Shown here piece by piece: positions 1 through 32,264 of a DNA stretch of 32,264 bases. Each line of letters begins with the position of its first letter. Position 1 is the first letter of the stretch. The position numbers were made by a program, and so were the translations under genes. The stretch spans positions 1 to 32,264 of IMG/VR virus record IMGVR_UViG_3300042452_000300. The stretch is one strand, 5' to 3'. The notes under the pieces are model-generated. The model saw nothing but the letters and a program-made list of their open reading frames with translations. It had not been told where the DNA came from and did no database searches. The DNA comes from a virus.

Positions 1-362
1 AATAGGTGCAGCTTTTCGTAGTTCGTTACAGTGATCCCGCGATGGACCTGACCATCACGCGACACTCGCGCCTCGATGCCGAATTTCTGAGCATCCGCAA
101 CAATCTGGTGAGTCACCGCAAGCGGCGTCAGCAACAGCACATTGCCGCCCGTCTTGCGTACGATGTTGTCAGCCCATACCAATTCGATCGCGGTCTTTCC
201 TAATCCGCAATCTGCAAACACAGCAGCGCGGCCTTTGCGTAGCGCCCACGTTGTTAATTCAGATTGAAAATCGAACAGGAAAGACGGCAGGTATACAGGA
301 TCGAAGCCGTGATTGCCTTCGAGCTGTGCCTTCCGGTCTAAAAATTCCGCGTAATCCTCCAT
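1..362 (-). CDS. SF2 (DEAD/DEAH, SNF2-like) helicase, N-terminal part, runs off the window
   Basis: A leftward open frame starts with ATG at 362-360 and stays open to the window edge, giving about 120 residues. The ATG is preceded on its own strand by GAGGGAG six bases upstream. The product carries a Q-motif-like segment (LPSFLFDFQSEL) near residue 30 and a Walker A loop (ADCGLGKTAIEL) near residue 50. These are followed by VLLLTPLAVTHQ, which fits helicase motif Ia. This order is typical of phage superfamily II helicases that couple ATP hydrolysis to movement on DNA. It is the only clear large gene on the minus strand and diverges from the Cro-like gene at 501, so it probably opens a leftward early operon. 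The C-terminal motifs lie outside the window, so the exact subfamily cannot be fixed. Confidence 0.85.
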   Translation of the reverse strand, partial: MEDYAEFLDRKAQLEGNHGFDPVYLPSFLFDFQSELTTWALRKGRAAVFADCGLGKTAIELVWADNIVRKTGGNVLLLTPLAVTHQIVADAQKFGIEARVSRDGQVHRGITVTNYEKLHL

Positions 363-379
363 TGCGCTCCCTCGTCGTT

Positions 380-500
380 AAACTGTGCGGACTGTGCCTT
401 TCACTTAGCAAAGTGTCCAATAGTGTTTGCTTATCGATCGGATAATGACGATTTATACGACTAGTTTGCAAATCGTTGAATCATGCGTTAAGTTCGTCCG
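380..500. promoter_or_regulatory. Divergent control region between the leftward helicase and rightward Cro-like genes
   Basis: This AT-richer gap separates two divergent genes and should hold both early promoters. A 14-bp interrupted palindrome (CACTT-AGCA-AAGTG) lies at 402-415. It overlaps a 25-bp inverted repeat with arms AGCAAA (407-412) and TTTGCT (426-431). A second palindrome, TTTGCAAA, lies at 465-472. The shared TTTGC/GCAAA core suggests repeated operator half-sites. A possible rightward promoter is TTGCTT at 428-433 with TTTATA at 452-457, spaced 18 bases. The palindromes are seen directly; the promoter call and their use by the Cro-like protein are inference. Confidence 0.5.
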
Positions 501-680
501 ATGACATTCGATGACCTAATCCGAGAGTGGCGATTCGCCGACCATGCCGCCAAGGCAATCGGCGTTTCGCGCACGACTCTGTATGTATGGCGCTATCGCG
601 GCATTCCTGAACACCGTCAAGCCGCAATCCGCAAGATTATTGCGGCGCGGCAAAAGCAGATGAAGCGAACCGCTAAATGA
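501..680 (+). CDS. Cro-like (YdaS/DicC-type) helix-turn-helix repressor, 59 aa
   Basis: A small protein beginning MTFDDLIREWRF. Residues about 12-40 form a helix-turn-helix (DHAAKAIGVSRTTLYVWRYRGIP), followed by a basic C-terminus (RQAAIRKI). This is the usual layout of phage Cro-like regulators such as lambda Cro, DicC and YdaS, which are 60-75 residues long. Such proteins bind operators next to their own gene and shut off the opposing early promoter. Its place as the first rightward gene, facing a leftward gene across palindromic DNA, matches that role. No CI-type repressor is visible here; it could lie to the left of the window. The stop overlaps an ATG at 677, but that frame is not thought to be translated from there. 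Confidence 0.75.
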   Translation: MTFDDLIREWRFADHAAKAIGVSRTTLYVWRYRGIPEHRQAAIRKIIAARQKQMKRTAK

Positions 681-759
681 CTTCTCCCGCCCGCGTCCGT
701 GTCGCCGAACTCCCTGCGCCCTGCATAGCTCCGGCGAGCGTCCAGACGACACAGCAAAA

Positions 760-942
760 GCCGACCTCCTCCCGGTGTGTCGTGGCGCGCGGCGGGAACC
801 TTTTTTCCGTTGGACACGAGACGGTACTGGCCTCCGGTGGAATGGTCGGTAGAATCCCTCATGGTGGGATGCCCTCGACGCTGAGCGGGATCGTGGTCGA
901 CTCAGCAACTATTTCCGATTCCGGCAAGCGCCGGTTTTTTTT
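760..942 (+). ncRNA. Structured leader or small RNA, C4-antisense-like candidate
   Basis: The stretch between the Cro-like gene and the gene at 1028 has no convincing reading frame with its own start but many hairpins. They are: 760-763/773-776, with a nine-base loop ACCTCCTCC; 807-810/821-824 (CCGT/ACGG); 826-832/844-850 (ACTGGCC/GGTCGGT, two wobbles); 854-858/866-870 (ATCCC/GGGAT); and an interleaved pair, 875-879/896-900 (TCGAC/GTCGA) with 880-885/901-906 (GCTGAG/CTCAGC), which has pseudoknot geometry. It ends at an intrinsic terminator. The first loop is complementary to the ribosome binding site at 1013-1019. Position and anti-RBS loop recall C4 antisense RNAs of P1/P7-type phages, but whether it matches that family was not tested. 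It could also be an attenuator or a put-like antitermination RNA. Confidence 0.5.
921..942 (+). terminator. Intrinsic terminator downstream of the Cro-like gene and leader RNA
   Basis: A CCGGC stem (921-925), AAGC loop and GCCGG (930-934) are followed at once by eight T residues. This is a textbook Rho-independent terminator, in the same place as lambda tR1 (after cro, before the next regulator). Read-through or antitermination would be needed to express the downstream replication genes, unless a promoter lies between here and 1028. Confidence 0.85.
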
Positions 943-1012
943 ACCTTTTTGCCGGGGCACGACGTTCGCGGAGAGCAGTCGACGTACCCGCGCCGAAATG
1001 GTAACAATTGCA

Positions 1013-1025
1013 GGAGGAGGCGTCG
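1013..1025 (+). promoter_or_regulatory. Ribosome binding site complementary to the upstream RNA loop
   Basis: A strong Shine-Dalgarno, AGGAGGAGG, sits eight or so bases before the ATG at 1028. GGAGGAG (1013-1019) pairs with CTCCTCC (766-772), and GTCG (1022-1025) pairs with CGAC (762-765), making 11 base pairs around a two-base bulge. A weaker second match joins 987-995 to 790-796. The pairing would hide the ribosome binding site, either in cis or by a processed RNA in trans. Confidence 0.5.
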
Positions 1026-1027
1026 AA

Positions 1028-1279
1028 ATGACCACAGCCCGAGCCAAATACCACAGCCTCGAAACCCGAGCCGAAGCCCTGCGCCTTCGTGCCGAGGGTC
1101 TGACCGCCAAGCAGATCTCGGAGCGGCTGAATGTCAGCACGGGCGCTCTGCACTACTGGTTCCATCACGGTGCCAAGCTGCCGGACGATGCGCCGAGGCC
1201 GACCAAGCCTAACGGCAAGTCGGGGGTGATTGCGCCGCCTCCGTTTCGCCGCGGCTCAGTTTGGGGAGCCGGATGGTGA
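1028..1279 (+). CDS. Small helix-turn-helix protein, 83 aa
   Basis: The start at 1028 is chosen for the AGGAGG Shine-Dalgarno just upstream. A longer in-frame start at 677 would run through the terminator and hairpins and is rejected. Residues about 10-45 (LETRAEALRLRAEGLTAKQ, then ISERLNVSTGALHYWF) form a homeodomain-like or Trp-repressor-like helix-turn-helix of the type seen in HTH_23 proteins and some small terminase-like proteins. The C-terminal 30 residues are Pro/Gly/Arg-rich and look disordered. Position after the Cro-like gene and terminator is that of a second early regulator (lambda cII position), but no sequence link to CII was seen. Function is inferred only as DNA binding. The 3' end overlaps the next gene by seven bases. 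Confidence 0.65.
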   Translation: MTTARAKYHSLETRAEALRLRAEGLTAKQISERLNVSTGALHYWFHHGAKLPDDAPRPTKPNGKSGVIAPPPFRRGSVWGAGW

Positions 1280-1602
1280 GAAAACACGACTGCTTCTGCA
1301 CCGTTCACCGAGTTTGGTATGCGCAGGACTGCGCCCCTTGCGTCGCCGAAGCACAGGCCCGCGCCACGGTCATCCACATGGAAGGCGAGCCACGCACACC
1401 CGCAGACGTGATCCGGCGTGCTCGGCGGGTCAGTGGCATGTCACGGTCGAGGCTGGCGTATGCCGCGAACATCGGGCACACGCCGATCTATAAGTGGGAG
1501 GTCGATGGGACGATGCCGAGGGTCGACTTGTTTTTGCGGACTATGAACGCCTGCGGGTATCGGGTCACGGTCGAGAAAATCAACGAAGGGAAAGCGAAAT
1601 GA
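1273..1602 (+). CDS. XRE-family helix-turn-helix protein with N-terminal Cys/His cluster, 109 aa
   Basis: ATG at 1273 is preferred over the upstream TTG at 1261 because GGGGAG precedes it and it overlaps the preceding stop. The N-terminus has a possible zinc-binding cluster (HDCFCTVHRVWYAQDCAPC, residues about 5-23: Cys-x-Cys, His, Cys-x2-Cys). Residues about 50-90 form an XRE/Cro-C1-type helix-turn-helix (RSRLAYAANIGHTPIYKWEV) with the following recognition helix region. The last part (RTMNACGYRVTVEKI) is typical of small phage XRE proteins. A transcription regulator in the early operon is the likely role. Its stop overlaps the SSB start (ATGA), so the two are probably coupled in translation. 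Confidence 0.7.
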   Translation: MVRKHDCFCTVHRVWYAQDCAPCVAEAQARATVIHMEGEPRTPADVIRRARRVSGMSRSRLAYAANIGHTPIYKWEVDGTMPRVDLFLRTMNACGYRVTVEKINEGKAK

Positions 1603-2066
1603 TGCTATGCGGGTTGTGTAGGCTTGGGCGTGATGCCTCACTGAAGAATTACGGCGGTGGAACGAGCGTGCTGCAAATGGCAGTCGCTTACAGCTTCGGC
1701 AAGGACAAGCAGACGCAGTGGATCGACGTGTCCATGTTTGGAGCGCGTGCAGAGAAGGTCGCGCCTTACATGCTCAAGGGTACGGCCATCGTTGCTTACA
1801 TCGAGGACGTTCACGTTCGCACGTATGAGAAGAAGGACGGGACGACCGGGGCGAGTCTTAGCGGCATTCTGAGCAGCTTCGAGTTCGCGGGCAAGTCGTC
1901 GGGCTCATCGGGTGAGCCTGCGGGAGCGATGCAAGTCAATTCGCAGGGGGTCTACAAGCCGCCCCCCATTGGCGCGAAGCCTGCGCTGCCGGGGAATGTG
2001 CAGGATATGGACAGCGACATCCCGTTTGCCAATCCCTACAAGGGGCGCGTCAGCTATGTTGTTTAA
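1599..2066 (+). CDS. ssb: Single-stranded DNA-binding protein (OB fold), 155 aa
   Basis: The product has the OB-fold pattern of bacterial and phage SSB: a first strand (GLCRLGRDASLKNYGGGTSVLQMAVAYSF), then WIDVSMFGARAEKVAPYMLKG and VHVRTYEKKDG, followed by a Gly/Ser/Pro-rich linker. SSB coats single strands at replication forks and recruits partners through an acidic tip. Here the tip motif MDSDIPF is not at the extreme end: a further 13 residues (ending RVSYVV) follow. Length is close to phage SSBs. The start at 1599 overlaps the preceding stop; a second ATG at 1602 is also possible. The 3' end overlaps the next gene by 11 bases. Placement at the head of the replication block agrees with the call. 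Confidence 0.9.
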   Translation: MMLCGLCRLGRDASLKNYGGGTSVLQMAVAYSFGKDKQTQWIDVSMFGARAEKVAPYMLKGTAIVAYIEDVHVRTYEKKDGTTGASLSGILSSFEFAGKSSGSSGEPAGAMQVNSQGVYKPPPIGAKPALPGNVQDMDSDIPFANPYKGRVSYVV

Positions 2067-2475
2067 ACGCTGCTTCAAGTGCTTTGTGGAAATGCCTTTG
2101 ACCGCATTTTACAAACACTCGCGAATGAAGGACGGCCATTTAAACAAGTGTATTGAATGCACGAAAAAAGATGTGTCAAGCGCGCGACTGGAAAAGATTG
2201 AGTATTACCGATCATACGACAGACGGCGAACGTCGATGCCGCATCGGGTTGCACTGCGTAACCGGGTTAGCAGTGAATGGCGGGCAAATAATCCAACGTG
2301 GGCAAAGGCCCAAGATACGCTTGGGAATGCTGTTCGTGACGGCAAGGTGCAACGTCATCCATGTTGGGTATGCGGCGAGAAAGCTCACGGCCATCACCCC
2401 GACTATGACCGCCCACTAGAAGTCGTTTGGCTTTGCCCTGCTCACCACAAAGCCGCACATGCGGCGGCTGCGTAA
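2056..2475 (+). CDS. Zinc-binding, HNH-like endonuclease candidate, 139 aa
   Basis: The N-terminus has two CxxC pairs (CFKC near residue 6 and CIEC near residue 35), resembling the zinc ribbon of phage endonuclease VII-type proteins. The C-terminus has CWVCGEK, then HHPDYDRPLEVVWLCPAHH, the zinc-stabilised beta-beta-alpha/HNH pattern common in phage proteins. Catalysis would use the HH pair followed by the final His. The role is probably DNA cleavage in recombination, packaging or homing, but the partner DNA is unknown. It starts inside the end of ssb (overlap 11 bases) and is followed two bases later by a VRR-NUC gene, so three nucleic-acid proteins form one translational block. A purely structural zinc protein remains possible. 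Confidence 0.65.
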   Translation: MLFKRCFKCFVEMPLTAFYKHSRMKDGHLNKCIECTKKDVSSARLEKIEYYRSYDRRRTSMPHRVALRNRVSSEWRANNPTWAKAQDTLGNAVRDGKVQRHPCWVCGEKAHGHHPDYDRPLEVVWLCPAHHKAAHAAAA

Positions 2476-2477
2476 CT

Positions 2478-2765
2478 ATGCGCCGAGCAGCCCGAATCGA
2501 CCGCAACCAGCCCGAGATAGTCGCGGCTCTACGCAGCGTCGGCGCGACCGTGCAGCCGTTGCACACGATCGGCAAGGGTTGCCCGGATGCGCTGATCGGG
2601 TATCGCGGCCGGAACCTGCTGTTCGAGATCAAGGACGGCTTGCTGGTGCCTAGCAAACAAGCACTGACGGCCGATGAGTTGAAGTGGCATGTGATGTGGG
2701 AAGGGCAGGTTTGCACGGTGAACAGCGTTGAGGCTGCGATTGCTGCATTGAATACGCACGGCTAG
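2478..2765 (+). CDS. VRR-NUC domain nuclease, 95 aa
   Basis: The short protein carries the compact VRR-NUC core. A helix with E13 (QPEIVAALRSVGA) is followed by KGCPDALIGYRGRNLLFEIKDG, where the Asp and the E-x-K are the expected metal-binding and catalytic residues of the PD-(D/E)XK fold. The C-terminal part (LTADELKWHVMWEGQVCTVNSVEAAIAAL) is also typical. Stand-alone VRR-NUC proteins of 90-120 residues are common in phage replication modules and are thought to act as structure-specific or Holliday-junction-type nucleases. The start at 2478 follows the stop of the HNH-like gene by two bases; an upstream in-frame start exists within that gene but would add an unlikely Cys-rich leader. Confidence 0.8.
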   Translation: MRRAARIDRNQPEIVAALRSVGATVQPLHTIGKGCPDALIGYRGRNLLFEIKDGLLVPSKQALTADELKWHVMWEGQVCTVNSVEAAIAALNTHG

Positions 2766-2837
2766 GGTAGCTCCCGAAAAGACGGCTCCTCCACCGTCCT
2801 GCCGTGTGTTCATTCTGGAGATGCTACGGAGATGGCA

Positions 2838-3418
2838 ATGGGAAATATCAGAGAACTGAAGCCGATTGAAACCCAGTTTAAGGGGTATCGATTTCGGTCA
2901 AGAACAGAAGCACGGTGGGCGATCTTTTTTGAGCAAATCTCCGAGATAACGGGGAATATTACTTGCCGGACTTTCTGGTCATTTCCCCGCAAGGTAGGAA
3001 GATTTGGTACGAAGTGAAGCCGGAAGGCTCTGATATGGGCCTAAGCAAAGTGAAGTCGTTCAACGAAATGTCGCCAGAACAATGCTACGTGTTGCGCGGA
3101 GACCCCTACTCCATGCTGATGGATGACAACGAGGTCTTCATGTGCCCGCGTTGCGGTTTGATTAACGACCCTGCCTACGGGATAAACGTGTATGGCAGTG
3201 CCGATGCTTACTACGGATGCCAGCCGTGTGATTTTGAAACCCCATGCGGGGGGCAAAATCCAAAAGAGAAGGGTGTGTTTTTTGACATATGGCCGGATCC
3301 GCACAAGGGATCTATGCATCTTGATCGGCGTCTATGGGATGTTTACGTAGACCGGGTCAAATCCGCTGCTTCGCTAGCGCGTCGCTCTCGTTTTGAACAT
3401 GGCGAAGGAGTTAGGTAA
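2838..3418 (+). pseudogene. Nuclease-like (RSRTEARWAIFFE) gene broken by a frameshift
   Basis: ATG 2838 has GGAG six bases upstream. The first frame encodes IETQFKGYRFRSRTEARWAI, the conserved start of a widespread phage protein with an endonuclease-like core, and then stops at 3017. The second half, YYLPDFLVISPQGRKIWYEV, continues in the -1 frame from about 2950. It includes a Cys-x2-Cys ribbon pair (CPRCG and CQPCD) and ends at 3418. In relatives I recall, about 20 residues lie between the RSR...FFE and LPDF segments; here only about 10 remain. That suggests a small deletion plus frameshift. No slippery heptamer is present. An assembly or sequencing error, or separate translation of the second half from TTG 2963, cannot be excluded. 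Confidence 0.65.
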
Positions 3419-4099
3419 TTGCCTAATCGTTGGCTCAAAGAAGGTTACTTGTCATCCGAGCGGATCATGTCAGTTTCTGCTGATGCGCGCGATTGTTGGC
3501 TAAGGATCGTCCTTGTTGCTGACGATCACGGATTGTTTGATGCACGTCCGCAGATAGTTGCGAGCCGCTGTTACCCGTTGAATCCAGTTGCTCGCAATTG
3601 CGAGAAGTGGCTGGCAGAACTAGCACGCGCCGACCTCATCCGGCGATATGAAGTTGAGGGAAAGCCTTACCTGTTTGTGAGCAGATGGTACGAAAGGCCG
3701 AGGAGCGCACCGAAATTTCCGAAGCCTCCGGAGTCTGTTGTCAATTGCGAGCAGCCTGCAAGCAATTGCGAGCAAGTGCATGCAGATGCTAGCTTCCACG
3801 TACACGACCACGTACACGACCACGGAGCCCGCAAAGGTCGCGGGCAGTCTCGATCCAAGTCGAGAATTTCCGATGATTGGTCGCCCAAGCCGCAAACCGT
3901 CGATAACCTCAGCCGGGAGTTCGGGCTATGTGTGCCCGAGGACATAGATCGCTATGTCGCTGCGTTTCGAGACGCTTGCACCGCGAAGGGCTACGAGTAC
4001 GCGGATTTCGATGCCGCATTCCGCAATTGCGTGCGGCAGGATTGGCCGAAGTTTCGCGCTAACGGCGCAGTCAAGTCGAAGCAGTTCAGCATCGTATGA
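3419..4099 (+). CDS. Replication initiator: winged-helix N-terminus and DnaT-like C-terminus, 226 aa
   Basis: The start is TTG 3419, directly after the preceding stop, with AAGGAG eight bases upstream. It is kept because the resulting N-terminus (NRWLKEGYLSSERI) and SADARDCWLRIVLVADDHGL match phage replication proteins, which would be lost from the ATG at 3467. Residues 1-100 look like a winged-helix DNA-binding domain. A low-complexity linker follows (about 110-155, His/Asp and Arg/Ser-rich). Residues about 160-215 (DDWSPKPQTVDNLSREFG ... DFDAAFRNCVRQDWPKF) resemble the DnaT/primosomal single-strand-binding domain. The likely job is origin recognition and helicase loading for the primase and helicase genes just downstream. 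The linker-coding DNA carries iteron-like repeats. Its stop overlaps the primase start. Confidence 0.75.
   Translation: MPNRWLKEGYLSSERIMSVSADARDCWLRIVLVADDHGLFDARPQIVASRCYPLNPVARNCEKWLAELARADLIRRYEVEGKPYLFVSRWYERPRSAPKFPKPPESVVNCEQPASNCEQVHADASFHVHDHVHDHGARKGRGQSRSKSRISDDWSPKPQTVDNLSREFGLCVPEDIDRYVAAFRDACTAKGYEYADFDAAFRNCVRQDWPKFRANGAVKSKQFSIV
3558..3820 (+). repeat. Iteron-like repeats inside the initiator gene, candidate replication origin
   Basis: CAATTGCGAGCA occurs at 3742-3753 and 3763-3774, exactly 21 bases (two helical turns) apart. The same core, CAATTGCGAG, lies in a perfect 14-bp palindrome CTCGCAATTGCGAG at 3591-3604. A partial copy, TTGCGAGC, is at 3558-3565, and CAATTGCG recurs at 4024. 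A 12-bp tandem repeat (CACGTACACGAC, two copies, 3797-3820) follows. Lambda places its origin iterons inside the O initiator gene between its two domains, and these repeats also fall in the inter-domain linker. Origin function is inference. Confidence 0.5.
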
Positions 4100-4509
4100 G
4101 CCAAGTCGACCTCATCCTCTCGCGGCTCGACAAGGTGCGGCAGACGGGCACGAACCGCTGGACCGCTCGGTGCCCTGCGCACGACGACAGAGGACCATCG
4201 CTATCGATCCGAGACGACGGCGGGAAGATCCTGCTGCACTGCTTCGCCGAGTGTCCGCCCGTGTCCGTGGTCGAGGCAATCGGACTGCAACTGTCCGACC
4301 TGTTCCCTGATCCGCTGGAGCGCGTCTCGCCAGGACGCAAGCCCATCCCTGCCCGCGACATCCTCGATTGCATCGCGTTGGAAGCGAAGATCGTTTACCT
4401 CGTGGGGCAGGACATCATCAACGACAAGCCGATTTCCGCAGTCGATTGGGAACGGCTAAAGATCGCGGTCCGTAGGCTGGATGCAGCGATGGAGGAGGCG
4501 CATGGTTGA
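4096..4509 (+). CDS. Primase zinc-binding (CHC2-type) protein without TOPRIM domain, 137 aa
   Basis: Residues about 18-55 carry the CHC2 zinc finger of DnaG/T7-type primases: NRWTARCPAHDDRGPSLSI with Cys-x2-His, then GKILLHCFAECPP with Cys-x3-Cys. This module reads the single-stranded template and hands the primer to polymerase. The rest (about 85 residues) is helical and has no visible TOPRIM catalytic motifs (no EGxxD, no DxD), so this protein alone is unlikely to make primers. The RecA-type helicase gene begins eight bases before its end, so the pair may act as a split version of the T7 gp4 primase-helicase, or the zinc protein may adapt host primase. The start overlaps the initiator stop (ATGA). 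Confidence 0.8.
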   Translation: MSQVDLILSRLDKVRQTGTNRWTARCPAHDDRGPSLSIRDDGGKILLHCFAECPPVSVVEAIGLQLSDLFPDPLERVSPGRKPIPARDILDCIALEAKIVYLVGQDIINDKPISAVDWERLKIAVRRLDAAMEEAHG

Positions 4510-5479
4510 CCTCGTAATCAAGGCCGAGCAGGACATGATGGATCGTGGGGAAAACCCGCCGCCGAGCAAGGGCGCGAAGTTCCTTGACGCGCGGATTGCG
4601 GTCAAGCCGAAACTGCTCTCAGCCGAGGACAAGCTGCCCGCACTGCTTGACCTGTGGGACAAGGGCATGCCGCCCGGTCATGCAACCGGCTGGCCGAGTG
4701 TCGACGAGCTTTACACCGTGGTCCCTGGGCAACTGACCATCGTCACCGGATGGCCAGGAAGCGGGAAGTCGGAATTCGTCGATGCGTTGCTCGTGAACCT
4801 CTCTCGGCAGGGCTGGAGGCTGGCGTATTTCTCGCCCGAGAACATGCCGGTCGAACTGCATCAAACCAAGATCATGGAAAAGTTCGCCGGGGCTCCGTTC
4901 GGGGCTGGTCCGCGTAAGCGAATCGGGCGTGACGAGATTGCAGGGTGGGCGAAGACGATCTCCGAGCGCATGCGATTCCTTGAGCCGGTCGAGGGTTCGC
5001 TGTCAGCGCAGGACGTGTGCTCTAGCGTCGAGAAGTGGCTACGACAGGACGACTCACCGGCAGGGCTTGTGATCGATCCGTGGAACGAGCTTGAGCACTG
5101 GAGGCCGAGCAACATCTCCGAAACCGAGTACGTGTCTTTGACGCTCTCAGCGGTTCGCCAATGGGCGCGGAAAAACAAGGTGCATGTGTGGATCGTGGCG
5201 CACCCGCAGAAGATCAAGCGGGAGGAAGGCGGCAAGCTGCCCGTGGTCAAGCCCGACATGATCAGCGGCTCGCAGCACTGGTGGAACAAGGCCGACTGCT
5301 GCATCTCCGTCTACCGCGATTACACGAAGCCGGATGCGCCCGAGGTGGATGTCTACGTGCAAAAGGTGCGGTTCAAGCACGTCGGGAAAATCGGCATGAC
5401 AACACTGGTCTACGAAAAGTCGACCGGGAAGTATCACGAGCGATCAAAGTTCCGTTCGTATGAGGAGGTGCGAGGATGA
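4502..5479 (+). CDS. Replicative DNA helicase, RecA-fold (DnaB/Twinkle C-terminal type), 325 aa
   Basis: ATG 4502 follows GGAGGAGG and is preferred to the ATG at 4481. A short N-terminal region leads to ATGWPSVDELYTVVPGQLTI, the usual entry to DnaB-family helicase cores, then Walker A GWPGSGKS at residues 83-90. Later come a Walker B-like GLVIDPWNELEH near residue 190 and WIVAHPQKIKRE near 235, then DMISGSQHWWNKADCCISVYRD. These fit hexameric SF4 helicases that unwind DNA ahead of the fork. The DnaB N-terminal domain is missing, as in T7 gp4 C-terminal or Twinkle-like phage enzymes. Translation overlaps the zinc-finger primase upstream and the small gene downstream, so the primosome parts are made together. 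Confidence 0.9.
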   Translation: MVDLVIKAEQDMMDRGENPPPSKGAKFLDARIAVKPKLLSAEDKLPALLDLWDKGMPPGHATGWPSVDELYTVVPGQLTIVTGWPGSGKSEFVDALLVNLSRQGWRLAYFSPENMPVELHQTKIMEKFAGAPFGAGPRKRIGRDEIAGWAKTISERMRFLEPVEGSLSAQDVCSSVEKWLRQDDSPAGLVIDPWNELEHWRPSNISETEYVSLTLSAVRQWARKNKVHVWIVAHPQKIKREEGGKLPVVKPDMISGSQHWWNKADCCISVYRDYTKPDAPEVDVYVQKVRFKHVGKIGMTTLVYEKSTGKYHERSKFRSYEEVRG

Positions 5480-5655
5480 TTTCGGAGAATTCATTGATTG
5501 ACAGGATGACCGCCGAAGCCCAAGCCGCCAGGGACGCATTCGAGCACGGCACGGTCAAGGTCGACGGCAAGACGTACCGAATGCGCGAGGATTGGGAGGC
5601 CGTAATGGCCCGGGCGGCGCTGAAGTTTGGACAACGTAAGGAGGGAACGAAATGA
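5476..5655 (+). CDS. Small hypothetical protein, 59 aa
   Basis: A short frame from ATG 5476 (GAGG just upstream, overlapping the helicase stop) to the TGA at 5653-5655. The product starts MISENSLIDRM and contains HGTVKVDGKTYRMREDWEA. It is charged, mostly helical and lacks membrane segments or known motifs. Both ends overlap neighbours by a few bases in the ATGA style, which supports that it is translated. Function unknown; its place right after the helicase suggests an accessory replication role, but nothing in the sequence proves it. Confidence 0.6.
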   Translation: MISENSLIDRMTAEAQAARDAFEHGTVKVDGKTYRMREDWEAVMARAALKFGQRKEGTK

Positions 5656-6029
5656 ACCACGACGCCTACCTAGTCTCGCGGTTACGCAGTTGCGACGTAC
5701 TCCGAGCCATCGCGGCCGGACATACCCGCCTGAAAACCATCCGCACCGCCATGCCTGATCACCGCGTGGCCGACCTGCGGAACTCCATCGTCACCCTGCG
5801 CCGCATCGGGGCCATATCGTCAACGCGCCAGGGCAGCGGCGAGGCGACGTACGAAGCCACGGGGCCGATTGAGCCGTACTTCGAGCAGCTCGTGCCACGG
5901 ACCACGGCACCGGATGCGAGCGAGCTGGAGCGGGCGATGGGGATGCCGGAATGCGTGCAGGAGACGCTGGCTTTGGAGCTTTGGGGCAGGGTCGTGCTCG
6001 GGGCTGCGGGATTGAATGCGAGGGGATGA
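5652..6029 (+). CDS. Winged-helix-like hypothetical protein, 125 aa
   Basis: ATG 5652 has AAGGAGG about seven bases upstream and overlaps the stop of the preceding gene. Residues about 15-60 (SCDVLRAIAAGHTRLKTIRT, then VADLRNSIVTLRRIGAISST) look like a winged-helix DNA-binding fold: helix, recognition helix, then a basic wing with TRQGSG. The C-terminal half is acidic to neutral and helical. It may be a regulator or a replication accessory protein; I do not recognise a named family. It is the last gene of the tightly overlapping replication block before a 30-base gap. Confidence 0.55.
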   Translation: MNHDAYLVSRLRSCDVLRAIAAGHTRLKTIRTAMPDHRVADLRNSIVTLRRIGAISSTRQGSGEATYEATGPIEPYFEQLVPRTTAPDASELERAMGMPECVQETLALELWGRVVLGAAGLNARG

Positions 6030-6059
6030 ACGGTTAACGAACATTTTTCAGGAGCGGCG

Positions 6060-6650
6060 ATGAGCGAGTGGATTGAGTGGCGGGGCGGGGAGTGTCCGGT
6101 AACAGGTGATGTGTATGTGCGATTTCGCGCCGGGCAAGAAGTGCTCGGTAGGGCCGAAGATATGTGGTGGAACCATTTATCGTGCCTAGGCTCGCATAGC
6201 GGCGGCGGCGACATCGTCGCCTACCGCATCGTCGAGCCAGCGCAGCCCGAAGCGCACATGATGTCGTTGCCGGAGCAGAGCTTGGTGCGTGATCCGTGTG
6301 ATCCCGTGGACACAGTGACGATTAGCCGCTCAGAGTACGACGAACTGCGAGCGGAGGTCGACAGCCTGACCGAGCTACTTGAAATCGCGGAGAAGGTCGC
6401 AGACTCTTGCAGGGCAGGTGAGGCGATGGCGAGACAGGAAATCGAACGACTGCGAAAGGGGAAGGATGATGAGCAAAAATGTGATCGTTCGCACATGGTG
6501 GGGGAAGCGCGTCCTGATCTTCCGAAACACCCTCAAGCGCCGTCGCTGGCTATGGTGGCTGACACGCTAGACCACCGCCTCGGCACTCCGCAACCGGACG
6601 GCGAACCGTGCGAGCCGATGTCGGCGCGGCGGTGGCGGTGGTTGCCGTGA
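6060..6650 (+). CDS. Hypothetical phage protein with WIEWRGGECPV motif, 196 aa
   Basis: AGGAG lies five bases before the ATG. The N-terminal 60 residues (WIEWRGGECPVTGDVYVRFR ... GGGDIVAYRIVEPA) match a small beta-rich domain I have seen in many phage early proteins of unknown role. A coiled-coil stretch follows, about residues 85-138 (EYDELRAEVDSLTELLEIAE), and then a Pro-rich tail. A second frame with its own Shine-Dalgarno is nested in the tail at 6466-6570. The role is unknown. It is separated from the terminase genes by about 95 bases, the first real gap after the replication block, so it probably closes the early or middle operon. Confidence 0.6.
   Translation: MSEWIEWRGGECPVTGDVYVRFRAGQEVLGRAEDMWWNHLSCLGSHSGGGDIVAYRIVEPAQPEAHMMSLPEQSLVRDPCDPVDTVTISRSEYDELRAEVDSLTELLEIAEKVADSCRAGEAMARQEIERLRKGKDDEQKCDRSHMVGEARPDLPKHPQAPSLAMVADTLDHRLGTPQPDGEPCEPMSARRWRWLP
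6466..6570 (+). CDS. Nested 34-aa cationic, tryptophan-rich peptide
   Basis: A frame inside the 6060-6650 gene begins with two consecutive ATGs (6466, 6469) after the purine-rich AAAGGGGAAGG. The product holds five Trp and ten Lys/Arg and no acidic residue (VIVRTWWGKRVLIF, then KRRRWLWWLTR). Such composition is usual for membrane-active or nucleic-acid-binding peptides. Whether it is expressed is unproven: the ribosome binding site and extreme composition favour it; the nested location and short length count against it. Confidence 0.35.
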   Translation: MMSKNVIVRTWWGKRVLIFRNTLKRRRWLWWLTR

Positions 6651-6744
6651 GCGAACTGGAAAAATATCCATCACTGGATGCACACACAGTGCAGCAAATG
6701 TGCTAGATTCCGCGTATTGCTCGTCAATGGGTTAGGAGTTAATT

Positions 6745-7080
6745 GTGCCGGGTGGTGCGCCAAAAGGCAGCGAAAATGCCGCAAAACGGCGACTTTTCGA
6801 GCACACAGTGCGCCGCGCACTCGTTCAGGACGACGGCGTGCGACTGCGGCAAGCGGCTGAGACGCTACTCAACTTGGCCGCAGGTGGCGAGCGTTGGGCG
6901 GTTGAATGCTTGAGGGATACGCTTGACGGCAAACCTAAGCAAGCCATCGACATCGACGTTACCAGTCGATCCGTCGTTGATCTGGACGACGCGAGCCTTG
7001 CCGGGCTTGTCGCCGCAAATCGCAGCAGCGGAACTGTTAGCGCGGAGGATGGCGCGACGGAACCTGCTGGACTTCACTAA
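6745..7080 (+). CDS. Terminase small-subunit-like protein (DUF5681-type), 111 aa
   Basis: The start is GTG 6745 with AGGAG six bases upstream. The N-terminus PGGAPKGSENAAKRRLFEHT is the basic GxPKGxxNA pattern of small proteins encoded just before large terminases. It is followed by a helical domain (LRQAAETLLNLAAGGERWAV) and DTLDGKPKQAIDI. In such systems this protein is thought to recognise phage DNA for packaging. The last 158 bases overlap the large terminase frame, more than usual. Either the large subunit starts later than annotated or the tail of this protein is really shared coding DNA. A 14-bp palindrome (ATCCA-TCAC-TGGAT, 6666-6679) lies upstream in the intergenic gap and may be an operator or short hairpin. 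Confidence 0.7.
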   Translation: MPGGAPKGSENAAKRRLFEHTVRRALVQDDGVRLRQAAETLLNLAAGGERWAVECLRDTLDGKPKQAIDIDVTSRSVVDLDDASLAGLVAANRSSGTVSAEDGATEPAGLH

Positions 7081-8458
7081 GTTCACCCACGGTGACTACC
7101 GGCCAGCACCGCACCACGAACGCATCTGCGAAGCGCTTGAAGCGGTGGCTCGCGGCGAGTGCAAGCGGCTTATGGTCTTCATGCCGCCCCGGCATGGCAA
7201 ATCGGAACTTGCTTCGCGCAGGTTCCCGGCGTGGTACTTGGGTGCGTTCCCACGGCACCAAATCATTGCAGCTTCGTATAACTCCGAACTCGCCAGCGAC
7301 TTCGGCCGCGAGGTCAGAAACATCGTCGGCTCCCGCGAATACCGTGCGCTATTCGAGACGCAGCTTGCGCCTGATTCGCAGGCTGCAAATCGCTGGCACA
7401 CATCGAGCGGCGGCTCATACGTCGCGGCAGGCGTTGGGACGGCTATCACGGGGCGCGGCGCGCATGTCCTGCTCATCGACGATCCGCTCAAGGACCGCGA
7501 AGAAGCCGACAGCACCACGACACGCAATCGAGTGTGGGACTGGTACACATCCACGGCATACACCCGCCTCATGCCTGGAGGCGCGATAGTGCTGATTCAG
7601 ACCCGATGGCACTCCGAGGATCTCGCAGGCCGGTTGCTTGAGGCACAGGCACGCACAGGCGGCGACCATTGGGACGTGCTCGAACTCAAGGCCATAAACG
7701 ACGAGGGCGAGGCACTGTGGCCAGAGTGGTATCCGGTGCCCGAGCTTGAGCGCATCCGCAGCGTGATCGGGCCGCGCGACTGGTCGGCGCTGTATCAGCA
7801 GTCGCCTATCCCTGATGGCAAGTCGGAGTTCCGGCGCGACTGGTTGCGCTGGTATCAGAGCTCACTCAGCGGCGAGGGCATGAACGTCTACATCCTCGTC
7901 GATCCGGCCGGCGAGAAAAAGAAAACGTCCGACCGCACCGCGATGTGGGTCGTGGGCCTCAACAACGACGGCAACTATTACCTGCTCGACTTCCTCTACG
8001 ACCGGCTGAACCTCACCGAGCGCGCGCGCGAACTCATGCGCCTGCACCGCAAGTGGCGACCGATGCGCGTGGGCTATGAGAAGTACGGCAAGGACTCGGA
8101 CATCGAGGCGGTGAAGATCGTGCAGAGCCACGAGAACTATCGATTCGACATCGTGCCATTGGGCGGCACGCTCAAGAAAGAGGATCGCATCCGCAGGCTG
8201 GTGCCGCTGTTCGAGGCGGGCAAGGTGTACGCACCGCCGACGATGCATCGCACGCTGTCAGACGGGCGCACGGTGGACATCCTGGAGCAGTTTCTCGTCG
8301 AGGAATACGACCGCTTCCCGGTGGGCGCGCACGACGACGGTATGGACTGTCTCGCGCGGATCACGGACCCGGATATGAACGCGACGTTCCCGCTGCTGGA
8401 CGCGGAGCCGGAGCGGTATAGCAAGCGCAGGACTAACGGCAGCGCATGGGCTGCGTAG
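6923..8458 (+). CDS. terL: Terminase large subunit (packaging ATPase-nuclease), 511 aa
   Basis: Motor domain: Walker A MPPRHGKS at residues 87-94, Walker B VLLIDDPLKDREEA near 182-195, and coupling motif VLIQTRWH near 223-230. Nuclease domain (RNase H-like): VDPAG with Asp327, GYEKYG with Glu386, and AHDDGMD with Asp471/472. The enzyme cuts concatemeric DNA and pumps it through the portal using ATP. TTG 6923 is the longest start with a plausible Shine-Dalgarno (GAGGG, about six bases away). TTG 6998 or ATG 7049 are alternatives that would shrink the overlap with the small subunit while keeping all motifs. Length is normal for the family. Confidence 0.95.
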   Translation: MTANLSKPSTSTLPVDPSLIWTTRALPGLSPQIAAAELLARRMARRNLLDFTKFTHGDYRPAPHHERICEALEAVARGECKRLMVFMPPRHGKSELASRRFPAWYLGAFPRHQIIAASYNSELASDFGREVRNIVGSREYRALFETQLAPDSQAANRWHTSSGGSYVAAGVGTAITGRGAHVLLIDDPLKDREEADSTTTRNRVWDWYTSTAYTRLMPGGAIVLIQTRWHSEDLAGRLLEAQARTGGDHWDVLELKAINDEGEALWPEWYPVPELERIRSVIGPRDWSALYQQSPIPDGKSEFRRDWLRWYQSSLSGEGMNVYILVDPAGEKKKTSDRTAMWVVGLNNDGNYYLLDFLYDRLNLTERARELMRLHRKWRPMRVGYEKYGKDSDIEAVKIVQSHENYRFDIVPLGGTLKKEDRIRRLVPLFEAGKVYAPPTMHRTLSDGRTVDILEQFLVEEYDRFPVGAHDDGMDCLARITDPDMNATFPLLDAEPERYSKRRTNGSAWAA

Positions 8459-8467
8459 GAGATCGGA

Positions 8468-8893
8468 ATGGCTAGAGACTTTAAGCGCCCACTTGATTTT
8501 GACGTAGACGCGACTAGCGGATCGCAGCATGTGGCCGAGCAAGGCAACATCACCGGCCTGCGCAACCCGTCGAGCGGGACGAATGCGTACCTGCCCGTGC
8601 GCCAAGAGTGCAACCTGTCGATTATCAGCAAGACGACGGCGGTGACGATTGGCGCGGGGGCGGCTAACGATACGCACCTGATGGGCCTGTATATACACAC
8701 GGCCCTGACGGGGACATGCGCAATCACCGGATTTGCGGACTCGGACGGGACGGCGCAGACGTACACGATCCCGGCGGGTGTCGTGGGCGAGTTCGATTTC
8801 AAAGGCGCGATCAACAGCGCAGGCGCACTCACGATCACATGCAGCAACGCAGGCGATGACAACAAAGTCGCCGTGCTCTGGAGGCCGGTGTAA
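8468..8893 (+). CDS. Small probable structural protein, 141 aa
   Basis: AGGAG six bases upstream of ATG 8468. The product is Thr/Gly/Ala-rich and beta-type, with no Cys-rich or catalytic motif. It ends SNAGDDNKVAVLWRPV, which resembles the C-terminus of small head or tail decoration-like proteins. It sits between the large terminase and the deacetylase-like gene, overlapping the latter by one base. A virion role is inferred from composition and place only. Confidence 0.5.
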   Translation: MARDFKRPLDFDVDATSGSQHVAEQGNITGLRNPSSGTNAYLPVRQECNLSIISKTTAVTIGAGAANDTHLMGLYIHTALTGTCAITGFADSDGTAQTYTIPAGVVGEFDFKGAINSAGALTITCSNAGDDNKVAVLWRPV

Positions 8894-10179
8894 TGACTGC
8901 CGCTGCGTGGCTGCAGAACTACGCACAACCGTTCAAACGGCCATCCGCGACTTTGATTGATTGCACCGCGAACGGAAATATCACTGACTTCGGCACGTTC
9001 GCGGGAGGTACGCCAGTCAAATCGACTGATACGGCGGTGACATTTAATGGCAACGCAACGACGAAAGTTGCCATCCCGCAGGGTGTGACGCGTTTCGACT
9101 TTGGCGTGTCGTCAGGCATTACGCCGCCTCTCGGATGGGACGGCACTATGATCGTTGCCGTGCGCGTCGATGAAGCATCGCGCATGGAAACAACCGGGGC
9201 GACTTTCGTCGGCTATGCGGGAGACGCGAGCTACACCAACTTTTTCACGGGCACGTACACAGGGTCAGCGCCCGTAAACTACGGCTATCTGAACCCTGGC
9301 GAGTGGAACTATATTAAGTTCATGCCGGAGCGATGGGCTACAGGCGGGGGTTCGCCTACGTTTGCATCTGTCGCGCGCGCAAGAGTTCGTGTGAGTCCAG
9401 TAGCAGGTAGCGCGGATTTTAATATGTGGTTCGGTGGTTTCTTTATCCCGACTGCGGCCCGCGCGACGTTCGCGGTAGTTTTGGACGACGGATACGACGA
9501 ACACTTCGATTTCGTCAAGGGCGAGGCGGAAACCTATAACGTGCCAGTTTCGTTCGGGATTATTTCGGAGTTGATCGGCGGGGCAGGCTACATGACGCTG
9601 GCGAACCTGCAAACGCTGGCGGCAAACCCGGATCTTTTTGCCATCATCAATCATTCCAAGGATGACGACACATATTCAGAGGTCGGATCTGTAGCGGGGA
9701 TGGTGTCGAACTTCAACGCGTGCCGGGACTACATCCTAAGCAATGGGTTATCTGTGTACGAGAGCGAAAAGCACATCGTATACCCTGGTGGTGGGCATGA
9801 CGCGGCGTTAAAAGCCGCTTTATCTGCTGTTGGGTACAAGACCGCAAGAAACGCCGCATCGACAGTGCTTGTTCCCTATTTTCCGACGTATGCGCCGACT
9901 GATCCGCAGATGTTTTCGCTCCCTCTTGTCGACTACCTTGATTCGGATCGAAGCCTTGCGAATGTGAAAGCGTCCGTTGATCGAGTCATAAACTATGGCG
10001 GCTTCGGAATCATTAATGGGCACAAGTTCGACGCCGCAGCAGGCACGATCCAATGGGCGGAAAGCGATCTAACGGCATTGTTTGCATATCTGGCATTGAA
10101 GCGAGATCAGGGGCTTGTCGATCTCGTGACGATACCTAACTGGCATCGCGGCCTCACGCAACCGACGCTGGTGGCATGA
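8893..10179 (+). CDS. Polysaccharide deacetylase-like (NodB/CE4 fold) virion-associated protein, 428 aa
   Basis: Residues 1-185 are a beta-rich domain without recognised motifs, possibly an attachment or lectin-like module. From residue 190 a NodB-type fold is visible: motif 1 FAVVLDDGYDEHFDFV (Asp198, Asp199), motif 2 INHSKDDD (His254), motif 3 YPGGGHD (297-303) and a late INGHKFD (His377). CE4 enzymes remove acetyl groups from chitin, peptidoglycan or capsular sugars with a metal held by Asp and two His. Here the second His of the HxxxH motif is Asp258, so activity may be altered. Phages use such domains to attack host surface glycans. It lies between terminase and portal, not with the tail genes. 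It overlaps the portal start (ATGATG). Confidence 0.7.
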   Translation: MTAAAWLQNYAQPFKRPSATLIDCTANGNITDFGTFAGGTPVKSTDTAVTFNGNATTKVAIPQGVTRFDFGVSSGITPPLGWDGTMIVAVRVDEASRMETTGATFVGYAGDASYTNFFTGTYTGSAPVNYGYLNPGEWNYIKFMPERWATGGGSPTFASVARARVRVSPVAGSADFNMWFGGFFIPTAARATFAVVLDDGYDEHFDFVKGEAETYNVPVSFGIISELIGGAGYMTLANLQTLAANPDLFAIINHSKDDDTYSEVGSVAGMVSNFNACRDYILSNGLSVYESEKHIVYPGGGHDAALKAALSAVGYKTARNAASTVLVPYFPTYAPTDPQMFSLPLVDYLDSDRSLANVKASVDRVINYGGFGIINGHKFDAAAGTIQWAESDLTALFAYLALKRDQGLVDLVTIPNWHRGLTQPTLVA

Positions 10180-12437
10180 TGCAACAAACCGACGACGACC
10201 TCGCCCAATGGATCAGCACCGCCTTGCAGGAGGCGAAGAAGCACTCTAGCGTATGGCGGATGCACGCGCGCGAGTGGTATGACTTCTACGCCGGGAACCA
10301 GTGGGAGGAAGAAGCCAAAGCGCAGATGATCGAGCAGCGCAAGGTTCCGGTTGTCTTCAATAGAGTTGCAAGGACGGTGAATGCGGTCATCGGCCTTGAG
10401 ATCCAGAATCGGCAGCAAGTGCAGTACATCCCGCGCGAGCCGGGTGATACGCAAGTCAACGAGCTATACACGTCCGCAGCGGATTGGATCAGGGACAACT
10501 GCGACGCCGAGGACGAGGAATCGGAGTCGTTTCAAGACCTGATGATTGCCGGCCTAGGCGGCACCGAGACTCGGATGGATTACGACGAGAATCCAGACGG
10601 CCAGCCGGTGATTGAGCGCGTCGACCCGCTCGAACTGTATTGGGATCCGGTAGCTCGCAAGAAGAACCTGCGCGACCGACGCTGGTGCGCTCGCATCAAG
10701 CGTGTGTCCGACGAAGACATCCGCGAGATGTGGCCGGATTACGTGCCGCCCGAGAAGTCGAGCGAGACGTACCTCGACGAGCAGGACAGCCCGCATGACA
10801 GCACGCGGCCGCTCTACAACGATGACCAGCCATCGGCGACACAGCCCAAGCACCGGGAACTCGTGTGCTTCCAGTGGTGGGAACGCGAGCAGTATTACCG
10901 ATTCCAAGACATTGACGGGCAGATCAAGAGCATCAGCGCAGAGCAGGCGCAGTCGTTGCAAGAGCGGATGACCGCACTCGGCATGCCCATGCCGCAGATG
11001 GTGAAGCAGACCAAGAAGGTCTACAACAAAGCCTACATGGTTGGCGGCACGGTGCTTGAGTCGATGCCGCTGGAGGTGCAGAGCGGCTTCACGCTACACC
11101 TCATCACAGGCGCACGGGACCGGAATAACAACACTTGGTTCGGCCTCGTGGCGTTGATGATGGACCCGCAGCGGTGGGCGAACAAGTGGCTGTCGCAGAT
11201 CATGCACATTCTCAACTCGTCGGCCAAGGGCGGGTTGATTGCGGAGCGCGATGCGTTTGCCAAGACGGCCGACGCGGAAGCCTCATGGGCTAAAGCTGAG
11301 ACGATCACCTGGGCGAATCCTGGCGCTGTGTCGGGCGGCAAGATCCAGCCGAAGCCAACGACCGCGATGCCGGATGGGTTCGCCAAGCTGCTGGACTTCG
11401 CGGTGAACTCGATCAACGACGTTCCCGGCGTGAACATGGAGCTTATGGGCCTCGTCGGAACGAATCAACCCGGCGTGCTGGAGAACATGCGAAAGCAGGC
11501 GGGCATGACGATCCTTGCCGTGTTCTTCGACGCGATCAGGTTGTACCGCAAGGACCAGGGCCGCATCATGATCGAGATCATCCGCGACAAGATCAGCGAC
11601 GGGCGATTGATCCGCGTTCTTGGCAAGGACGGGGCGCAATACATCCCGCTGATCCGCGACGAATCGGCGAAGGAGTTCGATGTAGTCGTGGACGAAGCGC
11701 CGACCTCGCCGAACAACAAAGAGCGCGTCTTCGCCATGATGACGCAGTTGGCTCCCGTGTTGCAGAACTCGGGCATTCCGCTTACGCCGGACTTGCTGGA
11801 GTACAGCCCGCTCCCGGCTGCGCTGGTGCAGAAGTGGCAGCAGTTCATCAAGGAGAACAAACAAGTCCCGCCCGAACTCCAAGCGCAGATGCTGCAGATG
11901 CAACAAGTGATCCAGGCGACACAGCAGGACGCGCAGAAGCTCGCACAGGAAAACTTCCGGCTCAAGACAGATGCCACGGTCGAGGTCTACCGCATCAACG
12001 AGCAGAGCAAGGTGGACCGGGAACTGGCTGCGGTCAAAGCTGAGACGGAGTCGGGTAAGCGTGCCGTCGAGGTTTATGAAGCTAACCTACAGGCGGCGCT
12101 AGACCGCATGCAGATGATGGCGAATTCGGTATCCGAGCAGATGCGCGCGGCATCGCAAGCGGCTGTGCCGCACACGGAGATGGCGATTAAAGGCTTGGGC
12201 GAGAGCCTGACGCCGGTACTCCAGCGGCTCATGGAAGTTTCGGCGTCTCAGGTCGAGAGCTTGCAAGGACTCGGGCCTGCGCTTCAGCAACGTGACGCAC
12301 AGTTCGCACAGGCCATCGCGGAATTGGCAGCAGGGCAGCAGCGTCTCGCCGAACTGGCGGCGGCTCCGAAGCGCTTGGTGCGCGATGCAAACGGGCGCGC
12401 GATTGGGGCTGAGTTGCAGCCTACGACCATTCAATAG
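10176..12437 (+). CDS. Portal protein, P22 gp1-like, 753 aa
   Basis: Length and order match the P22-type portal: an N-terminal helical region (WRMHAREWYDFYAGNQWEEE), then VPVVFNRVARTVNAVIGLEI, a core beta region with VDPLELYWDP, and a central domain with YKxx-rich loops and GMTILAVFFDAIRLYRKDQG. A long C-terminal helical barrel-like coiled coil follows (residues about 560-700, Gln/Ala/Glu-rich: QAQMLQMQQVIQATQQDAQK). Twelve copies form the ring at the capsid vertex through which terminase drives DNA and onto which neck proteins dock. The last 40 residues are less conserved. The pairing of a P22-like portal with an N4-gp56-like capsid protein at 18088 is notable. Confidence 0.9.
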   Translation: MMQQTDDDLAQWISTALQEAKKHSSVWRMHAREWYDFYAGNQWEEEAKAQMIEQRKVPVVFNRVARTVNAVIGLEIQNRQQVQYIPREPGDTQVNELYTSAADWIRDNCDAEDEESESFQDLMIAGLGGTETRMDYDENPDGQPVIERVDPLELYWDPVARKKNLRDRRWCARIKRVSDEDIREMWPDYVPPEKSSETYLDEQDSPHDSTRPLYNDDQPSATQPKHRELVCFQWWEREQYYRFQDIDGQIKSISAEQAQSLQERMTALGMPMPQMVKQTKKVYNKAYMVGGTVLESMPLEVQSGFTLHLITGARDRNNNTWFGLVALMMDPQRWANKWLSQIMHILNSSAKGGLIAERDAFAKTADAEASWAKAETITWANPGAVSGGKIQPKPTTAMPDGFAKLLDFAVNSINDVPGVNMELMGLVGTNQPGVLENMRKQAGMTILAVFFDAIRLYRKDQGRIMIEIIRDKISDGRLIRVLGKDGAQYIPLIRDESAKEFDVVVDEAPTSPNNKERVFAMMTQLAPVLQNSGIPLTPDLLEYSPLPAALVQKWQQFIKENKQVPPELQAQMLQMQQVIQATQQDAQKLAQENFRLKTDATVEVYRINEQSKVDRELAAVKAETESGKRAVEVYEANLQAALDRMQMMANSVSEQMRAASQAAVPHTEMAIKGLGESLTPVLQRLMEVSASQVESLQGLGPALQQRDAQFAQAIAELAAGQQRLAELAAAPKRLVRDANGRAIGAELQPTTIQ

Positions 12438-12444
12438 GTGACTT

Positions 12445-12882
12445 ATGGCAGTGACGATCAGCTTATACAACCACACCGCAGCGAAGTTCGCTGATGGCAG
12501 CTTCGCGGTCGGCGATAGCTACGTGATCAACCTCTATACCGCGTTCACGTTTGACGCCACTGCGACGACCAAGGCGGGTGCGGAATCGGGCGCAACGCAG
12601 GTAAGCACGGCATTCGGCTACACGCAGAACGCCAAGACTCTTACGGGCGTTACCGTCACGACGGTAACGACGAATGATGCGACCTTTGACGCGGGCGATG
12701 TGACGTGGACCGCGAGCGGTGGCAGCATCACGGCGAGTCATGCGCTGATCTACAACGACACGGACGCGAACGATCCGCCTGTGGCGTACATCAATCTCGA
12801 TGGTTCGCAGTCTGCCGGTGACACCACAGAGTTCAAAATCATCTGGAATGCGTCCGGTATCGTGACGTTCACCGTCGCCTGA
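12445..12882 (+). CDS. Small beta-rich structural protein, 145 aa
   Basis: ATG 12445 follows AGGTG by four bases. The product is Thr/Ala/Asp-rich and predicted all-beta, starting MAVTISLYNHTAAKFADGS and carrying SHALIYNDTDANDPPVAYIN and FKIIWNASGIVTFTVA. I recognise it as a recurrent phage protein of unknown function encoded near portals, probably a decoration or neck component. It has no catalytic signature. Its stop overlaps the next start by one base. Confidence 0.6.
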   Translation: MAVTISLYNHTAAKFADGSFAVGDSYVINLYTAFTFDATATTKAGAESGATQVSTAFGYTQNAKTLTGVTVTTVTTNDATFDAGDVTWTASGGSITASHALIYNDTDANDPPVAYINLDGSQSAGDTTEFKIIWNASGIVTFTVA

Positions 12883-13655
12883 TGACCATCCACTTTAAAC
12901 CCTGCCTCGACGCCGAAGCGCGGATCGTCAACATCCGCTCGGCGTTACTGCGTGGTCTGGACACGCTGCCGGTGCTGCCTGCGCATGGTCGTGAGATGGT
13001 GCTTTGCTGCTACGGTCCGAGTCTGGCGGATACGCTGGAGTCTGCGGCGGGTGACGTGTGGAGCGTGAGCGGCGCGCATGATGTGCTGCTCGATGCGGGC
13101 ATCGTGCCTCGCGCGCATGTGGAGTGTGATCCGCGACCGCACAAGGCTGAATTCCTGCGCCGTCCGCACAAGGATACGACCTACTTCATCGCGTCGTGCT
13201 GCGACCCTGCTGTTTTCGATGCGCTCCAGGGCTACGAGGTTGTGCTGTGGCATTCGGACCAGTCCGACGAGGAAGCGGCGTATGTGGCGAGCGTGGACAA
13301 GGGCGCTGCGCTGGTGCTTGGTGGCACCACTGTCGGGACTCGTGCGATGTCTGTGGGCAGTGCTTTGGGCTATCGCAATTTCCGGGTGCTTGGTATGGAT
13401 TGTTCTTTTCGTGATCGTCAGCACGCTGGAAAACATCCTAACGACGATCCGAACGAGATCGAGGTGAGCGTCTACGGGCGGTCGTTCAAGACGACGAAGA
13501 ATCTCATTCTCCAGATGCAAGATCTTCTGCGGCATGTGAGCGACACGCAATCGTATCGGTACGTGCTGGAGGGCGACGGGCTGATGCAACACGTCGCGGA
13601 CAACATCAAGCACTCGCGCGTGAGTGTGGCGCGTAGAGAGAGGCAGGCAGCATGA
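12882..13655 (+). CDS. DUF115/6-hydroxymethylpterin pyrophosphokinase MptE-like protein, 257 aa
   Basis: The central region has the MptE-like (DUF115) pattern: EMVLCCYGPSLADTLESAAG near residues 40-60, then VPRAHVECDPRPHK near 75, ALVLGGTTVGTRAMSVGSAL near 142-162 and FRVLGMDCSF near 168-176. These Rossmann-type motifs bind a nucleotide or nucleotide-sugar. Related domains occur in Maf motility accessory proteins, which attach nonulosonic acid sugars to flagellin. In this phage it sits among structural genes, like the glycosyltransferases at 19666-23629, so a role in glycan transfer to a virion or host target is a reasonable inference. A pterin role is less likely. It overlaps the next gene (ATGA). 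Confidence 0.65.
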   Translation: MTIHFKPCLDAEARIVNIRSALLRGLDTLPVLPAHGREMVLCCYGPSLADTLESAAGDVWSVSGAHDVLLDAGIVPRAHVECDPRPHKAEFLRRPHKDTTYFIASCCDPAVFDALQGYEVVLWHSDQSDEEAAYVASVDKGAALVLGGTTVGTRAMSVGSALGYRNFRVLGMDCSFRDRQHAGKHPNDDPNEIEVSVYGRSFKTTKNLILQMQDLLRHVSDTQSYRYVLEGDGLMQHVADNIKHSRVSVARRERQAA

Positions 13656-14020
13656 CATTCCAAGTCGGTGACATCGTGCGCAGGGCGGGTGCCAAGGACA
13701 ACTTGGTAACGTACTGCGTGCAGGAAGTGGGCGACGAGTACGGGATCGAACTGATCAAGGTGGATGACCCGAGGGCGGATGGCTGGTGGGAACATCAGTT
13801 CTGGGAGCTTGCGCCGGATGTGCCCGACGATGCCAGGACGGCTAAGGCGCAGGAGCCGAAGCCGATTGTTGAGCAGGAATCCAAAGTGGCAGACCCGGTA
13901 TTGCTGGCGCTCAATGAGAAGCTGACGCTCGCGGCGGCTGCGGTGATCCACGGTGACAAGGACGCGATCAACCTCATCACGGACGCATTGGTCGACGTTC
14001 GGACGGCCATCGAAGCATGA
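13652..14020 (+). CDS. Hypothetical protein with SH3-like N-terminus, 122 aa
   Basis: The N-terminal 55 residues (FQVGDIVRRAGAKDN ... YGIELIKVDDPRADGWWEHQFWEL) look like a small beta-barrel of the SH3/KOW kind. The remainder is acidic and helical (VLLALNEKLTLAAAAVIHGD). It is linked to both neighbours by ATGA overlaps. Position suggests a virion or assembly factor; nothing more specific can be supported. Confidence 0.5.
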   Translation: MTFQVGDIVRRAGAKDNLVTYCVQEVGDEYGIELIKVDDPRADGWWEHQFWELAPDVPDDARTAKAQEPKPIVEQESKVADPVLLALNEKLTLAAAAVIHGDKDAINLITDALVDVRTAIEA

Positions 14021-15156
14021 ACATACTTCAGGAATTGCAGAAGTTGTCGCGCGGGTTTCAACCGAGGACTGCGCCTGTGCCGCTGGTGTGGCCGGGGATT
14101 GGTCCGGTGGGGCATCTGTCGTCGGATCACGGCGTCTACGTCAACACGGCGTATCGCAATCCGATTGCCTCCATGCTGCGCGATCAAGCCAAGATTGACT
14201 TGCTCGCGGCGGATGTGAGCAACGGGCGATTGCCTGCCGAGGCATTGCTGTCCGCAGCAAAGCGGGTATCGGACACGACCGATGCCGTGCGCGCGATCAA
14301 GAAGATGCGAGGGGCAATTACCTCGTTCAACGATGTGATCGACGCACGCGGGAATGGGCAGTATTTCGACTACTTCGGCGTCAAAGCATCGCAGACGACC
14401 GTCGCTAATAACTGGTCGTCGTTCGTGCGCACGGCTGGCGTTCCGGCAGCGGCGAGTTACAGCAACATACCGGGCGGCGGACGCATGACGAGTGCGACGA
14501 CGGGCGCGGTGCCGATTCCGGTGACCATCGGCGGCTCGGATCACTTGTACCTGACCAACGCAGTCGCCAACCATGTGACCGGCACAAACGTTCACATGTA
14601 CGTCGATGTGCTGGTGTCAGCGGGCAACATTCTCGCCACATCGGCCACGTCGCAGAACATCAGCACGACATCGCTATCGCGATGGACTTCAGGCGAAGGG
14701 CTGGCGATGACGCTGGAGGTAACGGCGGCGCTCGGGGCGACAGCGGCAAATATCACGATCAGCTACACCGACCAAGCCGGAAACACGGCGAACAGTACCG
14801 GCGCGATTGCGTTGACTACGGGCGCAGCGACGGGGCGTCTCGTTCCGGTGCAGGATGGCCCAATGATCCGCCTTGCGACCGGCGACTATGGCGTACGCAC
14901 GATTGAAGGATGCATTCTGTCGGCGTCGATGACGGGGTCGGGTGTTATGGCGGCACTGATCTACAAGCCTCTGGTCGTGTGTCCGACGATGACGCTCAAC
15001 CTCTGGAACGAACGCAGCACGCCTGCGCAATTGTCAGGCATCAAGCAACTGACCTCGGCGGTCGGCGGTGAATTGCCATTCGTCGGATCGTTCGTGCTCG
15101 CCTCTACAACGAGCACGGGAATAATCTTGCAGTGGCTGGAGTTCGTCTACTCATGA
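14017..15156 (+). CDS. Virion protein, paralogue A of a tandem pair, 379 aa
   Basis: Residues 1-110 are helical and contain YVNTAYRNPIASMLRDQAKI and AIKKMRGAITSFNDVI. The rest is beta-rich and includes YTDQAGNTANSTGAIALTTG and LVPVQDGPMIRLATGDYGVRT. The next gene repeats the same order of segments, so the two arose by duplication. There is no enzyme motif. An abundant shell, fibre or neck component is likely from composition and from neighbouring head genes, but I do not recognise a characterised homologue. Start and stop both overlap neighbours (ATGA). Confidence 0.6.
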   Translation: MNILQELQKLSRGFQPRTAPVPLVWPGIGPVGHLSSDHGVYVNTAYRNPIASMLRDQAKIDLLAADVSNGRLPAEALLSAAKRVSDTTDAVRAIKKMRGAITSFNDVIDARGNGQYFDYFGVKASQTTVANNWSSFVRTAGVPAAASYSNIPGGGRMTSATTGAVPIPVTIGGSDHLYLTNAVANHVTGTNVHMYVDVLVSAGNILATSATSQNISTTSLSRWTSGEGLAMTLEVTAALGATAANITISYTDQAGNTANSTGAIALTTGAATGRLVPVQDGPMIRLATGDYGVRTIEGCILSASMTGSGVMAALIYKPLVVCPTMTLNLWNERSTPAQLSGIKQLTSAVGGELPFVGSFVLASTTSTGIILQWLEFVYS

Positions 15157-16298
15157 TTCTCGACGAACTGCGCAAGGTCGCCAGCGGATTGCAGGGCAAG
15201 TGCGCTCCTGTGCCGTGGGGCATCGAGGGCATGGGCGAGCTTGGCTACATGACGCGCGAGCGTGGTCTGTACGTAAATCCAGCCTATCGTCGCCCGTTGG
15301 ATTTGGCGCTGCGTGAGAGCGTGGAGTACGAACGCACGGCGCGGGAAGTATCGCACGGAAGATACGGAGCGGAGGTGCTGGCTCCGATTGCGCGTCGTAT
15401 CTCGGATCATGCCGATGTGATCAGAACGATGAAGCGCATGCGGGGTGCGCTTACCTCGTGGGATCAGATTGTCACCGCGATGAATGCGGGGAAGTCGGCG
15501 CAGGTTTCGTTTTTGAAAGCATCCAATGCGTTAGCCAGTAATGCATGGCAGTGCGAGTTTGCTATTGCGGGAATGCCGACAGCGGGATCGTTTGGCGCGA
15601 TCCCTGGAGGAAGTGCTTTCACGGGATCATCGGTCGGTTCGATGGTGTCGCCCGGAACGGCAAACATCGGCGGCAGCGATCATTGCTATTTGACGAATGT
15701 GTCGCTGCACGCATTAGCGAACGTGCTGCATAACCAAATATTCGGCGTGGTCGATTTACTGGTGGGTGCTGGCAGCATCGCAGCGGCGACGGGAACGAGC
15801 CAAGACATATCTACAACGGCGCTTCCTCGGTGGACGACCGGTGAAGGGCTTTGCATGTCGCTCGTTGTGACGACGAACCTAGTCGGCGGCACAGCCCCCA
15901 CGATTGCAATCACGTACACGGATCAGGCGGGGAACACGGCCAACTCCACGGGCGCGATCACTGTCACGACCGCAGCAACAGCCGGACGCATGCTGCCGGT
16001 GCAAGATGGTCCGATGATTCGCTTGGCCTCGCCAGATACCGGAGTTCGGCAAATCGAGGCATGCATCATTACCGGCACCATTACTTCTGGCGTGCTTGCG
16101 GGGATCATCTACAAGCCGATCATGTTCATGGGGGTGCTGGCGAATCAATCCGTTGAGCGCACGACACCCTCGCAGGCAGGTGGAATGCGCCGGATTACGG
16201 AAACTGCGGGCGCGTTGCCTTGCTTAACGTTGATCCGTCACGCGTCAAACAACAGTAACACGCTGTTCGGCGGCTTCCTTGAATTCGCCTGGGGCTAA
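15153..16298 (+). CDS. Virion protein, paralogue B of a tandem pair, 381 aa
   Basis: ATG 15153 overlaps the stop of paralogue A; an in-frame GTG at 15132 is less likely. Matching segments are YVNPAYRRPLDLALRESVEY, TMKRMRGALTSWDQIV, SQDISTTALPRWTTGEGLCM, an identical YTDQAGNTANSTGAI and MLPVQDGPMIRLASPDTGVR. Differences are concentrated between residues 110 and 190 and at the C-terminus, which ends GFLEFAWG. Two diverged copies kept side by side could form a hetero-oligomer or contact different partners. Function unknown. Confidence 0.6.
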   Translation: MILDELRKVASGLQGKCAPVPWGIEGMGELGYMTRERGLYVNPAYRRPLDLALRESVEYERTAREVSHGRYGAEVLAPIARRISDHADVIRTMKRMRGALTSWDQIVTAMNAGKSAQVSFLKASNALASNAWQCEFAIAGMPTAGSFGAIPGGSAFTGSSVGSMVSPGTANIGGSDHCYLTNVSLHALANVLHNQIFGVVDLLVGAGSIAAATGTSQDISTTALPRWTTGEGLCMSLVVTTNLVGGTAPTIAITYTDQAGNTANSTGAITVTTAATAGRMLPVQDGPMIRLASPDTGVRQIEACIITGTITSGVLAGIIYKPIMFMGVLANQSVERTTPSQAGGMRRITETAGALPCLTLIRHASNNSNTLFGGFLEFAWG

Positions 16299-16301
16299 GT
16301 C

Positions 16302-16952
16302 GTGAGCACGAATCGCTTCGACAATCAGTGGCTGGCCTACAAGGGCACGACGACCGGATGGGATGGGTCGCTCGTCGCGGGGTCGGATGCGGATGTGCCG
16401 ATGCCGATTGCGGTGGCGACCGCAAGTGGCGTAACGATCAATGCGCCCGCAGCGAATATCACGATTGCAGGCGTTGCACCAAGCGTTGCAGCGGGCAAGT
16501 CGATCTCAGTTCCGGCTGCAAACATTACGGTTGCAGGGGTTGCGCCGTCGATCAGCGTAGGCGCATCGGTTGCAATCCCTGCGGGAAACATTGCCGTAGC
16601 AGCGGTCGCGCCATCCGTATCGGCGGGCAAGTCGATTGCCGTCCCTGCGGTGGATGTGGCAATCGCTGCGCTTGCGCCGACCGTCTCTGCGGGGGCTGGC
16701 GTTGGCGTGACGGTCGATGTGCCGTCCGTGGATATAGCGGTTTCGGCCGTGGCACCGACCGTAAGCGCATCTGCCGTGCAGGAATTGATCGGACGGCGTA
16801 GGCGCAGTCGCCGCCCGATCTACGAGCTTGAAGGCTCAAAAAAAAAGTGTCGAGCGAGGCGCTGCGGCAAGAGCGCGAATACATCGCTTCAATCGACAGC
16901 ATCTACGATCTATTGGCAGAGCAGCAAATCCTGCGAGAGGCTGTGGAACTAG
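16302..16952 (+). CDS. Beta-repeat protein, zero-frame product, 216 aa
   Basis: GTG 16302 opens three bases after the preceding stop. Residues 46-158 are five repeats of about 22 residues (for example ISVPAANITVAGVAPSISVG), rich in Ala, Val and Pro, probably stacked beta-strands. A basic patch follows (GRRRRSRRPIYELEG) and then Lys-Lys-Lys encoded by nine A residues. Reading on in the same frame gives a 34-residue Cys/Ser/Arg-rich tail that looks non-genuine. A -1 shift on the A-run would join the protein to the coiled-coil frame at 16847-17056, for a total of about 251 residues. A structural or assembly role is inferred from context, just upstream of the scaffold. Confidence 0.6.
   Translation: MSTNRFDNQWLAYKGTTTGWDGSLVAGSDADVPMPIAVATASGVTINAPAANITIAGVAPSVAAGKSISVPAANITVAGVAPSISVGASVAIPAGNIAVAAVAPSVSAGKSIAVPAVDVAIAALAPTVSAGAGVGVTVDVPSVDIAVSAVAPTVSASAVQELIGRRRRSRRPIYELEGSKKKCRARRCGKSANTSLQSTASTIYWQSSKSCERLWN
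16437..16775 (+). repeat. Five in-frame repeats of about 66 bases (22 residues)
   Basis: Repeat units begin at protein residues 46, 68, 90, 112 and 138. The first three are exactly 22 residues; the fourth has a four-residue insert and the fifth is 21 residues. The consensus is (I/V)xVPAxNIxVAxVAPSVSAGKS. The DNA has diverged enough that the units are recognised more easily as protein. Confidence 0.75.
16830..16888 (+). promoter_or_regulatory. dnaX-type -1 ribosomal frameshift signal
   Basis: A run of nine A (16838-16846) and G places the heptamer A-AAA-AAG (16841-16847) in the zero-frame phase needed for tandem -1 slippage, as in E. coli dnaX. A purine-rich GAAGG (16830-16834) lies six bases upstream. 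Downstream, AGCGA (16853-16857) can pair with TCGCT (16884-16888), enclosing GCGCT (16859-16863) paired with AGCGC (16872-16876). The spacer from heptamer to first stem is five bases. Slippage leads straight into GTG TCG at 16847. Confidence 0.65.
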
Positions 16953-17056
16953 CAACCGCCTCGCAGCGTAAGACGATCTCGAATCTAATGACTACCATCA
17001 CGCGGCGGGTGGACGAGATCGAAGAAGACGAAGCCGTAATCGTTCTCCTAACGTGA
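16847..17056 (+). CDS. Coiled-coil extension in the -1 frame, 69 aa
   Basis: This frame encodes SSEALRQEREYIASIDSIYD, then LLAEQQILREAVELATASQR and an acidic end (RVDEIEEDEAVIVLLT). It has normal amino-acid composition and strong helical, coiled-coil character, unlike the zero-frame tail it overlaps. It is best explained as the C-terminal part of the 16302 protein reached by -1 frameshifting. Independent initiation at GTG 16847 is possible, but the nearest Shine-Dalgarno-like GAAGG is 12 bases away, too far for good use. The stop overlaps by position the leader of the scaffold gene at 17068. Confidence 0.6.
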   Translation: MSSEALRQEREYIASIDSIYDLLAEQQILREAVELATASQRKTISNLMTTITRRVDEIEEDEAVIVLLT

Positions 17057-17067
17057 CAAGGACGCAC

Positions 17068-17928
17068 ATGAGCGAATTGACGCAGCAAGAGCAAGCATTC
17101 TTTGAGACGCAGGGCGAGACGGCACCTGAAACGCCTGAAGCCGAGACGCCGGTCGTTGAGGCCACGGAAGCGGCAGAGACGCAACCGGAGGCGACTGAGG
17201 CAGCAGAACCGGCCAAGCCGAAACTGGTGCCGTTGGAGGCGCTGCACGAGGCTCGGGCGCAGGCGAAGGAACTGAAGTCTCAACTGGCTCGGCTCAACCA
17301 AGAGCGGCAAGAATTCGCACAGTGGCGGGCGCAGATCGAGGCGCGGTTCCATCCGCAGCAGCAGGCGCAGGTTCCGGCGTTCGAGGAAAACCCGGCCGAG
17401 AATCTACGGCACGAGGTGACGACGGCCAAGGAAGAACTCGCAGCCATCAAGAAGCAGAGCGAGGACAGCGCACGACAGGCTCAGTTCGCCAACTGGTATC
17501 AGACGCAGGCGGCAGCATTCTCGCAGGCGCAGCCCGACTTCATGGACACTTATTCGGCGTTCATCGAATCCAGGCAAAACGAACTCGCCGACGCAGGAAT
17601 GACGCCGCAGCAGATCGTCGCCAAGGTGCAACAGGAAGAACAATTGCTCGCGTTGACTGCCGCGCAGATGGGCGTCAACCCGGCGCAGATGGTCTATCAG
17701 ACCGCGATTGCCAAGGGCATCAAGCCCAAAGCAAAACCGTCTGCGGAAAATGCGACACAAAAGCTACAAAACGTGGCAGATGGGATAAAATCGAGCAAGT
17801 CGTTGTCACAAGTACCAGGGCGTCCGGTTCCGGCAATGACTGCGGAGTACGTGGCAAATATGTCGGACGCAGATTTTCGGAAGTTCGCGGCCAATTGGGA
17901 TGACAACATTTCCCAACTGAGCGCATAA
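17068..17928 (+). CDS. Head scaffolding-type protein, 286 aa
   Basis: ATG 17068 is preferred to the in-frame GTG 17053 because AAGGA precedes it. The first 50 residues are Glu/Pro/Thr-rich and acidic. A long charged helical region follows (residues about 55-200: EARAQAKELKSQLARLNQER; AKEELAAIKKQSEDSARQAQ), then AGMTPQQIVAKVQQEEQLLA and a C-terminal helix near MSDADFRKFAANWDD. This composition, its size and its place directly before the major capsid gene are those of internal scaffolds that guide procapsid assembly and leave before DNA entry. No protease domain is seen. Confidence 0.75.
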   Translation: MSELTQQEQAFFETQGETAPETPEAETPVVEATEAAETQPEATEAAEPAKPKLVPLEALHEARAQAKELKSQLARLNQERQEFAQWRAQIEARFHPQQQAQVPAFEENPAENLRHEVTTAKEELAAIKKQSEDSARQAQFANWYQTQAAAFSQAQPDFMDTYSAFIESRQNELADAGMTPQQIVAKVQQEEQLLALTAAQMGVNPAQMVYQTAIAKGIKPKAKPSAENATQKLQNVADGIKSSKSLSQVPGRPVPAMTAEYVANMSDADFRKFAANWDDNISQLSA

Positions 17929-18087
17929 GCCGCCGAGGCTCTAACTCGGAATCGCCCCCGGAGGCGTTAACCCCGGACAGCCGCCCGAGGCTCTAAACCG
18001 GATTCGTTGCGTCCCGCGTGAGTGGACGAATCGCAAGACGAAGCGTGATCGCGTCAACCCGATTCTCCATTCACTAAGGACATTCTC
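17928..18087 (+). repeat. Capsid-gene leader with a duplicated hairpin
   Basis: The 159-base gap before the capsid gene contains GCCGCCGAGGCTCTAA at 17929-17944 and a near copy with one extra C at 17980-17996, about 51 bases apart. Each copy folds as AGCC...GGCT (17928-17931/17937-17940 and 17979-17982/17989-17992). Between them lies a third small hairpin, CGCC (17953-17956) with GGCG (17963-17966). There is no T-run, so these are not typical terminators. They may stabilise or process the capsid mRNA (inference). Confidence 0.5.
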
Positions 18088-19164
18088 ATGGCAACGACAG
18101 ATTTTGGAGTGGGTCACCCGCTCGCCGTCAAGCTGTGGTCCCGCAAGCTGTATGAAGACGTAGTTGGCAAGGGCTACTACGGGCGCTTCCTCGGCAAGGG
18201 ATCGAACAGCCTGTTTCAGATTAAGGAAGAAACCAGCAAAGGCCCCGGCGACCAGATCACCATCGGCCTGCGTGGATTGCCGGTCGGCGCGGGCATTCAG
18301 GGTGACGCAACCCTGGAAGGCAACGAAGAAGCTCTGCTGACCTACAACGACGCACTTCTCGTCAACCAACTGCGCCATGCGTTCCGCACGGGTGGCAGGA
18401 TGAGCGAGCAGCGCGTGCCGTTCAGTGTGCGCGAAGAACTGCGCAGCGCCGCCGAGGACTGGTGGTTTGAGCGTCTCGAAACCAGCATCGCCAATCAACT
18501 CGCGGGCTACGCGGATCAGAGCGACACTCGGTACACCGGCAACAACGCGGCGCTGGAGCCGTCCACGGTATCCGGCACCAAGCGGATTCTGGTTGGCGGT
18601 GGCCACGATGCCGAATCGTCTCTGTCGGCGACGACTACGCATGCCATCAAGCTGTCCGATCTGGACAAGGCCGCGGCGATTGCCAAGACCCAAACGCCTC
18701 GCATTCGTCCGATTCGGGTCGATGGCAAGTCGCTGTACGTGTGCTTCCTGCACCCGTATCAGATCAACCAGCTTCGGCAAGACGCCAGCACGGCGGGCAA
18801 CTTCTTCGACGTGCAGAAGGCGCAACTGACGGGTGGGAAGATCAGCGACAACCCGATCCTCACGGGCGGCGAGTTCATTTACAACGGCGTGATTGTCTAC
18901 GAGTGGCCTTACCTGCCCGTGGTCAAGAGCACCGTATCGTCCTCGACCTCGTACCGTCGTGGCGTGTTCTGCGGCGCGCAGGCGCTGGCAGTGGCGGTCG
19001 GACAGAACGGCTCCGCGACGAAGATGTCGTGGGAGGAAGAAATGTTCGATTACGGCAACCAACTGGGCGTGTCGGCCGGGATGATCTTTGGCGTGAAGAA
19101 GACGAAATTCAACTCGTCCGATTACGCCACGATCGTCATGTCCGGTTACGCCCCGGCCCCATAA
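18088..19164 (+). CDS. Major capsid protein, N4-gp56 family, 358 aa
   Basis: AAGGA lies seven bases before the ATG. The N-terminus (TTDFGVGHPLAVKLWSRKLY) and the segments GDQITIGLRGLPVGAGIQGD, LEGNEEALLTYNDALLVNQL and QRVPFSVREELRSAAEDWW are the hallmarks of the N4-gp56 family, an HK97-fold shell protein. Later FLHPYQINQLRQD and GGEFIYNGVIVYEWPYLP fit the same family. Length is in the usual 350-400 range. It follows a scaffold gene and precedes a small head protein, as expected. A long minus-strand frame here is only its shadow. Confidence 0.92.
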   Translation: MATTDFGVGHPLAVKLWSRKLYEDVVGKGYYGRFLGKGSNSLFQIKEETSKGPGDQITIGLRGLPVGAGIQGDATLEGNEEALLTYNDALLVNQLRHAFRTGGRMSEQRVPFSVREELRSAAEDWWFERLETSIANQLAGYADQSDTRYTGNNAALEPSTVSGTKRILVGGGHDAESSLSATTTHAIKLSDLDKAAAIAKTQTPRIRPIRVDGKSLYVCFLHPYQINQLRQDASTAGNFFDVQKAQLTGGKISDNPILTGGEFIYNGVIVYEWPYLPVVKSTVSSSTSYRRGVFCGAQALAVAVGQNGSATKMSWEEEMFDYGNQLGVSAGMIFGVKKTKFNSSDYATIVMSGYAPAP

Positions 19165-19176
19165 GGAGATAGAGAC

Positions 19177-19659
19177 ATGGCTGCAAGAACTCTGACTTAC
19201 ACCTTGGGGTATGCTGGGCCGGTTCGTGAGGTCCATGCGGGCCTGAACGTCCTGACCTTCGATTGCAACTCGGGTACGACCAAGTTCGGAACGGTGTCGG
19301 ATATGTTCCTGCTTGGCAAAATCCCAAATGGCGCGGTGGTCACGGGCGGCGGGATCACCTTCGGAACGCAGGGCAACGCGGCGAGTACGTTTACGCTGCT
19401 GCTCCTGTCCGACGAAGGTGCGGGACCGTTCAGCACGTTGGCAACACTGCGTGCAGCGGGTGGCTCGATCACGGCGAACGCCAGCACGGTGCAGTCGTAC
19501 AGCATCGTCGGGCCGGTGACCAAGATCAGCTATTCGGATGATCGAGCCGTCCAGAACGCCGTCCTGGCGTTGAACTGCACGGTCGGACCTTCGGAGACTG
19601 CCTCGTTCAGCTTCCAAGGGTTCCTGACCTACGTCACAGACGGTCGCAGCACGACCTAA
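19177..19659 (+). CDS. Small head or decoration-type protein, 160 aa
   Basis: AAGGAGATAGAGAC precedes the ATG. The protein is Thr/Ser/Gly/Ala-rich and all-beta by pattern (VSDMFLLGKIPNGAVVTGGG; FSFQGFLTYVTDGRST). The segment DMFLLGKIPNGAVVT resembles proteins encoded immediately after N4-gp56-type capsid genes in other phages. A capsid-stabilising or neck role is likely from place and composition. No enzyme signature. Confidence 0.6.
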   Translation: MAARTLTYTLGYAGPVREVHAGLNVLTFDCNSGTTKFGTVSDMFLLGKIPNGAVVTGGGITFGTQGNAASTFTLLLLSDEGAGPFSTLATLRAAGGSITANASTVQSYSIVGPVTKISYSDDRAVQNAVLALNCTVGPSETASFSFQGFLTYVTDGRSTT

Positions 19660-19665
19660 TCTGAG

Positions 19666-21036
19666 ATGAGCGTCATTCAGCAGACGCTTGAGCGCGCCCT
19701 AGACCTCCATAAGCAGGGGGACTATGGGCGCGCTGCCCATATGTATAACTGCGTGCTGAACCTGTCTCCGTTCCACGAGGGGACGCTGTATCTGCTCTCC
19801 GATCTCTATCTGCGGCAGGAATACTCCGGCCTCGCCATCAACCTGCTAACAAACCTGCTCGACCGCAACCCGTCGAACGCGCAAGCTTGGTGCAACCTGG
19901 GCGTCGGGTTCCGCAAGGAAGATCGCTACGACGAAGCAATCAAGGCTTGGAATCGTGCACTCGCCATTGAAGGCGACACGAGCGAAGTGTGCTCGAACAT
20001 GGCGACGTTGTACTCCGACCGGGCGCAACCGGACACCGCGTTGAAGTGGTTGCGGCGTGCGCTGAAGTGCGACAGCACGAACGTCCATGCTCACTGGTCG
20101 ATGGGGCTCGCACTGCTCACGCAAGGCAAGTGGGCAGAGGGTTGGGACAAGTACGAATACAGGCAGCAACTTCCGACCTGGGACCGCAGGCTATCGATTG
20201 ACGTTCCGTGGTGGGATTTCGAGCCGACCGACCATCTCTACATTCACGGCGAGCAGGGTGTGGGCGACGAGATCATGTTCATGTCGTGCGTGCCGGATGT
20301 GCTGCCGCTTGCCAAGCAAGTGACGATAGAACTCAACCCGCGTGTGTGCGAGATCGTTCGCAAGACGTGGCCGCAGATCCGGGTGATCTCCGAGCCTGAC
20401 GACGACAAGACCTACACGGCGAAGATCGCTATCGGAAGCCTTGCAGCGAGGCTACGGCGCTCGGTGGAGGCGTTCCCCGGTACGACGTATCTCAAGCCTG
20501 ACCCGGAGCTTGTGGAGCACTACAAGGCGCGATTGACCGCTATCGGCCCGCGTCCCTGGGTGGCGCTCGCATGGCACGGTGGCACGAAGCAGACGCGGGT
20601 CAAGGATCGCTCGCTATCGCTGTCCGGCCTCGATCCGATACGCAATCGATATACATGCGTGTCGGCGCAATACGAGCACACGAACCCGGTGCTGGCGCAG
20701 CAGCGCGAGGAAGCCGGACTCGTGCGTCTGGACAACCTGTGCGTCGGCGAGGATCTCGCAGCGCAGGCGGCACTGTTCGCTGCTGTCGATTACGTCGTGA
20801 CCGTGCAGCAGACGGCGGTCCATGTGGCCGGTGCTGTCGGGGCAAAGACGTATGCGCTCATCGGTCCCGCGCCGCACTGGCGTTACGGACTCACGGGCGA
20901 TATGCCGTGGTATCGGTCGGTGCAACTGTGCCGGGCTAAGAACGGTTGGGCCGAGCAAATCAACTTCGTGGAGCAGTCCATTGCTGATCAGTCAGGAATA
21001 CGTCGAGCAGAACCGACGAATGCACGAGCGGCCTGA
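19666..21036 (+). CDS. TPR protein with C-terminal GT9-like glycosyltransferase domain, 456 aa
   Basis: Residues about 5-165 hold four to five tetratricopeptide repeats (AWCNLGVGFRKEDRYDEAIK; VCSNMATLYSDRAQPDTALK; AHWSMGLALLTQGKWAEGW). A GT-B-like domain follows: LYIHGEQGVGDEIMFMSCVP near 195, PWVALAWHGGTKQTRVKDRS near 305, and a donor-site pattern VTVQQTAVHVAGAVGAKTYA near 385-405, as in heptosyltransferase-like GT9 enzymes. TPR-glycosyltransferases act on proteins (as OGT does) or on surface sugars; the TPR arm binds the acceptor. Its position right after the major capsid and head protein genes makes a virion protein a plausible acceptor. The end overlaps the methyltransferase gene by 56 bases. 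Confidence 0.8.
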   Translation: MSVIQQTLERALDLHKQGDYGRAAHMYNCVLNLSPFHEGTLYLLSDLYLRQEYSGLAINLLTNLLDRNPSNAQAWCNLGVGFRKEDRYDEAIKAWNRALAIEGDTSEVCSNMATLYSDRAQPDTALKWLRRALKCDSTNVHAHWSMGLALLTQGKWAEGWDKYEYRQQLPTWDRRLSIDVPWWDFEPTDHLYIHGEQGVGDEIMFMSCVPDVLPLAKQVTIELNPRVCEIVRKTWPQIRVISEPDDDKTYTAKIAIGSLAARLRRSVEAFPGTTYLKPDPELVEHYKARLTAIGPRPWVALAWHGGTKQTRVKDRSLSLSGLDPIRNRYTCVSAQYEHTNPVLAQQREEAGLVRLDNLCVGEDLAAQAALFAAVDYVVTVQQTAVHVAGAVGAKTYALIGPAPHWRYGLTGDMPWYRSVQLCRAKNGWAEQINFVEQSIADQSGIRRAEPTNARAA

Positions 21037-21481
21037 ATACGGCGTTATCGGTCAGACCTACGCGCATATCGTTAGCGGCTTGGCGAATCAGTACCGCACA
21101 GCGTCGATCCTCGACTATGGCTGCGGCAAGCGGACGCTCGAGGCGGCACTCGGCTACCCGATTTGGAACTATGACCCGGCGATTGAAGGACTCGACGAGA
21201 CGCCGAAGCCGCGCGACATCGTGACTTGCACCGACGTGCTTGAGCACATCGAGCCGGAATGCCTGGATGCCGTGCTGGACGACATGCGCCGATGTAGTTT
21301 GCAAGTGATGATGGCCGCGATTACCGTCGTCCCGGCGAAGAAGCTCCTGCCTGATGGCACGAACCCGCACAAGATATGCGAGCCGTGGGAATGGTGGCAC
21401 GAGCGGTTAAGCATGCGCTGGCGGCTGAAGAATTTCGTCGACATGAACAAGCGATTCGTCTGGATCGGTACGCCGCGATGA
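20981..21481 (+). CDS. SAM-dependent methyltransferase, 166 aa
   Basis: Start TTG 20981 has GGAG seven bases upstream and gives the N-terminus LISQEYVEQNRRMHERPEYG, which matches related phage proteins; ATG 21020 lacks a ribosome binding site. Motif I is LDYGCGKRTL at residues 44-53, followed by an acidic loop (YDPAIEGLDETPKP) and motif IV-like DIVTCTDVLEHIEPE. The fold is class I Rossmann. It is short for the class and lacks a clear nucleic-acid recognition domain, so the substrate may be a sugar or small molecule. Being sandwiched by overlaps between two glycosyltransferases supports glycan methylation (inference). Confidence 0.75.
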   Translation: MLISQEYVEQNRRMHERPEYGVIGQTYAHIVSGLANQYRTASILDYGCGKRTLEAALGYPIWNYDPAIEGLDETPKPRDIVTCTDVLEHIEPECLDAVLDDMRRCSLQVMMAAITVVPAKKLLPDGTNPHKICEPWEWWHERLSMRWRLKNFVDMNKRFVWIGTPR

Positions 21482-22119
21482 ACATCGTGTTTTTCGCAGT
21501 AGGCGACGAGCACGCCGCAATGGCCGAGCTTGCTGCGGAAGCGGCGCGGATCACGAATCCCGCCGCCGACCTGTACGTACTTACAGATATTCATACGCAG
21601 TTCAGGACGTTGACGCCGGTACGTGGGCACTGCTCGAAAGAGACGCTCATGTACGACCGCACGATTGCGCAGTATCACTTTCTGCGGGATCGGCGCGAGG
21701 CGATCTTCTTGGATTCCGACTGTGTGGTGCAGCGCGACTTGACGGGCGCCTTCGCCGGGCCGGTGGCCGTAACGGAGCGGATACCGCCCAAGAACGCAGC
21801 CGGGCAGATATACAACGGTGGCGTTCTCTACGGATCAGGGCATGCAGGCGTGGCGTTCTGGCTCTCGTGGTGCGAACTGTACTGGCTCATCCAGCGAGAC
21901 GCCTGGGCGTGGTACGGGGATCAGGTGTTGCTGGCGAAGCTGGTGCCGAACTACACCTCGACGCAGGTTTATCCGTCGCACACGCACAACCTCGTGTTGT
22001 CTAGCGCCGTCGAGATCGACGCGCACCCGGACGCCTACATCGTCCACTACAAGGGCAAGCGCAAGCACTGGATGCGTGACCATGTGGAAGCGATCAAACA
22101 GATGAAGGTGGCCGCATGA
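21478..22119 (+). CDS. GT-A-fold (GT8-like) glycosyltransferase, 213 aa
   Basis: ATG 21478 overlaps the methyltransferase stop. The DxD metal and nucleotide-sugar motif is FLDSDCVV (Asp79, Asp81), preceded by AQYHFLRDRREAI. An acceptor-side loop IYNGGVLYGS is at 111-120, a late DQVLLAKLV follows, and the C-terminal IVHYKGKRKHW supplies the His/Lys of GT8-type enzymes. It would move a sugar from a nucleotide donor to an unknown acceptor. There is no signal peptide or membrane segment, so it acts in the cytoplasm, consistent with modifying sugars on newly made virion proteins or nucleotide-linked glycans (inference). Confidence 0.8.
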   Translation: MNIVFFAVGDEHAAMAELAAEAARITNPAADLYVLTDIHTQFRTLTPVRGHCSKETLMYDRTIAQYHFLRDRREAIFLDSDCVVQRDLTGAFAGPVAVTERIPPKNAAGQIYNGGVLYGSGHAGVAFWLSWCELYWLIQRDAWAWYGDQVLLAKLVPNYTSTQVYPSHTHNLVLSSAVEIDAHPDAYIVHYKGKRKHWMRDHVEAIKQMKVAA

Positions 22120-22325
22120 GACGCCGACAGATTTACGCCATCCGAGAGCAGGAAGCCGAGCAACTACGAAGGGAGGTGATCCGAAGTGCGTTCAAAGTCG
22201 AAGAAGCCGATGCCAATGCCGGGCAAAGGCAAGAAGTAAGCACCAGCAGCGTCAATTGTCCGACGTGTGGGAAAGCGCTCCAGCCTCGCGGGGCGCATTT
22301 CCACATCCGCGCGTGCAAGGGGTAA
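22116..22325 (+). CDS. Small protein with C-terminal Cys/His zinc-finger-like motif, 69 aa
   Basis: The ATG overlaps the preceding stop (ATGA). The N-terminal half is a charged helix (REQEAEQLRREVIRSAF). The C-terminal half has NCPTCGKALQPRGAHFHIRA followed by Cys, a Cys-x2-Cys and His-x-His/Cys arrangement that could bind one zinc. A second short frame with a near-perfect Shine-Dalgarno is nested inside. Function unknown. Confidence 0.5.
   Translation: MRRRQIYAIREQEAEQLRREVIRSAFKVEEADANAGQRQEVSTSSVNCPTCGKALQPRGAHFHIRACKG
22186..22239 (+). CDS. Nested 17-aa basic peptide behind a near-perfect Shine-Dalgarno
   Basis: GGGAGGTGATCC (22171-22182) matches the anti-Shine-Dalgarno end of 16S rRNA over 11 of 12 bases and precedes GTG 22186 by three bases. 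The product is MRSKSKKPMPMPGKGKK, Lys/Pro/Met/Gly-rich. Short peptides of this composition occur near head genes of other podovirus-like phages, as I recall. It lies in another frame within the 22116-22325 gene. Confidence 0.4.
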   Translation: MRSKSKKPMPMPGKGKK

Positions 22326-22328
22326 GGC

Positions 22329-22946
22329 ATGGCTATTAGCACGTATTCCGAACTCAAGACCGCGATCTTCGCATGGGTCGATTCATCCTCCGGCGACTTC
22401 AGCGGCACGACGATTGACGACCTCATCTTGATGGCGCACCAGCGGATCGGGCGCGAGGTGCGATGCCGCGAGATGGAGGCCGACATTTCCGCAACCGTCA
22501 GTGCGGGCGTGGTCCCGTTGCCTGCGGACTTCGTGGACCTGAAGTATGCCTACCTGAACAACGAGCAGCCGACCAAGTTTCTACAGAAGCGCACGGCGCG
22601 GTTTATTTACGAGCGATACCCGCACCGGGATGCTGCCGGGCGTCCTGGCTACGTAGCACGCGAGGGCACGAATTTCATCTTTGGCCCGTACCCGGACAGC
22701 GGCACGACGTACAACTTAAAGGGCGTGTACTGGCGGCGCATGACGTTGACCACGACGCTGACGTTCAACGAAGTGTTCCGCGTGCATCCTGACCTGTATC
22801 TGGCGGCATCCGTGGCCGAAGCGATCCCGTTCGTCGGGCAGGATGCTCGGTTGCAAGTGTGGGAAGCGAAGTATCAGCAGATCCGCAATGACCTGTTGAA
22901 CGAGGTGAACACCGAAGGTTATGAAGGAAGCGAGGTCGAGTTCTAA
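22329..22946 (+). CDS. Head-to-tail adaptor-type protein, 205 aa
   Basis: AAGG is just upstream of the ATG. The N-terminus (MAISTYSELKTAIFAWVDSS) and the helical core IDDLILMAHQRIGREVRCRE match phage adaptor proteins that sit under the portal (P22 gp4 position). The middle has VVPLPADFVDLKYAYLNNEQ and FIFGPYPDSGTTYNLKGVYW, and the C-terminal part is helical (VWEAKYQQIRNDLLNEVNTE). It would join the portal ring to the tail hub encoded at 23804. One-base overlap with the next gene. Confidence 0.8.
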   Translation: MAISTYSELKTAIFAWVDSSSGDFSGTTIDDLILMAHQRIGREVRCREMEADISATVSAGVVPLPADFVDLKYAYLNNEQPTKFLQKRTARFIYERYPHRDAAGRPGYVAREGTNFIFGPYPDSGTTYNLKGVYWRRMTLTTTLTFNEVFRVHPDLYLAASVAEAIPFVGQDARLQVWEAKYQQIRNDLLNEVNTEGYEGSEVEF

Positions 22947-23629
22947 TGTATCCGCTGAAAATCTTCTGTGGCTATGACCCGCGCGAGGCGTTGGCGTATC
23001 ACGTCTGTTGCAACTCGATCATCCGGCATGCTTCGGTTCCGGTGAGCATCACGCCGCTTGCGCTCAATACCCTGTCGAGCTTCTACACCGAGACGCACAA
23101 GGGCACGAATCAGTTCGTTCACTCGCGTTTCCTCGTGCCGTATTTGTGCGGGTTCCAGGGTCGCGCGCTGTTCATCGACGGCGACATGATCTTTCGGGAT
23201 GACGTGGCGAAGCTGTTCGACCTGATGAGCAACGATGTGGATGTGGCCGTTGTCCAGCACGACTACAAGACCAAATACCCGACCAAGTATTTCGGGCAGA
23301 AGAATGAGGACTACCCGCGCAAGAACTGGAGCAGCGTTGTCCTGTGGAACTGCGGCAACCATCCCAATCACATCCTGACGCCGCAATACATCGCGGAGAA
23401 GGACAGCAAGTTTTTGCACCGTTTCTCGTGGCTCAAGGACGAGCGCATCCAGGCATTGCCGCCCGCATGGAACCATCTCGTTGACGAGTACGACCACAAC
23501 GACGACGCCAAACTGTTGCACTTTACGCTGGCGATTCCGGCGATCTCGTCTTATGAGGACTGCGACCATTCGACCGAGTGGTGGGACGAATACCACAAGG
23601 TCGTGGAGGTAAACGAGCGTGCCACTTAA
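22946..23629 (+). CDS. Glycosyltransferase, GT8-like GT-A fold, 227 aa
   Basis: The protein begins MYPLKIFCGYDPREALAYHV, a pattern of phage and bacterial GT-A enzymes. It carries the DxD motif FIDGDMIF (Asp78, Asp80) after SRFLVPYLCGFQGRAL. A later conserved NWSSVVLWNCGNHPN and LPPAWNHLVDEYD complete the nucleotide-sugar site, and the C-terminal LLHFTLAIP supplies the terminal His. It is a second, distinct GT-A enzyme and lies between the adaptor and tail hub genes, so it is part of the late virion operon. The acceptor is unknown. Confidence 0.8.
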   Translation: MYPLKIFCGYDPREALAYHVCCNSIIRHASVPVSITPLALNTLSSFYTETHKGTNQFVHSRFLVPYLCGFQGRALFIDGDMIFRDDVAKLFDLMSNDVDVAVVQHDYKTKYPTKYFGQKNEDYPRKNWSSVVLWNCGNHPNHILTPQYIAEKDSKFLHRFSWLKDERIQALPPAWNHLVDEYDHNDDAKLLHFTLAIPAISSYEDCDHSTEWWDEYHKVVEVNERAT

Positions 23630-23807
23630 TCAAGCCCTCGATGTGGCGGCAGAGCTTCGCGTGCTGCGTGATCGTCTGAAACAGACGCAGGAGGAACTAA
23701 GCGACGTGAACGCTCGACGCGCGTTGCTGCAAGCGGACATTGCCTCGATCCAAGCGGCGATTGCGACCAAGCGCACCGAACTCCGAACGGCGAGTTCCGA
23801 CCTATGA
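23619..23807 (+). CDS. Short coiled-coil protein, 62 aa
   Basis: GTG 23619 overlaps the end of the glycosyltransferase by 11 bases. Almost the whole product is a heptad-like helix (ALDVAAELRVLRDRLKQTQE; LQADIASIQAAIATKRTELR). It overlaps the hub gene start (ATGA). It may be a tail assembly cofactor or small virion protein; I do not recognise it. Confidence 0.55.
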   Translation: MPLNQALDVAAELRVLRDRLKQTQEELSDVNARRALLQADIASIQAAIATKRTELRTASSDL

Positions 23808-25429
23808 GAATTCCGCTCATCGGATCGCTTGCCAGTCGAGACTCCACGAACACGGCGCTCTACGGCACCGGCAAGGATCAGAGCTTCAAGGACTGCACAT
23901 TCACGGTCTACAAGAACGAGGCCACGGGGCGCACGACGCCGCGCGTCTACGGGCGGCAGTCGTATGCGTTGGCGGGTTCGCCTGCGTCTGCGAGCGGCGC
24001 GGGTACGGCGATTAGGCTGTGGCGCTATCAGTCGGGCACGCCGATTACCGCGTTCGGTTCCACGAACAGCACGATCTACAGCACATCCGCGAGCCTGGGG
24101 ACGATCACCGGGCAGGCCAAGTTTATCGACGAAGCCTTCGCTACCGTTGCCACGCTGCTAATTTCGAGCACGGACAAGACGGCGTGGTATTACCCATCGG
24201 ACGCGGGTACGGGTTCGCCGACGTTTACAGGCGACTTGAACAGCAGCGTGTCGATCACGAACGTCGTTAGCACCGCAGGCGTCTACGTCGGGCAGACGGT
24301 CACGCACGCGAACATTCCAGGCGGCACCGTCATTACGGCGATCAGCGGCGCAACGATCACGATCTCTCAAGCGGCGACGGCCACTGCGGCGGCGCAGTCG
24401 ATCACTCGCACGCCGATTGCGAAGATCCTAGACACGGACTATCCCGGCAACGCCACGCCTAGCCGAGTGCCTACGGGTAGGTTCGCGGTGCTGGATGGCA
24501 TCGCCTATCAGATGGACACGACGGGGCAGATTTGGGGCAGCGACATCAACAACATCGCGTCCTATGACCCGCTGAGCTTCATCGTCACGCAGGAAACCAT
24601 CGATCTAGGAATCGGCTGCGTTCGCTATGGCAATGGCCTGCTGGCGCTGTCGTCGTCGTCGGTTGAGATGTTCCAGAACACGGGCAACCCGGTTGGCAGT
24701 TCGCTGACTCGGGTTCAAGAGGGAACCTCGCACGTTGGCTGCGTGAACCAGTACGCATACTGCGAATTCGGCGATACGGTCGCGTTTATCGGCAAAGAGC
24801 GCGGACTGCCTGGCGTGTACCTGATGGACGGCTTGAAGCCTCGGCGCATCTCCGATCAGACAATGGATGCGTGGCTCACGGCTACGGATCTGACGAATGC
24901 GCGGCTCAACGTGCTGTCGTCGTACGGCGTGCCGGTGCTTGCGGTAACCTCTGCGTCGAATGCGACAAGCTGCTACGTGTGGCACAGCAACGTGAATATG
25001 TGGCATCCGTGGGCGCTGGAATACGGCATGACGCAATCGGACACCATCGACAACCCATCGGCGCACGGTGCGCGGTTCGTGGGTTCAGACGCAACGCAGA
25101 CGGTGACGAACGCCGCCGCTCCGGCTTCGGGAACGATCCAGACGGGCGAGATCGATTTCGATAGCTCGAACGTGAAGCGGTTCAATCGGCTGTCCATTGT
25201 GGGCGACCGGGCGGCGTCTACGTTGAATCTCAGCGTGTCGTGGTCGACGGACAACTACAAAAACTTCTCCACGGCTCGCACGATTGATGCGAGTCAGACG
25301 AAGCAGCAGATCAGGAAGCTCGGGACGGGTAAGGCGATCTCGATCAAGATCACCGGGCTGTCGGGTGTCTCGAATCGGCCACACGGTATCGAGGCAATCG
25401 ACCTTGAAGCGGATCAGGGGACCATATGA
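23804..25429 (+). CDS. Tail hub / DNA-stabilisation protein, P22 gp10-like, 541 aa
   Basis: The N-terminus MRIPLIGSLASRDSTNTALYG is typical of gp10-like proteins. The chain is a beta-propeller-like series (ILDTDYPGNATPSRVPTGRF; VLDGIAYQMDTTGQIWGSDI; VGCVNQYAYCEFGDTVAFIG). Residues about 150-200 insert a small beta module (VVSTAGVYVGQTVTHANIPG ... ATITISQAA) seen in many phage surface proteins. The late segment LTNARLNVLSSYGVPVLAV and RFNRLSIVGDRAASTLNLSV fits the C-terminal domain. It would close the portal-adaptor channel and carry the needle or spikes. Length is close to P22 gp10 (472) plus the insert. Confidence 0.8.
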   Translation: MRIPLIGSLASRDSTNTALYGTGKDQSFKDCTFTVYKNEATGRTTPRVYGRQSYALAGSPASASGAGTAIRLWRYQSGTPITAFGSTNSTIYSTSASLGTITGQAKFIDEAFATVATLLISSTDKTAWYYPSDAGTGSPTFTGDLNSSVSITNVVSTAGVYVGQTVTHANIPGGTVITAISGATITISQAATATAAAQSITRTPIAKILDTDYPGNATPSRVPTGRFAVLDGIAYQMDTTGQIWGSDINNIASYDPLSFIVTQETIDLGIGCVRYGNGLLALSSSSVEMFQNTGNPVGSSLTRVQEGTSHVGCVNQYAYCEFGDTVAFIGKERGLPGVYLMDGLKPRRISDQTMDAWLTATDLTNARLNVLSSYGVPVLAVTSASNATSCYVWHSNVNMWHPWALEYGMTQSDTIDNPSAHGARFVGSDATQTVTNAAAPASGTIQTGEIDFDSSNVKRFNRLSIVGDRAASTLNLSVSWSTDNYKNFSTARTIDASQTKQQIRKLGTGKAISIKITGLSGVSNRPHGIEAIDLEADQGTI

Positions 25430-25800
25430 TCTCGCTCGACAAGACCACGCGGAAACTGCAAGTCGTGCTGGCGGGAGTCGTCACTACGAATGAACTGCAT
25501 GTGACCGTTTCCTACTACGACGTACCGGCGCAGACGAAGTCCGGCACGGAGGAATATCGGCGCGTTGTGTCCACCCATCTCACGACGGGCGCGACGGCGG
25601 TCGATGTGTGCGATGCGCCAGCCACGAATAACACGGTGCGCAACATCGTCTACCTGTGCGTACACAACGCCGACACGGTTACAGCCACGCCGACCGTGCA
25701 GATCGATGACTCCGGCACGAAGTATCGGCAAATGGCGAAAGCCCTGACCACAGGGCAGAGTTTGGTTTACGAGCACGGCGCAGGCTGGCAGGTTCTTTAG
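25426..25800 (+). CDS. Small virion-type protein, 124 aa
   Basis: A beta-rich protein beginning MISLDKTTRKLQVVLAGVVT and containing ATNNTVRNIVYLCVHNADTV and QSLVYEHGAGWQVL. Similar proteins lie between hub and ejection protein genes in podovirus-like genomes and are annotated as unknown structural proteins. The start overlaps the hub stop (ATGA). No motif assigns an activity. Confidence 0.55.
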   Translation: MISLDKTTRKLQVVLAGVVTTNELHVTVSYYDVPAQTKSGTEEYRRVVSTHLTTGATAVDVCDAPATNNTVRNIVYLCVHNADTVTATPTVQIDDSGTKYRQMAKALTTGQSLVYEHGAGWQVL

Positions 25801-25809
25801 GGGTACACG

Positions 25810-27195
25810 ATGAGCGAACGTCAGGAAGACAAGCGGGAACAGGAACGAGTACGCAGGCTCGCGGAGTTTTCTCGGCTATGGCAGGGCGTCGATCCTGCGG
25901 CCATCGAGCGGCGTGTCGATTGGGGCCTGCCTGGAGGCTTCGGCTCCGAGTTTGAATCCATCGTGCCGGGGCAGGCGCTGACCGAGCAGCAAGTTCAAGG
26001 CGTGCTCCAGAATCTACGCGACGGCTACCAGGGTGCGCAGGGGTTGACGCTGGAGCAGTACCTTGCCGATCCGCGTTCTGCGATCAAGATGGAGAACGGG
26101 CAGTACACGTTTCGACCGGAGAACATGACCTCCGATTTCTACGGGATCAATCAGGGCGGCTTTTGGGATGGTATCGGACCCTTTGGCTTGGTGCTCGCGG
26201 GCATGGGGGCACCGTTCGCGGCGTCTCTCGGCGCAGGTGCGGCGGCAGCGGGTGCCGGTGGGGCTGGCGCTGAAGCGGCGGGCGCAGGCACGTTCGGATC
26301 ATCCTTTGCGCCCACGATCACGCCAAGCACGGTCGCGCAGTCAGGCTTGCTCTACTCGGGCGGCAGCATGCCTACGGTCGCAGGGTTAAGCGGCGTCGGC
26401 GGGCTGACCGCTGAAGGCATGACCGCACTCGGGGCGATGGGCTCTGCGGGTGCTGGATTAGGCGCAGGTACTACGGGGGCGCTCGGTAGCCTGGGGCTGG
26501 ATGCTGCGGGCAACATCGTGCCGGGGATAGTCGATCTGGCGAACTCCGGCAGCATGCTGTCGACGATCCCGGCAACAACGGGCCTACCGTCTACGCCTGG
26601 AATGCCGCCGACGAGTTCTGCACCGCCGCCGCCTGCTGCGCCAAATACACCGGCCCCGACGAGTCCGCTGTCGAAACTGTTAAAAGATACACTTGGCATA
26701 GACGTAGATCCAAGCATGCTCAGTTTGCTCGGGCAACTCGGCGGCGCAGGAATTGGCCTGCTCGGCAGCAAACAGCAGACCGACGCGCTCAAGGATTTGC
26801 AGGCGCAGATGACCGGGCAGCGTGCGCCGTTCCTGAACAAAGCAGTCGGCTACCTGAACAACCCGGACTCGTTCTACACCAGCCCGGAGGCGACAGGCGC
26901 AGCAAACGCAACCATGCGGGCACTGTCGACCAAGTTCGGCAATCCGGGCGTGTCGCCGACTGCGCAGGGCTTGGCAACCGGAGCGCTTTACGACCGTTAC
27001 TCTAACACGGTGAACTCGCTCGGATCGCTCGGGCTGTCGGGGCAGGGCATCCAGGCGAATCTCGGGCAGCAGATCGCCAGCACATCGGGGCAACCGTATG
27101 CCATCGCGGGCAACACGATTTCCGGGCTGACCAGCGACAACAGCATGGACGAAATGATGAAGCGTATGTTCAGTCAGCAATTCGGCTTGAGGTGA
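25810..27195 (+). CDS. Ejection/internal virion protein candidate 1, 461 aa
   Basis: AGGGG precedes the ATG. Residues 1-110 are charged; residues about 115-250 are a Gly/Ala-rich hydrophobic stretch (FGLVLAGMGAPFAASLGAGA; GALGSLGLDAAGNIVPGIVD). A Pro-rich hinge near 262-290 (GMPPTSSAPPPPAAPNTPAP) follows, then a helical C-terminus (KQQTDALKDLQAQMTGQRAP). Such Gly/Ala-rich chains are typical of P22-like ejection proteins (gp7, gp20, gp16), which leave with the DNA and line a channel in the envelope. It is the first of three such genes in a row. The exact equivalence is uncertain. Confidence 0.6.
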   Translation: MSERQEDKREQERVRRLAEFSRLWQGVDPAAIERRVDWGLPGGFGSEFESIVPGQALTEQQVQGVLQNLRDGYQGAQGLTLEQYLADPRSAIKMENGQYTFRPENMTSDFYGINQGGFWDGIGPFGLVLAGMGAPFAASLGAGAAAAGAGGAGAEAAGAGTFGSSFAPTITPSTVAQSGLLYSGGSMPTVAGLSGVGGLTAEGMTALGAMGSAGAGLGAGTTGALGSLGLDAAGNIVPGIVDLANSGSMLSTIPATTGLPSTPGMPPTSSAPPPPAAPNTPAPTSPLSKLLKDTLGIDVDPSMLSLLGQLGGAGIGLLGSKQQTDALKDLQAQMTGQRAPFLNKAVGYLNNPDSFYTSPEATGAANATMRALSTKFGNPGVSPTAQGLATGALYDRYSNTVNSLGSLGLSGQGIQANLGQQIASTSGQPYAIAGNTISGLTSDNSMDEMMKRMFSQQFGLR

Positions 27196-27198
27196 CCT

Positions 27199-28452
27199 AT
27201 GGACTTGTCGCAACTGTACGGACCGGGATATGCCGGGTATCTCCAGGGGATGCAATCCTCGCAGAACCGCAACATGCAGGCGTTGCAGGGGATGGGGATG
27301 CTGTCCAACATGCAAACCCAGGACATGCAGCGCAACGCCATGCAGGCGCAATTGGCTGAGCGGCAGCGCCAAGCGCAACAGCAAGTCGAGGCACAGGAGC
27401 GCATGCAGGGGTTGCTGTCGCAGCCTGACGACGTGATCCAAGGGATGCTCGGCATGCCTGCAAATCAGGTGCGCGCATTGTTTACGATGGGCGGACCCGG
27501 ATCGCTGTCGAAAGTGCTTGAGAAGAATTTCGAGATGCCGTCCGATCTGCGGATGATCAATGCGTTGCCGGAGGGGCCGCAGAGAGAAGCGGCGTTGCGG
27601 TCGAAGACGGGCATTAACCCGCAGTTCTTCCAGACCGACCTGGGCGGGCAGCAGGCGGGCTTCGTGCGAGATCCTGTCACGCAGCAGGTACAGCCGGTGT
27701 TTCAGGCTGAGAAGACGGCTGCGCCGGGGTCACGTCCCGCATGGCTCAATGCAGACGGCAGCGTTAACGAGGAACTGTATCAACGGCAGGCAGGGCTCAA
27801 CAGAGCCGGGGCGGCGCAGGGGCCATCGCTCAACATCAATTCTCCTTTGATGCCGGGGCAGGCCGCGCAGAATACGAACGATCAAGGCCTATTGGACGCA
27901 GGGCAGATGATGTCCGGTATGAGTGCGATCCAGCAGGAATATCGACCGGAGTTCCAGACGCTAGGAACGCGCTGGAATGCGCTGAAAACCGGCATGAAGG
28001 AACGGTTGGGATTAGGGGTCACTAAAGACGACAAGGCGCTGCTGGAAGACTTCACGCGCTACCGTGGGCGATCTGCCAATGCGCTGAATCAGTACATCAA
28101 GGCAATGACCGGCGCGGCACTGACTGAGGCAGAAGCAGAACGCTTGACGAAGGCGATACCGTTTGCGGGCACGGGGATGTGGGACGGCGATTCCCCGACT
28201 GAGTTCAAGGCGAAGATGGATGCAGTGACAAAAGATCTTCGCATGGCGACGGCTCGACGTTCTTACATCAAGCGTCAAGGGTTCTCACTTGGTCAGGTGC
28301 AGTTAGATCAGATGCCGAAGATTATGAACAACCGGAGGGCACAGATTAAGAGCGAGATACAGTCCGGCAATCCAAGCATGCAAGAGCAGGAGATCGGTCG
28401 CATGGTGCGACGACGCCTCGCCGAAGAATTCGGCCTAGTTTACGAGCAATGA
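27199..28452 (+). CDS. Ejection/internal virion protein candidate 2, 417 aa
   Basis: GAGGTGA just before the ATG. Residues 15-75 are Gln/Met-rich and coiled (MQALQGMGMLSNMQTQDMQR; LAERQRQAQQQVEAQERMQG). The middle part is polar with Gln-rich loops and the C-terminal 150 residues are helical and basic (MKERLGLGVTKDDKALLEDF; EAEAERLTKAIPFAGTGMWD; MVRRRLAEEFGLVYE). Composition and position between two other large Ala/Gln-rich proteins suit a P22 gp20-type ejection protein. No lytic transglycosylase motif is visible. Confidence 0.6.
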   Translation: MDLSQLYGPGYAGYLQGMQSSQNRNMQALQGMGMLSNMQTQDMQRNAMQAQLAERQRQAQQQVEAQERMQGLLSQPDDVIQGMLGMPANQVRALFTMGGPGSLSKVLEKNFEMPSDLRMINALPEGPQREAALRSKTGINPQFFQTDLGGQQAGFVRDPVTQQVQPVFQAEKTAAPGSRPAWLNADGSVNEELYQRQAGLNRAGAAQGPSLNINSPLMPGQAAQNTNDQGLLDAGQMMSGMSAIQQEYRPEFQTLGTRWNALKTGMKERLGLGVTKDDKALLEDFTRYRGRSANALNQYIKAMTGAALTEAEAERLTKAIPFAGTGMWDGDSPTEFKAKMDAVTKDLRMATARRSYIKRQGFSLGQVQLDQMPKIMNNRRAQIKSEIQSGNPSMQEQEIGRMVRRRLAEEFGLVYEQ

Positions 28453-28453
28453 C

Positions 28454-30490
28454 ATGGAAGATTTCGCAAGCGACCTTCTAGCACCAAAGCCCGCGAAGAA
28501 AGCGCCGACGACTCCAGTACAACAGCCGCGCGGCATCAACATGGGTGCGGTTTCTGATACGGCAAAGATGGTGCCGGAGTATGCGGCGGGCGGCGCTCTC
28601 GGTCTTGTCAAAGGCATTGCAGACTATGGTGTAGGCACCGCTCAAGCGGTTGCTAACCTTCCGTTCATGCCGGAAGGTGCCAAGAGCGCAATGAACTCGT
28701 ACATGCAGATGCGCGAAGATGCCTATCGCAACGCGGTCCCTAATGCGCAAGATAGCGTAGAGATCAGCAGGGCATTTGGCCGGGCGATTCCTGCTATCGG
28801 CATGACGCAATCTCAGGCTGCGCCGAGCTTAGTCGGGAGAATGGCGCAAAGCGCAAAAGTCGGCGGGCTGTCGGCGGCGATGACTCCGTACGAAAACGAT
28901 CCAGATAACTTTTGGCTTGGGAAAGGGATTCAGACCGGCATTGGTACTGCTTTGGCCTTTGCTGCTCCTGCCGTCATCGAGCCGATGTTTCGCGGATTGG
29001 CTGCAACGGTGAACGGGTTGGCGTCGAAGCTCAAGGGCGCGGCCAAGACGATGACCGGGCAGACCTCGCAGTCATCCGTTGCAAATCAACTGAAGATCGA
29101 ACTGCAAAAAGAAAACATCGACTTCGACAATCTATCGAAAGAGGTACGCAACGGACTCGTCGAGGAAGCAAGACGTGCGCTTAAGGCTGGCGTCGATCTT
29201 GACCCGGCAGCGGTGGCGCGTCTCGCCAAGGCAGAATCGCAGGGGATCAAACTTACGCAAGGGCAAGCTACGCGCAATCCTCTTGCATGGTCCAGGGAGC
29301 AAAATCTAGCGCGCACTGAAGCCGGTCAGGACATCGCAGAACGATTCACGCAGCAGAACCGCGCCTTAGTGGAAGGCATGGACGATAGGGTGCTACGCAC
29401 GGGCGCTGAAAGCGTTGACCCCTACGACGTAGGACGGGCGAACATCAGTTCGTTGCGTGACACTGACAAGGCGATGCGCTCTACCGTAGACGGCGCTTAT
29501 GCAGTGGCAAAAGATCATCTCGGGCGAGCGGCCCCGATGGATGCGTCGACGTTTTCGCGGCAAGCGAATCTCTCGCTAGATGACGGAATGCTAGGGGCGT
29601 ATCTACCGGCAGAAGTTAGGACGATCCTCAATGATGTTTCATCCGGGAAAATCCCATTCAACGTCAACACGGCGGTGCAGATAGACCGCGTGATGTCTGC
29701 GGCTCAACGAACGGCCGGGCCGGGTTCTCCGCAAAGCATGGCAATCGGCAAAGTGCGTGATGCGCTCAACAACGCGCCTATTGCGGACAACGTAGGCGAG
29801 GCGGCGAAAAGCGCATTCGATGCCGCTCGGGGCTTGGCAAAGCAGAGGTTCGACGTGCTTGATGCAACCCCGGCAATGAAGGCGGCAGTGGAGCCTGGGG
29901 CGAAGATTGCGCCGGAGAAGTTCATAGAGAAGTACGTCATCAGCCCAAGCGCATCTATCGATGACGTATCGGCGTTGATGAAGCAACTTGGTCCGTCTGC
30001 CAAGATGCAAATGCAGGGACAGATTATGGATTACCTGCGCACTCAAGCAACCAGCGGCGCATCGGCTGAAACGGCCAAGTTCTCGCAGGCAGCATTCAAG
30101 CGCGCACTGAATCGCATTGGTGACCGGAAACTAGAGCTTGTCTTCGGCAAGTCGGTAGCGAAAGGCTTGCGCAGCACGCAGTCAGTCGCGGAACTGGTGC
30201 AGGTTGACCCGATAGCGTCGGGTGTCAATCGATCATGGACAACGCCAGCAGCGATTGATTTCTTCGACCGAGTCGGGCAGATGCCGGTAGTTGGCGCATT
30301 AATGGGAAAGCCGGGCGATCTTTATCGCGGCTACCTGTCCGGGCAGGCATTGAATAATCCGCTTGGAACCCCGCAGCAACTAGGGCAAGCGGTTCTGCCT
30401 GAAGACTTATTGCGGCGGATCGTCCCGAGAGTCGGAATGCTTGGTGCTCCCCTGGGAGCGGCGGGCGCTGCTGGTGTTGTCAACCAGTAG
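28454..30490 (+). CDS. Ejection/internal virion protein candidate 3, 678 aa
   Basis: The gene starts one base after the preceding stop. A Pro/Lys-rich N-terminus is followed by GGALGLVKGIADYGVGTAQA and GKGIQTGIGTALAFAAPAVI (hydrophobic patches), then a long helical body (residues about 200-560) and a Gly/Ala-rich hydrophobic end (RVGMLGAPLGAAGAAGVV). Size and layout resemble P22 gp16-type (609 aa) injection proteins that cross the inner membrane with the genome. No peptidoglycan hydrolase motif is seen, so wall opening would need another protein. The final 84 bases overlap a minus-strand frame at 30407-30583. Confidence 0.6.
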   Translation: MEDFASDLLAPKPAKKAPTTPVQQPRGINMGAVSDTAKMVPEYAAGGALGLVKGIADYGVGTAQAVANLPFMPEGAKSAMNSYMQMREDAYRNAVPNAQDSVEISRAFGRAIPAIGMTQSQAAPSLVGRMAQSAKVGGLSAAMTPYENDPDNFWLGKGIQTGIGTALAFAAPAVIEPMFRGLAATVNGLASKLKGAAKTMTGQTSQSSVANQLKIELQKENIDFDNLSKEVRNGLVEEARRALKAGVDLDPAAVARLAKAESQGIKLTQGQATRNPLAWSREQNLARTEAGQDIAERFTQQNRALVEGMDDRVLRTGAESVDPYDVGRANISSLRDTDKAMRSTVDGAYAVAKDHLGRAAPMDASTFSRQANLSLDDGMLGAYLPAEVRTILNDVSSGKIPFNVNTAVQIDRVMSAAQRTAGPGSPQSMAIGKVRDALNNAPIADNVGEAAKSAFDAARGLAKQRFDVLDATPAMKAAVEPGAKIAPEKFIEKYVISPSASIDDVSALMKQLGPSAKMQMQGQIMDYLRTQATSGASAETAKFSQAAFKRALNRIGDRKLELVFGKSVAKGLRSTQSVAELVQVDPIASGVNRSWTTPAAIDFFDRVGQMPVVGALMGKPGDLYRGYLSGQALNNPLGTPQQLGQAVLPEDLLRRIVPRVGMLGAPLGAAGAAGVVNQ

Positions 30491-30583
30491 ACCGGCGATC
30501 ACGACTACCACCGGAACGATGATCATGCTCCATATGGCGGAAATCGGTTGATTCGGCATCAGTGAATGCAGCCAATCAATCAT
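30407..30583 (-). CDS. Minus-strand small membrane protein candidate, 58 aa
   Basis: On the minus strand, GTGGAG lies five bases before ATG 30583. The product has one strong membrane segment at residues about 17-34 (AIWSMIIVPVVVVIAGLLV), a short N-terminal part starting MIDWLHSLMPNQP, and a polar, charged tail (ARRSQGSTKHSDSRDD). Most of the gene fills the otherwise empty gap at 30491-30640, where no plus-strand gene is convincing; its 3' third overlaps the end of the ejection protein gene. It borders the lysis genes, so a lysis accessory or superinfection-exclusion role is possible. It would need its own promoter, which was not identified. Confidence 0.35.
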   Translation of the reverse strand: MIDWLHSLMPNQPISAIWSMIIVPVVVVIAGLLVDNTSSARRSQGSTKHSDSRDDPPQ

Positions 30584-30640
30584 GACGACTCCACAAGATA
30601 AACAACCAGCAACCCTACACCGCAACCAGGAGCAACGCAA

Positions 30641-31078
30641 GTGATCGACCGTAGACGTTCGGAGTTCCGAACAGACAGTGCCACGCTCGGAGCGATCCTC
30701 GTCGTGATGGGTTGGTTCGCAAGCCCGTGGAACGGCGACGACACGTTGTTCACGCGCGTGCTTGCGGCGCAGGGGCTTGAGCACGTTTGGGGGATCGTGA
30801 TGATGCTGACGGGCGGGGCGAAGATCGTTGTGTCGCTCGTCATAAAGCCGCGCCCGAGCATTTTGCCGTACTGGGATCGGATCAAGGTAACGACGACGCT
30901 GCTGGTGGTATTCGTTTCATCGTGGACGTTTTTGCACTTTGTTGAAGCCGCGCTATACACGCCGACGGTTCTGGCTCTGGGCGTGATTGCATTCGGGGCA
31001 TTAGCGACCCTGATACGTGACGCAACAACAAGAAAGGCGCTCAGGTGCAGATATGGCCGACTCGGTAACCACGGTTAG
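30641..31078 (+). CDS. Four-helix membrane protein of the lysis region, 145 aa
   Basis: GTG 30641 has AGGAG eight bases upstream. Membrane segments are visible near residues 15-31 (ATLGAILVVMGWFASPW), 48-66 (HVWGIVMMLTGGAKIVVSL), 85-102 (TTTLLVVFVSSWTFLHFV) and 108-125 (PTVLALGVIAFGALATLI). The N-terminus and loops are basic. Proteins of this kind often precede the holin and endolysin in phage lysis cassettes; it could itself be a holin or an accessory. The gene overlaps the next by 26 bases. Confidence 0.6.
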   Translation: MIDRRRSEFRTDSATLGAILVVMGWFASPWNGDDTLFTRVLAAQGLEHVWGIVMMLTGGAKIVVSLVIKPRPSILPYWDRIKVTTTLLVVFVSSWTFLHFVEAALYTPTVLALGVIAFGALATLIRDATTRKALRCRYGRLGNHG

Positions 31079-31430
31079 CGTAACAATTGGCACGGCGGCG
31101 GTCCTAGCGGATGTCTCCGGGCTGCTGCACTCGTACCCGCTCGTTTCGTTCATGGGAATGGGCTGTATCGGAGGCATCGCGGGTTGGGCGCTGGCAATGG
31201 ATCGCGGCGAACTCGACAAGTCGAACGCGCGGCAGATAGCGTGCTTCCTATTTCGGCGGCTCATGCTCGGCGCTTGCATCGGCGTGGCGGCGTCGGTGTG
31301 GTGGTCTGACACCGAAATGAATCAAGGGTTGTGGATGCTGGTCACCGGGTTACTGTCGATTGACCCGGTGCGCGGCACTCGGGTCGCGTGGGACAGGATT
31401 CTTGCGATGATACCGAAGGCGACGAAATGA
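31053..31430 (+). CDS. Holin-like membrane protein, 125 aa
   Basis: ATG 31053 with AGGTG upstream is preferred to GTG 31017. Hydrophobic segments lie near residues 6-20 (TTVSVTIGTAAVLADVSG), 25-47 (PLVSFMGMGCIGGIAGWALA), 62-85 (LFRRLMLGACIGVAASVWW) and 92-108 (GLWMLVTGLLSIDPV). A small multi-span protein directly before an endolysin, with overlapping stop and start, is the normal place for a holin, which permeabilises the inner membrane at a set time and lets the soluble endolysin out. Two neighbouring membrane genes leave open which one is the true holin. Confidence 0.65.
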   Translation: MADSVTTVSVTIGTAAVLADVSGLLHSYPLVSFMGMGCIGGIAGWALAMDRGELDKSNARQIACFLFRRLMLGACIGVAASVWWSDTEMNQGLWMLVTGLLSIDPVRGTRVAWDRILAMIPKATK

Positions 31431-31837
31431 ATAGAGACGAGCTGCGGTCAATGCTGGTGCTCCACGAAGGGCTTCGACTGTTCCCGTACCGTTGCACGGC
31501 AGGCAAGATCACCATCGGCGTCGGACGCAACTTAGACGACGTGGGGATCTCGCAGGCCGAGGCGTTTGCGCTGCTGGAGCGCGACATCGATACCGTCGAA
31601 GCAGACCTTGACCGGACGTGGCCTTGGTGGCGGCAGATGACGGACGCACGGCAACAGGTCTTGGCCGACATGTGCTTCAACCTCGGATTAGGCAGGTTGA
31701 AAGGATTCGTTAACACCATCGCAGCCATGAAAGCAGGCAATTATGAGGAAGCCTCAGAGGGCATGCTGTCTAGCCTGTGGGCGCGTCAAGTTGGGGCTAG
31801 GGCGCAGCGATTGGCAAAGATGATGAGGGAAGGTTGA
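31427..31837 (+). CDS. Endolysin: GH24 lysozyme, 136 aa
   Basis: The ATG overlaps the holin stop. The T4-lysozyme-type catalytic block is complete: Glu14 in LVLHEGLRLFPYRCTAGKIT, Cys23 in the place usually held by Asp20 of T4 lysozyme, and Thr29, then TIGVGRNLDDVGIS. This Glu-8x-Cys-5x-Thr spacing is a known variant of phage lysozymes. The conserved helix motif DMCFNLGLGRLKGF follows. It cleaves the sugar backbone of peptidoglycan. There is no N-terminal signal or anchor, so export depends on the holin. Confidence 0.92.
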   Translation: MNRDELRSMLVLHEGLRLFPYRCTAGKITIGVGRNLDDVGISQAEAFALLERDIDTVEADLDRTWPWWRQMTDARQQVLADMCFNLGLGRLKGFVNTIAAMKAGNYEEASEGMLSSLWARQVGARAQRLAKMMREG

Positions 31838-31947
31838 CCGCCTCCTGCATGCTCGCCTCCTGGCTCGCATTCCTGTTCGGAATCGGGGCCGGTGCGATCC
31901 TGCTGGCCATCATCCTGCACTACGTGGACAAGGCGATGCGGAAGTGA
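31834..31947 (+). CDS. Small single-span membrane protein after the endolysin, 37 aa
   Basis: TTG 31834 overlaps the endolysin stop and has GAGGGA just upstream; ATG 31849 is the alternative but has no ribosome binding site. The product has one hydrophobic helix (CMLASWLAFLFGIGAGAILL and following AIIL) ending in HYVDKAMRK. It follows the endolysin, where spanin subunits or extra lysis factors are often encoded, but no lipobox or long periplasmic coiled coil is present, so a spanin is not supported. Confidence 0.5.
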   Translation: MTASCMLASWLAFLFGIGAGAILLAIILHYVDKAMRK

Positions 31948-31956
31948 GGAAGTGAC

Positions 31957-32264
31957 ATGGACGATTTCTTCGGTTTCCTTGGCAGGACACTAGACCGGGC
32001 TAAGAGCGTTGGGCCGCTCGGATTGTTGGGCACGCCGAATCGGAATGTTGCCGGGTTGAAAGACTTGGCGCACGGGGTGAGCCGTGGCATGTCCGCTGAT
32101 TTCCTGGGCGCTCCGGTGGATCTCGCCGCGCAATTGATGACGGTTCCCAGGTATCTCGGTGCGAATACGCCGAACTTCGCAGCAGCGCCGTTTGGCGGCT
32201 CTGCGAGCATTGGCGGGGCGATGGAAGGGCTCGGGCTGCTGCGGCAGCAAACCGGGTCGATGAA
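31957..32264 (+). CDS. Probable large virion protein, 5' part only, runs off the window
   Basis: ATG 31957 is preceded by AGGAAG. The visible 102 residues begin MDDFFGFLGRTLDRAKSVGP and contain SADFLGAPVDLAAQLMTVPR and PFGGSASIGGAMEGLGLLRQ. A GAPVDL segment followed by FGGS(x)xIG is typical of long phage proteins that carry polyvalent or internal virion domains. The protein is cut by the window end; its length and remaining domains are unknown. Confidence 0.55.
   Translation, partial: MDDFFGFLGRTLDRAKSVGPLGLLGTPNRNVAGLKDLAHGVSRGMSADFLGAPVDLAAQLMTVPRYLGANTPNFAAAPFGGSASIGGAMEGLGLLRQQTGSM

Follow-up and report, generated by a model that had tools for sequence, protein, structure and literature searches.

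The leader RNA that follows a small Cro-like gene in the viral DNA analyzed here raises the question of whether early phage genes are controlled at this locus in the manner of C4 RNA. In phage P1, C4 represses icd/ant by blocking ribosome binding, and it acts in trans as a processed RNA of about 77 nt. A sequence-only reading of the locus had proposed a C4-like RNA whose loop matches the ribosome binding site of the next regulator, the gene that starts at position 1028 (gene 1028). By analogy with C4 of P1, our analysis suggests that a folded RNA behind the small regulator gene probably does switch off the translation of early phage genes. Throughout, the window denotes the entire 32,264-nt viral stretch, to which all unlabelled coordinates refer (Table 1).

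Table 1. Coordinates and supporting details of the features at and near the leader in the window.
Feature	Position	Strand	Details
Cro-like/HTH early regulator, 59 aa, first gene of the operon	501-680	+	PHROG 409 transcriptional regulator, E 3e-7
C4-like P1-P2-P3 unit (predicted)	686-796	+	P1 686-697/784-796; P2 698-707/732-740; P3 746-763/773-783
P3 loop ACCTCCTCC, anti-Shine-Dalgarno	764-772	+	CCTCCTCC kept after cro in four phages; accessible
Intrinsic terminator CCGGCAAGCGCCGG-TTTTTTTT	921-942	+	Terminator scan; L003 counterpart at about 4616-4640
Shine-Dalgarno GGAGGAGG of gene 1028, proposed target	1013-1020	+	Ahead of ATG 1028; pairing reaches GTCG 1022-1025
Small HTH protein, 83 aa, proposed repressed gene	1028-1279	+	Pfam HTH_23, E 7e-8
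Second GGAGGAGG, possible second target	4491-4498	+	Ahead of in-frame ATG 4502 of a helicase/primase-like gene

Three related loci were obtained from IMG/VR through searches with gene 1028, with the Cro-like gene and with their alignment. L002 has the same gene 1028 (80-83% identical, beginning at the same Met) and another Cro, L003 has the same Cro (88%), and the Cro of L004 is related at about 52-55%. To the left of the Cro-like gene in the window, a divergent gene (3-362) resembles a DEAD-box helicase (weak Pfam match) rather than a CI repressor, and therefore "Cro" is a name given by position and size only.

The leader contains CCUCCUCC, the complement of ribosome binding sites, in the loop of P3. 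GCCG (760-763) pairs with CGGT (773-776) to close this loop, and below these pairs the hairpin has a 7-bp stem (746-752/777-783), from which they are set apart on the 5' side by a 7-nt bulge, AGCAAAA (753-759). Opening the loop is computed to cost 0.38 kcal/mol, whereas the median for the remaining 8-mers is 4.4, and the loop 8-mer (CCUCCUCC / CCTCCTCC) is first or second in accessibility in each of the four folded leaders. The complementarity reported between the loop and the Shine-Dalgarno (SD) sequence of gene 1028 is borne out, with 7 pairs (CTCCTCC/GGAGGAG), and the CGAC/GTCG extension over a 2-nt bulge is present as described, which gives a duplex of -18.2 kcal/mol; along the sense strand of the phage, only 19 of 8059 windows of 28 nt form a better duplex with the loop (RNAduplex; best 0.25%). 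Two further pairings proposed for the locus fared less well. The second match, 790-796/987-995, is weak and probably spurious, as it takes the 3' strand of P1 and requires a bulge. The pseudoknot at 875-906 (TCGAC-GCTGAG ... GTCGA-CTCAGC), without counterpart in L003, is probably spurious as well: because both of its crossing loops would be 0 nt, which is sterically implausible, this segment is better read as two alternative hairpins.

The CCTCCTCC hairpin is found shortly after the Cro-like gene in each of L002, L003, and L004, and CCTCCTCC is the only 8-mer common to all four post-cro segments (those of the window and the three relatives). None of 500 shuffles shares any 8-mer across the four segments. 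The product of the single-segment chances for CCTCCTCC is ~2e-9, or ~3e-7 for the three relatives alone, with the caveat that these chances are not fully independent because the window and L003 partly share ancestry. On the early-gene strand of the four phages, CTCCTCC occurs six times, namely in the four post-cro loops, in the loop of an int-alpA RNA in the window (see below), and once upstream of cro in L004. The unit 686-796 is modestly stable (MFE -47.8 kcal/mol, z -1.96), the fold energy of the leader 690-950 is ordinary for its composition (z 0.18), and the CTCCTCC count in the window equals the chance expectation. A chance match without function in a GC-rich region would account for the last two values; the placement common to four phages already makes chance unlikely, and we regard an absence of function as highly improbable. 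Judged from the sequences, the non-chance feature is the placement of the loop after cro, and not the fold energy of 690-950 or the CTCCTCC count. As a separate observation, a second CCTCCTCC hairpin (CGGCCG/TGGCCG) lies at L004 2641, on the same strand and upstream of the Cro-like gene.

Wider searches bear on how far the arrangement extends. The pattern GCAAAAG-N3-ACCTCCTCC has 6 matches in viral contigs, which we attribute to chance because none has a pairing flank, and the Cro-like protein has one match, a spurious one, in the genome collection. PHROG 409 in 274 genomes yielded relatives that have no such loop, and 80 terminase-related loci, many of them fragments without the early region, contain no further post-cro CCTCCTCC hairpin. 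Searches with gene 1028, gene 1273, and the L002 Cro recovered only the same few phages.

Stem sequences are not conserved among the loci, in a comparison of the predicted folds of four loci, which are too few for real covariation. At L003 4516-4578 the same topology recurs (z -2.07), with CCGATCC..GGGTCGG, CGTC/GACG, and CACGGA-ACCCTCCTCCA-TCCGTG. L004 has related parts, reordered with the loop hairpin first (z -2.18), and in L002 P3 alone is clear (GCGAC-ACCTCCTCC-GTCGC), with P1 and P2 not clear (z 0.10). The intrinsic terminator had been placed exactly, its stem occupying 921-934 and its U-run 935-942 in a clear consensus match. An extra gene separates cro from the hairpin in L003, yet hairpin and terminator remain together. 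In lambda, nutR sits between cro and the terminator. A transcription signal of this kind, either a nut/put-like antitermination site or a processing site at which a protein, and not an SD, would recognize the CCTCC loop, would agree with the position of the site between the Cro-like gene and the terminator and with its staying beside the terminator in L003. What is conserved, however, is precisely the anti-SD motif and not the sequence of the stems; we consider such a signal very unlikely.

Two other readings of the region were considered and rejected. The leader as a protein-coding segment (677-1027, part of an open frame, 677-1279, in phase with gene 1028) does not look coding: the first 351 bases of the frame score -0.12 per codon, versus at least 0.14 for 351-nt stretches of the real genes of this phage, the frame includes the terminator, and its upstream part is missing from L002, where the homologue begins at the gene-1028 Met. 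For the opposite strand, on which GGAGGAGG would serve as an SD before a start on the minus strand, there is no properly spaced ATG or GTG, except a GTG in L003.

To which translation starts the loop fits was assessed by ranking predicted starts, after removal of the loop's own trivial antisense entry; the ranks are approximate, since the gene starts come from a simple script. In the window, gene 1028 is the best translation start for the loop, and rank 2 is held by the start at 4502 (-18.1 kcal/mol). This second gene, whose helicase/primase-like product (4481-5479) matches PHROG 239, probably starts at ATG 4502 behind GGAGGAGG, rather than at ATG 4481. The best start in G002 is that of the gene-1028 homologue (rank 1 of 48; site GGGGGAGGCGTCG in L002), and this site is also the best of the 9333 windows of this 37-kb phage, with 8 pairs, one mismatch, and the CGAC/GUCG extension. 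There the homologue is separated from the leader by two genes, and the gene that now adjoins the leader shows no fit. The next gene of G004 ranks first of 17 starts and is the best of 3050 windows. In G003, 1386 of 9986 windows bind better than the next gene, whose rank is 16 of 51, and the second gene after the hairpin ranks fourth.

The low rank of the next gene in G003 (16 of 51) leaves the idea of the next gene as a fixed target without support. The proposal that the loop matches the ribosome binding site of the next regulator holds for the window and for the next gene of G004, and it fails for G003, with its poor SD fit, and for the unfit next gene of G002. Since the best start belongs to an early gene in three of the four phages (gene 1028, its homologue, or the next gene), with a poor fit in G003, the stable relation is an anti-SD loop after cro and not a loop matched to the next SD. 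When loops were swapped among the four loci, the own loop was best for its own target in two of the four phages, and foreign loops bind the target in the window at least as strongly as its own loop does. The match to gene 1028 is weak evidence of a specific target, because any CCUCC loop matches any strong SD.

As the loop is constant while targets vary, the main rival is a generic anti-SD RNA without a dedicated target, which would pair in trans with many host and phage SDs by mimicking the 3' end of 16S rRNA. The constancy of CCTCCTCC while neighboring genes change and the lack of a well-fitting nearby gene in G003 both speak for it, and a precedent is provided by the alpha-r14 RNAs, in which an ultraconserved CCUCCUCCC occurs in unpaired regions and is predicted to target many mRNAs (PMC10746234). 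The flanks of the loop in G002 and G004, however, extend the pairing to one early gene, in each case the best site in the phage sequence examined, and there is one motif per RNA here versus three in alpha-r14. We consider a generic role possible, although on the unlikely side. Distance to the target bears on a different rival, a leader switch acting only in cis, in which the loop of the read-through mRNA would pair with its own downstream SD and no trans-acting RNA would be made. Such a switch would suit L004, whose leader and SD both fall within 100 nt and whose outer stem already covers the SD, and int-alpA shows a compact layout of this type; in the window, by contrast, loop and SD are separated by the terminator and 240 nt, and in G002 by two genes, which makes an exclusively cis-acting switch improbable. 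The preferred reading, held with moderate confidence as a model, is an antisense RNA of C4-like type, either a leader or a small RNA, whose constant anti-SD loop would block the SDs of early genes.

How closely this leader resembles C4 itself can be examined feature by feature. The Rfam C4 covariance model (RF01695) has no match in 1-2000 even at E<=10 and none in L002-L004 at the gathering score, and no Rfam model matched the leader 686-796. The 5' end of P1 in C4 RNA has a GGW at which RNase P cleaves (PMC5320573); P1 here opens with CCCGCC after ACTTCT, and GGW is absent by sequence. Shared with C4 are the P1-P2-P3 architecture (predicted for the window and L003, reordered in L004, and represented by P3 only in L002), the setting in a phage regulatory operon, and a P3 loop of the kind that in C4 is complementary to the SD region of the downstream gene (e.g., L175 and L168). 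The loop fits a ribosome binding site of the same operon in the window, in G002 (gene 1028), and in G004 (next gene), but not in G003. The leader differs from C4 in its stem sequences, in having no b' linker, and in the terminator and 240 nt before its target, and its loop is constant, whereas that of C4 covaries. Among the 274 sampled genomes, C4 occurs in 17, and its loop is matched by the SD region of the gene that follows (e.g., TTTCTTTCGTA versus TACGAAAGGAG). What stands of the C4-like label is thus the manner of working (a three-way fold, an accessible P3 loop against an SD, and an early operon position after a Cro-like gene), and not membership in C4. The leader should not be filed as C4, and an RNA that would work like C4 is the best-supported working model. 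In L158 (1501-1702), the C4, isrK, and c4-a1b1 models match adjacent to or overlapping one another.

A second RNA of the same phage provides a closer comparison. An int-alpA RNA (RF02996) is present in the window at 2755-2821 (54.7 bits), with loop CTCCTCCA containing CTCCTCC and with TGGAG at 2816-2820; on its 3' side, ATG 2838 is preceded by an SD (CGGAGA) that lies inside a possible small hairpin (TGCTA/TGGCA). The RF02996 model matches only at 2755-2821, and not at 686-796 even with a lax threshold. In the 274 sampled genomes, int-alpA occurs in 35. Across 26 copies, the unbroken downstream complement of the loop averages 5.58 nt, versus 4.51 nt when loops are swapped (0 of 5000 permutations); an energy-based test of own versus swapped loops, with crude loop extraction, gave a weak result. 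As the P3 loop covaries with a downstream SD-like element in these 26 copies, int-alpA is probably an antisense or leader RNA of the C4-like kind. The two RNAs have in common P1, P2, an AAAAG strand (CGAAAAG in int-alpA, GCAAAAG here), a P3 with an anti-SD loop, and a location in the early phage region. The AAAAG strand is a bulge inside P3 in the leader, in contrast to a junction linker in int-alpA, and the target of the leader is not directly 3' of the RNA. Two RNAs that work on a single principle thus seem to be present in this phage, and the Rfam-recognized int-alpA supports the reading of the leader.

Resemblance to other RNA families is more limited. The alpha-r14 or cuckoo RNAs (NfeR1) of alphaproteobacteria likewise expose CCUCCUCC on hairpins with variable stems and are predicted to act as antisense RNAs at translation starts (PMC10746234). 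They are chromosomal, have their own promoter, and carry three hairpins, each with CCUCCUCCC, whereas here a single CCTCCTCC loop is part of the cro transcript of a phage. For IsrK of prophage Gifsy-1 (RF01394), a short form and a longer mRNA from one prophage region are described (PMC4825925). The likeness consists in these two RNA forms from a single region, and isrK adjoins C4 in L158; IsrK has no sequence match to the leader and differs in fold and target.

A mechanism can be proposed on this basis. An early promoter upstream of the Cro-like gene would yield an RNA with the GC-rich three-helix domain 686-796 directly after cro, and this domain would hold CCUCCUCC open in its loop. Transcription stopping in part at 942, where the terminator would end a short cro-plus-leader transcript, would leave a short cro mRNA or a processed small RNA. 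The loop would then pair with early-gene SDs, either in trans or, on read-through transcripts, in cis, and the most likely target in the window would be gene 1028 (GGAGGAG plus GTCG across the bulge), with the helicase gene at 4502 as a possible addition. Such pairing would block ribosome binding, as C4 does for icd/ant in P1, and the output of gene 1028, and possibly of the helicase, would fall. While loop conservation, accessibility, the terminator, and the target ranks are computed, we infer transcription, a short RNA, pairing in the cell, repression, and a role in restraining early or lytic gene expression.

If this is true, C4 of P1/P7 would be one branch of a wider phage habit, in which a folded RNA behind an early regulator plugs ribosome binding sites. 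A role would also be suggested for the widespread, poorly characterized int-alpA RNAs, and phages that lack a studied lysis-lysogeny switch would gain a simple reporter test of whether RNA controls their early decisions. More speculatively, and in our view doubtful as it stands, the leader may represent, next to C4 and int-alpA, a third lineage of C4-type riboregulators in phages, with a loop fixed as a copy of the 16S anti-SD, made together with Cro, and broadly restraining early phage translation and perhaps host mRNAs.

The sequence just after the terminator has features of its own. Directly past it, GGGGCACGANNTTCGC is kept in both the window (954-969) and L003 (about 4660-4675), and it has the GG-N10-GC spacing of a sigma-54 promoter. 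In addition, AATGGTAANNNTTGCAGGAG precedes the next gene in both the window and L003, though those genes differ.
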